Assembly: GCF_900143005.1 (NCBI RefSeq)
Contig: NZ_FRCS01000006.1
Location: 248,001-312,000, forward strand
DNA length: 64,000 nt
Direction of reading: 5' to 3'
DNA from: Cryptosporangium aurantiacum
GTDB lineage: Bacteria; Actinomycetota; Actinomycetes; Mycobacteriales; Cryptosporangiaceae
Shown: positions 1 through 64,000 of the stretch, one piece after another
Layout: the number at the start of each line of letters is the position of its first letter
Numbering within the stretch: the first letter of the stretch is position 1
Program-made: the position numbers and the translations under genes
Notes under the pieces: generated by a model
Told to the model about the DNA's origin: nothing
Database searches by the model: none
The model's input: the letters and a program-made list of their open reading frames with translations, nothing else

Positions 1-2
1 GC

Positions 3-146
3 CGAGTACAGCACGTGCCCGCGCACCGCGACCCCTCGCAGCCGTACGAGCGCGCCACCGTGGCCTGGACGCGGTTCGGCTGGGCGCTGGTGCTCGTCGC
101 GATCCTCGCCGTGCTCTGCGTCGCCATGGCTGTTCTGCTGGGGTAG
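3..146 (+). CDS. C-terminal end of a membrane protein (cut by window edge)
   Basis: The frame is open from the left edge to a TAG at 144-146 and gives 47 residues. A polar stretch is followed by one long hydrophobic segment (about residues 27-45, FGWALVLVAILAVLCVAMAV) that ends at the C-terminus, so this looks like the last transmembrane helix of a larger inner-membrane protein. Nothing in the visible part identifies the family. The start lies outside the window. Confidence 0.5.
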   Translation, partial: RVQHVPAHRDPSQPYERATVAWTRFGWALVLVAILAVLCVAMAVLLG

Positions 147-189
147 CCGGCTGATAGTCGCTGAGGCCGCATGAGACGCGGTCAGTCGA

Positions 190-618
190 TCACATCTCGA
201 AGAGCGTCTCGGCCTGCGGTGGATCGAGGACCCGGCGAAGGTCGCTGATCGTGCGTCGCCATGCCGCACCGCCGTCCTTCCAACCAGCGGTCATCCAGGA
301 CGGCTCGGTGACCAGCCGGTCCAACGCCCGGAGGGCCAGCCGCCGGTAGTCAGCCGGGAAGTCCGGCGTGGGCGCGGTGGGCCCATGAGGCGACGGAACC
401 GGCTTTCCGCCCGGGCACTGCGCCGCGACCAACGCCGCGGCCGCCACGGCTCGCGGCGCATCGATAGGCGACAGGTCATCGGTGAGGCTGCTGGTGGCAA
501 CGCGCTCCAGCACGGCGCCGACCATCTCGATACGCGCCTCGCTGTTCGCGTCGTCCAGACCGAGGGCGAAGTCCGCAGCGTCGTCGTTCCCGAACGGACT
601 GGCGTCCCAGAATCCCAT
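190..618 (-). CDS. DUF4259 domain-containing protein
   Basis: A 142-residue cytoplasmic protein. The N-terminus MGFWDASPFGNDDAADFALG has the signature of the DUF4259 family (a Gly-Trp/Phe-x-x-x-x-Phe-x-Asn-Asp start followed by Ala-Ala-Asp-Phe), and the helical remainder, with an alanine-rich middle and a C-terminal WRRTISDLRRVLDP, fits too. The family has no established function. It is transcribed divergently from the MDMPI-type gene that starts at 681, so the 60-bp gap must hold both promoters. No signal peptide or membrane segment is seen. Confidence 0.75.
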   Translation of the reverse strand: MGFWDASPFGNDDAADFALGLDDANSEARIEMVGAVLERVATSSLTDDLSPIDAPRAVAAAALVAAQCPGGKPVPSPHGPTAPTPDFPADYRRLALRALDRLVTEPSWMTAGWKDGGAAWRRTISDLRRVLDPPQAETLFEM

Positions 619-680
619 TGCCCATCATCCTGTCAAGCGCGGGCGTCCTCCGTGACCCGCCCTCCGGAAAGGACCAGCGA

Positions 681-1475
681 ATGACCGACCTGACCGCAGA
701 CCATGCCCAGCGAGCGATCGTCGACTACACCGGACGTCTGGCGGAGTCAGCCGCTGCGGCCGGACCCGACGCCGCCGTGCCGACCACCCCGGAGTGGACC
801 GTGACCGACCTGGTGGCACACGTGGGCCAGACCCAGCACTGGATCGCGGAGATCATCGAACGGCGCATCACCGACCCCACCCAGCTGCCCACCGCGATGG
901 CTGTCCTCCCCACCGATCCCCGCGAGTGGCGGGCGTGGCTGTCGGAGTCGGCCCAGCGGGTCGCGAACGCCTGCTCCGACGACGCACTCGACGCGCCGGT
1001 GTTCAACGCCGCCGGAGACGAGCGCACCGGTACACGATTCTGGATGATCAACGTCCTCAACGAGACGGTCGTTCACGGCTTCGACGCAGCTACCGCGGCC
1101 GACCGACCGACCGACATCGACGCCGACGTCGCCGCCGCGCTCATCAGCCACCACCTCGCGATGCTCACCTCCCCCACGTGGGAGATGCTGCGGTCCGAGT
1201 CCGCCCGGGCCCTTCGCGGCACCGGCCAGAGCTTGCAGTGGGTGGCCACCGACACCGAGGGCGCGTGGTTCGTCGAACGGCGTCCCGACCGGGCGACCTG
1301 GCGGCTCGGAACCCAGGACGCCGATGTGACGGTGACCGGCCCGGCACAATCGCTGTTGCTGACCCTGACCCGACGGCTCCCGCTCACCGACCGCGGAGCC
1401 ACCGGCATCACCGTCGACGGCGACGCCGACCTCGCCCAGCACTGGCTCGACCACACCGCCCATGTCGGCGGCTGA
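681..1475 (+). CDS. Maleylpyruvate isomerase family, mycothiol-dependent enzyme
   Basis: A 264-residue protein of the actinobacterial MDMPI/DinB-like family. The N-terminal four-helix domain contains EWTVTDLVAHVGQTQHW and later LNETVVHGFDA, whose His, Glu and His correspond to the divalent-metal ligands of the family; the C-terminal third (GITVDGDADLAQHWL) is the MDMPI_C sterol-carrier-like domain. Characterised members use mycothiol as thiol cofactor, but the substrate here is unknown. I chose the ATG at 681 because GGAAAGGA lies just upstream; an in-frame ATG at 618 would overlap the divergent gene and has no ribosome site. Confidence 0.85.
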   Translation: MTDLTADHAQRAIVDYTGRLAESAAAAGPDAAVPTTPEWTVTDLVAHVGQTQHWIAEIIERRITDPTQLPTAMAVLPTDPREWRAWLSESAQRVANACSDDALDAPVFNAAGDERTGTRFWMINVLNETVVHGFDAATAADRPTDIDADVAAALISHHLAMLTSPTWEMLRSESARALRGTGQSLQWVATDTEGAWFVERRPDRATWRLGTQDADVTVTGPAQSLLLTLTRRLPLTDRGATGITVDGDADLAQHWLDHTAHVGG

Positions 1476-2021
1476 CCCGGCGTGCCCAATGAATTCCGAT
1501 ACCGCGGAGCACGGTCCCGGCTGCGAACGCGACCGGCAGACCGATGCTCTCCGCCGCGAAGCCGACCATCGGTGGTCCGGTCAGGTACGCGAGGTACCCG
1601 ACGGCGCTGACCCGTGCGGTCATCGCCGCCGCCGTACCCCCTGACCGCCCGGCGCGATGCACGGCGAGCGGGAACACCGGCCCGAGCGCGAGACCGGTGA
1701 CACCGATCGCCACGACCATGCCCAGCGCCTCGCCGACGGCGCTCGCCACGGGGACCAGGCAGCACAGCACCACGGCGACGACGGTCAAGACCTGAAGAGC
1801 AGCGCCGTCCCCACACAGACCGCACCGGACCGCAGGCTGCGGAGCAGCCGCGCCGTGAGCAGCAACGCGGGGACCGAACCGGCCGCGACGCCGAACAAGG
1901 CGAGGCCCAGCGCACTGTCGGTGAGTTGGAGGCGCTCCTGGACGTCCGGGATCCGCGGAGCCCAGCTCGAAAGAACAGCGCCGTTGACGAAGAACACGAT
2001 CCAGAGCGACGTGACGCGCAT
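1476..2021 (-). pseudogene. MFS transporter remnant with internal deletion and frameshift
   Basis: The 5' part (2021 down to 1785) encodes two transmembrane segments typical of a YbjJ-like MFS permease (SLWIVFFVNGAVLSSWAPRI, ALGLALFGVAAGSVPALLL) and then hits a stop. From about 1788 another frame continues with late-MFS sequence (VVAIGVTGLALGPVFPLAVH, VGYLAYLTGPPMVGFAAESI). Family members have about 400 residues and 12 helices; only about 180 residues remain, so helices around 3-8 are missing. The junction lies near 1785. The 3' end is not clear and is placed next to the stop of the convergent gene. Confidence 0.75.
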
Positions 2022-2227
2022 GGCGGCCCTCGGGCCGCCCTGACGAGAAGCCGTCTCCGTCCCCGGACGGTCAGGGCGGTGGCCGTTAGTCGTCGCGTCC
2101 CACCCTACGGCGTCCCGCCGCGACCCGCCGATGAGAGGCCCGGATGCGACATCGGTGGGATGGAGAACAAGCCCCGACTATGCCTCCGGTCGTACGCGAT
2201 CGCGACCCGGGACAGATGTGGCGCCGC

Positions 2228-3706
2228 ATGCCCCGCCGTGACGATGAGCGGGTGACCGAGATCATCGCGGGGCCGCACCTGTCCCTTCTGGAATTTCTTG
2301 CCGTGCTGGGCGCCATCGCGTTGGTGACTGCGCGCTGGCTTCCGCCCGCGCACCGCCCTCGCGTCACGATCGCGGCGACGACGGTTCTCGTGCTCTCGGT
2401 GATCGTGCTGAGTCTGATGGGGATCCGCTGGCAGATGCTGCCGGTACTGGCAGGCGCTGCCCTCGCGTTGCCGTTCGCCCTCTCCCCGCTGCTTCGGCGC
2501 CGAACCGGCCGGCCGGCGTGGCGGGCCCGATGGTGGCTGGCGTTGCCGGGCTCGGTGACCTGCGTCGGCCTGATCGCCACGGCTCCGGTGGCCGCCTGGG
2601 CCTTTCCGGTACCCGTGTTCCCCGAGCCGTCGGGCCAGTTCGCCGTGGGCACCCGCGTGGTGCAGTGGACCGACCCGCAGCGCTCCGAGACCTTCACCGC
2701 CGATCCGCACGACCGGCGCACCGTTGTGGTCCAGCTCTGGTATCCCGCGCAGGAGAGCCCCGCAGGGACGCAGCGAGCCCAGTACCTCGGACGCACGGAG
2801 CACGAGGCGCGCACCGTTTCCGCGGCCCTCGCCCGCCAGGTCGGTTTGCCTGGCTTTCTGGTCGACGGCGTCCCGCGTGCCCGCACCCGTTCGGTCGTCA
2901 ACGCCCCGGTGGCCGGTGGGAGCGGACGGTTTCCGATCGTGCTGTTCTCCCCCGGGTCGGGCGGAGTGCGTACCCAGAACACCGCTTGGGCAGAGGAACT
3001 GGCCAGCCACGGCTATGTGGTCGCCGCCCTCGACCACCCGTACGACTCCGCCGCCGTCGTCCTCGCCGACGGCCGAACGATTTACGCCACGATTGCCTCC
3101 ACCGGAGACCAGGACAAGGACGAGAAGCTGTCGGTCGGCTGGACGGCTGTTCGGGCCGCCGACCTCCGCTTCGTCCTCACCCAGCTGGACCAGCTAGGTC
3201 GAGGTGAGACGACCGGCCCGCTGACCGGACGCCTGGACACCAGCCGGGTCGCGGTCACCGGCCACTCCATGGGCGGCGCAGCGGCTCTGCAGGCAGCGCG
3301 GCAGGACCGCCGGTTCGACGTCGTCATCGATCTGGACGGCTACCCCCACGGCCCCACATCGCCCTCCCTCCACCAGCCGACGCTCGCGCTCACCCAGGCC
3401 CTCACCGCCGGCACCGACCCGCGGTACCTACCCCGCCTCACCGAGGTCCTCGAGCTCAGCACCGCGACGACCTACCGGCTCACCATTCCCGGCGCCGCGC
3501 ACCTCACGTTCATGGACGGCCCCCTGTACCTGCCGCCGGTGCCCTCGATCGTCGGGTCCCTGGGCCGCACCGAGAGCCCGCGCGTCGTCGCCGCAGCCAC
3601 TCTCGCCTTTCTGGACACCACCCTGCGGCACGGACCCGGTGACCTGGCCGGTGTGCTGTCGGACTACGGCGACCTCAGCATCTACCGCCCGGACCACAGC
3701 CGCTGA
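2228..3706 (+). CDS. Membrane-anchored alpha/beta hydrolase (PAF-acetylhydrolase-like)
   Basis: About 492 residues. The N-terminal 130 residues form four hydrophobic helices; the rest is an alpha/beta-hydrolase domain of the platelet-activating-factor acetylhydrolase/dienelactone hydrolase type. The oxyanion region IVLFSPGSGG, nucleophile elbow GHSMGGAAAL, acid region VIDLDGYPHG and the His in GAAHLTFMDG supply a plausible Ser-Asp-His triad. Such enzymes cut short-chain esters or phospholipids. The layout implies membrane attachment with the catalytic domain at the C-terminus. The start is uncertain: ATG 2228 is used here; GTG 2252 would also keep all helices. Confidence 0.8.
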   Translation: MPRRDDERVTEIIAGPHLSLLEFLAVLGAIALVTARWLPPAHRPRVTIAATTVLVLSVIVLSLMGIRWQMLPVLAGAALALPFALSPLLRRRTGRPAWRARWWLALPGSVTCVGLIATAPVAAWAFPVPVFPEPSGQFAVGTRVVQWTDPQRSETFTADPHDRRTVVVQLWYPAQESPAGTQRAQYLGRTEHEARTVSAALARQVGLPGFLVDGVPRARTRSVVNAPVAGGSGRFPIVLFSPGSGGVRTQNTAWAEELASHGYVVAALDHPYDSAAVVLADGRTIYATIASTGDQDKDEKLSVGWTAVRAADLRFVLTQLDQLGRGETTGPLTGRLDTSRVAVTGHSMGGAAALQAARQDRRFDVVIDLDGYPHGPTSPSLHQPTLALTQALTAGTDPRYLPRLTEVLELSTATTYRLTIPGAAHLTFMDGPLYLPPVPSIVGSLGRTESPRVVAAATLAFLDTTLRHGPGDLAGVLSDYGDLSIYRPDHSR

Positions 3707-3749
3707 TCTGTTGCCGCGGCAGGCGGCGCGGCCGCCGGGCGAGGTCGTC

Positions 3750-4109
3750 TCACTGCAGCGTCGCGCCGGTCCGGTCGAGCAGTTCCGCGCTCGCGTAGAT
3801 CGGAGTGTCGGTACGCAGCGCCGGCGTGATCGCGTCCGACGGCCGGGCCCGCAGGTCGCCGCCGCCGTCTGAGTTCCGGCCGGTGTCGATCACGGCCTTC
3901 TCCACCGGCAGCCGCATTGTCCGCAGCAGGTCGAGGAGCAGCGCGTACGGAGGAAAGCCGGAGTTCTCTCCTCCCATCACCCCGGCCAGCGGGGCGGCCT
4001 CGTAGTGCTCGAGGAGGAGCTCCAGTCGCCGGTCTCCGTCGGCCTCCCGGAGCACGACGATCCGCTGATCCTCCTGGCCACCGCCGGGGGTGGTCGTCAC
4101 CTCGAGCAC
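3750..4109 (-). CDS. Bifunctional nuclease family protein (DUF151)
   Basis: Roughly 119 residues matching the DUF151/BFN fold: IVVLREADGDRRLELLLEHY, LLLDLLRTMRLPVEKAVID and the hallmark LRARPSDAITPALRTDTPIY. In plants members are reported as DNase/RNase; in bacteria the role is largely unknown. The usual GV-x-PPRPLTHDL segment is replaced by GGENSGFPPYALLL, so activity is doubtful. No ATG lies at the expected start; the GTG at 4109 is the only conventional one, though homology-like sequence begins a few codons earlier. The gene is divergent from the kinase gene at 4239. Confidence 0.65.
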   Translation of the reverse strand: MLEVTTTPGGGQEDQRIVVLREADGDRRLELLLEHYEAAPLAGVMGGENSGFPPYALLLDLLRTMRLPVEKAVIDTGRNSDGGGDLRARPSDAITPALRTDTPIYASAELLDRTGATLQ

Positions 4110-4238
4110 GGTCAGCCGTCGGTGGGTCGCGAAGTCGCCGACGACATCCAGTCTTCGCTCACGCGCAGCAGAGTAGTCGGCGGTTGGTAGCGTGGCCGGA
4201 CGCTGGAGCCTGCCGGGACGCGGACGGGAGTATCGCGC

Positions 4239-7200
4239 GTGGACGACGGCGAGTGGGCGGCCGGTGACACGATCGCCGGACGTTATCGAGTGGTAGCGAT
4301 CAGCGGCCGGGGTGGGATGGGGCTCGTTTACCGGGTCCACCACCTGGAGTGGGGCGTCGACCTCGCGATGAAGAGCCCGCAGCCGCGTCTGTTCGGCACG
4401 CCGGAGGACCGCGAGCGGTTCGTCGTCGAAGCCGAGACCTGGGTGTCGCTGGGTCTCCATCCGAACGTGTGCGCCTGCCACTACGTCCGCACGATCGACG
4501 GCATCCCCCGCATCTTCGCCGAGTACCTGCCCGGGGGCAGCCTGCGCGAGTGGATCGACGATCGTCGCCTCTACCGTGGCGACGAGCGCACGAACCTGGC
4601 GACGATGCTTCGCATCGCCGTGCAGTTCGCCTGGGGCCTGCACCATGCCCACGAGCATGGGCTGGTGCATCAGGACGTCAAACCCGCCAACGTGCTGATG
4701 GACGACGAATCGACGGCGAAGATCACCGACTTCGGGCTGGCCAAAGCGCGGGCGACCGCCCGCGGATCTCGTCCGCTGCGCAGCGACGGCACCGATACCA
4801 GCGTGCTGGTGTCCGGCCGGGGGTACACCCCCGCGTACGCCTCGCCGGAGCAGATGGAGCGCCGGCCGCTGGGGCGACGCTCGGACCTCTGGAACTACGC
4901 GGCCTCGGTTCTGGAGATGTTCACCGGCGGGGTCTCCTGGTCGGTGGGCCCGGCAGCCGGAGCCGCGCTGGCGCAGTACCGGCACAGCGGACCGCCCCGC
5001 CCTGACCTGCCGTCGATGCCGGAGCCCGTCGCCGACGTCCTCGACCGATGCCTGCGCCCGGACCCGGCCGAACGCCCGGCGAACCTCACGGAGGTCGCCG
5101 ACGTTCTGATCGCCGCCCTGGAGCGGACGACCGGCCGCCCCTCTTCGCGGACGCCACCGCCCGCTGCCGTGCTGCGCGCCGACGGCCTGGTCAACCGCGC
5201 GGTCTCACTCTTCGACCTGGAGCGGCCACAGCAGGCGGAGCAGACGCTCAGCGAGGCGCTGAGCGTGGACCCGCACAATCCGCACGCGCTCTACAGCACC
5301 GGCTTACTGCGCTGGCGGCGTGGCGAGATCAGCGACACCGACCTGCTCGACTCGCTCGAACACACACGGCCGGGCGTCGCCGACCCGACCGCGGTCGACG
5401 CGTTGCTGGTCCCGGTACAGCTCGAGCGCGGCGCGCTGGTCGGGCACGGCGAGGGAACGCGCCCGCCCGACCTCGACGGCGAGTTCGACGGCGAGCTGGA
5501 TCACTCGCGCCTGATCCGCCTCGTGGGCAGCGGTCCGCTGGCGCTGGTCGGGCCCGCGGTCCACCCCGACGGTAGAAAGAACCGGCTCGACCGGGAGGAC
5601 GAGACTTTCCAGGTCCGCGATCTGCGGACCGGCACCGTGACCGCGACGCTCGTGGGCCACACCGGAGCGGTCTGGGAGATGGACGCCACGCCCGATGGGC
5701 GGTGCGCGGTCTCGCTCGGCCTCGACGAGCAGATCCGCGTCTGGGACTTACCGGCCGGCGAGTGCCGGCACGTGCTGCCCGGCGGGTCTACGTACCAGCC
5801 GATTCGGATCAGCGCCGACGGTCGTCGAATCGTGTTTCAGGGCAACGACGGTGTGCTCCGGATCTGGGACGCCGCGAGTGGACACTTGGTCGCACGCTTC
5901 GAGAGCGGCTGGGAACACGAGGCGTACACGGACAACCTCGCGGTCAGCGCCGACGGCCGCGTGGTCCTCTCCGCGGCCGTAGCCTTCCGGTCGAGCACTG
6001 ACCGCGCGGCGCCGTGGGTCGAGTTCCCGGGCGGCGTGCGGCTCTGGGACACCGTCGCGGGCCGGGAGCTCCCGGGCGCACCGCTCGAACACGTCCACAG
6101 CGTCGCGGTCAGTGCCGACGGTCGGGTGGCGGCGTGCTACGACAACATCTCGCAGAGCATCCGGGCGTGGCGATTCGACGGGGAGCCCAGCCTCGCCGGC
6201 GAGCCGAGCCTGGTACTGCGCACGCCGACGAGCGACCCACAGGGCGCCGTGGGGCATGTGGCGCTCAGCGCGGACGGCCGGTTGCTGGCCTCCGGCACGG
6301 AGTTGGGCACGGTGCGCCTCTGGGAGACCGCGACCGGACGCTGCCTGCGCACGTGTGTGCCGCAACCGAGTCCGGACCGAACGACCTTCATGGCCCCCCG
6401 GTGGGTGCTGCGTTTCGGCGCCGACGACCGGCAGGTGGTCTACACCGACGTGTGGCACCACCGCTTCTGGGCGGTGCCCACCGGGTACGTCGCGCCGTGG
6501 CTCCCCAGCCGGCCGCGGTCGCACGCGTTGCTCCTGGCGGCGGCGGAGCGCGCCCACGACCTGCTGACCGAAGCCGGCCGGGCCTTCACCGAGGAGCGGA
6601 TGGCCGACTCCCTGGCGCTGCTGAGCCGGGCCCGCTCCGAGCCCGGGCACGAGCGGGACGCCCGCCTGCTGCACGCGTGGCGGCGACTGGCCGAACGGTC
6701 GGTCCGAACCGGGGTCCGCGCGATCTGGGCGCTCCCGCCGCTCGTCGGTCATGAGGGCCGGGTCAATCGGTTGGCCGTCGGCCCGGACCCGCGCTGGGCG
6801 GTGACCGGCGGAGCGGATGGCACCGTACGACGCTGGGACGTCGAGCGCGGAGAACTCGCGGCGCGCTTGGAGACCGGCGGGCCGGTGCCCGCGGTCGCGA
6901 TGGGCCAGGGCTCGGACGTCTACTTCCTTCGTGCGGCCGGCCCGGACGGCTCTCCCGGCGAGCAGCAGCTACAACGCTGGCGCTCCAACAACGTCACCGG
7001 GTTGATGCGGAAAGTCGACAGGTGCCTGGAGGTGAGTCCGGACGGGCGGGTGGCGGTGATGATGGACCGCGGCGGAGTGCACACGGCCGTGCTTCTCGAG
7101 AAGCCGGCCCTGCTCGCGAACCTGGCCTCCGATTCCGAGCCGTCCCAGCCGGTCCGCATTCCGCTGGACGCCAGGATCTCGCTGTCCCTGTACCTGGGGC

Positions 7201-7847
7201 AGCTGCGGATCCACCACAACGAGACCGGCGCCCGGCTGGGCGAACACAGCGTCGGTGTCGGCATGGCGCTGGCCGTCGCACCGGATTCCGACCACGTCCT
7301 CACCATGTACGGAGGGGAGAACGCACTGCGGCTCTGGCGCCTGACGGACAACGCGACGGTGCACCTCCTGCGTTCCGAGGACGACGGCAGGATCCAGGGG
7401 GCCGTCTTCGCCCCGGACGGCCGTTTCGCCCTGTCCTGGAGCCGCAACTCGATTCGGGCCTGGAACCTGGAATCTGGAACTTGCCTGCGGACGCTCCACG
7501 TCGCTCCGCGTTCGCTCACGAATGCCGTGATCAGCGCCGACAGCCGTTTCATCCTGGCCGGCACCACCGACGGCTCGGTACTGCGCTGGGAGGTGGACTG
7601 GGCCCTGGAGGCCCGTGCGCCGGCGAACTGGGACGACGGCGTCGTCGGAATCCTCACCGGCCTGATCGGCGCCGGCGCCGTCAGCGGGGTGCCGCTGACC
7701 TATCCGGAGATGCTCCGGTGGATTCGGCGAGCCGGGTACGGCTGGGTGCGACCGGCCGCCATCTTCAGCTGGTTCGACGAACACTGGGCGAAGACGCTCG
7801 AGGGGACGTCGTCGACCGCCCCGCGCGGCATCCCGTCCGGCAGCTGA
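4239..7847 (+). CDS. Serine/threonine protein kinase with TPR-like and WD40 repeat regions
   Basis: A 1202-residue soluble protein. Residues 12-290 are a Hanks-type kinase: glycine loop GRGGMGLV (23-30), Lys45, catalytic loop HQDVKPANVL (144-153), DFG (164-166) and an activation segment ending in YASPEQM. The catalytic loop reads HQD instead of HRD, a non-RD kinase. A TPR-like helical pair follows near 310-370 (AEQTLSEALSVDPHNPHALY). Two blocks of WD40-type blades cover about 450-745 and 820-1130, with repeated DGR and RLWE/RVWD motifs, joined by a helical linker. There is no transmembrane segment, unlike PknB. GTG start with GGGAG 8 bp upstream. It converges on the histidine kinase gene with only 4 bp between the stops. 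Confidence 0.9.
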   Translation: MDDGEWAAGDTIAGRYRVVAISGRGGMGLVYRVHHLEWGVDLAMKSPQPRLFGTPEDRERFVVEAETWVSLGLHPNVCACHYVRTIDGIPRIFAEYLPGGSLREWIDDRRLYRGDERTNLATMLRIAVQFAWGLHHAHEHGLVHQDVKPANVLMDDESTAKITDFGLAKARATARGSRPLRSDGTDTSVLVSGRGYTPAYASPEQMERRPLGRRSDLWNYAASVLEMFTGGVSWSVGPAAGAALAQYRHSGPPRPDLPSMPEPVADVLDRCLRPDPAERPANLTEVADVLIAALERTTGRPSSRTPPPAAVLRADGLVNRAVSLFDLERPQQAEQTLSEALSVDPHNPHALYSTGLLRWRRGEISDTDLLDSLEHTRPGVADPTAVDALLVPVQLERGALVGHGEGTRPPDLDGEFDGELDHSRLIRLVGSGPLALVGPAVHPDGRKNRLDREDETFQVRDLRTGTVTATLVGHTGAVWEMDATPDGRCAVSLGLDEQIRVWDLPAGECRHVLPGGSTYQPIRISADGRRIVFQGNDGVLRIWDAASGHLVARFESGWEHEAYTDNLAVSADGRVVLSAAVAFRSSTDRAAPWVEFPGGVRLWDTVAGRELPGAPLEHVHSVAVSADGRVAACYDNISQSIRAWRFDGEPSLAGEPSLVLRTPTSDPQGAVGHVALSADGRLLASGTELGTVRLWETATGRCLRTCVPQPSPDRTTFMAPRWVLRFGADDRQVVYTDVWHHRFWAVPTGYVAPWLPSRPRSHALLLAAAERAHDLLTEAGRAFTEERMADSLALLSRARSEPGHERDARLLHAWRRLAERSVRTGVRAIWALPPLVGHEGRVNRLAVGPDPRWAVTGGADGTVRRWDVERGELAARLETGGPVPAVAMGQGSDVYFLRAAGPDGSPGEQQLQRWRSNNVTGLMRKVDRCLEVSPDGRVAVMMDRGGVHTAVLLEKPALLANLASDSEPSQPVRIPLDARISLSLYLGQLRIHHNETGARLGEHSVGVGMALAVAPDSDHVLTMYGGENALRLWRLTDNATVHLLRSEDDGRIQGAVFAPDGRFALSWSRNSIRAWNLESGTCLRTLHVAPRSLTNAVISADSRFILAGTTDGSVLRWEVDWALEARAPANWDDGVVGILTGLIGAGAVSGVPLTYPEMLRWIRRAGYGWVRPAAIFSWFDEHWAKTLEGTSSTAPRGIPSGS

Positions 7848-7851
7848 GCGA

Positions 7852-9045
7852 TCAGGGCCACGGAGAAATCGTCGGGGGCGGATCCTCGTTCTCGCGGTCG
7901 GCGGCCGGGAGCCAGAGGACGAACGTGCTCCCGATGCCGACGGTGGAGAACACGGCGACCGTACCGCCGTGGGACTCGACGATCTGCCGAACGATCGCCA
8001 ACCCCAGTCCGGTGCGGCGCTCGCGCGACGTCTGCTGGCCGTTCGGACCGCGCCAGAAGCGATCGAAGACGCGAGGCAGGTCCGCCGGGGCGATTCCCGG
8101 GCCCTCGTCGGCCACCGCAACCCAGAGCCACGACCTCGACCGCCCGGTGGCGACCGTCACCGTGGAGTCGTCCGGGGCCAGCCGTAGCGCGTTGGACAGC
8201 AGATTGCCGATCGCGCGCCGCAACGCGTCCGCATCGCCGACCAGATGCAGACCCGGCACCGTTGTGCAGCGCACGCCGACCGGACGTTCTGCCAGCGAGG
8301 CATCCTCCCCTGCCTCGCGCGCGACAGCGCTCAGGTCGACATCGGTCTCGACCGCCGTGTCCGCTTCTCGGCGTGCCGTCGCCAGCAAGTCCTCGACCAG
8401 CCGCGCCATCCGTGCCGTCGCACGATCAACGATCGCGACCGCCCGCTGCCGCTCCTCCGGTGTCGCCTCCGGGTCGGTCAGCGACGCGTCGAGGTGAGTA
8501 CGGATGATCGCCAGCGGGCTGCGTAGCTCGTGGGAGGCATCGTCGATGAGCTGCCGCTGCGCGGAGAACGCGTCCTCCAGACGGGCGAGCATCGAGTCGA
8601 TCGTGTCCGCGAGGTCGCGCAGCTCGTCGTGCGGTCCGTGCAGCCGGATGCGGCGGGACAGGTCCGTGGCCTGGATATCCCGCGCGGCATGGGCGATCGC
8701 GCCGACCGGCCGCAGCACCCGCCCGGAGAGCACCCAGCCGATGCCCAGGCTGGCCACGAACAGTCCACCGAGGGCGATCAGCGAGTAGGTGCGCAGATTC
8801 TGCAGCGTGTTGTAGTTGACCGCTGCCTCGATCTCGCTGACCTCGGCCACGGTGGCAGTTCCGAGAAACTCCCACTCCTCGCCGTAGACCTTCGCGGTCC
8901 GCTGGGTGATCGGCTGCGGCTCGGTGGTTTGCGCCACCGCCAGGTAGGTCACGCCCAGGGCGGTGGCGGCCAGGGCGAACAGCAGCGTCGAATACATCAC
9001 GGTGAGCCGGAAGCGGATCGACCGGAAGACCTCAGGCCGTCGCAT
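7852..9045 (-). CDS. Sensor histidine kinase (HAMP-HisKA-HATPase)
   Basis: A 397-residue transmembrane kinase. TM1 (about 13-35) and TM2 (about 95-115) bracket a short extracytoplasmic sensor; then come HAMP, HisKA with the phospho-acceptor His in DASHELRSPLAII, and HATPase_c with N-box GNLLSNALRLAP, G1 DEGPGIAP and G2 GLGLAIVRQIVESHGG. ATG at 9045 overlaps the stop of the response-regulator gene (TGATG), so the two are translationally coupled and form one pair. It is the last gene of the six-gene operon that starts with MoxR at 13589. The sensed signal is unknown, but the linkage to a VWA protein and a surface protease suggests envelope monitoring. Confidence 0.9.
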   Translation of the reverse strand: MRRPEVFRSIRFRLTVMYSTLLFALAATALGVTYLAVAQTTEPQPITQRTAKVYGEEWEFLGTATVAEVSEIEAAVNYNTLQNLRTYSLIALGGLFVASLGIGWVLSGRVLRPVGAIAHAARDIQATDLSRRIRLHGPHDELRDLADTIDSMLARLEDAFSAQRQLIDDASHELRSPLAIIRTHLDASLTDPEATPEERQRAVAIVDRATARMARLVEDLLATARREADTAVETDVDLSAVAREAGEDASLAERPVGVRCTTVPGLHLVGDADALRRAIGNLLSNALRLAPDDSTVTVATGRSRSWLWVAVADEGPGIAPADLPRVFDRFWRGPNGQQTSRERRTGLGLAIVRQIVESHGGTVAVFSTVGIGSTFVLWLPAADRENEDPPPTISPWP

Positions 9046-9725
9046 CAGGCAGCGTCCCGGAGGCGGTAGCCACGCCCGACCACAGTCTCGATCCATCCGT
9101 CGCCGAGCTTGCGCCGCAGCGTCCCGACCGTGACGCGAACGGTCTGGGTGAACGGATCGGCGTTCGCGTCCCAGACGTGTTCGAGCAGTTCCTCGCTGGA
9201 CACGACGTGTCCCGGCCGAGTCATCAGGTACTCGCACACGCCGAACTCCTTACGGGTCAGCGTCAGCGATTCGCCGCGCAGCATCGCGGAGTGCCGGGCG
9301 GTGTCCAGCATCAGCTCCCCGATCGTCAGCGTCGCGGTGTTACCGCTGGTGTCCCTACGCAGGAGCGCCCGGACTCTGGCCTGCAGTTCGGCGAGGTGGA
9401 ACGGCTTGACCAGGTAGTCGTCCGCACCCTCGTCCAGGCCGCGGACGCGGTCGGGAAGGCCCCCGCGAGCGGTGAGGATCAACACCCGTAGCTCGCCGTC
9501 ACCCGGCGTGACCACGTCACCGGCGCGGAGGGCCCGGCACAACTCGAGCCCGTTCCCGTCAGGCAGATTCAGGTCGAGCAGCATCAGGTCGTACGCGTGG
9601 AGAGTGAGCCGGTCGTACGCCTCGGCGACGTCGGCGGCGACATCCACGGCGTAGCCGGCGCGCGAGAGCCCGACCCGCAAGCCCTCGGCCAGGTCTTCTT
9701 CGTCTTCGACGACCAGCAACCGCAT
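9045..9725 (-). CDS. OmpR/PhoB-family response regulator
   Basis: A 226-residue two-domain regulator. The receiver starts MRLLVVEDEEDLAEGL, has the phospho-acceptor Asp in LMLLDLNLPDGNG (about residue 52), and Thr and Lys in LTARGG and LVKPFH. The C-terminal winged helix contains LTRKEFGVCEYLM and ends in RGYRLRDAA, typical of Trans_reg_C. It lies 6 bp after the protease gene and overlaps the downstream kinase gene, so it is co-expressed with both and is the obvious partner of that kinase. Confidence 0.92.
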   Translation of the reverse strand: MRLLVVEDEEDLAEGLRVGLSRAGYAVDVAADVAEAYDRLTLHAYDLMLLDLNLPDGNGLELCRALRAGDVVTPGDGELRVLILTARGGLPDRVRGLDEGADDYLVKPFHLAELQARVRALLRRDTSGNTATLTIGELMLDTARHSAMLRGESLTLTRKEFGVCEYLMTRPGHVVSSEELLEHVWDANADPFTQTVRVTVGTLRRKLGDGWIETVVGRGYRLRDAA

Positions 9726-9731
9726 GGTCCA

Positions 9732-10610
9732 TCATCCCCCGGCGATGAGCGTGGTGGCGACCTGCCTGACCCGGTCGACCGGGATCGCGAACCCGATACC
9801 GATCGAGCCACCGCCCTCCAGCGTCGCGATCGCGGTGTTGACGCCTACCACCGCGCCGGCGGCGTTGACGAGCGGGCCTCCCGAGTTGCCAGGGTTGATC
9901 GATGCGTCGGTCTGCACGGCGGTTTGGCGCACCGCACCGCCGAGCCGCACCTGCCGGTCCAGGGCGCTGACGATGCCGGCGGTCACCGTGCCGGACAGCC
10001 CCAGCGGTGAACCGACCGCCAGAACCGGTTCTCCGACCCGCGTCCGGTCCAGGTCGGCGAGGTCGAGCGGGCGTAACGCGGACGATGGGTCGACCCGCAG
10101 GACGGCGATGTCACTGCTCGGATCCGTGCCGACCACCTCGGCTCGAAGCCGACGTCCGTCGGAGCCGACCACCATCACCGGGCCACCACCTTCAGCGGTG
10201 ACCACGTGGCTGTTCGTCACGATGTGACCGCGGTCGTCGAAGACGAACCCCGAGCCGGATGCGCCGCCGGATCCGGTGCGCACCTGCACCGACACGACGC
10301 CGGGCAGCGCACGGCTCGCGGCAGCAACCAGATCGGACGGAATGCCGGAGGTGGCGGTAGCCCCCGGCGGTGGGCTCCCGTCGTGCCCCGTCAGGTAGCC
10401 CGCGGCGCCGCCGGCACCGGCCGAGAGCACGACGACGGTGAGGGCGCCGGTCACCACCAACGGCCATCGACGGCGCCGTCCAACCGGCGCGACCGGCGCG
10501 ACCGGGCCGACCGGCGGCCACGGGCCGGGCGGCGGGAACGGCCCGAGCGGCGGTGCCTGGAGATGCGGGGAGCGGAACTCCGGTCCCCGCGGGTAACCCA
10601 ATCCGGACAT
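9732..10610 (-). CDS. Membrane-anchored trypsin-like serine protease (S1C, no PDZ)
   Basis: About 292 residues. A proline/glycine-rich cytoplasmic N-terminus is followed by one transmembrane helix (WPLVVTGALTVVVLSAGAGG) and an extracytoplasmic S1 protease domain with His in IVTNSHVV, Asp in SSDIAVLRVD and Ser in INPGNSGGPLVN. HtrA proteins normally carry a C-terminal PDZ domain; here the protein ends directly after the protease fold (VDRVRQVATTLIAGG). ATG 10610 is preferred since AAGGGA sits 6 bp upstream; a GTG at 10625 is possible. It is 11 bp from the VWA gene and 6 bp from the response-regulator gene, in one operon. Confidence 0.88.
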   Translation of the reverse strand: MSGLGYPRGPEFRSPHLQAPPLGPFPPPGPWPPVGPVAPVAPVGRRRRWPLVVTGALTVVVLSAGAGGAAGYLTGHDGSPPPGATATSGIPSDLVAAASRALPGVVSVQVRTGSGGASGSGFVFDDRGHIVTNSHVVTAEGGGPVMVVGSDGRRLRAEVVGTDPSSDIAVLRVDPSSALRPLDLADLDRTRVGEPVLAVGSPLGLSGTVTAGIVSALDRQVRLGGAVRQTAVQTDASINPGNSGGPLVNAAGAVVGVNTAIATLEGGGSIGIGFAIPVDRVRQVATTLIAGG

Positions 10611-10621
10611 GAACGGTCCCT

Positions 10622-11596
10622 TCACGGAAGACGCGCGAACCAGAGCAGCGAGGCCAGCGCCGCCAGAACGGCGAGTACCAGTCCGGCGCCGGTGAACCGT
10701 GCCGAGACGTCTTGCAGCTCGATCTCGTAGCCGACCAAGCTGCCGATGTCGGAGTAGGCCTCGCGCAGCTCCTCGGCGTTGCCGGCTTGGTAGTACTGGC
10801 CGCCGGTCGCCCCGGCCACGGTCTCCAGCGTCTGCCCGTCGACCGGCACCGGCTGCTGCGCTCCGTAGGTCCCCCCGTTGCCGGCGTCGATCACCCCATC
10901 GGACGTACCGAAGGCGATCGTGTCCACCGGAACACCCAGCTGGGAGGCGAGCCGAGCCGCATCCTCGGGGCTCTGGCCTGCGGTGTTCGCGCCGTCGGAG
11001 AGAACGACGACCCGCGCGGGCGGCACCTCGTCTTCCGCGTCGCCGGATGCCGATCGGATCTGGTCGAGGGAGGTGGCGATCGCGTCGCCGATCGCGGTGC
11101 CGGGCTGGCCGACGCTGCGCTCGGTGAGGCGGCCGATCCCGGCGTCCATCGCGGCCTGGTCAGTCGACGGAGGCACGAGCACCACTGCGCTGCCGGCAAA
11201 GCCGATCAGCCCGACGTTGAACTGCTCGGGCAGGCCGGCGACGAATTCGCGAGCCGCGTCCTTCGCTGCGGTCAGCCGGTCCGGCGCGACGTCGGAAGCG
11301 AGCATCGAACGAGACACGTCGACGGCGACCAGCACGGTCGCCTGCTCCCGGGGCACCTGCGTCTCGGCCTGCGGCCGGGCGAGACCGACGACGAGCAGCA
11401 CCAGCATGACGAGGAACAAGCCGGCCGGGACGTGCCGACGCCAGGCCGGGCGCTGCGGCGCGACCCGGTCGAGCAGCCGAAGGTTGGTGAAGCGGACGGC
11501 GTACCGGCCGCGGCGTCGCTGCGCGAGCACGTACGCGACGGCCAGCGCGGCGACGCCGAGCAGCAGCCAGAGCCGCTCCGGGGAGAGCCAGTTCAT
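10622..11596 (-). CDS. VWA domain-containing membrane protein (BatA-like)
   Basis: A 324-residue protein with two N-terminal helices (LWLLLGVAALAVAYVLA, GLFLVMLVLLVVGLA), a von Willebrand A domain with an intact MIDAS motif (VDVSRSML, then a Thr-containing loop and SDGANTAG), and a C-terminal helix (LVLAVLAALASLLWF). This is the arrangement of BatA/YfbK-type proteins encoded with MoxR and DUF58. The domain probably faces outward and binds protein partners in a metal-dependent way. Its ATG overlaps the DUF58 stop by 4 bp (ATGA), implying coupled translation. Confidence 0.9.
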   Translation of the reverse strand: MNWLSPERLWLLLGVAALAVAYVLAQRRRGRYAVRFTNLRLLDRVAPQRPAWRRHVPAGLFLVMLVLLVVGLARPQAETQVPREQATVLVAVDVSRSMLASDVAPDRLTAAKDAAREFVAGLPEQFNVGLIGFAGSAVVLVPPSTDQAAMDAGIGRLTERSVGQPGTAIGDAIATSLDQIRSASGDAEDEVPPARVVVLSDGANTAGQSPEDAARLASQLGVPVDTIAFGTSDGVIDAGNGGTYGAQQPVPVDGQTLETVAGATGGQYYQAGNAEELREAYSDIGSLVGYEIELQDVSARFTGAGLVLAVLAALASLLWFARLP

Positions 11597-12573
11597 GCGG
11601 TGACGCCTCCCTTCAGAACGGGTCGATGGGCGCCGCGGCCGAGGCGACGCTGCGCGTACACGTGCCGCACGATGTCCGCGACCCAATCGCGGTCGGTCCG
11701 CAGGACGAGGTGGGCGGATCCGGCCCGCCGCAGCGCCGCGGCGATCGCTGCCTGCTGCTGCCGGGCAGCCTCCGCGTAGCGCTCCCGCAGCCCACGAGCG
11801 GCGGTCGCGATCTCCCGCCGGGCTCCGGTCTCGGGGTCGACGACCGGAAGGACGCCGACGTCCGGCAGCTCCAGTTCACGCGGGTCCGTGACGTGCACCG
11901 CGAGGACTTGGTGGCGCGCGGCGAGCCGCCGTAGCGGCTGTTCCCAGGCAGGTGGCGCCGGTCCGAGCCCATCCTCGTCGAGGCCGTCGAGGAAGTCGGA
12001 GACCACGACCACCAGTCCTCGGCGGCCCGCGGCGCGGTTGAGCTGGACGAGCGCGTCCGGGAAATCGCCCGGATCTCCCGACGCTGGGCACCGGGGTGCG
12101 GCCAGCAGCGCCCGCAGGATACCGAGCAGGTGCGTGCGGCCGCTGCGGGCCGGAAAGCGGCGGACGCCGTCCGCGCGCACCAGCGACGCGCCCAGTCGGT
12201 TGCCCGCACTGCCGGTGAGGAATCCGACCGCGGCCACCGCGGCGACCGCGAGCTCCCGCTTCTCCAACTCTGCGGTGCCGAAGTCCATGCTCGGAGATCC
12301 GTCCGCCAGGACCCAGGTCGTCAGCTCACGGTCGGCATCGACGGTGCGGACGTGCGGCGTCGTGGTGCGGGCGGTCACCGCCCAGTCCATGCGTCGCACC
12401 TCGTCCTCACCGGGCCGGTACTCCCGGCTGCCGGCCGGCTCGCTGCCGAGTCCCGGCAGCAGGCCGAGGTAGGAGCCGTGCAGCAGCCCGTCGAGCCGCC
12501 GGGTGATCGTCAGCTCGAGGCGGCGAAGCCGTTGCTCCGGGGTCAGTTCGGCCAGCGACGCGCCGGCGGTCAC
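11593..12573 (-). CDS. DUF58 domain-containing protein
   Basis: A 326-residue protein of the DUF58 family that accompanies MoxR ATPases. The central motif REYRPGEDEVRRMDWAVTAR and the following VWA-like stretch LADGSPSMDFG are characteristic; the C-terminal VLAVHVTDPRELELPDVG also fits. There is no membrane helix, in contrast to the larger membrane-bound DUF58 proteins. The GTG start overlaps the MoxR stop (GTGA). MoxR-DUF58-VWA trios are thought to act as chaperone systems for metal insertion or complex assembly; the client here is not known. Confidence 0.88.
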   Translation of the reverse strand: MTAGASLAELTPEQRLRRLELTITRRLDGLLHGSYLGLLPGLGSEPAGSREYRPGEDEVRRMDWAVTARTTTPHVRTVDADRELTTWVLADGSPSMDFGTAELEKRELAVAAVAAVGFLTGSAGNRLGASLVRADGVRRFPARSGRTHLLGILRALLAAPRCPASGDPGDFPDALVQLNRAAGRRGLVVVVSDFLDGLDEDGLGPAPPAWEQPLRRLAARHQVLAVHVTDPRELELPDVGVLPVVDPETGARREIATAARGLRERYAEAARQQQAAIAAALRRAGSAHLVLRTDRDWVADIVRHVYAQRRLGRGAHRPVLKGGVTA

Positions 12574-13589
12574 GCGGCCACCCCGAGGCCCGGGCCCTGC
12601 GTCTCCTGGGCGGGTGCGATCGTCGGGCGCGGCACCGTGTCGACGATCCGCTGCACGATCGTGTCCGGCGCGACGCCGTCGGCGACCGCGTCGAAGGCCA
12701 ACACGAGTCGGTGGGACAGCACGTCCGTAGCGACATCGTGGATGTCGCCCGGCAGGACGTAACCGCGGCCCCGCAGCAGCGCCAGCGCACGCCCGGCGGC
12801 GACCAGTCCGAGGGTCGCCCGCGGGCTCGCACCGTAGGCCAGCTGCCCCGCCACCTCGGCCAGGCCGAAACGCGCCGGGTCGCGGGTGGCGAACACCAGC
12901 CGGACGACGTACTCGGCGAGCGCGTGGTGCACGAACACGTCCCGTGCCCGGGCTTGCAACCGGAGCAGCGTGGCGGTGTCCAGGACCGGCGACGCCACCG
13001 GACGGACGCCCCCCATCCGGTAGAGGATCGCCAGCTCCTCCCGCTCGTCCGGATAACCGACGACCACCCGCATCAGGAAGCGGTCGCGCTGGGCCTCCGG
13101 AAGCTGGTAGACGCCCTCGCTCTCGATCGGATTCTGGGTGGCCAGTACGAGGAACGGCTGCGGCACCGGGTAGGTGCGGCCGCCGATGGAGACGTGGCCC
13201 TCGGCCATCACCTCCAGCAGCGCCGACTGCACCTTCGCCGGCGCGCGGTTGATCTCGTCCGCCAGCACGAGATTCGCCATCACCGGCCCCAGCTCGACAT
13301 CGAAGGACTCTTGGCTCGGCCGGTAGATCCGAGTGCCGATGAGGTCCGAGGGCACCAGGTCAGGAGTGAACTGGATCCGGCGGAACGACCCGCCGACGGC
13401 GACCGCCAGTGTCTCGGCGGCGAGCGTCTTGGCGACTCCGGGCACGCCCTCCAGAAGACAGTGCCCTCCCGCGAGCAACGCGGTCAGCAATCGCTCGACC
13501 AGGCGGTCCTGCCCGACAATCACCTTCTTGACCTCGAACAGCGTCTGCTCGAGGAGCCGCGCGTCGGCCTCCGGCGTGTGGTCTGTCAT
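12570..13589 (-). CDS. MoxR-family AAA+ ATPase
   Basis: A 339-residue AAA_3 ATPase: Walker A LLEGVPGVAKT (about 43-53), Walker B LVLADEINRAPAK, sensor 1 LATQNPIESEGVYQLPEAQ and the sensor-2/lid region YGASPRATLGL. First gene of the leftward operon MoxR-DUF58-VWA-protease-response regulator-histidine kinase (13589 to 7852), where all gaps are at most 11 bp. MoxR proteins work as chaperones with VWA partners; having both protein partners next to it supports that role. The promoter must lie in 13590-13810, shared with the divergent oxidoreductase gene. Confidence 0.93.
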   Translation of the reverse strand: MTDHTPEADARLLEQTLFEVKKVIVGQDRLVERLLTALLAGGHCLLEGVPGVAKTLAAETLAVAVGGSFRRIQFTPDLVPSDLIGTRIYRPSQESFDVELGPVMANLVLADEINRAPAKVQSALLEVMAEGHVSIGGRTYPVPQPFLVLATQNPIESEGVYQLPEAQRDRFLMRVVVGYPDEREELAILYRMGGVRPVASPVLDTATLLRLQARARDVFVHHALAEYVVRLVFATRDPARFGLAEVAGQLAYGASPRATLGLVAAGRALALLRGRGYVLPGDIHDVATDVLSHRLVLAFDAVADGVAPDTIVQRIVDTVPRPTIAPAQETQGPGLGVAA

Positions 13590-13810
13590 GAAACTCCCTC
13601 GCTGCGCTCAGGGTCTGTCTCGGGGCGGACGCCCGACGGAACCGGGCCGACCGGACGCCCGCCTGTCGCCCATGACAGCAACCGGCATCGAAAACCGAGC
13701 GAAGGAAACAGACCGACCATCCTCGGGGCGGGCGTCCGCGAGCAGGAAGCGGCTGGTTGGATCATCAGAATGAGAAGCCGGGCCACGTTCGACAGGGCAG
13801 AGGTGCGCGC

Positions 13811-14842
13811 ATGACTCCAGTGCGATTCGGTCTTGTCGGGTACGGCTTCGGGGCCCGGTACTTCCACGCCCCGCTGCTCCGCTCCGCGCCGGAGTGCGAC
13901 CTGATCGCGGTGATGTCCTCCGCACCCGAGCGCCGCGCGCTCGTCAACCGTGAGATCCCCGGCGCCGCGACGGTGGCGAGCTTGACCGAACTGGTCGACC
14001 TCGGCGCCGAGGCGGTCGCGATCTCCACGCCGGCCCCAACCCACAGCACACTGACCGAAGAGGCGCTCCGGTTGGGGCTGGCTGTCGTCTGCGACAAACC
14101 GTTCGCGCTCGATGCCGAAGCCGCCCGCGCGACGGTCGACCTCAGCGCGCGTCTCGGGCTGGCGCTCAGCCCGTATCAGAATCGCCGGGAGGACTCGGAC
14201 TTCCGCACGGTCCGGGCCCTGGTCGACAAGGGCACGCTGGGCACCGTCACCCGGCTGGAGTCCCGCTTCGAGCGTTACGCACCGCAGGCGGGCCCCGGAC
14301 CGGCCGGCGGCGGGACGCTCCTGGACTTCGGCAGCCACCTCGTCGATCAAGCCCTGTTCCTGCTCGGTCCTGTCCACGCCGTGTACGCGGAACTGCGGAC
14401 CCGCGAATCCGGGCTGGACGACGACGTGTTCGTCGCCCTGACGCACACGTCCGGCGCACGGTCGCAGCTGTGGGGCAGCTGGAGCCAGTCCGCGCCCGGC
14501 CCCCGGTGGCGGGTGACCGGCACCGAGGGCACCTATGTCCTGGCCGCCGGAGACAGCCAGGAAGACCAGCTCGTCGCCGGCCACAGCCCGGCCGACCTGG
14601 GCGAGGCCTGGGGTGTGGAGCCCGCGGAGAGTTTCGGCACCGTGTATTCCGGCGACTCCGCAGGCCGTCACCCGACCGAGCGCGGCCGCTGGGACCTGTT
14701 CTACCCGCGCTTCGCCGCGGCCGTCCGGGGCGAAGGTCCGCCACCGGTCGAGGCGGCCGACGCCGTCGCCACCGCAATCGTGCTGGACGCCGCCCGCACC
14801 AGCGCCCGCACCGGGGCGGTCGTCTCGGTGGAGGCACGATGA
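13811..14842 (+). CDS. Gfo/Idh/MocA family oxidoreductase
   Basis: A 343-residue NAD(P)-dependent sugar or inositol dehydrogenase-like protein. The Rossmann fold begins FGLVGYGFGARYFHAPLL; AVVCDKPFALD replaces the usual EKP with DKP, as in YvaA-like members; the C-terminal domain has GGGTLLDFGSHLVDQALFLL. The ATG at 13811 follows CAGAGG. It overlaps the next gene by 4 bp (ATGA at 14839-14842). The coupling to a UPF0303/HbpS-like gene is seen in other actinomycetes, but the substrate is unknown. Confidence 0.88.
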   Translation: MTPVRFGLVGYGFGARYFHAPLLRSAPECDLIAVMSSAPERRALVNREIPGAATVASLTELVDLGAEAVAISTPAPTHSTLTEEALRLGLAVVCDKPFALDAEAARATVDLSARLGLALSPYQNRREDSDFRTVRALVDKGTLGTVTRLESRFERYAPQAGPGPAGGGTLLDFGSHLVDQALFLLGPVHAVYAELRTRESGLDDDVFVALTHTSGARSQLWGSWSQSAPGPRWRVTGTEGTYVLAAGDSQEDQLVAGHSPADLGEAWGVEPAESFGTVYSGDSAGRHPTERGRWDLFYPRFAAAVRGEGPPPVEAADAVATAIVLDAARTSARTGAVVSVEAR

Positions 14843-15324
14843 GCGACGACGAGCAGCTCTCGACGCTCCTGGCCCAGGAGCAGCGCCTGGTCTTCGCCCG
14901 CTTCGACGAGCACACCGCCTGGGACCTCGGTAGCGCGCTGCGCTCCGCCGCGGACGCCGAGCGCCTTCCGGTGGCGATCACGATCCGGCGCGGCCGGCAA
15001 CAGCTGTTCCACACCGCCCTACCCGGCGCGTCGGCAGACAACGACGGATGGCTGGAGCGCAAGGCCGCGGTCGTCGACCGATACGGCCATTCCAGCTACT
15101 ACGTCGGCTGCCTGTTCCGCGCCGGAGGCGGCGACTTCGACACCGACTCGCGGCTGGACACCGCGCTGTTCGCGGCCCACGGCGGAGCCTTCCCCCTGAC
15201 CGTCGCGGGCAGCGGCTGCATCGGCTCGATCGCGGTCTCCGGACTCCCCCAGGTCGACGATCATCGCTTCGTGGTCACTCACCTGGAGCACTACCTCCGG
15301 CGGAGCGGCCAGCTCTCGGACTGA
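14839..15324 (+). CDS. UPF0303 / heme-degrading (HbpS-like) domain protein
   Basis: A 161-residue protein of the GlcG/HbpS-like fold (UPF0303). It contains VAITIRRGRQQLFHTALPG, a central DGWLERKAAVVDRYGHSSYY and the glycine-rich FPLTVAGSGCIGSIAVSGLP. Relatives bind or degrade heme or act as small-molecule-binding chaperones; no direct evidence of that exists here. It is translationally coupled to the oxidoreductase at 13811. No signal peptide is seen, so it is predicted to be cytoplasmic. Confidence 0.82.
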   Translation: MSDDEQLSTLLAQEQRLVFARFDEHTAWDLGSALRSAADAERLPVAITIRRGRQQLFHTALPGASADNDGWLERKAAVVDRYGHSSYYVGCLFRAGGGDFDTDSRLDTALFAAHGGAFPLTVAGSGCIGSIAVSGLPQVDDHRFVVTHLEHYLRRSGQLSD

Positions 15325-15349
15325 GCCGCCGAATCCGCACCGCCGCCGG

Positions 15350-16840
15350 TCAGTGCGTCGGGGCGTGCTCTCCGGCGGGCGCCGCGGTGCGACGGACCAG
15401 CAACGCTGCCGCCACTGCGGCGAGCGAGACGATCCCCCCGGCGACGAAGGCCGCTTGCACACCGTCGACATTTGCGGTTGCTTTGTTCGCGCCACCAGCG
15501 AGTTCGGAAGCCGTCACCCGGGACAGAACCGTGATGAACAGCGCCGTGCCGGCCGCGCCGGCGAGCTGCTGCAGGGTGCTGATGACCGCACTGCCATGGC
15601 CGTAGAGGTCGGCGGGGAGGCTTCCGAGAGCGGAGGTCATCAACGGCGTCACCATCAGCGCCAGTGCCGACATCAGCATGACGTGAAACACCACCACGAT
15701 CCCGATCGACGTCGTCGGCCCGACGGTGGCGAGCAGCCAGAGCGCGCCGCTGAGCACGACCGCACCCGGGATGACCAACGGCCGCGGTCCGAATCGGTCG
15801 AAGAGCCGCCCGACCAGCGGGGACAGCACACCCATGGCGAGACCACCAGGGAGTACCAGCAGGCCCGCGGCGACCGTGCTCACGCCGCGGACGGTCTGCA
15901 GGTAGATCGGCATCAAGATCAGACCACCGAACAGCGCGACGAAACCGGCCAGCGTCACGAACGTCGAGACCGTGAAGTCACGCCGGCCGAAGACCCGTAG
16001 GTCCAGCAGCGGGCCGCGCCCACGCTGCAGCGCGCGCTGGCGCCAGACGAACAGCCCGAGCGCGACGAGACCGACCAGCACCGGGATCCACGGCGCGACC
16101 GGGGCGTGACCACCACTCTCACCGAGGCTGGACAGCCCGTAGATCAAGCCGCCGAAGCCGACCGCGGAGAGCAGCAACGACAGCACGTCGAGATGCGCGT
16201 GCCGAGGCGTGGTGACGTTTCGAACCTTCCACACGCCGAGCGCCAAGCTGAACAGGGCGATCGGGAGGACGAGGAGGAACAACCACCGCCAGCTCGCCCG
16301 GGACAGGACCAGGCCGGAGACGGTCGGGCCGATCGCCGGTGCCACCGAGATGACGATCGAGATGACGCCCATGACTCGGCCACGGCGGCTCGGCGCGACG
16401 AGGCTCATCGCGGTCGTGATCAACAGGGGCAGCATCACCCCGGTGCCCATCGCCTGGACGATGCGGCCGGCGAGCAGTACCGGAAAACCGGGTGCGACAG
16501 CGGCGATCAGCGTGCCCGTGCTGAACAGCGTCATCGCGGCCACGAAGACCTGCCGCACGCTGAAGCGCTCCATGATGAAGCCGGTCGCCGGAATGACTAC
16601 GGCCATCGTGAGAAGGAACCCGGTCGTCACCCACTGAGCCGTTGACGCCGAGATCCCCAGATCGCTCATCAGCCGCGGCAAGGCCAGGGACATGACGGTC
16701 TCGTTGAAGATCACGACGAACGTCGAGATGAGCAGCAGGCCGATGAGGGTGTGGTCGGCCCGGGTCAACGGCCGATCGCCGGCGTCAGGTAAGGCTGTCG
16801 GTGGTGCCTCGGTCTGCGTGGTGTCGGCTGCGGGGGCCAA
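15350..16840 (-). CDS. DHA2-family MFS drug efflux transporter
   Basis: A 496-residue, about 14-helix permease of the EmrB/QacA type. SLALPRLMSDLGISASTAQW and the antiporter motif C region SIVISVAPAIGPTVSGLVL identify a drug:H+ antiporter; the last helices (LFITVLS and AAFVAGGIVSLAAVAAALLV) complete the fold. The start is a TTG at 16840 with GAGGAG about 5 bp upstream; the frame is open far upstream but only as antisense of the TetR gene. It is divergent from the TetR gene at 16919, with a palindrome between them, so it is very probably repressed by it. Confidence 0.9.
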   Translation of the reverse strand: MAPAADTTQTEAPPTALPDAGDRPLTRADHTLIGLLLISTFVVIFNETVMSLALPRLMSDLGISASTAQWVTTGFLLTMAVVIPATGFIMERFSVRQVFVAAMTLFSTGTLIAAVAPGFPVLLAGRIVQAMGTGVMLPLLITTAMSLVAPSRRGRVMGVISIVISVAPAIGPTVSGLVLSRASWRWLFLLVLPIALFSLALGVWKVRNVTTPRHAHLDVLSLLLSAVGFGGLIYGLSSLGESGGHAPVAPWIPVLVGLVALGLFVWRQRALQRGRGPLLDLRVFGRRDFTVSTFVTLAGFVALFGGLILMPIYLQTVRGVSTVAAGLLVLPGGLAMGVLSPLVGRLFDRFGPRPLVIPGAVVLSGALWLLATVGPTTSIGIVVVFHVMLMSALALMVTPLMTSALGSLPADLYGHGSAVISTLQQLAGAAGTALFITVLSRVTASELAGGANKATANVDGVQAAFVAGGIVSLAAVAAALLVRRTAAPAGEHAPTH

Positions 16841-16877
16841 AAGAACTCCTCGGTGCTCGTGCTCAGGCTCAGCGTAG

Positions 16878-16892
16878 TGGCACTCACTGCCA
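16878..16892. promoter_or_regulatory. Palindromic operator between efflux pump and TetR genes
   Basis: TGGCA-CTCAC-TGCCA, two 5-bp arms around a 5-bp spacer, centred 45 bp upstream of the pump start and 34 bp upstream of the TetR start. The position in the middle of the divergent promoter region is what is expected for a TetR operator controlling both genes. The repeat is short, so the call rests mostly on position. Confidence 0.5.
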
Positions 16893-16918
16893 TATCGGCA
16901 CGCGCTAGCATCGATACC

Positions 16919-17572
16919 GTGAGTGACATCACTGACCTCCGGTGGCGCCGCCGACAGACCACCTCGGCGGAGATTGAGGCTGCCGCGTTCGATCTCTTCA
17001 CCCGCCACGGGTCGGAGCACACCACCGTGGACGACATCGCCGCCGTCGCCGGGGTCTCCCCACGAACGTTCTTTCGGTACTTCCCGACGAAAGAAGACGC
17101 CGTGCTCGGCGTCAAACGCGCCTTCTACGAGACGGTCAGTCAGCACATCCCGCGCGCCGCGCCCGAGGGCGTCACCTTCGGTGACCTCATTCATGCCACC
17201 GCACAGGCCCTCGCCGCGTTCAGCGCGGGCGACCGAGCGCCCCTGCACCGAATGATGCGCGTCCGCTGCCTCTGCCGGGACGATGACAACCTTCGTCACG
17301 CCTCCTTGCTGCTCGACTCCGAGCAGTGCCGGCTCCGGCAGCACGAGGTCGCGGCCGGCAGCGGCGCGCAGTCGGAACTGCGCGCCAGGATCCTGGTGGA
17401 GACCCTCAGCGTCGTGTTGAGCGCAGCGCTCGACGACTGGGCGGCCCGCTGCGCGGCCGGCGAGGACGCCGACTTGGTCGAGATCTTCCGCGGCACCTGC
17501 GAGATGCAACGGCGACTGTGCGGGGATACGCCTACCGCCGTCCGCGAGCAGAGCGGCCTGCGGGTGCGGTGA
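16919..17572 (+). CDS. TetR/AcrR-family transcriptional regulator
   Basis: A 217-residue repressor. The N-terminal HTH reads AAFDLFTRHGSEHTTVDDIA then VSPRTFFRYFPTKEDAV, the standard TetR recognition helix region; the C-terminal ligand domain is all-helical and carries CLCRDDD and a C-terminal MQRRLCG. The GTG at 16919 is chosen; longer in-frame starts would cover the operator. It is divergent from the DHA2 pump, its likely target. The stop codon lies inside a hairpin (17566-17586). Confidence 0.9.
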   Translation: MSDITDLRWRRRQTTSAEIEAAAFDLFTRHGSEHTTVDDIAAVAGVSPRTFFRYFPTKEDAVLGVKRAFYETVSQHIPRAAPEGVTFGDLIHATAQALAAFSAGDRAPLHRMMRVRCLCRDDDNLRHASLLLDSEQCRLRQHEVAAGSGAQSELRARILVETLSVVLSAALDDWAARCAAGEDADLVEIFRGTCEMQRRLCGDTPTAVREQSGLRVR

Positions 17573-17586
17573 GCCGAGCTCACCGC
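17566..17586 (+). terminator. Short hairpin overlapping the TetR stop codon
   Basis: GCGGTGAGC-CGA-GCTCACCGC, a perfect 9-bp GC-rich stem with a 3-nt loop, spanning the stop of the TetR gene and facing the convergent sigma-factor gene 28 bp away. There is no U-tract, as is common in actinobacterial terminators. It could serve both converging transcripts. Confidence 0.5.
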
Positions 17587-17614
17587 GGAAGGAACTTCAG
17601 CCCGACGCCAGGCC

Positions 17615-18394
17615 TCATTTCGTCAGGAGCTGGGCTCGTAGCTCGGCCAGGACCTTGCCGAGCAGGCGCGACACCTGCATCTGGGAGACGCCGATCTCGC
17701 GCGCGATCTGGCTCTGGGTCTGGTTGTCGAAGAACCGCAGCGCGAGCATCGTCCGCTCCCGGGGACGCAGCGCGGCCAGCGCGGGAAGCACCGCGTGCCA
17801 GTCCTCGAGCCGATCCAGCGCGGGATCGTCGGCGCCCAGTGTGTCGACCAGGCGCGGCGACCCGAGGTCCGCGGAGACCGGCGCGTCCAGCGGGACGAAG
17901 TGATATGCGTTCGCGGCCTCCAGGCCGATGAGCACGTCGTCCTTGGTCACCCCGAGGTACGTCGCCAACTCGCCGGCCGTCGGCGCCCAGCCCTGCCGGG
18001 AGAGCTCGTCGACGGCCGACTTGATCAGCTGGTGCAACTCCATCAGCCGACGCGGAATCCGCACCGCCCAGCCGTGGTCGCGGAAGTGACGGCGGACCTC
18101 TCCCATCACGGTCGGCACCGCGAACCCGAGGAATTCGACACCGCGGAACGGGTCGAAGCGGTCGACGGCCCGGATCAACCCCACCGTCGCGACCTGGGTC
18201 AGGTCTTCCAGCGGTTCGCCGCGGTTGACGAACCGGCGGGCGATGTTCGCGGCCAGCGGCGCGTGCGCGGTGATGAGCCGTTCACGCAGGACGCCGCGCT
18301 CGGGATCGCCGGCGTCGAGACTCGCGTGCCGTTCGAAGAGCGGCGCCACCGTCGAGTAGTCCTCGTAGTCCAGCCGTTCCGCGATGGTTGTCAT
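17615..18394 (-). CDS. RNA polymerase sigma factor, SigB/SigF type (group 3)
   Basis: A 259-residue sigma factor with region 2 (NIARRFVNRGEPLEDLTQVA, VDRFDPFRGVEFLGFAVPTV), region 3 (GWAVRIPRRLMELHQLI) and region 4 (LRPRERTMLALRFFDNQTQSQIAREIGVSQMQVSRLL), the set found in SigB/SigF/WhiG-type stress or sporulation sigma factors. ATG 18394 is used; a GTG at 18415 is an alternative. No anti-sigma factor or anti-anti-sigma gene adjoins it, so its control cannot be read from the neighbourhood. Confidence 0.9.
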   Translation of the reverse strand: MTTIAERLDYEDYSTVAPLFERHASLDAGDPERGVLRERLITAHAPLAANIARRFVNRGEPLEDLTQVATVGLIRAVDRFDPFRGVEFLGFAVPTVMGEVRRHFRDHGWAVRIPRRLMELHQLIKSAVDELSRQGWAPTAGELATYLGVTKDDVLIGLEAANAYHFVPLDAPVSADLGSPRLVDTLGADDPALDRLEDWHAVLPALAALRPRERTMLALRFFDNQTQSQIAREIGVSQMQVSRLLGKVLAELRAQLLTK

Positions 18395-18443
18395 GACATC
18401 GAGCGTGCGGCCCACTCCGCCCGGCTGAATCCGACGAATGACT

Positions 18444-18807
18444 GCCTAGTCGTGATCGGTCCTGGGCGCGACACGACATCCGGCGCGGCGGCAGCGAGAT
18501 CAGCCTCATCCGGCATCCTCGCGTCGGCGACCTGCGCCTGCGTCGCGAGAAGCTGGCCATCGTCGGCACCGATCTGCAGATCGTCCTGTACCACGCCGAG
18601 CCGAGCACACCGTCGGCCGACGGCCTGACGCTGCTGGCCACCCTGGCGGTCACCGACGACGTGCAGCCTTCCGACGCGTCGCGACCTGATTCGCATCGGG
18701 CTGAGACGCACGCTCGGTCTCGCCCCGCGATCGCCGACCACATCTGGAACCTGCGCCGCGACCGGGAGGGCTTCCGGCACTTCCACACGCCCCTGCCCGA
18801 GCACTGA
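18444..18807 (+). pseudogene. 3' fragment of an XRE-family regulator with MmyB-like domain
   Basis: The frame encodes WARHDIRRGGSEISLIRHP, VGDLRLRREKLAIVGTDLQI and YHAEPSTPSADGLTLLATL, which match the C-terminal MmyB-like ligand-binding domain of actinobacterial helix-turn-helix regulators. The helix-turn-helix half and any start are absent; a stop lies just upstream. A further 60 residues, not family-like, run to the TGA at 18805, so the 3' end may be fused to unrelated sequence. This is a relic of a longer gene of about 280 codons. Confidence 0.65.
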
Positions 18808-18868
18808 CCCGCAGAGTGGCCGCGACCTGACGCTGGGTGTCGACGCCTGGCGGGCACAGTTGCGCCCG

Positions 18869-19267
18869 CTAAGAGGCCTGGTCCACCGGCTGGAACTGGG
18901 TGAGCTTGTCGGCGTGTGGCGAGTCGAGCGTCGCTTGCGTCCAATGCGGATACGTGACGTACACCAATTCGGTGTCCTCCTCCGCGACGTACACCAGCGG
19001 TGTGCCCGCGTACAGGTAGAGGACTTCACCGGATCCGGCCGACAGTGATCGCTCGGCGGTGCGAACGGTAAAGCGACCCTTGGTGATGATCAACGCCTCG
19101 TCGTAGGAGACCGTCCACTCGTTGGACTCGTCCCGCCCGTACCGCGCGAAGCCGACCGTCATCGCCGCGTCGGCGGTGGCATCCACGGCGTCGGCGAGAA
19201 AGATGTTCTGCTCGCCGCGCCGATACCAAGCCAGCGTTCCGTCGCTGGTGACCTTCTCAATGCGCAC
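18869..19267 (-). CDS. Cupin-domain protein (EutQ-like)
   Basis: A 132-residue single-domain cupin. The beta-barrel strands are visible as NEWTVSYDEALIITKGRFTV and GSGEVLYLYAGTPLVYVAEE, resembling the EutQ-type barrel. The usual two-His metal motif is not evident, so catalysis is doubtful and a binding role is as likely. The start is a GTG at 19267 after a G-rich stretch. It is divergent from a TetR gene, and two related palindromes lie in the gap, so it is probably under that regulator. Confidence 0.75.
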   Translation of the reverse strand: MRIEKVTSDGTLAWYRRGEQNIFLADAVDATADAAMTVGFARYGRDESNEWTVSYDEALIITKGRFTVRTAERSLSAGSGEVLYLYAGTPLVYVAEEDTELVYVTYPHWTQATLDSPHADKLTQFQPVDQAS

Positions 19268-19285
19268 GCGGACCCCCTTGTCACT

Positions 19286-19307
19286 TAAGCGGAACCAGTT
19301 CCGCTTA
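19286..19307. promoter_or_regulatory. Perfect palindromic operator (site 1)
   Basis: TAAGCGGAAC-CA-GTTCCGCTTA: two perfect 10-bp arms around a 2-bp centre, 19 bp upstream of the cupin start. The core CGGAAC-NN-GTTCCG recurs at 19350-19363, which supports a dimeric repressor, most simply the TetR protein encoded at 19377. Confidence 0.75.
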
Positions 19308-19349
19308 GAGCCGAGTGTACGGCGGCCGGTCGCGATGCGCGAGGTCAAT

Positions 19350-19363
19350 CGGAACCTGTTCCG
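19350..19363. promoter_or_regulatory. Palindromic operator (site 2)
   Basis: CGGAAC-CT-GTTCCG, the same core as site 1, located 14 bp before the GTG start of the TetR gene at 19377. The two centres are 60 bp apart. Binding here would repress the regulator itself. Confidence 0.7.
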
Positions 19364-19376
19364 GTACGCTCGGTCG

Positions 19377-19982
19377 GTGGGTTCGCAGCTACCGCTGGTG
19401 GGCGCCGTACCGGCGGAACGCGCCGACGCAGCCCGCAACCGCGAAAAAATCCTCAAGGCGGCGGCCCAGCTCATGGCCGAGCACGGGCCCGAAGGCCTGG
19501 CGATGGACGACGTGGCCGCTCTCGCCGGGGTCGGCGTCGGCACGATCTACCGCCGCTTCGGTGACCGGGCCGGGCTGGCGCAAGCGCTGCTCGATCGGGC
19601 CGAGCAGCGGTTCCAGGCCGGATTTCTGCACGGTCCGCCCCCGTTGGGCCCGGGCGCGCCTGCCGACCAGCGGCTTCGGGCGTTCCTGCACGCCTACGTC
19701 GACCGCCTCACGGACGAGGCGCCGCTGCTGCTCATCGCGGAAACGAACACGCCGATGGCCCGCTTCACCAACGGCGCGTACGCGCTGCATCACGCCCATC
19801 TGATGGGGCTGATCGCCGAACTGCGGCCGGACGCCGACGCGGTATACCTCGCCGACGCGCTGCTCGCACCGTTGGCCGCCGCCGTCTTCCTCCACCAACG
19901 CGCCGGCCACCGGATGCATCCTGAGCGGATCAAGGCGGGAATCGACGGTCTGCTCATCGGGCAGTTGGACCGACTCAGCTAA
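19377..19982 (+). CDS. TetR/AcrR-family transcriptional regulator
   Basis: A 201-residue regulator with the TetR HTH (ILKAAAQLMAEHGPEGLAMD, then VGVGTIYRRFGDRAGLAQAL) and a C-terminal helical domain with GAYALHHAHLMGLIAELRP. The GTG at 19377 gives a typical length; the frame upstream is open but would run over the operators. Its likely targets are itself and the divergent cupin gene, through the two palindromes at 19286-19307 and 19350-19363. Confidence 0.88.
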   Translation: MGSQLPLVGAVPAERADAARNREKILKAAAQLMAEHGPEGLAMDDVAALAGVGVGTIYRRFGDRAGLAQALLDRAEQRFQAGFLHGPPPLGPGAPADQRLRAFLHAYVDRLTDEAPLLLIAETNTPMARFTNGAYALHHAHLMGLIAELRPDADAVYLADALLAPLAAAVFLHQRAGHRMHPERIKAGIDGLLIGQLDRLS

Positions 19983-20040
19983 GAGCCGGCCGTCACGCGA
20001 TACGCCTTGCCTGCCGCCAGGCTCCCTTGACTCGTGCTCG

Positions 20041-20074
20041 TACCTTACACAGTATGGTTACCTTACGACGTAAG
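20041..20074 (+). promoter_or_regulatory. Repeat-rich promoter/operator region before the DUF4386 gene
   Basis: TACCTTAC occurs twice in direct orientation (20041-20048 and 20059-20066), and the second copy is part of an inverted repeat CTTAC-GAC-GTAAG (20062-20074). The stretch is clearly less GC-rich than its surroundings and ends 26 bp before the start codon at 20101, as expected for a promoter with a repressor site. The repressor gene is not next to it. Confidence 0.5.
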
Positions 20075-20100
20075 ATGAGTCGGCCTGGTCGAGGCGCACG

Positions 20101-20835
20101 ATGCATCCCCTGATCCGTACCGCTCGCGTGACCGGTCTGCTCTACCTCTGCCTCGCCGTCGCGGGTGGGCTCGGATTCTTGTTCGTCCGGTCCGAACTCT
20201 TCGTGGACGGCGACCCCGGCGCGACCCTCGCCAACCTCGTCGAACACGAGTCACTCGCCCGCCTCGGCGTCGCCCTCGAGCTGCTCACCGTGCTCACCAA
20301 GGCCCTCGCAGCCGTATGGTTCTACCGGCTCTTCCGCACTGTGGACCAGGTCGCCGCCGCCAGCATCGCCGCATTCGGCCTCGTCAACGCGGTCGTGGTC
20401 CTCTGCAGCGCGGCGCTGCTGGGCACCGCCATCGGCCTCGCCGCGGACCCGGTCGGGGACACCGCGTCCGACGTCCAGCTGCTGTACCTGGTCAGCGGTG
20501 AACTGTGGAACGTCGGCACGATCTTCTTCGGCCTGTGGCTGATCCCCATGGGATGGTGCGTGCTTCGCTCAGGCTGGATGCCCCGCGCCCTCGGCTGGAT
20601 CCTCGTCATCGGCGGCGCCTGCTACGTGCTCGGCGCGTTCGCCCTCTACCTCGTCCCGGGCATGCCTGCACTCGCCGACGCGCTGTCCGTCCCGGCGACC
20701 GTCGGCGAGCTGTGGATGATCGGCTACCTACTCGTCCGCGGCGTCCGCCGGCACGCCCTCGGTGCATCACGCGGATCCCGGCAGGCACCCGGTCACGACG
20801 TCGGCGGGTCCGCCGGCCTGGCTCGCTGCGGGTAG
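20101..20835 (+). CDS. DUF4386 domain-containing membrane protein
   Basis: A 244-residue inner-membrane protein with about six helices. The pattern ARVTGLLYLCLAVAGGLGFL at the start, WFYRLFRTVDQVAAASIAAF in the middle, and LWLIPMGWCVLRSGWMPRAL followed by LGWILVIGGACYVLG is diagnostic for DUF4386. The function is unknown. The gene follows a repeat-rich promoter. Its last 43 bp overlap the 3' end of the convergent YdeI-like gene; the final 25 residues are polar and may be an extension beyond the family's usual end. Confidence 0.85.
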   Translation: MHPLIRTARVTGLLYLCLAVAGGLGFLFVRSELFVDGDPGATLANLVEHESLARLGVALELLTVLTKALAAVWFYRLFRTVDQVAAASIAAFGLVNAVVVLCSAALLGTAIGLAADPVGDTASDVQLLYLVSGELWNVGTIFFGLWLIPMGWCVLRSGWMPRALGWILVIGGACYVLGAFALYLVPGMPALADALSVPATVGELWMIGYLLVRGVRRHALGASRGSRQAPGHDVGGSAGLARCG

Positions 20836-21407
20836 ATCGTCTCGTGCCGGGCCAGCATCGCCACGCACTCGGCGATCTTCCGGGTCCGCGTCTCGGCCCG
20901 CTTGACCGCATTGACCCGGCCGATGAGGGCGAAGCGGTTGGTCTTGGTGAGCACATCGAACATCGCCTGCGCCGCCGGGTCGGCGGCGATCGCGGCTCGC
21001 AGGTCGGCCGGGACCTCCGCTTCCGACGGCGGAGCATAGGCGGCCGCCCACCGCCCGTCGGCCTTCGCGGCGTCCACGGCGGCGCGGCCGGGGGGCAGCA
21101 TCAGGCCCGCTGCCTCCAACCGGGCCACGTTGGCGACGTTGCGTTGGGACCAGATGCTGCGGGGCCGGCGCGGGGTGAACCGCCTCCAGGAACTTCCCTC
21201 GTCGCGCTTGCGGGCCTGGCCGTCGATCCAGCCGAAGCACAGCGCCTCGTCGACCGCCTGCTGCCAGGTCAGCGTGGTGACGGAGCCGCCCTTCCTGGTC
21301 AGGGCGAGCCACACGCCAGGCGAGGTGGTGTGATTCTCCACCAGCCACGCGCGCAGCGCCGCGCCGTCAGCCACGATCAACTCGTCCAGTTCGGCTCCGG
21401 CCACCAC
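20793..21407 (-). CDS. YdeI/OmpD-associated family protein
   Basis: A 204-residue soluble protein. SPGVWLALTRKGG, LTWQQAVDEALCFGWIDGQA, DEGSSWRRFTPRRPRSIWSQ and the C-terminal FDVLTKTNRFALIGRVNAVK, then RAETRTRKIAECVAML, are family signatures (DUF1905/YdeI-like). Function unknown; some members are linked to antimicrobial peptide tolerance. Starts with tandem GTGs at 21407/21404. The tail overlaps the DUF4386 gene in a convergent arrangement. Confidence 0.85.
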   Translation of the reverse strand: MVAGAELDELIVADGAALRAWLVENHTTSPGVWLALTRKGGSVTTLTWQQAVDEALCFGWIDGQARKRDEGSSWRRFTPRRPRSIWSQRNVANVARLEAAGLMLPPGRAAVDAAKADGRWAAAYAPPSEAEVPADLRAAIAADPAAQAMFDVLTKTNRFALIGRVNAVKRAETRTRKIAECVAMLARHETIYPQRARPADPPTS

Positions 21408-21465
21408 CGCAGGCTAGTCCCGCGATCCGATGCTGCGGACCGTCGGGGTAACCGGCGCGGGGCTC

Positions 21466-22077
21466 TCAACCGTCGGAGAGGGTTCGCTGCATCTCCGCAG
21501 CCAGCCGCGGATTGGAATAGGCCCCTGAAGCGCGGAGCGCGCTGATCACCCGCCGCTGCGTCTCGCGGTCCTTGTCCTGGCTCATCTTGACCTTGCACTC
21601 GAAGCGGCTGATCGGCAGCCGGAGCCCGACTGTGCCCCTGGCGATCGGCTTCGCCCACTCGAGATCCAGCAGCATCGGGCTCTCGACGTGACGCTCGAAA
21701 TGCTCCACCAGCCGCGCCAGCGTCTCCAGGTTCGCCTCCTCGTCGAGGATCTCCGGAACCCCGTAACAGTGGACCGCGGTGAAGTTCCACGTCGGCGCCC
21801 GCAGAGCTCCCGGCGCGTACCAACTCGGAGAGACGTAGCCGTGCACACCCTGAACGATGAGCACGACTTCCCGTTGGCCGAAACCGTGGAGCTCCTCATC
21901 AGGCCGGCCCACGTGCGTGAAAACCGCGAGCTCGTCACAGTCCTCGTCGAGGATCACCGGATAGTGCGAGGCCACGAGGCCGTGCTGATCGCTCACCAGG
22001 ATCGCCCACGGGTTCTCCTGGATCAGCCGCCGGACCAACTCGGGATCATCGACGAAGTGGTGCGGGTTGTGACGCAT
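21466..22077 (-). CDS. FMN-binding negative transcriptional regulator family (PaiB-like)
   Basis: A 203-residue PaiB/split-barrel flavin-binding protein. It begins MRHNPHHFVDDPELVRRLI and contains NPWAILVSDQHGLVASHYPV, YVSPSWYAPGALRAPTWNFT and SRFECKVKMSQDKDRETQRR, all typical of PaiB. In Bacillus PaiB is linked to repression of sporulation and protease genes, but most actinobacterial homologues are uncharacterised. ATG 22077 matches the family start. Confidence 0.87.
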   Translation of the reverse strand: MRHNPHHFVDDPELVRRLIQENPWAILVSDQHGLVASHYPVILDEDCDELAVFTHVGRPDEELHGFGQREVVLIVQGVHGYVSPSWYAPGALRAPTWNFTAVHCYGVPEILDEEANLETLARLVEHFERHVESPMLLDLEWAKPIARGTVGLRLPISRFECKVKMSQDKDRETQRRVISALRASGAYSNPRLAAEMQRTLSDG

Positions 22078-22662
22078 CGGCGTCTCCCTCTCGATCGGAG
22101 ACGCCCTTACAGCACCCTGCGAGTCCCGAGCGTGGCGGAAGACTCCGTCGCAGCGTCCCTCGGGCCCACAGCGACCGTACAACAGCGCCTCCACGTCACT
22201 CGCTCAAGACCTCATCCAGCGGCCATCCGCCGCCGGCAACTCCCTTGGGTCCGCTGACCGCCCGACCTGGCGACCTGCACCCGCGGCAAACTCACCCACC
22301 ATCGGCAGTCGTGAGCGCCTGCGCAGAGCAGAGATCAACCAGATCGTCAGTGCCCTGACCGACGTCATGCAGGTGATCCGCAATGCCGACGCCCGCGAGG
22401 GCTACGGGTGCGGGATGAGCTCGGCATCGTCTATCAGGAGCACGGCGGTCCCCTGCCGAGAATGCCAGGACTACGGGACGCCCGTCACTTACCGGATCGT
22501 CGACCCTCTCACCGGCGACGTACCGGCCCCGGTCGCCTCCGGGTGGGGGAAGTACCGGAGGCGAGCCCGGACCGCGGGCCCGCGTCGCGATCTTCCACCA
22601 TGCGGCGCGCAGCGCCAGCTTCTCGGCGTAGGCGGTTCGGGGCCCCGAGGGGCCCCGACCGG
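22078..22662. other. 585-bp stretch without an intact gene
   Basis: Upstream of the PaiB-like start there is a promoter-sized gap. From about 22307 there is a recombinase relic (listed separately), then a GC-rich stretch with open frames on both strands but no recognisable domain. GGGGCCCCGAGGGGCCCC at 22640-22657 is a strong local inverted repeat and could be a terminator for the SDR relic to its right. Confidence 0.5.
22307..22470 (+). pseudogene. Serine-recombinase C-terminal remnant
   Basis: The frame reads RRAEINQIVSALTDVMQVIR then NADARE, and after a one-base shift GLRVRDELGIVYQEHG. This resembles the C-terminal helix and strand region of large serine recombinases, where an Ala-Asp-Pro-x-x-(K/R)-x-x-x-Y-x-x-L-G-x-x-x-x-Y pattern is usual. 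No catalytic domain is nearby. It is one of three recombinase-like relics in the window. Confidence 0.45.
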
Positions 22663-23248
22663 TCACGCTGTGTAGAGGTGCTCGGCTTCCCGCCGCCGGG
22701 TGTACAGCTCCCAGTAGGTCTGCGCGATCGCGGCGGGCTCGGCGGCGGCGCAGGGCCGCCGCGGCCGCGTTGACGTTGCCCATCGGCGGGATCGGAGTCA
22801 CCGAGCCCGCGCCGGTGGTGAACAGGAGCGTGCCGGCGCCCGCCGCGAGCATGGCCGGCAGCACCGCCTTCGCCGCGGTGACCGCCCCGTACAGGTAGTA
22901 CTCCAGTTGGGGCTGGAGGTTCTCCGGTGTCACGTCGACCACGTCGACCACGTCGGCCATGGCCAGGCTCGGGGAGGCGGTGTGGGGCGCCGGCGAGTAC
23001 TCCAGCACGTCGATCGTTCCGAACCGCTCGGCCGCGGCGGCGAGCGCGGCGGTCAGCGAGGGCCGGTCGAGGACGTCGGCGGCGAAGCCCGCGGCCCCGA
23101 TCCCGGCCTCGCTCAACCGGGCCGCGAGTCCGTCGAGTTTCTCCTGGTTCCGCGAGATCAGCGCGACCCGGAATCCGTTGCGGCCGAAAATTTCGGCGAT
23201 GGAGAGGCCGAGGCCCGGTCCGGCGCCGACGATGGCGAGCGTCGGCAT
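22663..23248 (-). pseudogene. Short-chain dehydrogenase with internal deletion and frameshift
   Basis: The 5' part is a normal SDR: LAIVGAGPGLGLSIAEIFGR (nucleotide motif), FAADVLDRPSLTAALAAAAE and LFTTGAGSVTPIPPMGNVNA. After GNVNAAAAALR the frame shifts into EPAAIAQTYWELYTRRREAE and ends HLYTA with a TGA at 22663-22665, the usual tail of this SDR subfamily. About 70 residues between these parts, following the active-site region, are missing. The junction is near 22745-22760 in a GGC-rich run. The ATG overlaps the stop of the adjacent dehydrogenase gene (TGATG), so the two once formed an operon. Confidence 0.75.
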
Positions 23249-24003
23249 CAGGCGACGTCGATCGCGAGCTTGCCGAGCGCGCCGGCGCCGAAGTCGGCGA
23301 ACGCGGTCGCCGCGTCGTCGAAGGCGTACCGGCGGGTGACCGGCACGCGCAGCCGTCCCGCGGCGGCGTCGGCGGCCAGCCGGTCGAGTGTCTCCCGGGT
23401 CGGCGCGGCCATGACTGCGGTGGCGGTGACCTCCGCCTCGGGCGCGAAGCCCAGCGTCGAGGCCAGCCGACCGCCCTTCTGGAGCAGCGCCGCCAGCGCG
23501 GCGCCGTCACCGGCGAAATGCAGCACGACGTCGACGGGCTCGCTGACCTGCGCGGCCAGGTCCGCGGTGTAGTCGACGATCTGCACATCCGTGCCGCCCA
23601 GGTCGCGGACGAATTCGGTCTCGGTGCCCGGGCGGGCAGTCGCGATCACCCGCGCACCCGCGGCCACCGCGTACTGCAGCGCGATCGCGCCCACGCCCCC
23701 CGTGACGTACTCGCCGTGCGACCCGGTCCCGAGAAAAGACTTCGTGACGACGCCGAAGACCTGGTCACCGACGGCGAAGTCCTCAGCGGCACTCTCCACC
23801 ACACCCGCGAAGTCTTTGCCGGTCACCAGCGGGAACCGGTGCTCCATCATCCCTTGCACATAACCGGCGGCCGTCGCGGCGTCGAAGCCGTTGATCGACG
23901 TCGCGACCACCTTCACCAGCAGCTCACCGGCCTCGGGCTGCGGTGTCGGGAGGTCGGTCAGCACCGGGGTCGCCGGTACGGCGTCCACAGCAAGAGCGCG
24001 CAC
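23248..24003 (-). CDS. Zinc-independent quinone oxidoreductase/alcohol dehydrogenase, internally deleted
   Basis: A 251-residue member of the MDR superfamily. The GroES-like N-terminal domain (GELLVKVVATSINGFDAATA, FPLVTGKDFAGVVESAAEDF) is intact. GSHGEYV then runs straight into GGVGAIALQYAVAAGARVIA, so about 45-50 residues that normally lie between them, including the helix before the nucleotide-binding strand and most of its first glycine motif, are missing. The frame is kept across the junction (about 23696-23706, a run of Cs). Family members have about 300 residues; this one may be folded poorly or inactive. It is coupled to the decayed SDR gene downstream. Confidence 0.7.
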   Translation of the reverse strand: MRALAVDAVPATPVLTDLPTPQPEAGELLVKVVATSINGFDAATAAGYVQGMMEHRFPLVTGKDFAGVVESAAEDFAVGDQVFGVVTKSFLGTGSHGEYVTGGVGAIALQYAVAAGARVIATARPGTETEFVRDLGGTDVQIVDYTADLAAQVSEPVDVVLHFAGDGAALAALLQKGGRLASTLGFAPEAEVTATAVMAAPTRETLDRLAADAAAGRLRVPVTRRYAFDDAATAFADFGAGALGKLAIDVA

Positions 24004-24622
24004 GTCGAGATCCTTTCTCGGGCTTCAAGTGAAGACATGGTCGTCGCCGACACCACCATTCACCACGGGGGCGCCCGGCCCAGCCGACTGGTGCTGCCGA
24101 TCATCGCGCGCTGACCCACGGCCCCAGGTCCGCGCCCGCTAATCCGGAAGCGGGCCTGGGACCGAACCCGCGGGCGATCAACCACCCAGGCGTCGCCTCA
24201 GCGAGCCACGCCCGCGCCCGACGGAGCCAGCGAACCGCAACTGCCAGCGGCAATACCGCCCCACCTAGATCCTCAACCACCTCGACGAGCTCGCTGCACC
24301 GGGCGTGACGCTGAACCCGGACGACAACAGCTACGGCACTGCCTCACTGACGGCGGAAGCCCGCCGCCGGTGACCTGAGTACGAACCCCAGCTCGCAGGA
24401 ATAGAACACCCTGCCAATACCGCTCGCTGCCAACGCGTACGCCGACTACTTCGACGACGCCGAGGGCTGGGAAGTGGGCTGGGGCAGCGGCATCCGGCAC
24501 CCGCACCCACCTCGGTCGGCCCGGCCCCGCGGCGACGGGTAGGCGGGTATCGCGCGAGCCCAGCGCCGCGGGTCTATCGGTGCGGATGATCGTGCCGGTC
24601 GGCGGGACGGTACCTTCCGTGC
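24004..24622. other. 619-bp stretch without a recognised gene
   Basis: It must hold the promoter of the leftward dehydrogenase gene and that of the rightward Hsp70-like gene. Between 24270 and 24540 short frames such as LNHLDELAAPGVTLNPDDNS and NAYADYFDDAEGWEVGWGS look like relics of coding sequence, but are too short to name. No tRNA or mobile element is visible. Confidence 0.4.
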
Positions 24623-26992
24623 GTGGCGTACGGGTTGGGGATCGACTACGGCACTTCCCACACGGTCGTCGTCGTGGAGCCGCAGGGCGGTAAACCGGAG
24701 CCGATGCTGTTCGACGCGTCGCTGCTCCTTCCGTCCGGTGTGTACGCGCCGGACGCAGGTGGTTTGGTGGTCGGCACGGACGCGGAGCGTGGCGCGCGGA
24801 TCGACCCCGGCCGGTACGAACCGAATCCCAAGCGGCACATCGACGAACGCGAGTTGCTGCTCGGAACGGCGGAGGTGCCTGTTGCCGCGGCGATCGGCGC
24901 GGTACTCGCACGGGCCGCCGGCGAGGCGCAGCGGACGATGGGCGGGCCGCCCACCCGGGTCGTACTGAGCCATCCGGCCGAGTGGAGAACGCACCGGCGG
25001 GCCGTACTGCTGGAAGCCGCTGCCAGGGCAGGGCTCGAGGAGCCCGAGCTGGTGCCCGAGCCGGTGGCCGCCGCCGCGCACTTCACCGGGGTTCTCGGTC
25101 AGCGGGTCGACCCGGGCTCCACCGTGGTGGTCTATGACTTCGGCGGTGGAACGTTCGACGTGAACGTGCTGCGCCGCCGTCCCGACCAGGGCTGGGAGGT
25201 CCTCGCGACGGCGGGCTTGGACGATGTCGGCGGCGTCGATCTGGACGCCGCGCTGGTCGCGCACGTGGGTGCGGTCGCGGCGGCACGGGACGCGGACGGC
25301 TGGCGGCGCATCGACCGTCCGGCGACGGCCACCGACCGGAAGTACCGCCGGCTGCTCTGGGCGGACGTCCGGGCGGCGAAAGAGCAGCTCAGCCGCGCCA
25401 GCTCGACGCTGATCCCGGTTCCGGTGCTGGAGATCGACGTGCCGGTGACGCGCGAGGAGTTCGAGGCGCTGGCGCGTCCGTGGCTCGATCGGACGGTGGC
25501 GCTGACGACGTCGACGCTGTTCGGCGCCGGCGTGAGCGCGAAGAACCTGGCCGGGGTCTTCCTCGTGGGTGGATCCTCGCGGATTCCGCTGGTGGGGACG
25601 TTGCTGCACCGGGCGCTGGGGGTGCCGCCGGTCGCGTTGGAGCAGCCGGAGCTCGTGGTGGCGCTGGGGACGCTGCGGGTGGCCGCGGTCCAGGCGGGCG
25701 CGCCGTCGCCCCCGACCCCGGCCCCGAGAGGCCCGGTCCCGAGCGTCGCAGGCCCGGTCCCGAGCGTCGCAAGCCCGGCCTCGGGTGCGGCAGCGCCGGT
25801 CCCGAATGTGGCAGGCGCGGACCGGGGCGGGGCGTCGTCTGCACGCGCGAGCGCACCCCCCGAAGTGGGGATGCCGACGCACCCGGGGATGACGCACGGC
25901 GGGACGGCAGGGCCAGCGCCCGCGGGAACGAGTGCACACGCGGTCGCCGCGGGCGGGGCGGAAGGCCGTCGGGCGCGGCGGCTGATCCCGCACCCGGGGC
26001 TGCTCGCGATCGTGGTGCTAGTCCTGGTGGCGGGCGCGGCACAGGCGATCCAGATCGGGCTGCTGTCCGCGCACCAGCTGGCGGCGGACCCCGAGGTGTA
26101 CGCCCACGGGCTGAGCCTGACCGGGCCAATGCCCTTCTGCGCCCTGTACGCGGCGATCGTGGCGACAGCCGCGCGCCGATGGGTCTGGGCCGGGGTCACG
26201 GCGGCCAGCCTGATCGGGCTGGTGCTGCTCCGCGTGCTCTCGAAGCTCGAGCCGGGTCTCACCTCGTGGCCGTGGCTGGGATGGGCGTTCCACGCCGACC
26301 GACTCGAATCCCTGACCCGGCCGGCGACCGGATCGTTCTTCGCCCTCGCGTTGGCGGCCCTGCCACTCCTCGCCTTCGCCGTGCGGGGGCCTCGGGCCCC
26401 GGTCACGTCCCCGCGGCTCGCGGACGCCCGTCCGGCCCGGGCCCTGCTGACGCTCTCGGCGCTGTGCGTGATCCTCACCGTCGGCGGTGTGCTCTCCCTG
26501 GCGTTCCGAGATCGCGGGGCCCGCGCGACGTTCACGTTCCGGCTTTTCCGGTCGGCGGTCGAGCGTGTCGAATCGAACTACACCGAGTACACGCCGACGG
26601 TCCCCACCGTCGGGCTCGGCAACCTCGCGTCCTCGTGGGTCACCGACTGGCCTGCCATCAGCTTCTGGAGCGCGGGCTGGATGCTCGGGGTCGGTGTGGC
26701 CGTCGTCGCCATGGCCCGTTCGATCGCTTTCGCGCAGCTGCGGTGGACCGCGGTGGTGGGCGCGACCACGGCGCTGTCGCTCGCTGTCGGCGCGGGCCTG
26801 GACGCTGCGTCGACGAGTACCGGATCGTTTCCGCTCGCGGGTCTGGCCCTGATGGGCACTGTGCTGGTGGTCGGCCCGATCGCGTACGCCGCGCAGGAAC
26901 TCTGGAGGACGTCGCGAGCCTCCTCACAGGAGTCCGACGGCGGCCCGAGCCAACCGGCGGACCCCCACCACGCGCAGCATGTTGCCCGGTGA
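24623..26992 (+). CDS. Hsp70-like ATPase fused to a polytopic membrane domain
   Basis: A 789-residue protein. Residues 1-365 form an Hsp70/DnaK-like actin-fold ATPase: phosphate 1 GLGIDYGTSHT (4-14), phosphate 2 YDFGGGTFDVNVL (171-183) and adenosine motif GVFLVGGSSRIPLV (about 312-325). No peptide-binding domain follows. Instead a proline-rich low-complexity linker (about 366-455, encoded partly by two perfect 21-bp repeats at 25730-25771) leads to about eight transmembrane helices from 456 to 770. The GTG start gives MAYGLGIDYG, close to the family start. No J-protein or GrpE gene is near. The ATPase would sit in the cytoplasm, tethered to the membrane. Confidence 0.87.
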   Translation: MAYGLGIDYGTSHTVVVVEPQGGKPEPMLFDASLLLPSGVYAPDAGGLVVGTDAERGARIDPGRYEPNPKRHIDERELLLGTAEVPVAAAIGAVLARAAGEAQRTMGGPPTRVVLSHPAEWRTHRRAVLLEAAARAGLEEPELVPEPVAAAAHFTGVLGQRVDPGSTVVVYDFGGGTFDVNVLRRRPDQGWEVLATAGLDDVGGVDLDAALVAHVGAVAAARDADGWRRIDRPATATDRKYRRLLWADVRAAKEQLSRASSTLIPVPVLEIDVPVTREEFEALARPWLDRTVALTTSTLFGAGVSAKNLAGVFLVGGSSRIPLVGTLLHRALGVPPVALEQPELVVALGTLRVAAVQAGAPSPPTPAPRGPVPSVAGPVPSVASPASGAAAPVPNVAGADRGGASSARASAPPEVGMPTHPGMTHGGTAGPAPAGTSAHAVAAGGAEGRRARRLIPHPGLLAIVVLVLVAGAAQAIQIGLLSAHQLAADPEVYAHGLSLTGPMPFCALYAAIVATAARRWVWAGVTAASLIGLVLLRVLSKLEPGLTSWPWLGWAFHADRLESLTRPATGSFFALALAALPLLAFAVRGPRAPVTSPRLADARPARALLTLSALCVILTVGGVLSLAFRDRGARATFTFRLFRSAVERVESNYTEYTPTVPTVGLGNLASSWVTDWPAISFWSAGWMLGVGVAVVAMARSIAFAQLRWTAVVGATTALSLAVGAGLDAASTSTGSFPLAGLALMGTVLVVGPIAYAAQELWRTSRASSQESDGGPSQPADPHHAQHVAR

Positions 26993-27048
26993 TCGGTAAT
27001 ACGTGAGGGAGTCGCGCCTCGACGTCGATGCGCGGTCAGCAGAGGAGG

Positions 27049-27090
27049 TGGTCAACCACCGCCCTGGCGGGCCAGGGCGGTGGTTGACCA
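27049..27090. terminator. Perfect 20-bp hairpin between convergent genes
   Basis: TGGTCAACCACCGCCCTGGC (27049-27068), a 2-nt GG turn, then its exact reverse complement (27071-27090). It lies 57 bp after the Hsp70-like stop and 1 bp before the stop of the convergent esterase gene, ideally placed as a bidirectional terminator. Its length and perfection are unusual. Confidence 0.85.
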
Positions 27091-27091
27091 G

Positions 27092-28414
27092 CTAGCCGGC
27101 GCTTACCGGAGTGACGACATGACGGTGAACGACGACGTCGAACCACTGCCGTGGTGTTCCGCCGGACAGGTAGGACGCGAGTCCGTCCTCCGGGACGCCG
27201 CGGGTCCGGGTGGGTGCGTCGAGCCACGTGTGTACCGGACCGGGAACGCGCCCCCGCAGGTCGAGGGAGAACTGGTCGGCGCGGACGGCTCGGAACGGGG
27301 CTTCCAGCCAGTCGGGCGCAGCCGGCGGCAACGCCACGGCCTGCCCGTCGGGGGCCGCGCTGCCGCGGTCGAGCGTGAAGCCGATCGACAGGTAACGACG
27401 CCCGTACCAGTCGCGGATGAAGGAGCCGACGCTGGCGAACTTCGAGGCCAGATACTGCGCGTAGGTCAACTGCAACGCTGCGCCATCGACGGTATGCCCG
27501 CTGGCCGCCCAGTAGGCGACCTTGTCGCCGAAGAACTGTTGCGTCCACCGCAGGTTCTTCGCGGCGTGCGCGTCGCGGTAGGCGAGCGGGTTGGAATCCG
27601 CGAACTGTTCGTAGAAGCCCACGATCTGCCGGGCGTGCTGCAGGTGTAGTTCGTGCCTACGGTCTCCGGGCTCATGTGGCACCGAGGTGACCAGCCGGTA
27701 CAAGTCCCGAGCGTGCCGAACGTAGGGCGCCTTGTCGCGGACCTGCTGCGCGTACCACTGCGCATGGACCCGCATGTCGTCGCTCTTCGGCGTCAGCGGC
27801 CTCAGGTGGGTGCGTACCTGGGCCAGCCGGTCGGGCGCACGCTCGGCAACGTAAGCCTCCACCAGCTGGTAGACCGCCGGACGGGTCCCGTACCCCTCGA
27901 CACCCACGAACGTCACGTCGTCGTGGTGACGGACGTTCCAGGCACGGATCCACCGCAGTACGTCCGCGACGTCCGTGGATCGCCAGGCAGTGCTCATTGC
28001 GCCCACCAGGCCCGCCAGGTCGCCCTCGCCGGTCCGCAGATACTGATTGATCCGCAGACCGAGGCTCCAGTCCTCCTCCCAGGCGATGGTCCGGTAGCCG
28101 AGGCCCTCCACTAGGAGCCGGAGTACTCGGTGCTTCAGCGCCGTGATCTCCGCGGCGCCGTGCACCGCCTCACCGAGCCCGACGATCTTCGCGTCGGCGA
28201 TCGCACGGCGAAGGTGTCCGAGATCGGTGAGCGGAGCCGCCGGATCGATCGTCGTCAGTGGCCGGGCCGCGTGTTGCGCCCATTGCGCCACCGCGCGGTT
28301 GTCATCGCCGGTCCCGGCCTGGGCGGGCAGGGCTCCGACGGAGAGGGTAGCGATCGCGAGGATGCTCGCGAATGCGCGGACCAGAACCGTGCGGCGCTGC
28401 CTCCGTGCGTACAT
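27092..28414 (-). CDS. Secreted erythromycin-esterase-like protein
   Basis: A 440-residue protein with a Sec signal peptide (VRAFASILAIATLSVGALPA, cleavage near AQA-GT). The mature part has the erythromycin esterase/EreA-like fold: VGLGEAVHGAAEITALKHRV with the catalytic-type Glu and His, LLVEGLGYRTIAWEEDW, VTFVGVEGYG and WAASGHTVDG. Intracellular Ere enzymes open the macrolide lactone; this secreted version more likely has another substrate. It ends at the strong hairpin 27049-27090. ATG 28414 is preceded by GAGGATT. Confidence 0.85.
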   Translation of the reverse strand: MYARRQRRTVLVRAFASILAIATLSVGALPAQAGTGDDNRAVAQWAQHAARPLTTIDPAAPLTDLGHLRRAIADAKIVGLGEAVHGAAEITALKHRVLRLLVEGLGYRTIAWEEDWSLGLRINQYLRTGEGDLAGLVGAMSTAWRSTDVADVLRWIRAWNVRHHDDVTFVGVEGYGTRPAVYQLVEAYVAERAPDRLAQVRTHLRPLTPKSDDMRVHAQWYAQQVRDKAPYVRHARDLYRLVTSVPHEPGDRRHELHLQHARQIVGFYEQFADSNPLAYRDAHAAKNLRWTQQFFGDKVAYWAASGHTVDGAALQLTYAQYLASKFASVGSFIRDWYGRRYLSIGFTLDRGSAAPDGQAVALPPAAPDWLEAPFRAVRADQFSLDLRGRVPGPVHTWLDAPTRTRGVPEDGLASYLSGGTPRQWFDVVVHRHVVTPVSAG

Positions 28415-28783
28415 AGGAATCCTCCTCGGGTCTCGCCTACACCCTGTCGGTCCGAGAACGCCTCTTCGTCATCCCTGTGACGTCATCCGTCGTACGTCGA
28501 CGCGCGTATATGGACCCGCCGACGACCCTCGGTAGGCGACGCCCCCGAGACGCCAAAAAGGACCAATCCGAGGCGGACGCGCAGCCCTGCGCCGGTACGC
28601 CCGCCGAGCTAGTCACCGGCCGTCGCGGCACGCATCCCGCGCCTACGCACCGACGCGTACGTGCGATGCCGTCGAGCGACTGACGCGCCGGGTGCGCGTG
28701 AAGAGGATCGTCGAGTCGCGGAATCGCAGTTCGCGGCGCGCATCCGGTTCGCCGCGATCACGGCCCGGGAATGCGGGGAAATC
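28415..28783. other. 369-bp intergenic stretch
   Basis: Divergent gap between the esterase gene and the FAD monooxygenase gene. It should hold two promoters. Only random-looking open frames are present; no repeat, RNA gene or relic was recognised. Confidence 0.4.
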
Positions 28784-29916
28784 ATGGACGTGCTCGTCGT
28801 CGGCGGCGGAATCGGCGGGCTGGCACTGGCTCACGGCCTGCTCATCGACGGTCATCGAGTCACCGTGCTCGAGCGCGGTGACGGCCCGGCAACGGGCGGC
28901 GCGGCGGTCAGCATCTTCAGCAACGGGGCGGCGGCGCTGGCCGGGCTGGGCGTGGACGTCTCCGACCTCGGTAGCGAGTTCGAAGTGCTGCGCACGACGA
29001 GCGCCTCCGGCCGCCCGATCATGGAGGTGGACCTGGCACCGATGCGCGCACGTACAGGCTTCGGAGTCCGCGCGATCGCCCGGGCCGATCTGATCGGCCG
29101 GTTGACCGATGGACTGCCGGCGGAGGTGATCCGCTACGGCGCTCGGGTCGAGTCGGCACGGGTCGACGGGCCGCCCGCGGCCGTGCTGACCGATGGCGAG
29201 GCCGTGCGGGCCGATGTCATCGTCGGCGCGGACGGATACCGTTCGGTCGTCCGGCGGAGCGTGCTCGGGCCGCCGGAAGCCAAGCCAGTCGGCTGGGACA
29301 CCTGGCAGGGCCTCACCCGTATTCTGCCCGGCTTCGCCGCTGGCCGGATCGGACGCATCGTCGTGGGCAGAGCCGGGATGGTCGGCTTGCTGCCTGCCGG
29401 TGAGGGGCGATGCCAGTGGTGGTTCGACGTGCGAGTCGGCGACCTCGCACCGGGAACCGGCGTCGCCACCCAGTTACGGAAGTATTCGCCGCCTACACCG
29501 AGCCAGTTCCGGAGCTCCTGGACGGGATCCGGGACGCGGACATCGGCCGCTACCCACACCTGCTGCACGAGGTACCCCGGCGCTGGGGCACCGGCACGGT
29601 CACGCTGCTAGGGGACGCCGCCCATGTGTTCCCTCCGTCCCAGGCTCAGGGCGCCAACCAGGCGATCGAGGACGCCTGGCTGTTGACGCGCGCCCTGCGT
29701 CACGCTGCCGTCGAGCCGGCACTGCGCGGCTACGAGGCCCGGCGCGCCCGCCGGGTGCGCCTGGTCGCCAGGCTGGCCGCCAGCGAGAGCACGAACCGGG
29801 TGCCGCCCTCTCCGCTCGCCGCGCTCTCCCGGTCGCTCCGGCCGAGCCTCGCGGGGCGCCTCTACACCCACCTGCTCTACCGGTACAGCAGCGTCCTCCA
29901 CGACGAGCAACCCTGA
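28784..29916 (+). pseudogene. FAD-dependent monooxygenase with a single frameshift
   Basis: The first frame carries the FAD motif MDVLVVGGGIGGLALAHGLL, VRAIARADLIGRL and the GD-like VIVGADGYRSVVR, up to about 29470. The rest of the protein continues in another frame: EVFAAYTEPVPELLDG, GDAAHVFPPSQAQGANQAIE and YEARRARRVRLVARLAASES, ending at 29916. Joined, they give a full-length (about 375 residue) aromatic-ring-hydroxylase-like protein, so one indel between about 29465 and 29485 explains everything. It may be a true recent mutation or a sequencing error. ATG 28784 follows GGGGAA. Confidence 0.8.
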
Positions 29917-30462
29917 CGACCGACGTCGGCATCATGCTCAATACGTGGCAGGTGCTGTCCGGCGGACGTGCCGATATGAGGGCGCAACCCGAGATCACTC
30001 AGCGTGACCTGCGAACAGATCCGAAGGATAGCCGCGCAGGGTGACGCTGGATGCTCAGGTTGGGGCGAACATGGCCGTGGATGCCGAAGGGGATGCCTCA
30101 GCAAAGGTCCGCAAGGTCCCCCGGCGGACGAGCTGAGCTACTACTCGAAACTGCCGAGGGCGTCGTCTACCTGTATGGCGCCGGGCGGGACTGAGGGATT
30201 TCGTCGGTGGGGGGTGATCCGACAAGCTGGAGGCCGCCCTCACGCTAAATCCGTTCGGAGACCGCGTCTCCGACGAGCTGTACGCCGGGGCGGCCGTCAA
30301 CTACGACGATAAGCACCCCGCGGATCCCCGCTCGGCTCGCTCGCCGCCGCGACAGCCAGAACGTTCGCCCGCGAACGCTGGCGACGACGAAGGGCTTCCG
30401 CAGCGGCCGCCGCAGCACGCATTCAGGCGTGGCCTGCCGCGCGGACGGGTAAGGGGGCGGAC
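29917..30462. other. 546-bp stretch with no recognised gene
   Basis: Several short frames end quickly, for example RAELLLETAEGVVYLYGAGRD (its stop lies near 30193) and LEAALTLNPFGDRVSDELYA near 30226, which look like coding relics but match no family I recognise. The DNA is slightly less GC-rich in parts. No clear repeats or RNA genes. Confidence 0.4.
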
Positions 30463-30678
30463 ATGAGAACAGAGCACAACGCCGGACAGGTCAACTGGTC
30501 CCGTCGGGTCGCGCGAATCACGCTCGGCGCGTTCGTCGGCGCCGTCGCGGGTCTACTCGCCGGCTTGGCTCTGCTCCTGCTGGATGCGACCGACAATCCT
30601 TTCTGGACCGCGAGCGTCGGCCTCGGAGTCGGCGCCGTGGCGTCGGCGACCTGGGACCTCTTCGCGACCAAGCCATGA
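30463..30678 (+). CDS. Small membrane protein, unknown function
   Basis: A 71-residue protein with two hydrophobic stretches: ITLGAFVGAVAGLLAGLALL, then LLDATDNPFWTASVGLGVGAVASATWDLF. ATG 30463 has AAGGGGG about 6 bp upstream, a good ribosome site. The positively charged N-terminus (NWSRRVARI) suggests its N-terminus is inside. No family recognised; it stands alone between decayed regions. Confidence 0.6.
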   Translation: MRTEHNAGQVNWSRRVARITLGAFVGAVAGLLAGLALLLLDATDNPFWTASVGLGVGAVASATWDLFATKP

Positions 30679-31149
30679 CTGCGTTGGGTCACACCTTCGC
30701 GCAGCAACCGGCCACTTCTTCCCGCTGACGCATCACGATCGAGCCCGCCCAGCAAGTCCGGTGTGCCACCGACCGCCTTGACCAGGCCGACGGGCCGCCG
30801 CGGCCGCCGCCCTCCGCGACGCCGACTGCCGCTACCGCGGCGGAAGCGGCCTTGCGACACGCCGATCAGAGGACAGACGGGATCGATTACGCGCACCGCG
30901 ACCACGCTGACTCGCGCGTCCCACCTGCAACGGAGCGGCGGTTCGACGGCTATTGCGCCCGGGGAAGCCCTACCGGCAGTTGCGCCTCGCCGCTCGGGTC
31001 ACCGTACTCCCGCTGGGCGCGACCGCCGGGCAGGAGAATTACAAGACGGTCGGCGGGAGACCTTACGCTGTCGCTGTGGACGTCGCCGAGAGTGTCGCTG
31101 TACCTGATGAGGTCCAGCCGGTGACCTGCGACGCTCCAGGTGGTGGCTT
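30679..31149. other. 471-bp stretch with coding relics
   Basis: A frame from about 30950 to 31153 ends in GGRPYAVAVDVAESVAVPDE, then VQPVTCDAPGGGL, and its TGA overlaps the GTG of the next ORF, as in a real operon. It looks like the C-terminus of a protein whose 5' part is lost. The family is not recognised. The rest is arginine/proline-rich noise. Confidence 0.35.
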
Positions 31150-31464
31150 GTGAAGGAGTCCTTTGACGACTTCTATCGCAAGCACTTCCGCGCGGTCAGC
31201 CGGATGCTCGCCCCGCTTTGGGACCCTCAGCCGGTACCGCGTTTCCGGATCGCCCCGTGGCACATCAACGCGAGGCTCGCCGCGGCGCATGCCCGTATCG
31301 CTTCGCTTCTCCAGTGGGTTCGGGTGCGAGGGCTGCGGGCTGCGATAGGTCAGGGCGGGGCCGCACCGCCATCGGAGATGCTCGCCTCCTCCGTCCGGCT
31401 GGTGCGCGGACCGACCCCCGTAGGGCGGCTTCAAGGCCCCTACGGGCGTTTCGCGCTGATCTGA
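31150..31464 (+). pseudogene. Truncated ECF sigma factor N-terminus
   Basis: The frame starts with a GTG that overlaps the preceding stop and encodes MKESFDDFYRKHFRAVSRML, a typical start of region 2 in ECF sigma factors (Phe-Asp-x-Phe-Tyr-x-x-x-Phe). After about 22 residues the sequence turns into unrelated, low-quality coding sequence and stops at 31464. Regions 2.2-4 are absent, so it cannot be a working sigma factor. Confidence 0.45.
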
Positions 31465-31540
31465 CGCCGCCGCAGCGCGATTCGTCCTCTCCTCGTCCGA
31501 GAGGCAAATCGTGTTCCTCCTTTTGTATGCCCTGACCACC

Positions 31541-31777
31541 ATGTCCACACCGGTCGTCTACTGGGTGTGCGGCGTGACCTTCGTGGCTGCGCTCTTCGTC
31601 GGCGTCGCCCTGTGGGTGGCCCTGTTCAGCAAGGACCCGGCGCGGGCGCGCCGGGCGCACTCGCTCGTTCGGGATCTGCTGCGATGGAACCCCGACGGCG
31701 AGGCGACCGAGCAGCCGAAGTCGACGCGCCGTCGGCGTCCTGCCCGGCGGCGCCGGTCGTCCGGCGGCTCCAGGTGA
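31541..31777 (+). CDS. Small membrane protein, unknown function
   Basis: A 78-residue protein: MSTPVVYWVCGVTFVAALFV and GVALWVALFSKD form one transmembrane helix, followed by a cytoplasmic ARRAHSLVRDLLRWNPDGEA and a basic RRRRPARRRR tail. Short actinobacterial membrane proteins of this form are common but unnamed. An earlier in-frame start at 31511 is possible. Its stop overlaps the GTG of the recombinase-like ORF by 4 bp, so the two are coupled. Confidence 0.65.
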   Translation: MSTPVVYWVCGVTFVAALFVGVALWVALFSKDPARARRAHSLVRDLLRWNPDGEATEQPKSTRRRRPARRRRSSGGSR

Positions 31778-32004
31778 GCGGTCGCCGGGCAGGCCGGAAA
31801 CGGTCCTGCCCGGACGAGGTGGTCCGGAAGGTCGTCGAGCTGCACCGGTCAGGTCTTCGCCCCCAGGCGATCAGTGACGCGATGAACGCCGGCGGCTACC
31901 TCACTCCGAGCGGCAAGGGCCGTTGGTCGAGGTCGACCGCGTACCAACTGCTCGGCACTTGGGCCGCGCGTGACCTGCTGAACGGCGACGAGGGCACCGC
32001 GTAA
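31774..32004 (+). CDS. Small recombinase-like helix-turn-helix protein
   Basis: A 76-residue basic protein. RKRSCPDEVVRKVVELHRSG then LRPQAISDAMNAGGYLTPSG and RWSRSTAYQLL match the DNA-binding linker found in large serine recombinases after the catalytic domain, with helix-turn-helix character. The catalytic resolvase domain is absent. Either it is a stand-alone DNA-binding protein or a well-preserved relic. GTG start overlaps the previous stop (GTGA). A strong hairpin follows at 32020-32055. Confidence 0.6.
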   Translation: MSGRRAGRKRSCPDEVVRKVVELHRSGLRPQAISDAMNAGGYLTPSGKGRWSRSTAYQLLGTWAARDLLNGDEGTA

Positions 32005-32019
32005 GCGGTAGCTCGTTAC

Positions 32020-32055
32020 GAGGTCCCGCACCTGCGTGTTGAGGTGCGGGACCTC
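32020..32055 (+). terminator. Intrinsic terminator hairpin
   Basis: GAGGTCCCGCACCT (32020-32033), an 8-nt loop, and its exact complement AGGTGCGGGACCTC (32042-32055). It sits 16 bp after the recombinase-like ORF and ahead of the convergent TetR gene, so it probably ends the 31541-32004 transcript. Confidence 0.75.
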
Positions 32056-32167
32056 TCGGCCGGGCCGTCGGTACGGGAGCGCAGCGAAGACCGTGATCGA
32101 CCTCATGCGGCACGACGACAACTCGGGGGCAGTAAGGGCAGGAGCGTATCCGCTCCGGTCACCACGG

Positions 32168-32803
32168 CTAGGTGAGGCCGTCGATCGCGTACCGCTGCAC
32201 GAACGAGGCAACCGACGCCGGATCGTCCGCCGCATACGCGATCGAAGCCTGGAAGACCGTGAAGGAAAGGATGATCCGGGCCAGCCACTCGCTGGCATCC
32301 GCAACGTCGAGATCGGACCGCACCTCGCCGTTCCGGCGCGCGCTCTCCAGGAACGGGCGCAGAAGCCGCGCCGTCCGCACCAGCGCATGCGCGCCCTGGG
32401 TGGCGAGCATGCGAACCATGGCCACCCGATTGGCCTCCGGATCGTCGACGTCCGGATGGATCGCCCTCACCATGAGCTCAGACAATGCGCCGAGCCGGGC
32501 GGAGAGCGTCGGCTGCGGCTCCATGAGGGCCGCAGCCTCGGCGAAGAACCGGTCCGCGCCGCGGTTGGACAACGCGTCGAGCAGGACTTCTCTCGATTCG
32601 AAGTACCGATAGAGGGTGCCGCGCGAGACCCCCGCCCCTCGCGCGACGTCCGCCATGCTCGTTTTGCCCGCACCGATCTGCTGCACGAGCCGGTCGGTCG
32701 CGTCGAGCAGTCGATCGCGGATCGCCCCCTCCAGTGGCACGCCACCACCGGTCCCACTGCGCAGCGGAATCACATCGCCGTTCCAGCCGGCGCGGTCGGC
32801 CAT
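32168..32803 (-). CDS. TetR/AcrR-family regulator of the catabolic island
   Basis: A 211-residue regulator. HTH: IRDRLLDATDRLVQQIGAGK and VSRGTLYRYFESREVLLDAL. C-terminal domain: VRSDLDVADASEWLARIILS and FTVFQASIAYAADDPASVAS. ATG 32803 follows GAGGGACT. It is divergent from the amidohydrolase at 32939, so it is the likely repressor of the 32939-39933 gene set. Its C-terminal half is closely matched, at protein and DNA level, by the truncated gene at 39970 on the far side of the same gene set. Confidence 0.88.
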   Translation of the reverse strand: MADRAGWNGDVIPLRSGTGGGVPLEGAIRDRLLDATDRLVQQIGAGKTSMADVARGAGVSRGTLYRYFESREVLLDALSNRGADRFFAEAAALMEPQPTLSARLGALSELMVRAIHPDVDDPEANRVAMVRMLATQGAHALVRTARLLRPFLESARRNGEVRSDLDVADASEWLARIILSFTVFQASIAYAADDPASVASFVQRYAIDGLT

Positions 32804-32938
32804 CCGAGTCCCTCGCTTCACCCGCCGAGATCGTCGGCGCAACCACTGGACACTTGAACAGATTGTGTCTTACCGTTTCGGCGACCGCAACGGCGATCCC
32901 GCACGGGGCGAGGGTTGCCGATCCACGGAGGTGTTCCC

Positions 32939-34153
32939 ATGACGTTGACGGCTTCGGAGCAGACGACCAGCACAGTGGTTTATGACCGCCCGTTCGACAG
33001 CGACAACCACTACTACGAGACGCTGGACGCGTTCACCCGGCACCTCGACCCGAAGTACAAGGATCGCGGGATCCGCGTGATCCAGCGCGGCAAGCGCACC
33101 GAGTTGCTGGCCGGTAGCGAGCTGTTCGAGTTCGTCCCGAACCCGACGTTCGACCCCGTCATCGTTCCCGGCTGCCAGGACCTGCTCTTCCGCGGCCAGA
33201 TCCCGGAAGGTGTGAGCCCTCGCGACCTGATGAAGGTCGAGCCGCTGAACCCGGCCTACCGCGACCACGACGTACGGCTCAGGATGATCGAGGAGCAGGG
33301 GTTGTCCGGCATCCTCATGCTGCCGACACTCGCCTGCGGGGTCGAAGAGGCGCTGAAGAAGGACATCCCCGCACTGATGGCCAGCGCCAGTGCATTCAAC
33401 CGCTGGCTCGACGAGGACTGGGGTTTCGCCTACCAGGGCCGGATCTTCTCCGCCCCGATGCTCTCGTTCGCCGACCCCGACGCGGCGGTCAAGGAGCTCG
33501 ATTGGATCATCGAGCGGCGTGCACGCGTCGTCTACGTCCGCCCGGCCCCGATTCCGGCCGGGTACGGCCGCTCGAAGCCGTTCGGCGCGCCGGAGTACGA
33601 CAAGGTGTGGGCGAAGCTGGCCGAGGCCGGCATCGCGGTCGCCTTCCACCTCAGCGACAGCGGCTACAACACGTTCGCCGCCGCCTGGGGCGGCCCCGAA
33701 CGGTTCGTGCCGTTCAGGAACCCCAGCCCCCTAGCCAGCGTCCTCGTCTCCGACCGGGCCATCCACGACACGATCGCCAGCGTCATCATCGGCGGTGTCC
33801 TGCACCGGCACCCGACGCTGAAGATCGCCAGCATCGAGAACGGCTCGGACTTCATCCACCTGCTGATCAAGCGGCTGCGCAAGCAGGCCAACCAGAGCCC
33901 GCACATGTTCCACGAGGACCCCGCCGACACGATCCGCAAACACCTCTGGGTGACTCCGTACTACGAGGAGGACATCCGCAAGCTCGCCGACGTCATCGGC
34001 GTCGACAGGGTGCTGTTCGGCTCGGACTGGCCGCACGGCGAGGGGCTCGAGACCCCGACCGACTTCCTCAAGGAACTCCACGCCTTCGACGAGGCGGAGA
34101 AGGACCAGATCATGCGCACCAACGTCCTCGACCTGCTCGGCCTGGAGTACTGA
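32939..34153 (+). CDS. Amidohydrolase family protein (amidohydrolase 2 fold)
   Basis: A 404-residue metal-dependent hydrolase or decarboxylase. The N-terminal metal motif is atypical, FDSDNHYYET; AVAFHLSDSGYN and IASIENGSDFIHLLI mark the central strands, and LFGSDWPHGEG carries the conserved catalytic Asp. This group includes ring-cleavage hydrolases and ACMSD-like decarboxylases. ATG 32939 has GGAGGTG upstream. First gene of an operon: the next gene starts immediately after its stop. The substrate cannot be deduced. Confidence 0.87.
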   Translation: MTLTASEQTTSTVVYDRPFDSDNHYYETLDAFTRHLDPKYKDRGIRVIQRGKRTELLAGSELFEFVPNPTFDPVIVPGCQDLLFRGQIPEGVSPRDLMKVEPLNPAYRDHDVRLRMIEEQGLSGILMLPTLACGVEEALKKDIPALMASASAFNRWLDEDWGFAYQGRIFSAPMLSFADPDAAVKELDWIIERRARVVYVRPAPIPAGYGRSKPFGAPEYDKVWAKLAEAGIAVAFHLSDSGYNTFAAAWGGPERFVPFRNPSPLASVLVSDRAIHDTIASVIIGGVLHRHPTLKIASIENGSDFIHLLIKRLRKQANQSPHMFHEDPADTIRKHLWVTPYYEEDIRKLADVIGVDRVLFGSDWPHGEGLETPTDFLKELHAFDEAEKDQIMRTNVLDLLGLEY

Positions 34154-34996
34154 ATGCCCGACGCTCGCCGGGTCCACGACTGCCTCATCAACGTCCACTT
34201 CGGTGATGAGCAGCAGGCCGAGTACATGCACCGCGTGAAGAACGAGTACTTCAAGCGAGCCGACTCCATTTTCGACCCCTGGGACATGGCGTCCGTCCTC
34301 GACGAGATGGACGCCAACGGCGTGGAGCGGGCGGTGCTCACCGCCGACGTCCGCAAGCCGGGTGGGTCGCCGTACAAGTTCGTCGAAGCCCGCCCGGACC
34401 GGTTCTCGCTCGCGCTGGGCGGTCTGGACCTGCTCAAACCGATGCCGACGCTGCGCACGCTGCAGTCGATGGTCGCCGACTACCCGGTGACCTCGGCCAA
34501 CGTCGGACCGGCGTTCTGGGGCGACGGCCGGTACAACCCTGAAGACGCCGTGTACTTCCCGCTCTACACGAAGTGTGCCGAGCTGGAACTGCCGCTCTGC
34601 ATGAACACCGGGCTCCCGGGCCCGCCGATCCCCGGCGAGGCGCAGAACCCGATCTACCTCGACCGCGTCTGCGTCCGCTTCCCGGAACTGAAGCTCTGCA
34701 TGATCCACGGCGCCGACCCCTGGTGGGACACCGCGATCCGGCTGCTCGGCAAGTACCCCAACCTCCGTCTGATGACGTCGGCCTGGGCACCCAAGTACCT
34801 GCCCGAAAGCCTGCTGCACTTCATGCGGACCCGCGGCAAGACCAAGGTCATCTTCGCGTCGGACGCACCGGTGCTTTCGATCACCCGGACCGTCGGCGAG
34901 GCGACGAAGCTCTACCTACCGCCTGAGGTCATGGACAACTACCTCTACGGCAACGCCGAGGCGTTCTTCTTCCAGAAGGTAGGGGGCAGCGCATGA
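34154..34996 (+). CDS. Amidohydrolase family protein (second, shorter)
   Basis: A 280-residue TIM-barrel amidohydrolase-2 protein. VHDCLINVHFGDEQ is the N-terminal metal motif; LCMNTGLPGPP, LKLCMIHGADPWWDTAIRLL and KVIFASDAPVLSI give the later strands. It starts directly after the TGA of the first amidohydrolase and overlaps the enoyl-CoA hydratase start by 4 bp. Two adjacent, divergent amidohydrolases suggest two subunits or consecutive hydrolytic or decarboxylating steps. Confidence 0.86.
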   Translation: MPDARRVHDCLINVHFGDEQQAEYMHRVKNEYFKRADSIFDPWDMASVLDEMDANGVERAVLTADVRKPGGSPYKFVEARPDRFSLALGGLDLLKPMPTLRTLQSMVADYPVTSANVGPAFWGDGRYNPEDAVYFPLYTKCAELELPLCMNTGLPGPPIPGEAQNPIYLDRVCVRFPELKLCMIHGADPWWDTAIRLLGKYPNLRLMTSAWAPKYLPESLLHFMRTRGKTKVIFASDAPVLSITRTVGEATKLYLPPEVMDNYLYGNAEAFFFQKVGGSA

Positions 34997-35778
34997 GCGA
35001 ACTCATGGTCGAACGTTCCGACGGGCTGGTCACGGTCACGTTCAACCGGCCGCAGAAGAAGAACGCGATCAACGCCGAGATCTGGAACGCCCTCGACGAC
35101 GTCCTGACCGAGGTCCAGTACGAGCCGGCCGACCGCGCGCTGCTCCTCACCGGCTCCGGCGGGAACTTCTCGGCCGGCGCGGACCTGGGCGGCAGCCCGA
35201 GCGGCACCGGGCTGACCGGCCGCCCGCTCCAGGCGATCGTGCACGAGATGCGCGCCGCCGGCGAGATCATCCATCGCCTGCAGCGTCTGCCGAAGCCGAC
35301 GATCGCCGCGGTGGACGGCGTCGCGGTTGGGGTGGCCCTGGGCCTCGCGCTGGCCTGCGACCTGATCGTCGCGTCCGACCGGGCCCGCTTCGCCGAGGTC
35401 TTCGTCAAACGCGGGCTCGCGCTCGACGGCGGAACGTCGTGGACGCTCCCCCGCCAGATCGGCCTGCGGCGCGCGAAGCAATTGGCGTTCTTCGGGGACT
35501 TCCTCGACGCCCGGCAGGCGGAGCAGTGGGGATTGGTCAACAACGTCGTTCCGGCCGACGATCTGGCGAAGACCGCACAGGACTGGGGCCGACGGCTCGC
35601 GGCCGGGCCGACCACCGCGCTGAGCCTGATCAAACGCCTGCTGGATGCCGAAGGGAGCTTCGAGCAGGCCCTCGAGAACGAGGCGCGGGCCCAGCACATC
35701 GCGTACACCACCGACGACATGAAGGAAGGCATCCAGGCCTTCCTGGAACGTCGCGACCCGAACTTCACCGGTGCGTGA
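34993..35778 (+). CDS. Enoyl-CoA hydratase/isomerase family protein
   Basis: A 261-residue crotonase. The first oxyanion loop GSGGNFSAGADLGG and second GVAVGVALGLALACDLIVAS are intact, as is RGLALDGGTSWTLPRQIGLR. The position of the first catalytic Glu of hydratases (Gly-Gly-Gly-x-Glu) is Ala/Leu here, and the second is Asp, so simple hydration is doubtful; isomerase, hydrolase or ring-opening activity is possible. It overlaps the upstream gene (ATGA) and is followed by the dehydrogenase pair after 4 bp. Confidence 0.87.
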   Translation: MSELMVERSDGLVTVTFNRPQKKNAINAEIWNALDDVLTEVQYEPADRALLLTGSGGNFSAGADLGGSPSGTGLTGRPLQAIVHEMRAAGEIIHRLQRLPKPTIAAVDGVAVGVALGLALACDLIVASDRARFAEVFVKRGLALDGGTSWTLPRQIGLRRAKQLAFFGDFLDARQAEQWGLVNNVVPADDLAKTAQDWGRRLAAGPTTALSLIKRLLDAEGSFEQALENEARAQHIAYTTDDMKEGIQAFLERRDPNFTGA

Positions 35779-35782
35779 GGCC

Positions 35783-36850
35783 ATGACCGTCGATCTGATC
35801 CCGGCTCCCACCGAGGAGCAGACGATGGTGCTCGACGCCACCGTCCGGTTCATCCAGAACGAGTTTCCGCTCAGCAGGGTCCGGGAGCGGGTCGACGGCC
35901 GGGAGGGCGTCGACAGCGGATACCGGAAAGGGGCGGCCGGGCTCGGCTGGTTCGGCCTGCTCGCCGACGAAGCGCACGGCGGCGGCAGCGCGTCGGACAA
36001 CGGTCTGGTCGACGCCGCGATGATCGCCGCGGAACGCGGTGCGGTCCTCCAGCCGGGGCCGTACGTGGGACACAGCGTGGTCGTCCACGCACTGTCCACC
36101 GCGGGCGGTGACCCGCGGCTCGCGGACCTCCTGCAGGGCAATGCGTGGGCGACGTGGATTCCCGGCGGCGTCGAACTACGGGGGCAGGCGCTGCACGGCG
36201 TCGTCGGGGCGGCGGCCGAGATCGATGACTGCGCCTGGCTGCTGGTCACTGCCCGATCACCGGAGGGGCCCACTCAGCTGCTCGTACCGACCGACGCGCC
36301 CGGGATGACGGTCCACCCCCTCCACGGTCTGGATCTGACGCGTCGCTGGTTCCGCGTCGAGTTCGACGGAGTGATACCGGCCGCGGACCCGGTCATCGGC
36401 GGTCCCGGTCCGGAGACCGCACGGGCTGTCGCGCGGCAGGAGCAAATTGCCGCTGTGCTCTCGGCTGCCGAAGCCGTCGGCGCGATGCACGCGAATTTCG
36501 CGCTCGCCCTGGAGTACGCGAAGTCGCGCATCGCGTTCGGACGGCCCATCGGGTCGTTCCAGGCGATAAAGCATCTGCTAGCCGATACCAGCCTGTGGCT
36601 CGAGATGTCGAAGGCGATCGTGGTGGCCGCGGCGGAGGCAGGCGAGGGCCCCTTGGCCCACGCCGCGAAGTCGTTCGTCGGCGAACGTAGCGCCGAGCTG
36701 ACGCAGAACTGCTTCCAGGTCTTCGGCGGGATCGGCTACACCTGGGAGCACGATCAGCATCTCTACCTGCGTCGGCTCGCCGCCGAGCGGGTCGCGTTCG
36801 GCTCACCGTCCTGGCACCGCGAACAACTGCTGAAGCTGGGGAACCTATGA
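35783..36850 (+). CDS. Acyl-CoA dehydrogenase (subunit A of a probable pair)
   Basis: A 355-residue protein of the acyl-CoA dehydrogenase family, slightly shorter than usual. AGLGWFGLLADEAHGGGSAS, ALEYAKSRIAFGRPIGSFQA, IKHLLADTS and the C-terminal QVFGGIGYTWEHDQHLYLRR are typical of steroid- and cholate-type FadE subunits. The tail lacks the Gly-Thr-x-Glu segment that carries the catalytic Glu in the neighbouring protein. ATG 35783 (GAGG just upstream) is used; GTG 35771 would overlap the previous stop. Stop and next start overlap (ATGA). Confidence 0.87.
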   Translation: MTVDLIPAPTEEQTMVLDATVRFIQNEFPLSRVRERVDGREGVDSGYRKGAAGLGWFGLLADEAHGGGSASDNGLVDAAMIAAERGAVLQPGPYVGHSVVVHALSTAGGDPRLADLLQGNAWATWIPGGVELRGQALHGVVGAAAEIDDCAWLLVTARSPEGPTQLLVPTDAPGMTVHPLHGLDLTRRWFRVEFDGVIPAADPVIGGPGPETARAVARQEQIAAVLSAAEAVGAMHANFALALEYAKSRIAFGRPIGSFQAIKHLLADTSLWLEMSKAIVVAAAEAGEGPLAHAAKSFVGERSAELTQNCFQVFGGIGYTWEHDQHLYLRRLAAERVAFGSPSWHREQLLKLGNL

Positions 36851-38103
36851 GCGAGGACCTGGATGCCTACCGGGCACGAGCCCGGGAGTGGATCGCCGCC
36901 AACCTGGAACGCCGCGCGCCCAGCGGCCGTAACCCGATGTTCGGAAGTGATCACCGCACCGACGCGTACATCGCGCAGCAGCGCGCCCTGCAGCGGCGCC
37001 TGTGGGAAGCCGGCTACGCCGGCATCACCTGGCCGACGGAGTACGGCGGGCAAGGGCTGGGGCCGGAGTACCAGCGCGCCTTCGACGAAGAAGCCAAGGG
37101 CTACGCTCGCCCCGATTTCGGCGTCATCGGCGGCACCACGTTCGGCGTCTGCGCGACGACCATGCTCGCCCACGGATCACCGGAATTCCTCGAGCGTCAC
37201 ATTCCCCGGGTGCTGGCCGGCGACGAACTCATCGCGCAGTTCTTCTCCGACCCAGAAGCCGGTTCCGATCTCGCCGGCGTGCGCACTCAAGCGGTGAAGG
37301 ACGGGGAGCGCTGGATCCTCAACGGCTCGAAGATCTGGAGCAGCGGCGCCTACCACGCCGACTACGGCCTCTGCCTGGCCCGTACCAACTGGGACGCACC
37401 GAAACACCGCGGCCTGACCTGGTTCGCAGTACCCACGAACGCCAACGGTGTCACCGTCCAGCGGATCAAGCAGATCAACGGCGACGCCGAGTTCTGCCAA
37501 GAGTTCTTCGACGACGTCGAACTGACCGATGACGACGTCGTCGGGCAGGTCGACGACGGCTGGACCGTCACGCAAACGATGCTGTTCTTCGAGCGCGGCG
37601 GCGGCGGTGGGTCCGCGACGCCGCCCGCGAAGCCCAGCGTGATCGCGCCCGACCTGGTGGACCTCGCCACGGCAGCCGGCCGTCTCGGCGATCCACACGC
37701 TCGCGATCTCCTCGCCAAGGCTCACGTCGACGACCTGGTTCGCGCGGCCATGGCGCGCCGGGTGGGCGCGCTCATGGCAACAGATCCCGCCCGGGGCGCC
37801 AACATCGCCTCGTACGGCAAGCTCATGTCCGGCGTCTTCGATCCGCGCCGGGCCGCGTTCGCGATGGAGATCGCCACCGACCACGCAGTCGTCTGGGACA
37901 GCACCGACTCACCCGCCGCCGATGCCGCCACTGGGCTGCTGAACGGCAGGTTCATGGCGATCGCGGGCGGAACCTGCGAGATGCAACGCAACTCGATCGG
38001 CGAACGCGTGCTCGGACTGCCCCGCGAGCCGTCGTTCGACTCCCGCAAGCCATTCCGCGACGTCCTCCGGGACGCCCAGAACTGGTCCGGCCGGGTCGGC
38101 TGA
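36847..38103 (+). CDS. Acyl-CoA dehydrogenase (subunit B of a probable pair)
   Basis: A 418-residue acyl-CoA dehydrogenase: LWEAGYAGITWPTEYGGQGL, AQFFSDPEAGSDLAGVRTQA, GERWILNGSKIWSSGAYHAD and the C-terminal AGGTCEMQRNSIGERVLGLP, whose Glu matches the catalytic base of medium-chain enzymes. The tight coupling of two unequal FadE genes is the mark of alpha2-beta2 heterotetrameric dehydrogenases acting on bulky CoA thioesters in Mycobacterium and relatives. A hairpin follows 12 bp after the stop. Confidence 0.88.
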   Translation: MSEDLDAYRARAREWIAANLERRAPSGRNPMFGSDHRTDAYIAQQRALQRRLWEAGYAGITWPTEYGGQGLGPEYQRAFDEEAKGYARPDFGVIGGTTFGVCATTMLAHGSPEFLERHIPRVLAGDELIAQFFSDPEAGSDLAGVRTQAVKDGERWILNGSKIWSSGAYHADYGLCLARTNWDAPKHRGLTWFAVPTNANGVTVQRIKQINGDAEFCQEFFDDVELTDDDVVGQVDDGWTVTQTMLFFERGGGGGSATPPAKPSVIAPDLVDLATAAGRLGDPHARDLLAKAHVDDLVRAAMARRVGALMATDPARGANIASYGKLMSGVFDPRRAAFAMEIATDHAVVWDSTDSPAADAATGLLNGRFMAIAGGTCEMQRNSIGERVLGLPREPSFDSRKPFRDVLRDAQNWSGRVG

Positions 38104-38115
38104 CCCGAACCCCCC

Positions 38116-38150
38116 GCCGCTGCCGGCCGCCCTCCGCAGCCGGCAGCGGC
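38116..38150 (+). terminator. Hairpin between the dehydrogenase and ligase genes
   Basis: GCCGCTGCCGGC (38116-38127), 11-nt loop, GCCGGCAGCGGC (38139-38150): a perfect 12-bp GC-rich stem. It suggests that the main operon ends or is attenuated here and that the acyl-CoA ligase gene at 38209 has lower or separate expression. Confidence 0.65.
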
Positions 38151-38208
38151 TCCTTCGACGTGCTGTCGCTCCCCAATGTCGTCGTGCAGTCAGCGAGGTA
38201 CCGGACCC

Positions 38209-39933
38209 ATGCCCCTGAACGAATCGAAACCCACAGCCGACGAAACGGTTACCACCCTGCTACGGCAGGCCCGTCAGACGCTCACCGCGCCCGGTGCCCC
38301 GTTCGAGATCATGGAAGAGGACGTCCGAGGGAACCCGATGCCGGTGTTCCGCCATCGCATTCCCTCGCTGCGCGACCTATTCCAGACCTCGCGACGCCAC
38401 GACACCCGCACGTACCTCGTCGATGGCGACGTACGACTCGACTTCCGGACGCACGCGGAGCTGGTCGACGCGCTCGCTGCCGCCCTGCAGACCGAGTTCC
38501 GCGTACGGCCCGGAGACCGAGTCGCGCTCTACGCCGCCAACCGCTGGGAGTGGATCGTCTCCTTCTGGGCGATCACCGTCGCGGGCGCACTTCCGACCGC
38601 CTTCAACGGATGGTGGACGGTCGACGAGTTCACCGCGGCCGCCCACCTGGTGGAGCCGGTCCTAATGATCGGCGACGGACCTCGTCTCCAACGCGCCGCC
38701 GAGTCAGGGCTGGCGCTCCCCATGCTCCGAATGGACGAGGACCTCCCGGCCGTGCTGGATCGGCACCGCCGGCTCAGTCCCGCGCCGACGCCGGTCAGCG
38801 AAGACGACCCGGCGATGTTGATCTTCACCAGCGGCACGACCGGCCGGGCGAAAGCGGTCACCGTGCCCCACCGGGCGGTGTCCGGACACCTCCAGCTGGT
38901 CGGCCTCGCCGAGACCGCGGCCCGGGTCGCGTTCTTCGGGCAGCCGGTGCCGGCCGCCGACGACCCGGTTCCCGCGAGCGACGACGTCGTCTTGGTGACA
39001 TCCCCGCTGTTCCACGTCTCGATGTTGTACGGCGCGGTCTTCCCCGCGCTGGCCAAGGGATCCGAGATGGTCCTCGTCCCCGGCCGCTTCGACCCGGAAC
39101 GCGTCCTCCGCGTGATCGAGCAGGAGCGGGTGACCATGTGGATGGCGCTCGGCAGCGCCGCCCCGCGCCTGTGCGCGTCTCCCGCTCTCGGACGCTCCGA
39201 CACCAGCAGCGTCCGCGTACTCGGAGTCGGCGGCGCCCCGGTCAGCCCGGCGGTGCAACGCAGCCTGCGGGACGCGTTCCCCAGTGCGTCCCACGCACTG
39301 GGCATGGGGTACACCAGCACCGAGGCCGGCGCCACGGTCGCGAGCATCAATGGGCCGGAGTACGCCGCTCATCCCACCTCGACCGGCCGGGTCTTCCCCA
39401 CCACAACGGTCGAGCTGAGGGATCCCCTCGGCGCACCCGTACCGGAGGGTGAGCTCGGCGAGGTCCACGTCCGCAGCCCGTACCTGATGCTCGGCTACTG
39501 GAACGACCCGGCTGCCTCCGCCGCAGTGCTCAAGCCCGGAGGCTGGCTGGCGATGGGCGACATGGCGCGCCTCCGGAGCGGTCTGCTCTACATCGACTCC
39601 CGCGCCAGGGACATGATCCTCGTCAGTGCCGAGAACGTGTCCCCCACCGAGGTCGAGTACCGGTTGGACGAGCATCCGGACGTGCTGGAAGCCGCCGTCT
39701 TCGCGGTCGACGACGACGTCACCGGCGACGCGGTGTGCGCCGTCGTGGTCACCGAGCCGGCGAGCTCTGTGGGTACCGCAGAGCTGACCGAGTGGTGCCG
39801 CAGCGGCCTGGCCCACTACAAGGTGCCGACGCAATGGCACCTCACGTCGGAGCCACTGCCACGGACCGCGAGCGGGAAACTCGTCAAAAGCGTCCTACGG
39901 GATCAGGTCACGGACACGACGATCGACAGCTGA
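38209..39933 (+). CDS. AMP-dependent acyl-CoA synthetase/ligase
   Basis: A 574-residue member of the ANL superfamily. P-loop MLIFTSGTTGRAKAV, A5-like GMGYTSTEAGA, hinge GDMARLRSGLLYIDSRARDM, ILVSAENVSPTEVE and the C-terminal lysine motif PRTASGKLVKSVLRD are all present, so it should be active. It would activate the carboxylate substrate for the dehydrogenase/hydratase steps encoded upstream. ATG 38209 has GCGAGGT upstream. A hairpin separates it from the rest of the operon. Confidence 0.9.
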   Translation: MPLNESKPTADETVTTLLRQARQTLTAPGAPFEIMEEDVRGNPMPVFRHRIPSLRDLFQTSRRHDTRTYLVDGDVRLDFRTHAELVDALAAALQTEFRVRPGDRVALYAANRWEWIVSFWAITVAGALPTAFNGWWTVDEFTAAAHLVEPVLMIGDGPRLQRAAESGLALPMLRMDEDLPAVLDRHRRLSPAPTPVSEDDPAMLIFTSGTTGRAKAVTVPHRAVSGHLQLVGLAETAARVAFFGQPVPAADDPVPASDDVVLVTSPLFHVSMLYGAVFPALAKGSEMVLVPGRFDPERVLRVIEQERVTMWMALGSAAPRLCASPALGRSDTSSVRVLGVGGAPVSPAVQRSLRDAFPSASHALGMGYTSTEAGATVASINGPEYAAHPTSTGRVFPTTTVELRDPLGAPVPEGELGEVHVRSPYLMLGYWNDPAASAAVLKPGGWLAMGDMARLRSGLLYIDSRARDMILVSAENVSPTEVEYRLDEHPDVLEAAVFAVDDDVTGDAVCAVVVTEPASSVGTAELTEWCRSGLAHYKVPTQWHLTSEPLPRTASGKLVKSVLRDQVTDTTIDS

Positions 39934-39936
39934 CCA

Positions 39937-39966
39937 CGGCGGCGGCCCGGCGACGGGTCGCCGCCG
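39937..39966. terminator. GC-rich hairpin between the ligase gene and the TetR fragment
   Basis: CGGCGGCG and CGCCGCCG (39937-39944, 39959-39966) enclose a 14-nt segment that can itself pair CCCG with CGGG. It starts within 4 bp of the ligase stop codon and can act for both converging strands. Confidence 0.5.
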
Positions 39967-39969
39967 GAC

Positions 39970-40266
39970 TCACGCCCCGGTCAGGCCATCGATGGCGTAC
40001 CGCCGCACGAACGAGCTCACCGACTCGGGATCGTCCGCCTCGTACGCGATCGAGGTCTGGAAAACCGTGAACGACAAGAGCATCCGGGCCAGCCATTCGC
40101 TGGCGTCATCGACGTCGAGGGCCGTCCGGACCTCGTCTCGTTCCCGTGCGGCTTGGATGTAGGGCCGCAAGAATTTCGACGTGCGGCGCAGCGCCTGGGG
40201 GCTCAGGGTGATCAACATCCGGATCATCGCCGTCCGGCTGCCGAACTGATCCGGAACCGACCGCAA
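39970..40266 (-). pseudogene. Truncated paralogue of the island TetR regulator
   Basis: Only the C-terminal domain is left: VRTALDVDDASEWLARMLLS, FTVFQTSIAYEADDPESVSS and FVRRYAIDGLTGA. These match the TetR gene at 32168 (VRSDLDVADASEWLARIILS and so on) at most positions; the DNA is similarly alike, by eye near 80%. The HTH half is missing, cut off at about 40250, right where a serine-recombinase relic begins. No usable start is seen. Confidence 0.8.
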
Positions 40267-40351
40267 TCCTCACCGCGACGGCGGCCCCTGGACGGTGCAG
40301 ACCGTCGCGAGCATCCTGGCCAACCCCCGGTACACCGGACGGCAGGTCTGA
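40265..40351 (+). pseudogene. Serine-recombinase remnant (recombinase domain)
   Basis: NPHRDGGPWTVQTVASILAN and PRYTGRQV followed by a stop. The pattern Trp-(S/T)-x-x-(T/S)-(V/I)-x-x-Ile-Leu-x-Asn-Pro-x-Tyr-x-Gly is the signature of the PF07508 recombinase domain in large serine recombinases. Only about 28 codons survive. It directly abuts the broken TetR gene. Confidence 0.7.
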
Positions 40352-40700
40352 CACCGGCAAGGCCGCCACCGCCCTGACCCCGCCGCAGGCGAGCTGGGCG
40401 AGCGTCGCCGGAATCCGGCGGAGAATGGACCTTCTGTCCTCACCTCACGCACCCGGGCCGGTCAGCAGAAGCAGTGCATTCCCGCATTAAGCAGGTATAC
40501 ATACGGTTGATATACCGATTCCCAAGCCGTGGCCACTCCCCTTCTGGCTACCGGAGAGCACTCGCAATTCAATAGACGGTGCCGGTGATGAATATCGTCG
40601 GATCCCACGCCGTCAGCTCCTGCCAGCCGGACGCTCTGGAACCGTCGTGGCGTCGACAGCGATCGAGTCGGCAGCCGCCTGTCGTGGTTTATCGTGGCGC
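40352..40700. other. 349-bp intergenic stretch with an AT-rich palindrome
   Basis: Mostly non-coding. Between about 40475 and 40525 the DNA is distinctly AT-rich for this genome and holds GGTATA-N11-TATACC (40494-40499, 40511-40516), a possible promoter or operator for the DUF6247/toxin-like pair downstream. The rest shows no recognisable gene. Confidence 0.4.
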
Positions 40701-41012
40701 ATGCCCGCACCAGCTCCAGCACCTGACGAGCCGGGAATGCCCGCCGCCAGCCCGAACCCGATCCGGGCCGCGTTGCTTCCAGAGGAAGCCGGTGACTTCG
40801 ACCGGGAGTACCGCCAGGCGATGAACGAGGCAGTCGAGACCCTGGAGCTCACCGGCGTCCTGGCGCTACTTCGCCGCTGGCAGCGGGTCGCGTGGTCCTC
40901 CCGCGACGAACGCGCCCATCGACGGATGCTCGAACGCGCCGAGCAACTGTCAGCCGGTGAGACAGTGGCGACTGAGCCGTGGCCGGTGACCCGCGCGAGG
41001 CTCGGCCGGTAG
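40701..41012 (+). CDS. DUF6247 family protein (probable antitoxin-like partner)
   Basis: A 103-residue protein. ASPNPIRAALLPEEAGDFDR, EYRQAMNEAVETLELTGVLA and LLRRWQRVAWSSRDERAHRR are the signature of DUF6247, a frequent actinobacterial small protein that is encoded just upstream of a RelE/ParE-like ORF. An antitoxin role is inferred from that arrangement only. ATG 40701 gives the family start. The next gene begins right after its stop. Confidence 0.75.
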   Translation: MPAPAPAPDEPGMPAASPNPIRAALLPEEAGDFDREYRQAMNEAVETLELTGVLALLRRWQRVAWSSRDERAHRRMLERAEQLSAGETVATEPWPVTRARLGR

Positions 41013-41273
41013 GTGTACGCCGTCGAAACCGACACCGAGGTCGTGGAGCAGATCGCCGCCTTGCCAGCTTCCGCACTGCCGTCTTACGCGGAACTCATGG
41101 CGCTGCTCCCCCAGCGTCCCGCCGATCCGGTCGCGCGCCCACCCCACCGTGGCCGCCGCGACCGGGGCGATCCGGAGCCGGTGCGGGGGCCGCCCGGCGA
41201 TGTGCCGACGGGAGCCAGCGACCTGCGCCGCGCCGCCGACTTCGCCACATACCAGGCACTCAGAGCGGCGTGA
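41013..41273 (+). pseudogene. Chimeric or damaged RelE/ParE-like toxin gene
   Basis: The GTG at 41013 directly follows the DUF6247 stop, and MYAVETDTEVVEQIAALPAS then ALPSYAELMALL looks like the start of the small toxin-like protein usually encoded there. After about 33 residues the similarity ends; the frame continues with arginine/proline-rich sequence and ends in ASDLRRAADFATYQALRAA, which resembles the end of a different small protein. The expected tail with its beta-strands and WPFG-type core is missing. Confidence 0.5.
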
Positions 41274-41333
41274 TAGCGGGCCGATCACCGGATCCCTGGC
41301 ACGGATCTCGGTCTCCCCGCACGACCCGCGTAC

Positions 41334-41368
41334 GTTTTAACAGTCGTCTCAGGATCGCTCAGTATGAA
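41334..41368 (+). promoter_or_regulatory. 35-bp conserved element, copy 1
   Basis: Starts GTTTTAAC, contains GTCGTC and TCGCTC, ends GAA; 29 of 35 positions match the element at 43586-43620, and the length is identical. It lies 114 bp before the LuxR-type regulator gene. The conserved blocks and spacing look like a shared promoter or activator site. Confidence 0.65.
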
Positions 41369-41481
41369 GTTAGGCATCGCCGGGCGACGCGTCTCGGCAT
41401 CGCCGAACGCGCCGCGCTTCACAGCGGCACGGTCAGCGCCGGCCCGTACCGGACGGCCGCGCCCCTGAAAGGCAGCCATTC

Positions 41482-42147
41482 ATGATCTCTGTGCTCGTGG
41501 CGGACGCCCAGCCGCTGCAGCGCTTCGGCTTCCGCATGCTGCTGGAGCACACCCCCGACACCGAGATCGTCGGCGAGGCCGAGAACGGCGCCGAGGCCGT
41601 TCGGCGGATCACCGAACTGCGTCCCGACGTGGTGCTGATGGACATCCGCATGCCGGGCGTCGACGGGATCGAAGCCACCCGGCGCATCGTCGCCACCGGT
41701 GGGCGTTCGCGGGTGCTGGTGCTGACCACGTTCGACTCGGATCGGTACGCGTTCGCCGCGCTGCGGGCCGGGGCGAGCGGTTTCCTGCTCAAGGACATCC
41801 GCCCGGAGGAACTGCTCGCCGGGATCCGGGCCGTCGCCGCCGGGGACGCGGTGATCGCGCCGGCGCTGACTCGGCGGCTGCTCGACGCGTTCGCCGACCA
41901 GCTCGAGGATGACCTCTGCGGGCCCGTGCGGGAGGATCCCCGGCTGGACTTCCTCACCGACCGTGAGCGCGAGGTCCTCGTCGCCATCGGCCACGGCCTC
42001 ACCAACGGCGAGATCGCGCAACGGTTCACGCTGTCGGAGTCGACGGTGAAGACCCACGTCGGGCGGGTCCTCGCCAAGATCGGCGCACGGGACCGGATCC
42101 AGGCCGTCATCCTCGCCTACAACCTGAGACTCACCCGGCCGGTTTAG
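41482..42147 (+). CDS. NarL/LuxR-family response regulator (orphan)
   Basis: A 221-residue regulator: receiver with phospho-acceptor Asp in VVLMDIRMPGVDGIE (about 54), Thr in VLTTFDSD and Lys in FLLKDIRPEELL; C-terminal LuxR HTH LTDREREVLVAIGHGLTNGE and LSESTVKTHVGRVLAKIGAR. ATG 41482 has AAAGG upstream. No histidine kinase adjoins it. The 35-bp element shared with the MMPL gene suggests they belong to one regulon. Confidence 0.9.
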   Translation: MISVLVADAQPLQRFGFRMLLEHTPDTEIVGEAENGAEAVRRITELRPDVVLMDIRMPGVDGIEATRRIVATGGRSRVLVLTTFDSDRYAFAALRAGASGFLLKDIRPEELLAGIRAVAAGDAVIAPALTRRLLDAFADQLEDDLCGPVREDPRLDFLTDREREVLVAIGHGLTNGEIAQRFTLSESTVKTHVGRVLAKIGARDRIQAVILAYNLRLTRPV

Positions 42148-42195
42148 CATTGCATCTCCCGCGTCCGTCGAAGGCGCGACCGTAGTTCCGCTTCC

Positions 42196-43401
42196 TCAGG
42201 ACTTGCGGGGGGAGACCGTCATGATGCCCGTGCACATCTCGTCGCTGGTGCCGTCGCCCCAGACCACGTAGCGCGGCGGCAGCTTCTTCAGCTGCGGCAG
42301 CTGTTTGCGCAGCCCTGCGTCGTGCGTACACGTGACCCGCAGCGTGTCCCCCGGACCGACCTCCACCGGCGACGGCAGCGTCATCAGCCGCTGGTTGTCG
42401 AAGTCGAACTGCGGCACGTCCAGCACGACCTTGGCCTTCGGGGTGCCTGGGTTGAGTTCGACCTTCAAGGCCCGCCCGAGCATGTGCATGTGGCCGAAAC
42501 CGGCGAACAGCGTCATCGGCTCCTCCACCGGGTGGTCGCAGGTCTGGGTGTTACCGGGCTTCGGCGTGCCCCCGCTGCACTCCTCCACCTGACGGTCCGC
42601 CATTTCGCCGACGTCCGGCCCGAACCGCTTCGTCACGTCGGCGATCGAGGCCGCCCGATCACAGAGCGGACCCGACTCGTCGGCGGCGCAGGGCAGGTCG
42701 GTCGGCGCGTCGACCGACCAGGTTTCGAGTTCCCGGGTCTGCGGCGTGCCGTCCGTCAGCCGCAGCCGCACCGCGGAGCGGTCCGACCCGACCGGCTTGC
42801 CGTCGGTCGCGAGCAGGTTGTAGTGGATCTGGAGGACGAGCAGGCTGCCCGGCTCCAGCTTGTAGCCGGCGTCCTGGTCGAGCAGCGTCTCCGTGGCGCC
42901 CGGCGCCCAAGTGTCCACCCACGCCGCATCTCCCTCTTCGACCTCGGCGCCGGCCACACCGGTCCCGCCGAAACACTGCCAGCCGAGACCAGGGGTCTTC
43001 GCGTCCTGCTCGCGCACCGCGGCAGCACCGGCCGGCGGCACCGCGTACACGATGGCGTGGTGCGCGATGGCGACGTTCTCCGGTGCGAATTGGGTCCCGG
43101 TCAGGAATGCCGCCTTGGTCAGGCCCGGATCGATCATCTGGCACCGGTACTCGTCCGTGCCGCCCTCCGGCGGCGTGGGCGTGTAGGCCTCGGCCATCGT
43201 CAGGTCCAGGAACCGCTCGCCGGCGCGCAGCGGCTGCGGTGGAGCCGACGACACGCCCGTGTGCGTGCTGTGCGGGCCGGCCGCCGGGGGCGACGCACCG
43301 TTGTCGGCGTCCGACCCGCACGCGGCGACGGCAGCGAATGCCGCCACCAGCGTCATGGTGACCGCCCCGAGCCTCCACCGTGGACTGTCAGGTTTCCTCA
43401 T
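42196..43401 (-). CDS. Copper type II monooxygenase-like lipoprotein (PHM/DBH fold)
   Basis: A 401-residue exported protein. The signal peptide ends in a lipobox-like VAAC-GSD. The mature part resembles peptidylglycine/dopamine monooxygenases: HHAIVYAVP and QIHYNLL fit the CuH site histidines, GHMHMLGR gives the His-x-His of CuM, and GTSDEMCTGIM the Met ligand motif. So both copper sites seem to be present. Substrate unknown; the cell-surface location is inferred from the lipobox. ATG 43401 is used because it places the signal peptide at the N-terminus. Confidence 0.8.
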   Translation of the reverse strand: MRKPDSPRWRLGAVTMTLVAAFAAVAACGSDADNGASPPAAGPHSTHTGVSSAPPQPLRAGERFLDLTMAEAYTPTPPEGGTDEYRCQMIDPGLTKAAFLTGTQFAPENVAIAHHAIVYAVPPAGAAAVREQDAKTPGLGWQCFGGTGVAGAEVEEGDAAWVDTWAPGATETLLDQDAGYKLEPGSLLVLQIHYNLLATDGKPVGSDRSAVRLRLTDGTPQTRELETWSVDAPTDLPCAADESGPLCDRAASIADVTKRFGPDVGEMADRQVEECSGGTPKPGNTQTCDHPVEEPMTLFAGFGHMHMLGRALKVELNPGTPKAKVVLDVPQFDFDNQRLMTLPSPVEVGPGDTLRVTCTHDAGLRKQLPQLKKLPPRYVVWGDGTSDEMCTGIMTVSPRKS

Positions 43402-43585
43402 GGCCCGAACGCTAGGACCGATTCCGTCCTGTTTCGTCGTACCGCGGTCGTCATCCTCGGGAAGGCGGTGGTACCGCGGTACCACGCCCGGAGCGCCGCT
43501 CGACACCCGCACGAGAGCCGTGCCGCGGTGCTCGTCCGGCACGGCGGCTGTGTCGGCTGGGTCTTGCCAACCGGGCTGAGCGGCG

Positions 43586-43620
43586 GTTTTAACGGTCGTC
43601 CCAGATTCGCTCGGTACGAA
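43586..43620 (+). promoter_or_regulatory. 35-bp conserved element, copy 2
   Basis: Matches the element at 41334-41368 at 29 of 35 positions with no gaps. It ends 41 bp before the MMPL start at 43662, so it sits at promoter distance. GTTTTAAC at one end and TCGCTC-N-GTA-N-GAA at the other could be the contact blocks. Confidence 0.65.
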
Positions 43621-43661
43621 ATGGCCTCGGACAAGCGCTGAAACTCGTCAGGAGGCTATTG

Positions 43662-45794
43662 ATGTCAGTCAACGTAGCGCCGCCCGGTCGGTTGGCCGGC
43701 CGGTGGGTGCCGTGGCTGGTGATCGGCTTGTGGGTGGCGCTGGCGGTGGTGATGGTGCCGTTCAGCGGGAAGTTGAGCTCGGTCACCACCGACAAGGCCG
43801 TGGACACCCTGCCGGCCAGCGCCGAGTCCACCAAGGTGGCGGTGCTGGAGGACAGTCTCCCCGGCGGTGAGGACAACACGTTCGCCTTCGTGTACCACCG
43901 CGCCGGCGGCTTGACCGACGCCGACCGCGCGACGGTCGAGCGCCACTACGACACCCTGGCCAAGCGGTACCCGCCGAAGACGGCGACGGCCGGCGAGGAA
44001 GACGACGGCCCACCGACGAGGCTCTCCACCGACGGCAAGGCGATGGTGTTCACCCTCGACGTGAGCACGACCTACGGCGCACCGGAGGCCCTCGTCGGCC
44101 CGTTGCGCGACGCCGCGAAGGACCGCCCCGCGGGCCTGAAACTCGAGGTGACCGGCCCGGCCGCGATCGACGGCGACATGGACGAAGTCTTCGACGGTAT
44201 CGACCTGCAGGTCCTGCTCACCACCGTCATCGTCGTCACGCTCCTGCTCATCCTCACCTACCGCAGCCCGGTGTTGTGGTTCGTCCCGCTGGTGGCTGTG
44301 GGCGCGGCCGCAGTGACCGCGATGGCGACCGTCTACCTGCTCGTCAAGGGCTTCGGCATCGTGGTCAACGACCAGAACTCCGCACTGCTGACGATCCTGG
44401 TGTTCGGCGTCGGCACGGACTACGCGCTGTTGCTCATCGCTCGATATCGGGAGACTCTGCACCACCACGAGAACGTCCGGGTCGCGATGGTTCACGCGCT
44501 ACGCGGGGCGGCGCCGGCCATCGTCGCGTCCGCGGCCACCGTGGTCGCCGGCCTGCTCTGCCTGCTCGCCGCGGACCTGAACAGCACCAGCGGGTTAGGC
44601 CCGATCGGTGCAGCCGGCATCCTGTGCGCGCTGGTGGCCATGCTGACGCTGTTCCCGGCGGTGCTCGTGGTGCTCGGCCGGCGGATCTTCTGGCCGGCCA
44701 TCCCGCGGTTCAGCGCCTCCGTGGTGGAGAAGCCGGGGCTGTGGGGACGGCTCGGCACCGCCATCAACCGCCGCCGGTGGGTGGCGACGCTCGGCTCGCT
44801 CGGAATCCTCGGCGTGCTCGTCCTCGGGCTGTCGGGCAACACCGGCGCCCTGCGGGAGCAGGACCAGTTCCTGAACGCGCCGGAGTCGGTCACCGGCTTC
44901 ACCGTTCTGCGCCAGCACTTCCCGGAGCTCGGTGGTCAGCCGATGACGATCTACGCGCGGCCGGCTCAGCAGCAGCGGGTGCTCGACGTCGTCAAGGGCA
45001 CTCGCGGCGTGGCCATGGCCGTCCCGGGTCAGGCCAGCGGCGGCTGGACCGAAATCTCGGTGTTCCCGAAGAACGCGCCGGACACCGACGCGGAGTACGA
45101 CACGATCAAGCGGGTCCGTACTGCCGTGCACGCGGTGGACGGGGCGGAAGCGATCGTCGGCGGGCCGAGTGCGGAGCACCTCGACACCGAGGTGACCACC
45201 AGCCGCGACGAGAAGCTGGTGATCCCGCTGGTGCTCGCCGTGGTCCTGATCATCCTCGGGCTGCTGCTGCGGGCGATCGTGGCCCCGCTGGTCCTGATGG
45301 CCACCGTGATCATCTCGTTCGCCGCAGCCTTCGGCGGCAGCGTGTTCGTCTTCGACTCGATCCTCGGTTTCCAGGGTGTCGACTATTCGGTGCCGCTGCT
45401 GGCATTCCTGTTCCTGGTGGCGCTCGGCGTCGACTACAACATCTTCCTGGCCAGCCGGGCCCGGGAGGAGACCGTACGTCTCGGCACCGAGGAGGGCATG
45501 CTCAAAGCTCTTTCCGCCACCGGTGGCGTCATCACCTCGGCCGGCCTGGTCCTGGCGGCGACGTTCGCGGTCCTCGTCTCGCTGCCGCTGGTGATGCTGA
45601 TCGAGGTCGGGTTCCTGGTCGCGTTCGGCGTGCTGCTCGACGCCCTGCTGGTGCGGTCGGTCCTGGTGCCCGCCCTCACCCTGCTGATCGGACGGCGGAT
45701 CTGGTGGCCGAGCCGGCTGTCCCGTCCGAGGGCGGAGCCGCCGAACGGGCGACACTCGCGCGCCGACGACCAGGAGCTCACGCTGCACCGGTGA
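43662..45794 (+). CDS. MMPL family (RND superfamily) transporter
   Basis: A 710-residue, roughly 12-helix exporter. TM1 (WVPWLVIGLWVALAVVMVPF) precedes the first extracytoplasmic domain; LLTILVFGVGTDYALLLIAR and FLVALGVDYNIFLASRAREE are the two GxxxDY-type proton-relay motifs. MMPL proteins export lipids, siderophores or small molecules. ATG 43662 has AGGAGG 7-8 bp upstream. It carries the 35-bp element upstream, ends at a strong hairpin, and converges on the MprAB-like pair. Confidence 0.92.
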   Translation: MSVNVAPPGRLAGRWVPWLVIGLWVALAVVMVPFSGKLSSVTTDKAVDTLPASAESTKVAVLEDSLPGGEDNTFAFVYHRAGGLTDADRATVERHYDTLAKRYPPKTATAGEEDDGPPTRLSTDGKAMVFTLDVSTTYGAPEALVGPLRDAAKDRPAGLKLEVTGPAAIDGDMDEVFDGIDLQVLLTTVIVVTLLLILTYRSPVLWFVPLVAVGAAAVTAMATVYLLVKGFGIVVNDQNSALLTILVFGVGTDYALLLIARYRETLHHHENVRVAMVHALRGAAPAIVASAATVVAGLLCLLAADLNSTSGLGPIGAAGILCALVAMLTLFPAVLVVLGRRIFWPAIPRFSASVVEKPGLWGRLGTAINRRRWVATLGSLGILGVLVLGLSGNTGALREQDQFLNAPESVTGFTVLRQHFPELGGQPMTIYARPAQQQRVLDVVKGTRGVAMAVPGQASGGWTEISVFPKNAPDTDAEYDTIKRVRTAVHAVDGAEAIVGGPSAEHLDTEVTTSRDEKLVIPLVLAVVLIILGLLLRAIVAPLVLMATVIISFAAAFGGSVFVFDSILGFQGVDYSVPLLAFLFLVALGVDYNIFLASRAREETVRLGTEEGMLKALSATGGVITSAGLVLAATFAVLVSLPLVMLIEVGFLVAFGVLLDALLVRSVLVPALTLLIGRRIWWPSRLSRPRAEPPNGRHSRADDQELTLHR

Positions 45795-45802
45795 GCGCGG
45801 CT

Positions 45803-45838
45803 GAGATCCGGGACGGGCCCAGGCCCGTCCCGGATCTC
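45803..45838. terminator. Perfect 17-bp hairpin between convergent genes
   Basis: GAGATCCGGGACGGGCC (45803-45819), a 2-nt turn, and its exact complement (45822-45838). It lies 8 bp after the MMPL stop and 55 bp from the histidine kinase stop, so it can end both transcripts. Confidence 0.8.
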
Positions 45839-45893
45839 GTCGTGGACCCGACCGTCGCCGGCCGGTGGCCCCGCGCCGCGCCGCCCGGCGGGG

Positions 45894-47345
45894 TCAGCGG
45901 GCCGCGGTGTCCTCCCCCGCGGTGCGCCGCGCGATCGGGGCGGGTGGGGTTGCGGCCGGAAGTTCGACCCGGAGCAGCGCGCCACCGCGTGCGGAGCGGC
46001 CGACGGTAGCCCGGCCACCGTGGGCGTCGACGACGCGCTGCACGATCGACAGCCCGAGACCGGATCCCGGCAACGCCCGGGCGCTGTCGGCACGGTAGAA
46101 CCGGTCGAACACCCGGGGTACGTCGGTGGCGTCGATGCCCGGCCCGGCGTCGTCGACCTCGAGCACCGCCGACGCGTCCTCGGCTCGGAGCCGGACGTGG
46201 ACCGGCTGGTCTGTGGGTGACCATTTGCCGGCGTTGTCGACGAGGTTGAGCACCGCCCGCTGGAGCGCAGCGGGACGCCCGCTCACCCACACCGAGGTCA
46301 CGTCGAGTGCGACCTCGATGTCGGGCACGCGGGACCGCGCCTGGGTCGCGGCGGCGACCACCACGTCGGCGAGGTCGAGCAGCTCGGTGCTCTCGTCGCT
46401 GACGTCACCGCGTGCCAGGTCGGTCAGCTCGGCGGCGAGGGTGCTCAACTCGGCCACCTGGGTACCGAGATCGTTGAGCAGCCGGGTCCGGCTCTCCGCC
46501 GAGAGGGCAGTGTCGAGGGTGCCACGCCGGTCGAGCCGGACCAGCAGCTCGATGTTGAGGCGAAGACTGGTGAGCGGGGTCTTGAGCTCGTGCGCGGCGT
46601 CCTCGGCGAGCAGCCGCTGGGCCTGCCGGGAGTCCCGGAGCGCGGCGAGCATGTCGTTGATCGCCTGGATCAGCCGCCGGATCTCTCCACCGCCCTCATC
46701 CGGGATGTCGGCGTCGAGACTCCGGGTGTGCGCGACACGGACCGCGGCGGCGGTCAGCCGGTCGATCGGTGCCAGCCCGGTCCGCGCCACGGTGCGCCCG
46801 ACCAGGGCGCCGCCGACCACGCAGAGCAGCCCGATCAGCAGCATGCCGAACCCGAACTGGTTGATCGGGCTGTCGTCGGTGACGCCGGCGACCTGGACCG
46901 CGCCGTCGCCCGCCCGCAGCGTGTAGATGCGGTAGCCGTCGTCGTCGCTGTCGTGGGACTCCATCAGGTCGGCCGACGCGCCCCGCGCCACGCGCCCGGC
47001 GTGCTCGCTGACGGGGGGCAGCGCGGGTTGGCCGGCCGGCGTCCGGGTCGAGCCGTCGGGCAGGACGACCCGCACCAGCCGACCGGATCCGGTGTACGGC
47101 GATAGCTGGATCTTCGCCAGACCGGCGCGCTCCGCGTTCGTCGCCAGGACGCGGGCGTCGGCGCGCAGCTGATTCTCGGCGGTGTCCTGCAGTTCCCGGT
47201 CCAGTAGCTCGCTGGCCACCTGGAAAGACACGAACACGCTGACCGCGATGGCCGTCGCCGCGATCACCGTCAGCCTGGTCCGCAGGGACCGCCGGCGCCA
47301 CCACCGGGTCAGCCGGCGCGGTTCCCGGCGGGCGCGCCTGCTCAC
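45894..47345 (-). CDS. Sensor histidine kinase (MprB-like)
   Basis: A 483-residue kinase: TM1 near 24-45, extracytoplasmic sensor domain, TM2 ([20 protein letters not shown]), HAMP, HisKA with His in [20 protein letters not shown], HATPase_c with N-box [12 protein letters not shown]1 DDAGPGID and G2 [16 protein letters not shown]. Architecture and motifs resemble the mycobacterial MprB. GTG 47345 overlaps the stop of the regulator gene (GTGA), so translation is coupled. Confidence 0.9.
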
Positions 47346-48034
47346 GGAGGAGTCTCCCGCAACGTGTATCCCAGGCCGCGCAGCGTGTAGATCAATCGCG
47401 GCTCGCCCTCGGCCTCCATCTTGCGGCGCAGGTAGCTCACGTACACCTGAAGGTTGTTGGCGGTGGCGCTCATGTCGAAGCCCCAGATCGCCTCGAACAG
47501 CGCGTCGCGGGTCAAGACCCTGGTCGCGTTGCGCATGAGGATCTGAAGGAGGGAGAACTCGGTCCGGGTCAGGTGCAGCGGCCGCCCGCCCCGCGACGCC
47601 TCGAACCGGTCGGGATCGAGCCGGACGTCGGCGAAGGACAGGATCTGCGGCTCCTCGTCGGCCGGCGTGCGCCGGCGCAGCAGGGCCCGCACCCGGGCCA
47701 GCAACTCCTCGGTGGCGAACGGCTTGGGCAGGTAGTCGTCAGCGCCCGCGTCCAGCCCCGCGACCCGGTCCGAGACCTGGTCACGAGCGGTCAGCATCAG
47801 CACCGGCAGATCCCGGCCCGCAGCCCGCAACCGCCGACAGGTCTCCAACCCGCCGAGGCGGGGCATCCTCACGTCGAGGATCAGCAGATCCAGCATGTCA
47901 CCACCGGCCCCGCCGATCCCGTCGAGCACGGCGAGACCGTTGGCGACGGTGGTGGTGTCGTAACCCTCGACCTGGAGCACCCGCTCCAGCGACTCACGGA
48001 TGGCCGCCTCGTCATCCGCGATCATGATCCGCAC
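47342..48034 (-). CDS. OmpR-family response regulator (MprA-like)
   Basis: A 230-residue regulator: receiver [20 protein letters not shown] with Asp in [13 protein letters not shown], Thr in LMLTARDQ and Lys in [11 protein letters not shown]; winged helix with [20 protein letters not shown] and [22 protein letters not shown] 48034 is chosen as GGAGGGG lies 9 bp upstream and the sequence then matches the MprA start; ATG 48052 is an alternative. It is the upstream partner of the kinase gene. Confidence 0.9.
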
Positions 48035-48215
48035 GCGGGCCCACCCCTCCATCGATACTTTGCCGCTCACTCTCCCCGATCAACCTGAAGCCAGTGTTAG
48101 AGCCGTCGCCGGTGTGTGCCCGCGGCCGTACTCCAGCCGATGCTCGCACCCTCCCGATCTCCGGCCGAGTAAATGAAACGGCTCGCGCTCGGGTACGGCC
48201 GCCGGTCGCAACGCC

Positions 48216-49523
48216 TCACCGCCCCGCCTCGAGCTCGGTCTGCAGGGATCGCAGCAGCGCGTGCTGCCGCCGCACCTGGTCGCGTCCGCGGTAGGGGTCG
48301 CGGCGGCCCTCGTACTCGCTGGAGAGCCAGCCGCTCCATCCGGCGTCGAGCAGCGTGCGGAGGATCTCCCGCCACGGCACGTGCAGATCGACCAGATCGT
48401 CGTCGATCTCGAAGAACTTCGCCTGGATGAAGTGGACGTGCGGCAGGATCTCCGCGAGGTCGGCCATCGGAACGGCGAGCGGCTCGAGGAACGCGGGCCG
48501 CTTCTTGCCCTTCTCCGCTTGGACGCCCTCGTGGCCGTCGTCCACGGGTGCGGTCTGGAAGATGCCGGTGTCGATCAGCAATTTGAAGTGCTCGCTGCCG
48601 GTCTTCTCGATGAAGTCGAGATAACCCTGGGTGACCGGGTGGCGGATCGGTGTCGGGCTGTGGATCTCCGGGCAGATGACGACGTCGAGCTCGGCGGCGA
48701 GGTCCAGGCACCGTTCGACCACGCCGGTCCAGATCGGGTGCGGGTCGAGGTCGAAGGACGTGACGCCGAACTTCGGCCGCACCGAGGTGAAGGCCAGGCG
48801 GTGCGCCAGCCGCAGATCCCGTGCGAGGTGGGCCGCACCCTCCTCCGCGGTCAGGTCCCGATCGCGCCACATCGCGGTGTCCACCCAGGACCCGTAGTTC
48901 GTGGCCGTGAGCCCGTAGGTCTGCAGCAGCCCGTGCCAGCGGTCGATCCAGGCCGGATCCGGGTCGGGGTAGCCGGGGACGTTGCCCTCGCCGAGAATCT
49001 CGATGCCGGTGGCGCCGAGGTCAGCGACGTCCGCGAGGGCGTCTTCGAACGTCATCGACGTGTTGAGGTCACCGGAATAGCTGTAGGTCGAGACGGCGTA
49101 GCGGAGGCCGCCGTCCGGGGCCGGTGGCACGATCACGGTCCGGGCGGAAGCCGGGAACGCCGACCGCGACACCGCAGGCGGGAAGTACGGGCGGCGCAGG
49201 TAGACGACCACCTCGACGTGGTGGACCCCGACCGCGAGCCCGCCCGGCTTCGGCACGGTGATCGTGACGGTCTCGTCCAGCGCCCAGCGGACGTCGGTGG
49301 TCGCGCGCAACTGGTCGAGCGTGTAGGTGCGGCCCCGCACGGTCCAGACCGGGACCTCCCCGTCCCACTTCTCGCCGTCGACGACGACGTCCACACCGTC
49401 GAGCAGGCTGGCTGCCGTCCCTCGGTAGTTGGGGTTACGGAGCCGGAACTCGAAGCCGGTGACCTCGCCATTTTCGACGACGTTGCGAACGCCCCGGCCC
49501 TGGATGACGTTTCTCTCCAGCAC
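48216..49523 (-). CDS. Single-chain C-glycoside deglycosidase-like protein (beta-like domain fused to TIM barrel)
   Basis: A 435-residue protein with two parts. Residues 1-118 (VIQGRGVRNVVENGEVTGFE, LRNPNYRGTAASLLDGVDVV, YLRRPYFPP) match DUF6379/CGDB, the beta subunit of bacterial C-glycoside deglycosidases. Residues 138-435 are a sugar-phosphate isomerase/epimerase-like TIM barrel, the fold of the alpha subunit, with a plausible metal site: Glu286 (ICPEIHSP), Asp318 (LLIDTGIF), His364 (HVHFIQAKF), Glu403 (SSEYEG). In described enzymes the parts are separate chains that cleave 3-oxo-C-glycosides. GTG 49523 starts 4 bp after the stop of the oxidase gene, with GGAAAGGA upstream. Last gene of the operon. 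Substrate is inferred. Confidence 0.82.
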   Translation of the reverse strand: MLERNVIQGRGVRNVVENGEVTGFEFRLRNPNYRGTAASLLDGVDVVVDGEKWDGEVPVWTVRGRTYTLDQLRATTDVRWALDETVTITVPKPGGLAVGVHHVEVVVYLRRPYFPPAVSRSAFPASARTVIVPPAPDGGLRYAVSTYSYSGDLNTSMTFEDALADVADLGATGIEILGEGNVPGYPDPDPAWIDRWHGLLQTYGLTATNYGSWVDTAMWRDRDLTAEEGAAHLARDLRLAHRLAFTSVRPKFGVTSFDLDPHPIWTGVVERCLDLAAELDVVICPEIHSPTPIRHPVTQGYLDFIEKTGSEHFKLLIDTGIFQTAPVDDGHEGVQAEKGKKRPAFLEPLAVPMADLAEILPHVHFIQAKFFEIDDDLVDLHVPWREILRTLLDAGWSGWLSSEYEGRRDPYRGRDQVRRQHALLRSLQTELEAGR

Positions 49524-49527
49524 GACG

Positions 49528-51066
49528 TCAGTTCCTTTCCGCGGCGAGAGCGCCGGCGATCGTCCGGGCGCCGGCGACGGCGAGCGCGACGGAGGTGAGC
49601 GTGGGGTTGCAGGCGGTGGCGGTGGGGATGACGCCGTTGCCTGCCACGTACAGCCCGGCCACATTCCACACCTCGCTGTTGGGTCCGCAGACCGATGTTC
49701 CGTCGTCGGTCTCCCCCATCCGGACCGTGCCCTGGTAGTGCAGGGACGCACCAGGGGGAAACGTCAGCGGTTCGGCGTCCAGCGGGTCACCGAGGGCGTC
49801 CGCGGCGCGGCGGACGGCGTCCCGCGCGGCGGCGATCGACGCGTGGTCGGTCTCGGTGAGCCGGTAGTGGATCCGCATCGCGGGCAGGCCGTAGGCGTCC
49901 ACCTCGACGTCGTCGAACGCGACGCGATCGGATTCCTGGACGTCCTTGGCGCAGAACCATCCGAGGCCGACGATCGTGCCCGGCGCCGGCTCGTCGGCGT
50001 CAGCGAGCGGCACGGGCGAGGCGTCGAGCTGCATGACCTGGCCGTGGAACGGCTCGGCATCCGTGAACGGCACCCAGCTGACGCCGCTCTGCGGCACGAT
50101 CGCCGGCTCGTCGCCGCCGGTCGGCGCAGCACCGGACGCCACGTCCCGCAGGCGCACCGCGAAGACGGTCTGCGGCTGGTCGTTGAGGTAACGACCGAGC
50201 GCGGCGGGGCGAATGCCGGAGGCCCAGAGCAGCTGCGGTGTCCGTAGCGCGTCGGCGGCAACGACCACGTGGTGCGCGCGCACCTCGTGCTCCGTGCCGT
50301 CTCGCTGATCGCGGATGACCACTCCCTGAACCCGGCCGTCCGCCACCAGGGCCCGGGCCACCAGCGTCTCCGGGAACAACTCGAAGTTCGGATTCGCACG
50401 GGTCACGTCGCCGAAGACGACGTCCGCGCCCGACCAGGTCACCCGTCTGTCGGAGTGCGTGACGACGGCGAGGGGCATCGGCCCGACCCGGCGGTCGTCG
50501 GGCCGGCCGGGGTCGAGCGCCGCGCCGAGTCGCTTGCGGACCTCACCACTGAACGGCGCGTCGTCGAACGCGTGCGCGTCGACGTGCAGCAGCCGCTCGG
50601 CCTCGGTGAGCAGTTCGTCGAGGTCGTTCACGAACGGGATGCGTTCGCTCCCGCCCGGGCGTGGGCAGGCGCCGGTCCAGTGCGCGCCCATGCCACCGAC
50701 GTTGCTGGACATGGCGGCGCCGGGCAGCCCGTCCTCTCCGGGCTGGCGGTACCCGTCGGGTAGGAGGAACGTGCCCGGCCGGACGAGCCGCGGTGCGGCG
50801 TCGGCATACCCGTCGAGGGTGTCGACCGGCGTGTCGTCGGCCGCCGGTCGCGGCCCTTCCGACGCGCGCTGCGCGCGGGCCCGGGCGTCCGGGTCGACGA
50901 TGTTCTTCACGTGGACGCCGGGCGGGTCGGCGAGCAGCGGACCGACGTCGAACGCGGCGATCGTCGCTCCGGGTGCCTGTTCGCTCAGGATGCGGGCGTA
51001 GGCGGCACCGCACGGTCCGGTACCGACGATCGCGACGTCGACCTGCCGGGGGAATGTCCTGCTCAT
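49528..51066 (-). CDS. GMC/pyranose-oxidase-like FAD oxidoreductase (probable glycoside 3-oxidase)
   Basis: A 512-residue flavoenzyme. FAD motif VAIVGTGPCGAAYARIL (10-26), SSNVGGMGAHWTGACPRP near 118, and the C-terminal active-site pair His in LHYQGTVRMG and Asn in TACNPTLTSVALAVAGARTI are typical of the bacterial pyranose-oxidase-like group, in which glucoside and C-glycoside 3-oxidases (CarA type) occur. It would oxidise the sugar 3-OH, making the 3-keto substrate for the deglycosidase encoded 4 bp downstream. ATG overlaps the LivF stop (ATGA). No signal peptide is seen, so it is cytoplasmic. Confidence 0.85.
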   Translation of the reverse strand: MSRTFPRQVDVAIVGTGPCGAAYARILSEQAPGATIAAFDVGPLLADPPGVHVKNIVDPDARARAQRASEGPRPAADDTPVDTLDGYADAAPRLVRPGTFLLPDGYRQPGEDGLPGAAMSSNVGGMGAHWTGACPRPGGSERIPFVNDLDELLTEAERLLHVDAHAFDDAPFSGEVRKRLGAALDPGRPDDRRVGPMPLAVVTHSDRRVTWSGADVVFGDVTRANPNFELFPETLVARALVADGRVQGVVIRDQRDGTEHEVRAHHVVVAADALRTPQLLWASGIRPAALGRYLNDQPQTVFAVRLRDVASGAAPTGGDEPAIVPQSGVSWVPFTDAEPFHGQVMQLDASPVPLADADEPAPGTIVGLGWFCAKDVQESDRVAFDDVEVDAYGLPAMRIHYRLTETDHASIAAARDAVRRAADALGDPLDAEPLTFPPGASLHYQGTVRMGETDDGTSVCGPNSEVWNVAGLYVAGNGVIPTATACNPTLTSVALAVAGARTIAGALAAERN

Positions 51067-51800
51067 GTGCTCTGTGCCTGTTCGTGGTCGAGGTTCTCGT
51101 TGGAGCCGAGGTAGCTCGCGGTCAGCAGGTGGCGGTCCCGGAGCAGCTGCTCGGCGGGTCCTTCGACGACCAGGTCGCCGTGTACCAGCACGGAGCCGCG
51201 GTCGGCGATCGAGAGCGCCATCTGCACGTGCTGCTCGATCAGCAGCACACCGGCGTCGGCGTCATCGGCGAAGCGCCGCAGGATCGGCAGCAGGCGCTGG
51301 ACGATCACCGGCGCCAAGCCGAGGCTCAGCTCGTCGACCATCAGGACCCGCGGCCGCCGGGCGAGGGCCCGTCCGAGGCCGAGCATCTGCTGCTCGCCAC
51401 CGGAGAGCAGTCCCGCTCGTCGTTTGGCGAGCTTCCGGAGCGCGGGGAAGTAGTCATAGGCGAGGTCTCGGTCGAGCGTCTGCCGCCGGTGGCGGAGCCG
51501 GAAGTGCTCCTCGACGGTGAGGCCGCGGAACACACTCCGCGCGTCGGTCATCTGGACGAGCCCGGCGCGGGCCACCTGCACCGGGTTTCGTCCGGCCAGG
51601 TCGGCGCCGTCGAACCGGATCGTGCCGGCCATCGGCGTCAGCAGCCCGGAGGCCGCGCGCAGGGTGGTCGTCTTGCCGGCGCCGTTGGGGCCGAGCAGCG
51701 CGACGACCTCCCCCGCCTCGACGGCCAGCGACAGGTCGCGTACCACCGGCGACGAGCTGTATCCGAGCGTGACGTGGTCGAACTCCAGCAAGGGCGTCAT
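51063..51800 (-). CDS. ABC transporter ATP-binding protein, LivF type
   Basis: A 245-residue ATPase: Walker A LLGPNGAGKTTTLRAASGLL, signature LLSGGEQQMLGLGRALARRP, Walker B VLMVDELSLGLAP and H-loop IEQHVQMALSIAD. The short length and the LSLGLAP stretch are typical of LivF in branched-chain amino acid-type transporters. ATG 51800 overlaps the LivG stop. With LivG, LivHM and the binding protein it makes a complete importer. Confidence 0.92.
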   Translation of the reverse strand: MTPLLEFDHVTLGYSSSPVVRDLSLAVEAGEVVALLGPNGAGKTTTLRAASGLLTPMAGTIRFDGADLAGRNPVQVARAGLVQMTDARSVFRGLTVEEHFRLRHRRQTLDRDLAYDYFPALRKLAKRRAGLLSGGEQQMLGLGRALARRPRVLMVDELSLGLAPVIVQRLLPILRRFADDADAGVLLIEQHVQMALSIADRGSVLVHGDLVVEGPAEQLLRDRHLLTASYLGSNENLDHEQAQST

Positions 51801-52546
51801 GCCGGTACCTCCTCGCCGAGATAGGCCTCGATGACCGCCGGTGAGCGGCGGATCTCGTCCGGCGTCCCTTCGGCGATGAGACGGCCGAGGTCGAGGACGT
51901 AGACGCGGTCGCAGACGCCGAGCACCAGACCCATGTCGTGGTCGACGAGCAGCAGCGAGGTGCCGCCGTCCACCAACGACCGCAGCCGGTTGCCCAGCTC
52001 GAGGCTCTCGTCGGAGTCCAGGCCGGCCGCGGGTTCGTCCAGGCACAGCACCTGGGAGCCGGCGGCCAGCGCCCGGGCTACGTCCACGGTCTTGCGCTGG
52101 CCCTGCGACAGGTCCTCGGGGAACGTGTCGAGGACGTCGTCGAGTCCGAGCAGCGTCACCGCGGCGGTCGCGGCCGGTGAGGGGGCCGACCGGCCGGTGA
52201 GCAGCTCACGGAAGGATTGGCTCCAGGTGGGCCGGTGCGCTCCGACGTCGAGGTTGTCGCGCACCGTGAGGTCGTCGTAGAGCTCCGCGCCCTGCCAGGT
52301 GCGGCCGAGACCGCGGCGGGCGCGCTGGTGCGGCTTGGCGCGGGTCAGGTCGGTGCCGTCGAGCACGACCCGGCCGGTGCTGCGGGTGAAGCCGGTCAGC
52401 GCGTCGATAAACGTGGTCTTACCGGCGCCGTTGGGCCCGATCAGGCCGACCAGTTCACCGGCGCCGATCCGCAAGGACACCCCGTCCAGGGCCAGGTTCC
52501 CGCCGTAGCGCACGGTCAGGTCGGTGGTGGTGAGGACGTCGTTCAC
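51797..52546 (-). CDS. ABC transporter ATP-binding protein, LivG type
   Basis: A 249-residue ATPase: Walker A LIGPNGAGKTTFIDALTGF, signature DLSQGQRKTVDVARALAAGS, Walker B VLCLDEPAAGLDSDES, H-loop LLVDHDMGLVLGVCDRVYVL. The Q-loop region GRTWQGAELYDDLTVRDNL and DHDMGLV are LivG traits. GTG 52546 overlaps the permease stop (GTGA). Operon member between the permease and LivF. Confidence 0.92.
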   Translation of the reverse strand: MNDVLTTTDLTVRYGGNLALDGVSLRIGAGELVGLIGPNGAGKTTFIDALTGFTRSTGRVVLDGTDLTRAKPHQRARRGLGRTWQGAELYDDLTVRDNLDVGAHRPTWSQSFRELLTGRSAPSPAATAAVTLLGLDDVLDTFPEDLSQGQRKTVDVARALAAGSQVLCLDEPAAGLDSDESLELGNRLRSLVDGGTSLLLVDHDMGLVLGVCDRVYVLDLGRLIAEGTPDEIRRSPAVIEAYLGEEVPA

Positions 52547-54555
52547 CGGTGCACCTCCACGAGGTCGGGCGCCGGTGCCTGCGCGCCGCGGAGCCGCCGC
52601 CACAGCCGGCTGGGCCAGCGCGGTGGCGGTGCGAGCGCGATCCCGTCCGGATTGGTGATGACGGTGACGACGAGCAGGACACCGGCGAGGATGAGCTGGA
52701 ACGTCACCGAGATGCCCAGGTAGGTGTTGAGGACGTAGCTGAACAGGCCCTGGGTGATGAGCAGGCCCCCGAGCACGGCGCCGCGGACCGTGGTGATGCC
52801 GCCGAGGTAGGCGAACGCGACCAGGCTCAGCGTGTTCAGCACGGTGAAGCGGGTCGGGTCCAGCGAGCCGAAGTTGTAGCTGTAGAGAATTCCGGCCAGT
52901 GCCATGATCACGGTCGCGAGTGCGAACGTGACGAGCTTGATCCGGGCCGGCGAGATACCGACCGCGGCGGCCGCTCGCTCATTGGAGCGAACGGCGAGCA
53001 TCCGCTTGCCGAGGCTGCCGCGCCGGATGTTGGCCACCAGCACCGCGCAGGCGATCAGGACCAGCAGGACTCCGGCGCCGAAGAGCGGGCTCGGCCGGGC
53101 GCCGTCCAGCCCACGCACCGCCGAGTCGGTTCCGAGGGAGAACCCGAACACGGAGGGCTGCGCGACCGGCGCCCCGGACGCCGGCACACCCCAGGTGGAG
53201 TTGCCGAATCCGAAGCTGTTGAGCACCACGGCCCCGGCGAGCGTGAGGATCGCGAGCTGGACGCCGCGGACTCGCAGCGCGGGCAGCGCCATCAGTAGCC
53301 CGAGCACCACGGCTCCGACGACGCCGATCAGCGGTGCCCACGGCCAGCCCAGGCCGGTGTGTGCGGTGAGCTTGGACAGGATCAGCCCGGCGACTCCGGC
53401 GAGGCCGAACTGGAACAGTGAGACCTGGCCGACCAGGCCGGTCAGCAGTACCAGCGACAGGCACGCGACCGCGCCGATCAGCGACAGGATCAGCGCCTGC
53501 CGCAGGTCGTAGGGAAGGACGAACAACGCCACCAATGCGACGCCGCCGGCGAGCACGGTCGGGCGCAGCACCCGCTCGGGCGCCGGTGCCTTCGGGAGCC
53601 GCGGTTCGACCAGCGTGCCCCGGTCGGGCAGGCTCTGTCCGCGCCACAGCAGCGCGACGACGATCACCAGGAAGTAGAGCAAGTCGGTGACGCCGGGCCA
53701 GGCCACGCCGTCACTGGTCGGGAACCACGAGTACGTCTGCGCGACGGTCACCAACGACGCGAGGATGCCCATCCCGAGGCCCGCCACCGCAGCGATCAGG
53801 AAGCTGGTGAACCGGGCGAGCAGTGCGGCGCCGAGCGCTGGGACGACCGCGAGCGCGATCGTGCTCGGGTCCAGCTGCGTCAGCGGAGCGACGAAGATGC
53901 CGAGACCGCCGGCGATGACGGCCGAGATCACGGTGTTGGCCAGCGCGAGCCGCCCGGCGTTCAGACCGGACAGCGCCGCCTCCGCCTCGCTTTCCTGCGC
54001 CGCGCGGGTCGCCAGCCCGAACCGGGTGTAGCGGTACGCAGCCGCGAGGACGATCGTGAGCACGATGACTAGCGCCAGCAAATGGAGCCGGTTGCTGGGG
54101 ACGGCACCGCCGAACATCGTCACGGGGGTGGTCGGGAGCACGTCCGGCGCGGGTAGTCCCTGCGAACCGAAGACCAGCAGGACGTACGCCTGGACGATCA
54201 GCAGCACGCCGACCGTGGCGACGAGCGTCGCCAGCGGCGCTTGCCGGCGCAACGGCCGGAGTACCAGGTAGTGCAACGCCACCCCGGCCAGAGCGCAGAC
54301 CACGAGCGTCAGCGCGACGGCCGGGAGCAGCGGCACCACCATCCCCTCTGATCCGGCGATCCGCACCGGAGGGAAGAGGAGGTAGCCCTGGGCGCGCAGG
54401 CCGTAGAACACGTACGCCCCGAACATCGCGAGCGCACCGGTGGCGATGTTGATCGTCCCCGACCCGCGGTAGGTCGCGACCAGGGCCAGGGCGAGCCCGC
54501 TGATGAGCGCACCGGTGCCCAGGCCGAGCGCGGTGAACAGCAGGATCTGCTGCAT
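52543..54555 (-). CDS. Fused LivH-LivM ABC transporter permease
   Basis: A 670-residue membrane protein. Residues 1-290 are LivH-like (GLGTGALISGLALALVATYR, GSGTINIATGALAMFGAYVF); residues about 330-650 are LivM-like (LLTGLVGQVSLFQFGLAGVA, RRGSLGKRMLAVRSNERAAA and AVGISPARIKLVTFALATVI with the EAA-type loop). The two permease halves are normally separate genes. The C-terminal PSRLWRRLRGAQAP is a short cytoplasmic tail. ATG 54555 has GAGGAGGTAG upstream. Confidence 0.92.
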   Translation of the reverse strand: MQQILLFTALGLGTGALISGLALALVATYRGSGTINIATGALAMFGAYVFYGLRAQGYLLFPPVRIAGSEGMVVPLLPAVALTLVVCALAGVALHYLVLRPLRRQAPLATLVATVGVLLIVQAYVLLVFGSQGLPAPDVLPTTPVTMFGGAVPSNRLHLLALVIVLTIVLAAAYRYTRFGLATRAAQESEAEAALSGLNAGRLALANTVISAVIAGGLGIFVAPLTQLDPSTIALAVVPALGAALLARFTSFLIAAVAGLGMGILASLVTVAQTYSWFPTSDGVAWPGVTDLLYFLVIVVALLWRGQSLPDRGTLVEPRLPKAPAPERVLRPTVLAGGVALVALFVLPYDLRQALILSLIGAVACLSLVLLTGLVGQVSLFQFGLAGVAGLILSKLTAHTGLGWPWAPLIGVVGAVVLGLLMALPALRVRGVQLAILTLAGAVVLNSFGFGNSTWGVPASGAPVAQPSVFGFSLGTDSAVRGLDGARPSPLFGAGVLLVLIACAVLVANIRRGSLGKRMLAVRSNERAAAAVGISPARIKLVTFALATVIMALAGILYSYNFGSLDPTRFTVLNTLSLVAFAYLGGITTVRGAVLGGLLITQGLFSYVLNTYLGISVTFQLILAGVLLVVTVITNPDGIALAPPPRWPSRLWRRLRGAQAPAPDLVEVHR

Positions 54556-54582
54556 GACGGCTACCTCCTCCTCGTCAGCCGA

Positions 54583-55857
54583 TTACTGCGGCAGGCCCTG
54601 CCACGGCGTGGACGCCCACTTGCCATCGCCGGAGTAGGTGTAGAAGCGGTCAGCAGTGCCGGACAGCGTCGGCATGCCCCGCTCAGCCATCGAGCCGAAG
54701 GCGACCTTCGGCGTGCCGAGCAGGACACCGCCGGTGTAGGCCGCGAGCGCGCTCGACACCGAGGCTGGGGTGACCTTGTCGGGGCCGACCATGTTGAGGA
54801 CGTTCGCGAGCAGGAACGCGGCACCGAACGCCTGCGGGGCGCTGATACCCAGCTGCGCGTCCTTACCGGCGTACTTGCTCATCACGGCCTTGTAGAAGTC
54901 GAGCTGTCCGGTTTCGTCCGGCGCGTACAGCGACAGGACGGTGGACTCGTACGCCCACTTGGGGAAGTCGCCGAGCGCGGTCTTGATCTGGTCGGTGAGG
55001 CAGAGCGACGACGCGACGATCGGCACTGTGCTGCCGATCGACTGGAGTGCCTTGGCGGTGGCGGTGCACCCGGCGGTGGTGGTGTCCAGCGGCGCGATCG
55101 CGTCCGGCTTCGCCGACAGGGCGGCGGAGTAGGCGCTGGTCAGGTCGGTGCTGCCGCTCGGGTACGTGGTGACCTTCGACGTGATGCCGAAGCCGTTGAG
55201 GATTCCCTGCGCGGTCTGGGCGATCGAGAGGCTACCGGCGTCGCTGCCCGAGACGATGCCGATCGACTTGTAGCCCTTGGACTTGGCGTAGGTGGCCAGG
55301 CCCGGCAGAGCGGCGATGACGCTGGGGTTGACGGCGAACGCGTTCTTCGCGCTCAGGTCGGTACCCGGGTTGGCGAGCGCGATGACGTCCGGCTTGGCGC
55401 CGTTCAGCGTCTGGTGGACCGCGTCGGTGCCGACGTTGAGGCCGCCCTGCATGACGACGTCGATCGAGGAGTCGTTGAGGAACTTCTGCGCGCACTGCTG
55501 CGCTGACTCCTCCGACGAGGTGACCTTGCAGACCTCGACCTGGAGCGGGTGGCCGCCGATGCCGCCCTGTTCGGCGTTGATGTACTCGAATGCCGCCCGG
55601 ACCGCGGCGGACGCCTCCGGGTTGGAGATCGTCCCGCCTTCCTGGTTGATCAGCCCGACCTTGATCGGCGACTGAGAGTCCGATGCCTTACCGGGCTTGC
55701 CACCGCTGAACTGCGTGCCGATGGCACTGTCGATCGTCGTCGGGGTGGAGGTCGCGGAGGTCGCGGTCGAGTCGGTGGCGGCCTCGCCGCAGCCGGAGAC
55801 GAGCAGCGCCAGGGCGGCCGTGACGCCCAGCGATCTCGCCATGAGGGAACGCTTCAT
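54583..55857 (-). CDS. ABC transporter substrate-binding lipoprotein (LivJ type)
   Basis: A 424-residue periplasmic-binding-type protein. Lipobox LLVSGC-GEA after a short signal peptide; a Ser/Thr-rich linker; then a type I binding fold: IKVGLINQEGGTISNPEASA, YKSIGIVSGSDAGSL and PDAIAPLDTTTAGCTATAKAL. Lipid-anchored on the outer face, it would deliver substrate to LivHM/LivGF. LivJ-like proteins bind many ligands besides amino acids; the operon suggests a glycoside or its aglycone. Confidence 0.92.
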   Translation of the reverse strand: MKRSLMARSLGVTAALALLVSGCGEAATDSTATSATSTPTTIDSAIGTQFSGGKPGKASDSQSPIKVGLINQEGGTISNPEASAAVRAAFEYINAEQGGIGGHPLQVEVCKVTSSEESAQQCAQKFLNDSSIDVVMQGGLNVGTDAVHQTLNGAKPDVIALANPGTDLSAKNAFAVNPSVIAALPGLATYAKSKGYKSIGIVSGSDAGSLSIAQTAQGILNGFGITSKVTTYPSGSTDLTSAYSAALSAKPDAIAPLDTTTAGCTATAKALQSIGSTVPIVASSLCLTDQIKTALGDFPKWAYESTVLSLYAPDETGQLDFYKAVMSKYAGKDAQLGISAPQAFGAAFLLANVLNMVGPDKVTPASVSSALAAYTGGVLLGTPKVAFGSMAERGMPTLSGTADRFYTYSGDGKWASTPWQGLPQ

Positions 55858-55901
55858 GATCACCTCGTTGTGGTCGGAGGGGGTGGGGGTAGAGCGGGGT
55901 C

Positions 55902-56966
55902 TTATCGGGCGACGTCGACCCAGCCGCCGTCGCGAGCGGAGGTCAGTACGGCTTCGGTCAGCCGGGCGGCGCGAACTCCGTCGGCGAAGGTCGGCAATCC
56001 GTCGGGCAGTTCGCCCGTGAGCGCGGTGTAGGTGTCCGCCACGAACGCGTCGAAGCAGTCCTGGTAGCCCTGCGGGTGGCCGGGCGGCAGGATCGAGTAG
56101 GGCGCCTCGGCGCCTCGGAGTGCGATCCGGTTGACGTCCCGACCGCCGATCCAGAGGCTGTCCGGGTTCTCCTGGTCGAACTGGAGGCTCTCGACACCGG
56201 CGTCGATGGAGAACCAGAGCCGGTTCTTGCGGCCCGGACTGACCTGGCTGACGGTCAGGGTCCCGGCCGCGCCGCCGTCGGTCTCGAACAGCAGAAGCGC
56301 GGCGTCCTCGGTGCCTACCGGGCGGTCGCCGCGCACCGGGACCGCGGTCACGGTGCGGGCGGTCAACCGGACGATGCGGTGCCCGGTGACGAACTCGACC
56401 AGGTCGCACCAGTGCACGCCGATATCGCCGAATGCCCGGGACGGTCCACCTACCGCCGGGTCGACCCGCCAATCGTCGTCGCTCTCGGCGGCCAGCCAGT
56501 CCTGCAGGTACGAGCCGTGCAGCAGGCGGATCGGGCCGGTTGACCCGGCGGCGACGCGGGCGCGGGCTTCGCGCACGGTCGGGTAGAAGCGGTAGACGAA
56601 CGGCACGGTCGCGGTCACGCCCGCAGCGGTGGCCAGGTCGAGCAACTCCTGTGCGTCGGCCGCGCTCACCGCCAGCGGCTTCTCGCACACCACGTGCTTG
56701 CCGGCCGCGAGCGCCGCCCGCACCAACGGCGCGTGGGTGACGTTCGGCGTGCAGATGTGGACGACGTCCACGTCGTCGGCGGCCAGCAGTTCCTCGACCG
56801 TCTCGGTGGCCAGCTCGGGACGTAGTTTCTCAGCCGCCCGGCGCGAGGAGTCAGGCGAGGCGCCGACGACGCGGCTCAGTACACCGCCGGCCTGACGGAT
56901 CGCCCGCGTGTGGACGGTGCCCATGAAGCCGACGCCGATGACGCCTGCTCGGATCCGGTCGGTCAC
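55902..56966 (-). CDS. Gfo/Idh/MocA family oxidoreductase
   Basis: A 354-residue NAD(P)-dependent dehydrogenase: RAGVIGVGFMGTVHTRAIRQ, VVHICTPNVTHAPL, GKHVVCEKPLAVSAADAQEL and, at the catalytic region, RAFGDIGVHWCDLVEFVTGH. Members interconvert 3-keto and 3-hydroxy sugars, among other reactions, so it could recycle the 3-keto sugar released by the deglycosidase. First gene of the operon, with GAGGAGG before GTG 56966. It is divergent from the ROK gene. Confidence 0.9.
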   Translation of the reverse strand: MTDRIRAGVIGVGFMGTVHTRAIRQAGGVLSRVVGASPDSSRRAAEKLRPELATETVEELLAADDVDVVHICTPNVTHAPLVRAALAAGKHVVCEKPLAVSAADAQELLDLATAAGVTATVPFVYRFYPTVREARARVAAGSTGPIRLLHGSYLQDWLAAESDDDWRVDPAVGGPSRAFGDIGVHWCDLVEFVTGHRIVRLTARTVTAVPVRGDRPVGTEDAALLLFETDGGAAGTLTVSQVSPGRKNRLWFSIDAGVESLQFDQENPDSLWIGGRDVNRIALRGAEAPYSILPPGHPQGYQDCFDAFVADTYTALTGELPDGLPTFADGVRAARLTEAVLTSARDGGWVDVAR

Positions 56967-57007
56967 GCGTCCTCCTCGACGGCACCATCCTGTAACTGGG
57001 ACCACAT

Positions 57008-57030
57008 ACTTCTGCCGGTGACCGGAAAAG
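57008..57030. promoter_or_regulatory. Candidate ROK operator, site 1
   Basis: ACTTCTGCCGG followed, after TGA, by CCGGAAAAGGT: an imperfect palindrome (8 of 11 positions pair, counted by symmetry) about 42 bp upstream of the leftward operon start. The half-site ACTTCTGCCG recurs exactly, in opposite orientation, at 57140-57149. Confidence 0.5.
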
Positions 57031-57124
57031 GTCAATGCCTCGCAGACATAAGATCTTGGATGGTCAGCATTCACACCAGTGATAGGCCCGGCATAGCCCC
57101 GGAGAACGCATGCGGACTGGCGCG

Positions 57125-57149
57125 ACTTTTGCTTACAGTCGGCAGAAGT
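57125..57149. promoter_or_regulatory. Candidate ROK operator, site 2
   Basis: ACTTTTGC (57125-57132) and GCAGAAGT (57142-57149) form an inverted repeat with a 9-bp spacer; the right arm extends to CGGCAGAAGT, the exact complement of the half-site in site 1. It lies 38 bp before the ROK start, in a position for autorepression. Confidence 0.55.
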
Positions 57150-57187
57150 TTAGGATGGTCGGACAGGCCCAACACGAGGAGAAGCGC

Positions 57188-58462
57188 GTGTCGACGGAGC
57201 GGATCGAGGGCTTGGCAGCCGTGCTCACGGCCGTGCGCAACAGCGAGGGGATGACTCAGCCGCGCCTGACCCAGCACGTGGGCCTCGGTCGCAGCGTCGT
57301 CGCCCAGCGCGTCGCCGAGCTGGAGTCCGCCGGGCTGATCACCGATGACGGCTACGGTCCCTCCACCGGCGGCCGTGCCCCTCGCCGGCTGCGGATCCGC
57401 GCGGAGGCCGGCTACGTCGTCGGCGTCGATATCACCGCCCAACGGTTGGTGGTCGGGGTCGCCGACCTCGCCGGGACGCTCCTCGCGCAGTTAGAGGAAG
57501 TGGTCGACGTCGCCGACGGGCCCGACGCCGTGCTCACCACGGCCGAACGCCTCATCGACGACCACCTCGAGTCGATCGGACGTATCGCCCGTGTCTGGGC
57601 GATCGGTATCGGTGTTCCCGGGCCGGTCGAGTTCCGGACCGGTCAGCCCGTCGCACCGCCGATCATGCCGGGCTGGGATCGCTACCCCGTTCGGGACCGG
57701 CTCGCTCAGCGCTACGGCGCGCCGGCCTGGCTCGACAACGACGTCAACCTGCTGGCACTCGCCGAGTTGCGCACCAACCCCGCAGCCTCCGCGGCCCGGA
57801 ACATGCTCTACATGCGGGCCGATGTCGGCGTCGGCGCGGGTCTCGTCGTCAAGGGTGAGCTCTACCGCGGCGCCAACGGATCAGCCGGGGACATCGGACA
57901 CGTGGCCATCCCCGAGGGTGGCGACGCGATCTGCCGCTGCGGCAACACCGGGTGCCTCGAGGCCGTGGCCGGCGGCGCCGCCCTCGCCCGCGAGGGTCGT
58001 ATGCTCGCCGACACCCGGCAGAGCCCCGCGCTGGCCGCGACCCTCGCCGAGACCGGAACCGTCCGCCCTCTCGACGTCACGCTCGCCGCCGAGAAGGGCG
58101 ACCCTGCCGCCCGCGCTCTGCTGCAGCGGTCGGCGCACCTCCTCGGCGGGATGCTCGCGACGCTGGTCAGCTTCTACAACCCGAACCTGCTCGTCATCGG
58201 CGGCGGCATCGTCCGTGCCCGAGCACACGTCCTGGCCGCGATCCGCGAGGCCATCTACCGCCGGTCGCTCCCCCTGGCGACCCAGGACCTCCGCATCGAG
58301 ATGTCGAGCCTGCCCGACGACCTCGGCGGCGTCACCGGCGCCGTCCACCTCGCCCTCGACGAGGTCTTCTCCCCCGGCCGGCTCGCCCGCTGGCTGGACG
58401 CCGGCTCACCCGCCGGCCAGCCCTACATCGCAACCGACGACATGCTCGAACGACCAGCCTGA
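57188..58462 (+). CDS. ROK-family transcriptional regulator
   Basis: A 424-residue protein: N-terminal winged helix (MTQPRLTQHVGLGRSVVAQR, VAELESAGLITDDGYGPSTG) and a sugar-kinase-like ROK domain with the zinc/ROK signature SAGDIGHVAIPEGGDAICRC then GNTGCLEAVAGG. GTG 57188 has GAGGAGAA upstream. ROK repressors respond to sugars. It is divergent from the seven-gene operon ending at 48216, and two related half-site pairs lie in the gap, so it most likely controls that operon and itself. Confidence 0.9.
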   Translation: MSTERIEGLAAVLTAVRNSEGMTQPRLTQHVGLGRSVVAQRVAELESAGLITDDGYGPSTGGRAPRRLRIRAEAGYVVGVDITAQRLVVGVADLAGTLLAQLEEVVDVADGPDAVLTTAERLIDDHLESIGRIARVWAIGIGVPGPVEFRTGQPVAPPIMPGWDRYPVRDRLAQRYGAPAWLDNDVNLLALAELRTNPAASAARNMLYMRADVGVGAGLVVKGELYRGANGSAGDIGHVAIPEGGDAICRCGNTGCLEAVAGGAALAREGRMLADTRQSPALAATLAETGTVRPLDVTLAAEKGDPAARALLQRSAHLLGGMLATLVSFYNPNLLVIGGGIVRARAHVLAAIREAIYRRSLPLATQDLRIEMSSLPDDLGGVTGAVHLALDEVFSPGRLARWLDAGSPAGQPYIATDDMLERPA

Positions 58463-59073
58463 CCACGACGCCGCGAAGTCACTCGGTCTAGTGCTGGCTC
58501 GCCGCCATGATCGCCTCCGCCGTCACCGACGCCCACGCGATCGAGCCGGTCGGCGACGTCAACGGGCAGGACCTCGTCCGATACTCCGACGGCTCCTGGA
58601 CTCTGTATCTGGCCGCGGAAGCGCCGCATGCCCTGGTCTACCTCGAGGGCCCCGTCACACCCGGATCCCGCTCGCGCCCGCCGCCGCGCTGAACCCACCC
58701 GACTCGGCTCCGTGCCGCCGGCACCTGGACACTCGGGTACGACACCTCGGCCACCTACCTGTTCGAACTCGACGCCGCAGGCGTGAGACTCGACGCCCCG
58801 CCGCACCCGCACCGCTGAAGGTCATCCCGTGGCCAGCACACACGCCGACGCGTTTCCTCCAGCCGCCTCGTCTGTCGCAATGCCGATCAGGCCGCACCCG
58901 CGCGGAAGTCACGGAGGCCGGCGCCTGGGTGACGGTGCCGACCACCCCGTGGCGGCCGAGAGTATCGCCGCTGAGCAGGTGCGCCTCGACGACGCGGGCG
59001 GCCGCCGCGCAGGCCGCGCGGACGGCGACGGCCAACTCGCAGGCCATCACCAACCGCGGGCCGGTACATTAGC
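58463..59073. other. 611-bp stretch without a convincing gene
   Basis: A 61-codon frame at 58507-58692 contains PVGDVNGQDLVRYSDGSWTL and LEGPVTPG, which could be a relic of a small protein, but the end is low-complexity and no ribosome site is clear. From 58700 to 59070 no frame looks coding. Probably decayed DNA on the edge of the catabolic cluster. Confidence 0.35.
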
Positions 59074-59466
59074 TCACACGCAGTTGCGCGTGCCGCCCTT
59101 CACCCGTCGAGGGATCGCGGTGGTGAGGCCGTTGATTGGCTTGTAGATACGAATGCCTAGGCAGTCACCGGCCCGGTCGTACCGATTTGCGGCGAGAGCG
59201 AGTATCGCAGCGGAAGGCGCGATTGCCGCACCGCAGACAGGGGCCAGAGGGCCGCTGACGGTCGCACAGCCGCCGCCGATGGCCGCCAGAACTCCTGCGG
59301 CATCAGTTGCATCCCGTGTCGTCTGGTGGTTGAAGCGGATGGTGCACGAGAAGCGACCGCAGTCAGCCTGGAACCGCGGTGATGCTTCGGCTGGGGCCCC
59401 TCCCAGGAATGTTCCCCCAAGAATCGCCGCGACTACCCCGGTGATCGCCAAACGCTTTGTTTTCAC
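59074..59466 (-). CDS. Small secreted protein, unknown function
   Basis: A 130-residue protein with a Sec signal peptide (KRLAITGVVAAILGGTFLGG, cleavage near APAEA-SP). The mature part has five or so cysteines that could form disulfides (ADCGRFSCTIRF, GGGCATVSGPLAPVCG, AGDCLGIRIYK) and a hydrophobic middle. The start GTG at 59466 has AGGGGGAA upstream. Similar cysteine-containing secreted proteins are found in streptomycetes, without known function. Confidence 0.7.
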   Translation of the reverse strand: MKTKRLAITGVVAAILGGTFLGGAPAEASPRFQADCGRFSCTIRFNHQTTRDATDAAGVLAAIGGGCATVSGPLAPVCGAAIAPSAAILALAANRYDRAGDCLGIRIYKPINGLTTAIPRRVKGGTRNCV

Positions 59467-60008
59467 GGTTCCCCCTAATAAGTCACTGACTGTCCAGATC
59501 GCCCCTTCGTGCGAGAGGGTTTCTGATTTCCGGCGCGCGTTCAATCCCGCCGAGGAGGGCTCGTGCTTCATGTAGGGGACGCCGGGCGGCGTCGTGTAAC
59601 GCCGCCCGGCCCGTCACGTAGCTGCCCCGACGCTTCCGCGTGACCTCCACCGCCGCGTCTGCGGCAACTGCCGCACCGCCGATCATGCTGAGCACGTGGC
59701 CGACGCTGAACTCGGTCACGAGGGCGCCAGGCGAACGGGAACGTCAGCAGGCTGTGGCCTGCCGGTGCAGCGGTGACCCGCCAGGCCCGGTCGGCGGTCC
59801 CCCGTCGAGGGGTGTCACGCGCCGACCGGATAGCTGCCATAGACGCGGCGGGTGCCGGCGCTGACCGCCGCCGACACCACTGGCACGTACTCGGCGAATG
59901 TCGGCGCCGGACTGCGCTCCGGCGCCGCGTTCAGCAAGTCCGCAGGCGAGACGCCGAGCCGCTCCAGCAACGGATCGCGATCGTGGCGGCACGCGCCGGA
60001 GCCCTACC
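59467..60008. other. 542-bp stretch with at most a doubtful small ORF
   Basis: A 78-codon leftward frame (59719 to 59483, MTEFSVGHVLSMIGGAAVAA at its start) could encode a small protein with one hydrophobic segment, directly upstream of the secreted protein gene, but there is no family or clear ribosome site. From 59720 to 60008 I see no convincing gene on either strand. Confidence 0.35.
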
Positions 60009-60611
60009 TCAGCTCGGGGCCGATAGAGCTGGTCCGAGCCACCGGCGCACCAGATCACGCAGTTCGTCCTCAGAACGTGGCGGGTCTGCCGGGTACTGGA
60101 GAAACGAGATGAACAACCGGATCAAGATCTCAGCCAGACCTTCGAGCTCGTCGTCGCCGACCCCGATCTCGCTCCAGTCGACCGGGATGCGCCGGAGAAT
60201 GTCGGCACCCATCGAGAACGCGTCCGCCGACGTGGCGGCACGGCTGAAGACGTCCGTCTCGCCCGCCTGGAAGAGCGCACCGATATACGGCTCCCGAGGG
60301 ATCGCCTGAACGGCGAACACAATCGACTCGATGGCAGCGTCGGTCGGGGTCGCGCAGGCGGAGAGATGCCGCTCCATCCGTTCCGCGAAGTCATCGACGC
60401 CGGCCTGCGCAACCGCGCTGAACAGCTCACCGAGGTTCCCGTAGTAGCGATACACGGTTTGCCGCGTGACCCCGAGCTCGCCGGCCACATCGGAGAGGGT
60501 CGTCTTGGTGGGCCCGAACCTCTCGACGCAGGCCGCGGCGGTGGCGATGATGCGCTGGCGTGCCTCGTCCTCTGTCCGCGGCGGGTTGCCGTTCCAACCG
60601 TGATGACCCAC
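60009..60611 (-). CDS. TetR/AcrR-family transcriptional regulator
   Basis: A 200-residue regulator: HTH RIIATAAACVERFGPTKTTL and LGVTRQTVYRYYGNLGELFS; helical ligand domain with FQAGETDVFSRAATSADAFS. It starts with a GTG 6 bp after the stop of the membrane protein gene, so the order FAD monooxygenase - membrane protein - TetR is one leftward operon. The palindrome at 63262-63286 at the operon front is a likely binding site. Confidence 0.87.
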   Translation of the reverse strand: MGHHGWNGNPPRTEDEARQRIIATAAACVERFGPTKTTLSDVAGELGVTRQTVYRYYGNLGELFSAVAQAGVDDFAERMERHLSACATPTDAAIESIVFAVQAIPREPYIGALFQAGETDVFSRAATSADAFSMGADILRRIPVDWSEIGVGDDELEGLAEILIRLFISFLQYPADPPRSEDELRDLVRRWLGPALSAPS

Positions 60612-60617
60612 GTCGGG

Positions 60618-61748
60618 TCAGCCTACCGGGGCAGGGTTCGCGACCGGTGACCTGCGCCGAGCGGTGTACAGCGCGGCCAAAACCGCGATCGCCGCGGCGA
60701 AGCAGGCGATCGTGTACCAGCCGCTCCCGATCGGCGTGCCGTTGCTGGTGACGCCGTCGTCCGCGTCCAGGAACGCCGGAAGCGCGCCCAGCCACAGCAC
60801 CGCCATGCTCAGCAGGTAGACCACGGGATAGATCCGCGCGAACGGCGTCATCGGCTCGATCTGTTCGACGCCGCGCCGCCGAACGCTGGTGATCAGGATC
60901 CAGATTCCGGCCAGCCAGAGCACGCCCAGCTCGACCCCGAGCACCCACGCCTGCGCCGTGACGTTGGGGGTGTCGCCGCCGAAGATCGCCGAGGGGATGC
61001 CGAACAGGGCCATCGACAGCGGCGTCAGCACGCCGGCGAGAGCGATCCGCCAGGTCAGCGACCAACCACGGCGGGGCCCACCGTCGGCTGCCTTCGATCC
61101 GGCGAGCGTGACGACCAGGAAGGTCATCACACCGAAGGACACCGACGCGAAGAGCAGCATGCTGTTCATCGGCACCGAGGCGAGCGCCGGATGGTTGACG
61201 ATGTCGTTCGCGTCGTTCCAGGCCCACCACTGCAACTGTGGCCCGAGCTGGTCGAAGATCTCGTAGTACACCTGGCAGACGAACGCCACGGCGATCGATC
61301 CGATCAGCGCGCCGCGGTGCCGGAACACTCCGAGCACGCGCACCGACTCGTACGCCAGCTGACTCAACGCCGGGTAGATCGCGATGATGTAGAGCGGCAG
61401 CCGGTCCCACATGAACTGCACCGTGAAGATGTTGTGGGCGAAGATGAAGCCGTACCGGTCGTCGAGGCCGAACCATTCGGGGAAGTAGAGCGGCGGCTCG
61501 GTGACGAATAGGTAGATCAACGACGCGATCCACAGGGCCAGGTTGACCGGGTCGCCGGCACGGAACCGGCGGACGGCGTGCACGAGGGCGAAGACGGCGC
61601 CCGCGATGATCACCAGCTCCAGCACTGGCATCGTCCAGTTGGCGAGGCTGAACGGATCGTTGACCGACACGACCGGGCTGACGTCGTGACAGTCGAAACC
61701 GAGGTCGCGGGTGACCTGCTCGGCGGCCTCGTCGCAGGTGGCGCTCAT
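60618..61748 (-). CDS. Polytopic membrane protein, unknown function
   Basis: A 376-residue protein with about nine hydrophobic helices, among them VLELVIIAGAVFALVHAVRR, LALWIASLIYLFVTEPPLYF, LTWRIALAGVLTPLSMALFG and GWYTIACFAAAIAVLAALYT. Conserved-looking aromatic loops (PLYFPEWFGLDDRYGFIFAH, LQWWAWNDANDIVNHP) face the membrane surface. I do not recognise the family. The ATG overlaps the stop of the upstream monooxygenase gene (ATGA), so the two products probably act together, for example in terpenoid or lipid modification; this is inference only. Confidence 0.75.
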   Translation of the reverse strand: MSATCDEAAEQVTRDLGFDCHDVSPVVSVNDPFSLANWTMPVLELVIIAGAVFALVHAVRRFRAGDPVNLALWIASLIYLFVTEPPLYFPEWFGLDDRYGFIFAHNIFTVQFMWDRLPLYIIAIYPALSQLAYESVRVLGVFRHRGALIGSIAVAFVCQVYYEIFDQLGPQLQWWAWNDANDIVNHPALASVPMNSMLLFASVSFGVMTFLVVTLAGSKAADGGPRRGWSLTWRIALAGVLTPLSMALFGIPSAIFGGDTPNVTAQAWVLGVELGVLWLAGIWILITSVRRRGVEQIEPMTPFARIYPVVYLLSMAVLWLGALPAFLDADDGVTSNGTPIGSGWYTIACFAAAIAVLAALYTARRRSPVANPAPVG

Positions 61749-63247
61749 CGCGGCGTCCCCAGTGCCGCGTCCGCCCCGACGGCGCCCGGGGTCCAGTCGG
61801 TGCCAGGCGGATCCTGTGTCGGGTCGAACCCGAACGGCACCCTGTTCCGTCCGAGTGCGGCGTTGACCTTGTAACGCAGCAGCCCGGCGAGGACACGTGG
61901 GCTCTTCATCATGTCGGCCATCGACTCATCGAGGTTGAAGACACGGGCGAAGTGCTCGTCCACGACCGGATCCTCGCGTGCGGCGCCGATGATCAGATTG
62001 AAGGCCGGCCACGTCATCGACGCGAGGATCTTGCGTCGCCACGCCGGTAAGACCTCGGTGCCGGTCGCGCACTCGTAGCCGCGGTCACGCGCCATCGCCA
62101 TTCCCCACGGCACCCGGAGGGCCGCGCGCTGCTCGACCAGGAACCGTGTGAAAAACCGTTGATCCAGCTGCGTCGCCGACCGCAGCGCCTCCCGCAGGAG
62201 CAGCGCGGAACCCGCGGCGGAACTGATGCCCTGGGCGTAGAACGGGTTGAACGCACAGATCGCGTCGCCGATGGAGACGATGCCCGCCGGAGCGTGCGGC
62301 AGGAGGTCGTAGCGGCGCCACTTGTTACCCGTCGACCGGGTCAGGTGGACGTCGGAGAGCGGCTCGCACCTCGCCATCGCCGCGGCGAACAGCGGCGTCC
62401 GCACCCGCTCGGCCGAGGCGACGAAGTCCTCGGTGGTGCGGGGCATGTCGATTCCCCACGACCCCATGCACGCGATCGTGCGGCCACCTTCGATCGGGAA
62501 GAAGTTGACGAGGAACTCGTGCTCCTCGGGGTGCTCGCCCTTGTCCTGGGTCGGCATGATCACCAGGTGCTGCCACCACCACGGCTCGGGACGATCCTCT
62601 GGAGCCGGTAGCTCGTACCACCGCGAGGTGTAGGTGACCTTGGCGTCGAGCGTCATCGCCGGTGTCTCCGGCCACCCCGCCGCCACGAGCCAGTCCGAGA
62701 TCGACGAGCCGCGCCCCATCGCGTCGACGACGAGATCGGCGTCCATCTGCTCGTTGCCTGCGGTTGCCGTGGAGAACGACACCCCGGTGACCCGGCCCTC
62801 CGCGGTGCCGCCTGCGACGACGTCGACCCCCCGGACTGAGACTCCCTCCCGGATGGTGACGTTGCTCAGCTGGCGTACTTCGTCGCGCAGCACCCGCTCG
62901 ATCAGGATGCGCGAGCTATAGACCATCGTCATCGACGACCGCTTACGCGAGGACCAGCCGCTGGCCTCGAGGTACGCCGCGTCCATCGACGGCATCAGAT
63001 GCAGTCCGCCTGCGGCGATCAGGTCGTCCTCGAAGCCGGCGAAGAGCTCACCGATCGCGCGGCGTCCGGAGTTGAGCAGGAAATGCGGGTGCTTGCTCTG
63101 CGGCACCCCGCGCCGATGCTCGGCATCGGCCGGCAGCTCATCTCGCTCCAGGACGAGCACGCGGTCGAAGTACGGAGCTACCGCCCCCGCAGCGCACAAA
63201 CCCGCCACGCTGCCGCCGAGCACCACTGCTGTTCTGCCGAACCTCAT
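61745..63247 (-). CDS. FAD-dependent monooxygenase (geranylgeranyl reductase/halogenase-like)
   Basis: A 500-residue flavoprotein. TAVVLGGSVAGLCAAGAVAP is a variant FAD-binding motif; LVVDAMGRGSSISDWLVAAG and GIVSIGDAICAFNPFYAQGI mark the second FAD site. The overall pattern (VPQSKHPHFLLNSGRRAIGE) is typical of FAD-dependent oxidoreductases related to tryptophan halogenases and squalene-monooxygenase-like proteins, without an obvious halogenase WxWxIP motif. ATG 63247 is used; ATG 63268 lies inside the palindrome. First gene of a three-gene operon. Confidence 0.85.
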   Translation of the reverse strand: MRFGRTAVVLGGSVAGLCAAGAVAPYFDRVLVLERDELPADAEHRRGVPQSKHPHFLLNSGRRAIGELFAGFEDDLIAAGGLHLMPSMDAAYLEASGWSSRKRSSMTMVYSSRILIERVLRDEVRQLSNVTIREGVSVRGVDVVAGGTAEGRVTGVSFSTATAGNEQMDADLVVDAMGRGSSISDWLVAAGWPETPAMTLDAKVTYTSRWYELPAPEDRPEPWWWQHLVIMPTQDKGEHPEEHEFLVNFFPIEGGRTIACMGSWGIDMPRTTEDFVASAERVRTPLFAAAMARCEPLSDVHLTRSTGNKWRRYDLLPHAPAGIVSIGDAICAFNPFYAQGISSAAGSALLLREALRSATQLDQRFFTRFLVEQRAALRVPWGMAMARDRGYECATGTEVLPAWRRKILASMTWPAFNLIIGAAREDPVVDEHFARVFNLDESMADMMKSPRVLAGLLRYKVNAALGRNRVPFGFDPTQDPPGTDWTPGAVGADAALGTPR

Positions 63248-63261
63248 GAGGCGACCCCATT

Positions 63262-63286
63262 CATTCATACAGAAGATGGATGAATG
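63262..63286. promoter_or_regulatory. Palindrome at the front of the monooxygenase operon
   Basis: CATTCAT (63262-63268) and ATGAATG (63280-63286) with an 11-bp spacer, in a markedly AT-rich stretch that overlaps or just precedes the first start codon. Probable operator for the TetR protein encoded at 60009. Confidence 0.6.
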
Positions 63287-63335
63287 TATGATCGCCGTCT
63301 GGGGATGTCAAGGATGGCTTCAGGCCGGCCCGCTG

Positions 63336-63392
63336 ACCCCCGACCAGCAGCGGCGGCCCGGCTGCGCCCGGCCGCCGCTGCTGGTTGGGGGT
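63336..63392 (-). terminator. Long GC-rich hairpin
   Basis: Arms 63336-63358 and 63370-63392 pair over 23 bp with one G-U pair and an 11-nt loop. On the leftward strand it follows the HNH-like gene end and precedes the monooxygenase promoter, fitting a terminator for the leftward transcript entering from the right. Confidence 0.6.
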
Positions 63393-63688
63393 TACTTGAT
63401 CTGGTCGCGCGATCCGAGACGACGGCGATCAGCTGGTCCTTGGTCACGACCTGTCCCTCCGGGTGGAGTGGACCCATCTCCTCCCGGTCGAAGACGTCCT
63501 TCCGCAGAGCATGCTCACCTCCCGCGTCCGCTTCGAATGGCCCAGCGTCCAGCCAGCCGGAATGCCGGTGCGATGTAAGGCCGAGGATCAGCTCGCCCAA
63601 GCGTGGAGCGAACACTTGGACCGCTTCCGGCCCAGCAGGTAGCGGCCACCGCAATGCAGCCGGACGCTCCTCGGACTCCCAAGAGAGT

Positions 63689-64000
63689 TCACCGGAGCCA
63701 CAGCGCCGGATCGACGTCGGCGATGTTCGTGAAATGCCACGCGTAGTAGCTGGCGTTCGCCGACGTATGGGCGTCGACCGGCCTGCCGTCGAGTGCCGCC
63801 AGACGGTCGGCCAGTGCCCCCTCGGCGCGGGAGGAAACCCGGATCACACCGGACGCGTCGACCCCGAGGTAACCAAGCTCGAACAGCGCGTCGCATCCGA
63901 ACACGCACGCCAGCATGGCGATGTTCGCAAGGTCGCGGCGTTCCTCGTCCGAGCAGACGGCACGCCGTTTGATGTGCGCCGCACGGAGAAAAGCCGCAGG
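63689..64000 (-). CDS. C-terminal part of an HNH-endonuclease-like protein (cut by window edge)
   Basis: The frame is open from the right edge and gives 103 residues. AAHIKRRAVCSDEERRDLAN then IAMLACVFGCDALFELGYLG matches the HNH_2-like endonuclease domain, in which the AAHI(x)R start supplies the catalytic His and the MLC-x-F-GCD block follows. The end HTSANASYYAWHFTNI also fits. The N-terminal part is outside the window, so activity cannot be judged. It ends ahead of the hairpin 63336-63392. Confidence 0.7.
   Translation of the reverse strand, partial: PAAFLRAAHIKRRAVCSDEERRDLANIAMLACVFGCDALFELGYLGVDASGVIRVSSRAEGALADRLAALDGRPVDAHTSANASYYAWHFTNIADVDPALWLR

Follow-up and report, generated by a model that had tools for sequence, protein, structure and literature searches.

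A predicted operon for aromatic glycoside catabolism in Cryptosporangium aurantiacum, with a branched-chain-amino-acid-type importer and a candidate ROK operator

Results

Organization of the locus

In this study, we analyzed a 64,000-nucleotide stretch of the Cryptosporangium aurantiacum genome, referred to here as the window, in which seven leftward genes lie beside a divergent gene for a ROK-family regulator (Table 1). A preliminary description of this DNA had proposed seven leftward genes with short gaps or overlaps and a divergent ROK gene, and a Pfam search with refined open reading frames recovered every one of them, packed as one operon. From the Gfo gene to that of the fused enzyme the intergenic gaps are 44, 27, -4, -4, -4 and 4 nt, the start of the LivG-like gene overlapping the permease stop as GTGA and that of the LivF-like gene overlapping the LivG-like gene as ATGA, and on the basis of this spacing the seven genes are likely to form a single transcription unit. 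The raw reading frames of the Gfo, binding protein and LivF-like genes were over-long at their 5' ends, and for the ROK gene the GTG at 57188, with GAGGAG upstream, is a more likely start than the ATG at 57110. Genes for a response regulator and a histidine kinase lie further left (47342–48070 and 45894–47345). This two-component system was considered as part of the operon and rejected, since two genomes of the same genus carry the stretch without the operon, their similarity to the window ending at 48109–48133.

Table 1. Predicted genes and candidate operators of the locus (window coordinates)
Feature	Position	Strand	Details
Gfo/Idh/MocA dehydrogenase	55902..56966	-	354 aa; PF01408/PF22725
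Binding lipoprotein, LivK/HAAT kind	54583..55857	-	424 aa; PF13458 (Peripla_BP_6), LVSGC lipobox
Fused LivH-LivM permease	52543..54555	-	670 aa; two BPD_transp_2 stretches in one chain
LivG-like ATPase	51797..52546	-	249 aa; PF00005 (ABC_tran) + PF12399 (BCA_ABC_TP_C)
LivF-like ATPase	51063..51800	-	245 aa; PF00005 (ABC_tran)
FAD glycoside 3-oxidase (predicted)	49528..51066	-	512 aa; GMC_oxred_N/C
Fused C-glycoside-deglycosidase-like enzyme, beta + alpha	48216..49523	-	435 aa; GTG start; PF19906 + PF01261
ROK-family regulator, divergent, probable repressor	57188..58462	+	PF00480
Predicted operator O1	57008..57032		palindrome 15/18; overlaps TTGAC element before Gfo gene
Predicted operator O2	57125..57149		14/18; adjoins ROK gene, 117 bp from O1; weaker

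Oxidase, dehydrogenase and fused enzyme

The FAD oxidase, previously described as pyranose-oxidase-like, is assigned more specifically as a glycoside 3-oxidase, its best PDB matches being PsG3Ox (7qf8, E 1.3e-211) and MtCarA (7dve, E 2e-202). All the sequence features of G3Ox/CGOx enzymes that were looked for are present, namely the GMC domains, the catalytic His/Asn pair (H443/N487, equivalent to H440/N484 of PsG3Ox), the AHW motif of the flavin site and the substrate loop ASPVPLAD. Inspection by eye revealed no signal peptide on the oxidase. The Gfo protein scores best in NCBIfam against levoglucosan dehydrogenase, at 158 bits where the cut-off is 650. It shares up to 77% identity with Gfo proteins adjoining other fused enzymes, and is probably a 3-keto-sugar reductase.

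The fused enzyme combines, in one frame rather than as separate alpha and beta C-glycoside deglycosidase (CGD) subunits, a CGDB domain (PF19906, E 6.8e-38, residues 2–113) and a TIM-barrel alpha part (AP_endonuc_2, PF01261); in a domain search of the genome it gave the only CGDB match. Residues 1–430 align with PDB 8qrz/8un2 (E 8.5e-141, 473 bits), a 435-aa single chain titled "Sugar phosphate isomerase" for which a literature search by PDB code found no paper. The beta and alpha fusion is thus already known, so that the fused gene of the preliminary description stands, but not as a novelty. The published CGD positions E286, H288, D318, K369, E403 and E405 are all kept, with H288 and E405, the equivalents of H149 and E307 (the catalytic His and Glu of AgCGD2), unchanged throughout the 26 aligned rows, that of the window included. 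In all 26 of these rows, however, the metal ligand His269 (AgCGD2 numbering) is a Gln (Gln367 here), so that of the CGD metal set of 1His/2Glu/1Asp/1Lys the residues E286, D318, K369 and E403 remain and the His is replaced. 8qrz/8un2 shares both the fusion and the Gln, at a metal-site position where the four other PDB chains shown have His. Alanine mutation of metal-binding residues is reported to have dramatically reduced the activity of two CGDs. Because of the Gln, we file the enzyme in a CGD-like fused subfamily and not as a proven CGD; its homology marks it as deglycosidase-like, of a kind whose structure has already been solved (8qrz/8un2).

The analogous O-glycoside pathway has four steps, oxidation, elimination, hydration and reduction (PMC10628242). 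A candidate hydratase gene (AP_endonuc_2) was found in or beside five of 22 fused loci and is absent from this operon, an absence that is not odd as most fused loci show no such gene in view. The genome does encode a 73% identical AP_endonuc_2 copy (G000:C4:152869–153870), in a different sugar operon. Gene content therefore supports the earlier proposal of a linked module for import, 3-oxidation, cleavage and reduction beside a ROK gene; calling it complete was too strong.

Importer type and its exchange among relatives

All parts of a HAAT importer are present (a LivK-type binder, LivH and LivM domains, LivG with BCA_ABC_TP_C, and LivF). Scores stay below the NCBIfam equivalog cut-offs for LivF/G/H/M and Urt; the LivF-like ATPase matches UrtE best and then LivF, both under cut-off. 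In single-sequence searches the top PDB matches of the window binding protein are aromatic-acid binders of R. palustris, weakly (E 6e-7), and aromatic-acid binders such as CouP rank first for the Actinoallomurus binding protein as well; the window protein is 24–27% identical to those of the two Actinoallomurus loci, L003 (5237–6511) and L085. A four-row profile (A1), unlike the single-sequence search, ranks other HAAT proteins first (4obb/4nqr), with a branched keto acid and valine among their ligands. The predicted fold is LivK-type (four-sequence alignment, mean pLDDT 67.7) and matches LivK-type proteins of several ligand classes, nearly always at an rmsd of about 12 among the rows shown; fold comparison therefore does not separate amino-acid from aromatic binders. 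Alignment with E. coli LivJ and LivK gave 20% identity to each, and the GPEG segment of LivJ, which we take to have a ligand role, is not conserved.

The family of branched-chain-amino-acid-type importers includes aromatic-acid binders (PMC3223731, PMC3610893), and a HAAT importer is therefore less odd for an aromatic glycoside. The earlier view of this importer as unusual thus holds for a sugar and is weakened for an aromatic glycoside. Since in single-sequence searches both binding proteins best match aromatic-acid binders, weakly in the case of the window, it is plausible that the importer may read the aglycone.

Comparison of gene order, a check proposed in the preliminary description, showed that in other genera of actinomycetes the relatives of the fused enzyme adjoin genes for Gfo, an oxidase and ROK, and that the class of importer varies. 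An importer gene is in view at 19 of the 22 fused loci (three HAAT, eight Opp/Dpp, seven CUT1 and one MFS), the other three having none in view. In the LivHM tree the window's HAAT permease did not group with those of the Actinoallomurus loci, and forcing them together cost 47.8 log units (p-AU 0.000264, for a group that was named post hoc after tree inspection and in which the L003/L085 branch is long). A single inherited HAAT permease was thus rejected by the AU test, and on the tree the two permeases are of separate origins. Two HAAT importers of separate origin fill the slot behind the Gfo gene and, as L003 and L085 are close kin, these amount to two independent cases of HAAT linkage. The CGDB domain occurs in 3 of 396 genomes phylum-wide, the present one included, which is too few to give a base rate for that linkage. 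The window permease falls in a five-row clade (support 100/100) with importers of its own and other genomes, one of which sits inside an aromatic-catabolism-type gene set. The LivHM and final ROK trees came from careful searches and the CGD, G3Ox, ROK and Gfo trees from quick ones; five same-genome duplicates (L007, L095, L096, L099 and L100) were excluded.

ROK regulator and candidate operator

An HTH and a ROK domain were both found in the regulator encoded divergently from the operon, the ROK domain well above its cut-off (E 1.1e-47) and the N-terminal HTH_24 match (21.8 bits) just below the Pfam cut-off of 21.9. A 25-bp palindrome, ACTTCTTCC-N7-GGAAGAAGT, whose consensus was taken from the Actinoallomurus site after the alignment had been viewed, lies at the operon promoter. 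With up to three mismatches it occurs once in the window, against 0.01 expected. Copies of at least 15/18 are present at seven of seven loci with a ROK of the window clade in view and absent from all 13 stretches that have other ROKs, five of which (Opp-type, L088–L092) end inside the ROK gene with upstream sites out of view. In the careful ROK tree, the ROKs from loci that carry the palindrome fall into a single clade; ROKs that were out of view or fragments were left unclassed (L097, L098, L010, L011, L053, L054, L055 and L087). Taken from its distribution, the palindrome is probably the operator of this ROK clade's window member.

Among the 13 stretches, L006 matches at 13/18 in its ROK/Gfo promoter (position 3491) and may thus carry a degenerate site. 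At L055, the ROK of which is out of view, no copy in the 472 nt in view upstream of Gfo exceeds 12/18. Across eight whole genomes the palindrome was found at 42 places with up to three mismatches, against seven for the reversed pattern. Nine of the places are in the present genome, all with three mismatches, the operon's copy scoring no better than the eight elsewhere. One matching sequence, which may be coding, recurs slightly changed in six of these genomes. Copies of 14/18 lie inside the clusters of L008, L009, L010 and L093, as well as in L050, with none at a promoter in the parts in view, and because such copies also occur inside genes elsewhere, O2 is proposed on its position. A promoter scan found no site. 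Co-regulation of the other AP_endonuc_2 operon of this genome by the same site was rejected, as that operon (L061) has no palindrome at up to three mismatches.

Discussion

We propose, with a confidence of roughly 0.7, that the operon serves the catabolism of aromatic, most likely plant, glycosides, and C-glycosides first. The lipoprotein would capture the intact glycoside outside the cell, possibly via its aromatic aglycone, for import by the fused LivHM permease and the two ATPases. A cytosolic FAD oxidase would then oxidize C3 of the sugar using O2, and the fused beta/alpha enzyme would split the sugar from the aglycone in an elimination assisted by a metal and a His residue. The keto sugar set free may be hydrated in trans, for which the related AP_endonuc_2 protein of the other sugar operon is a candidate, with the Gfo dehydrogenase presumably acting in the direction of reduction on the hydrated product. 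The ROK protein would repress its own gene and the operon from the two palindromes 117 bp apart, possibly with looping, until a sugar-like inducer binds. A broader proposal, to which we give somewhat less than even odds, is that actinomycetes have recruited Liv-type importers at least twice independently for intact aromatic C-glycosides recognized by their aglycone, in a module that keeps similar enzymes but draws its importer from four transporter families (three ABC, one MFS), and that a dedicated ROK repressor acts through ACTTCTTCC-N7-GGAAGAAGT.

The enzymes are of a known kind and several known systems resemble the operon. PurABC of Paenarthrobacter sp. No. 37, a soil actinobacterium whose activity on puerarin is induced by the substrate, likewise uses an FAD oxidase and then a CGD, but its lyase is heterodimeric (PurB, 344 aa, and PurC, 136 aa) and not a single chain (PMC12724307). 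CarA/CarBC of Microbacterium and the PsG3Ox cluster of Pseudarthrobacter siccitolerans share the oxidase family, the substrate loop and the oxidase–CGD linkage, whereas their lyases have separate B and C genes (PMC10646112, PMC8563793). The DgpABC and Dfg enzymes of gut Bacillota also perform 3-oxidation followed by CGD cleavage, but their oxidant is an NAD-dependent Gfo-type enzyme in place of the FAD oxidase (PMC8563793, PMC12724307), and their CGDs are alpha4beta4. The GlycDH-AtOGE-AtHYD-Gfo operon of Agrobacterium follows the same logic of oxidation, elimination, hydration and reduction, yet acts on O-glycosides with a lyase unrelated in sequence and has a putative hydratase inside the operon (PMC10628242). 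CouPSTU of Rhodopseudomonas palustris pairs a LivK-type binder with an ABC importer for plant phenolics, but takes free phenylpropenoid acids and not glycosides, and its sequence match to the window's binding protein is weak (PMC3610893).

Although soil-bacterial enzymes that cleave aromatic C-glycosides are known, the word "transporter" is absent from the main texts of six C-glycoside papers searched (among them PMC10646112, PMC8563793 and PMC12724307, the last also lacking "uptake" and "regulator"). The conserved palindrome is new, and no description of this importer type and conserved candidate switch was found in the papers searched. The locus supplies a candidate importer, with its binding protein, and a candidate regulator with a 25-bp predicted site. 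Should aglycone recognition by the importer hold true, it would also open a way to plant phenolic glycoside sensors and strains.

Other readings of the operon have to be weighed. The true substrates could be aromatic O-glycosides, with the fused enzyme eliminating the aglycone from 3-keto O-glycosides made by the oxidase and not from C-glycosides. The related oxidases PurA (PMC12724307) and Microbacterium MPOx also accept O-glycosides, and the replacement of the metal-ligand His by Gln, seen in all aligned rows, may point to an altered reaction. We consider this unlikely, since 3-keto O-glycosides made by PurA are reported to shed the aglycone spontaneously (PMC12724307), making a dedicated lyase unneeded, and since the fused enzyme keeps CGDB, His288, Lys369 and both Glu.

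A chance association of the importer, which would then serve another compound such as an amino acid or a free aromatic acid while glycosides enter otherwise, would fit a HAAT family named for amino acids, its occurrence at just 3 of 22 fused loci and the systems adjoining other catabolic genes in the window's permease clade. The position of the importer between the Gfo and oxidase genes with 4-nt overlaps, the filling of the slot behind Gfo by two HAAT importers of separate origin and the importer genes in view at 19 of 22 fused loci make such an association quite improbable. Degradation of a non-plant sugar compound (a levoglucosan-like anhydrosugar or a bacterial glycoside), with the fused enzyme an isomerase or hydratase, draws on the Gfo match to levoglucosan dehydrogenase, far under cut-off as it is, and on the AP_endonuc_2 proteins, which are functionally diverse. 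We regard it as very unlikely, given a CGDB domain together with a C-glycoside-3-oxidase-type enzyme that has the G3Ox substrate loop.

A probable C-glycoside operon and its genomic setting

The operon is real, coherent and in part already known. All eight genes listed in the preliminary description are present, with agreement between the open reading frames, their translations and Pfam. Reading from the divergent promoter, the seven-gene operon encodes Gfo, a Peripla_BP_6 lipoprotein, a fused LivH-LivM permease, LivG-like and LivF-like ATPases, a GMC oxidase and a fused CGDB + AP_endonuc_2 enzyme, with spacings of 44, 27, -4, -4, -4 and 4 nt, and the ROK gene is on the opposite strand. Related soil bacteria are already known to use this enzymatic route, and PurABC activity is induced by puerarin (PMC12724307). 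What appears new from the sequence is a branched-chain-amino-acid (HAAT) type importer as a candidate C-glycoside importer, its putative repeated recruitment, the likely exchange of importers among relatives and a predicted ROK site. Among the papers listed for C-glycoside with ABC transporter, branched-chain amino acid or ROK, no title or opening of an abstract describes them, and the word "transporter" is absent from the main texts of PMC8563793, PMC10646112, PMC10807413, PMC10628242, PMC11673046 and PMC12724307; the Deinococcus aerius gene cluster (J. Mol. Biol. 2024, 436, 168547) was outside this comparison. For gut Catenibacillus, PMC11170127 mentions transporters five times, none tied to C-glycosides in the passages searched, and names uptake as a possible limit.

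The fused enzyme is the sole CGDB match in its own 9.58-Mb genome, and no homologue at E 1e-30 was found in four other genomes of the same family. The GC content (~70%) and the relatives point to an actinomycete. On the left side of the operon, which the boundary comparison covers, similarity to fetched stretches of two same-genus genomes begins at 43.6 kb of the window for L132 and at 41.3 kb for L133 and ends at 48109 or 48133, between a response regulator gene and the end of the fused-enzyme gene. The two-component system therefore belongs to a backbone common to these genomes. The operon sits at the breakpoint, which marks the edge of an insertion or a deletion, depending on whether this genome gained the operon or the relatives lost it.

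Coordinates of features, and importer classes at fused-enzyme loci
Feature	Coordinates or loci	Fused loci
HAAT importer	window, L003, L085	3/22
Opp/Dpp importer	L004, L005, L094, L088-L092	8/22
CUT1 importer	L008, L009, L012, L093, L097, L098, L053 (L097 and L098 from one genome)	7/22
MFS_2 transporter	L006	1/22
No importer in view	L010, L011, L054 (L010 and L011 start at contig ends)	3/22
Seven-gene operon (-)	48216-56966	
Fused enzyme (-)	48216..49523	
ROK (+)	57188..58462	
Predicted operators O1; O2	57008..57032; 57125..57149	
Response regulator	47342-48070	
AP_endonuc_2 copy, own genome	G000:C4:152869-153870	
Operon around that copy	L061:8864-18987	
L049 stretch, own genome	G000:C3:254023-273000	
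GH43 glycosidase, Klenkia	L005:11296-12774; L007:11296-12771	
Tandem divergent oxidases, Actinoallomurus-type	L003:13669-16592; L085:11677-14606	
AhpC/TSA peroxiredoxin-like gene, Geodermatophilus	L008:1917-2876	
Palindrome, Streptomyces MAG	L006:3491	

Exchange and origin of the importers

Genome searches for fused-enzyme relatives, counting split forms and query genomes, gave 5 of 394 genomes of the class at 1e-40, while those at 1e-60 gave 6 of 345 genomes for the order that holds Actinoallomurus and 14 of 112 for the Geodermatophilus family; named genomes contributed 11 loci among 68 pattern-matching stretches. The 26 aligned rows include 22 full-length fusions from 21 genomes, whose importers were classed within the fetched stretch by Pfam on seed genes and by phmmer to the seeds for the others. 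The gene-order comparison in other actinomycetes that had been proposed as a check recovered relatives of the fused enzyme linked to Gfo, oxidase and ROK genes; a HAAT importer accompanies three of the 22 fusions, the window's included. Among closer relatives the fused enzymes are 70–77% identical, and in the oxidase tree the window's enzyme has those of the Opp-type loci as its sister group (79% identity).

The window and Actinoallomurus-type (L003, L085) operons have the importer slot behind Gfo in common and orthologous ROK proteins (69–71% identity); their binding proteins are 24–27% identical, and the L003 permease is additionally fused to LivG. The window permease belongs to a clade (support 100/100) with L049, from the same genome, L020, L021 and L022. 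Forcing it together with L003 and L085 made the tree 47.8 log units worse (p-AU 0.000264), the tested group having been defined post hoc from the tree and the L003/L085 branch being long (2.14), so that the case for separate origins of the two HAAT permeases is strong but not clean. The same pattern would be expected had one HAAT importer been replaced in place by a different one. The LivHM fusion by itself is frequent, occurring in 56 of 394 genomes at a threshold of 1e-60.

Neighbors within the window permease clade were scanned for L049, L051 and L052. Those of L052, on the same strand, are ring hydroxylase, dienelactone hydrolase and acyl-CoA-dehydrogenase-like genes, and those of L051 are a transposase, a sensor kinase and an amidohydrolase. 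L049, whose permease is a fused LivHM paralogue (55% identical), adjoins amidohydrolase and luciferase-like genes and has an FAA hydrolase ~2 kb past the cassette; it is possibly an aromatic importer.

In single-sequence searches, the top PDB matches of both binding proteins were 3tx6/4f8j/4fb4, 4jb0 and 3ukj of R. palustris (best E 6e-7 with the window protein and 8.5e-15 with that of Actinoallomurus); the Actinoallomurus protein matched the Leu/Ile/Val-binding protein at E ~9e-5. According to PMC3610893, 4f8j and 4fb4 are CouP with coumarate and caffeate, and phenylpropenoids are bound with nanomolar Kd. PMC3223731 describes 22 R. palustris COG0683 proteins with ligands at odds with annotation, of which very few responded to branched-chain amino acids, the actual ligands being other amino acids or aromatic, fatty or dicarboxylic acids. 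Against the CouP-type ranking, a profile built from four relatives placed 4obb/4nqr on top, and LivK-type proteins from several ligand classes fit the predicted fold equally well. Recognition of the aglycone by the importer is therefore put forward as a hypothesis.

Predicted oxidation, cleavage and hydration

The oxidase matches 7qf8 (PsG3Ox; E 1.3e-211) and 7dve (MtCarA; E 2e-202), with H443 and N487 as counterparts of PsG3Ox H440 and N484 and with the AHW motif and the loop ASPVPLAD kept. A tandem pair of divergent oxidases, which might divide substrates between them, is present in the Actinoallomurus-type operons and also in several CUT1-type Geodermatophilaceae clusters. Within a Geodermatophilus C-glycoside cluster, the product of a peroxiredoxin-like gene directly behind a palindrome may clear H2O2 made by the oxidase.

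The fused enzyme aligns with 8qrz/8un2 across residues 1-430; the fusion of beta and alpha subunits was thus already known. Of the positions published for AgCGD2, the enzyme departs at one, the metal ligand His269, where it has Gln367; Gln occupies this place in 26/26 aligned rows (window included) and in 8qrz, and His in the four other PDB chains listed. Three Geodermatophilaceae fused enzymes (G771, G831, G836) have one TGA within the matched stretch, which could be an in-frame stop or a natural stop overrun by the alignment.

The operon had been called complete, a description that goes too far, as a candidate hydratase gene of the AP_endonuc_2 type lies outside it. In the Agrobacterium pathway (PMC10628242), hydration of the eliminated sugar precedes reduction. 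Genes of one AP_endonuc_2 family (matches of at least 627 bits), whose product by analogy could be the hydratase, follow the cleavage gene or lie close to it in five of the 22 fused loci (L003, L004, L010, L012, L097) and in three split-subunit loci (L055, L056, L087); the window operon, like most fused loci, shows no such companion. A copy with 73% identity lies elsewhere in the genome, within a second 3-keto-sugar-type operon that also encodes a ROK of its own, a CUT2-type ATPase and permease, Peripla_BP_4 and Gfo and is adjoined by an FGGY kinase. In Klenkia operons, a GH43 glycosidase gene takes the place that the AP_endonuc_2 gene has in some relatives.

A predicted ROK operator

The aligned divergent promoters of the window, L003 and L085 have two conserved islands, each near ACTTCTTCC-N7-GGAAGAAGT. 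O1, which overlaps TTGAC before Gfo, agrees with the consensus at 15/18, 18/18 and 15/18 arm positions, respectively, and O2, near ROK, at 14/18 in all three. Their starts are 117, 118 and 117 bp apart (~11 helical turns), a spacing that would suit looping. At up to 3 mismatches the palindrome occurs once in the 64-kb window versus 0.01 expected, and every place of at least 15/18 within ~1.04 Mb of scanned sequence falls in such clusters. In the own genome, 8 other places score equal to the operon's palindrome, and the promoter scan found no site.

In Geodermatophilaceae CUT1-type clusters the palindrome precedes Gfo (L124, L125, L126) or a peroxiredoxin-like gene (L123), with a further copy between ROK and the importer block in all of L123-L126. 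A copy of at least 15/18 was found in 7/7 loci with a window-clade ROK in view, and the 10 ROKs of those loci form one clade (99/99). The 13 ROKs outside it come from stretches whose best copy is at most 13/18, among them all eight Opp-type loci. The Streptomyces MAG locus, with a ROK of another branch, has a 13/18 palindrome at its ROK/Gfo promoter, either a degenerate site or chance. Tandem ROK gene pairs occur in L123, L124 and L126, with a palindrome copy between the two genes in L123 (15/18) and L124 (14/18).
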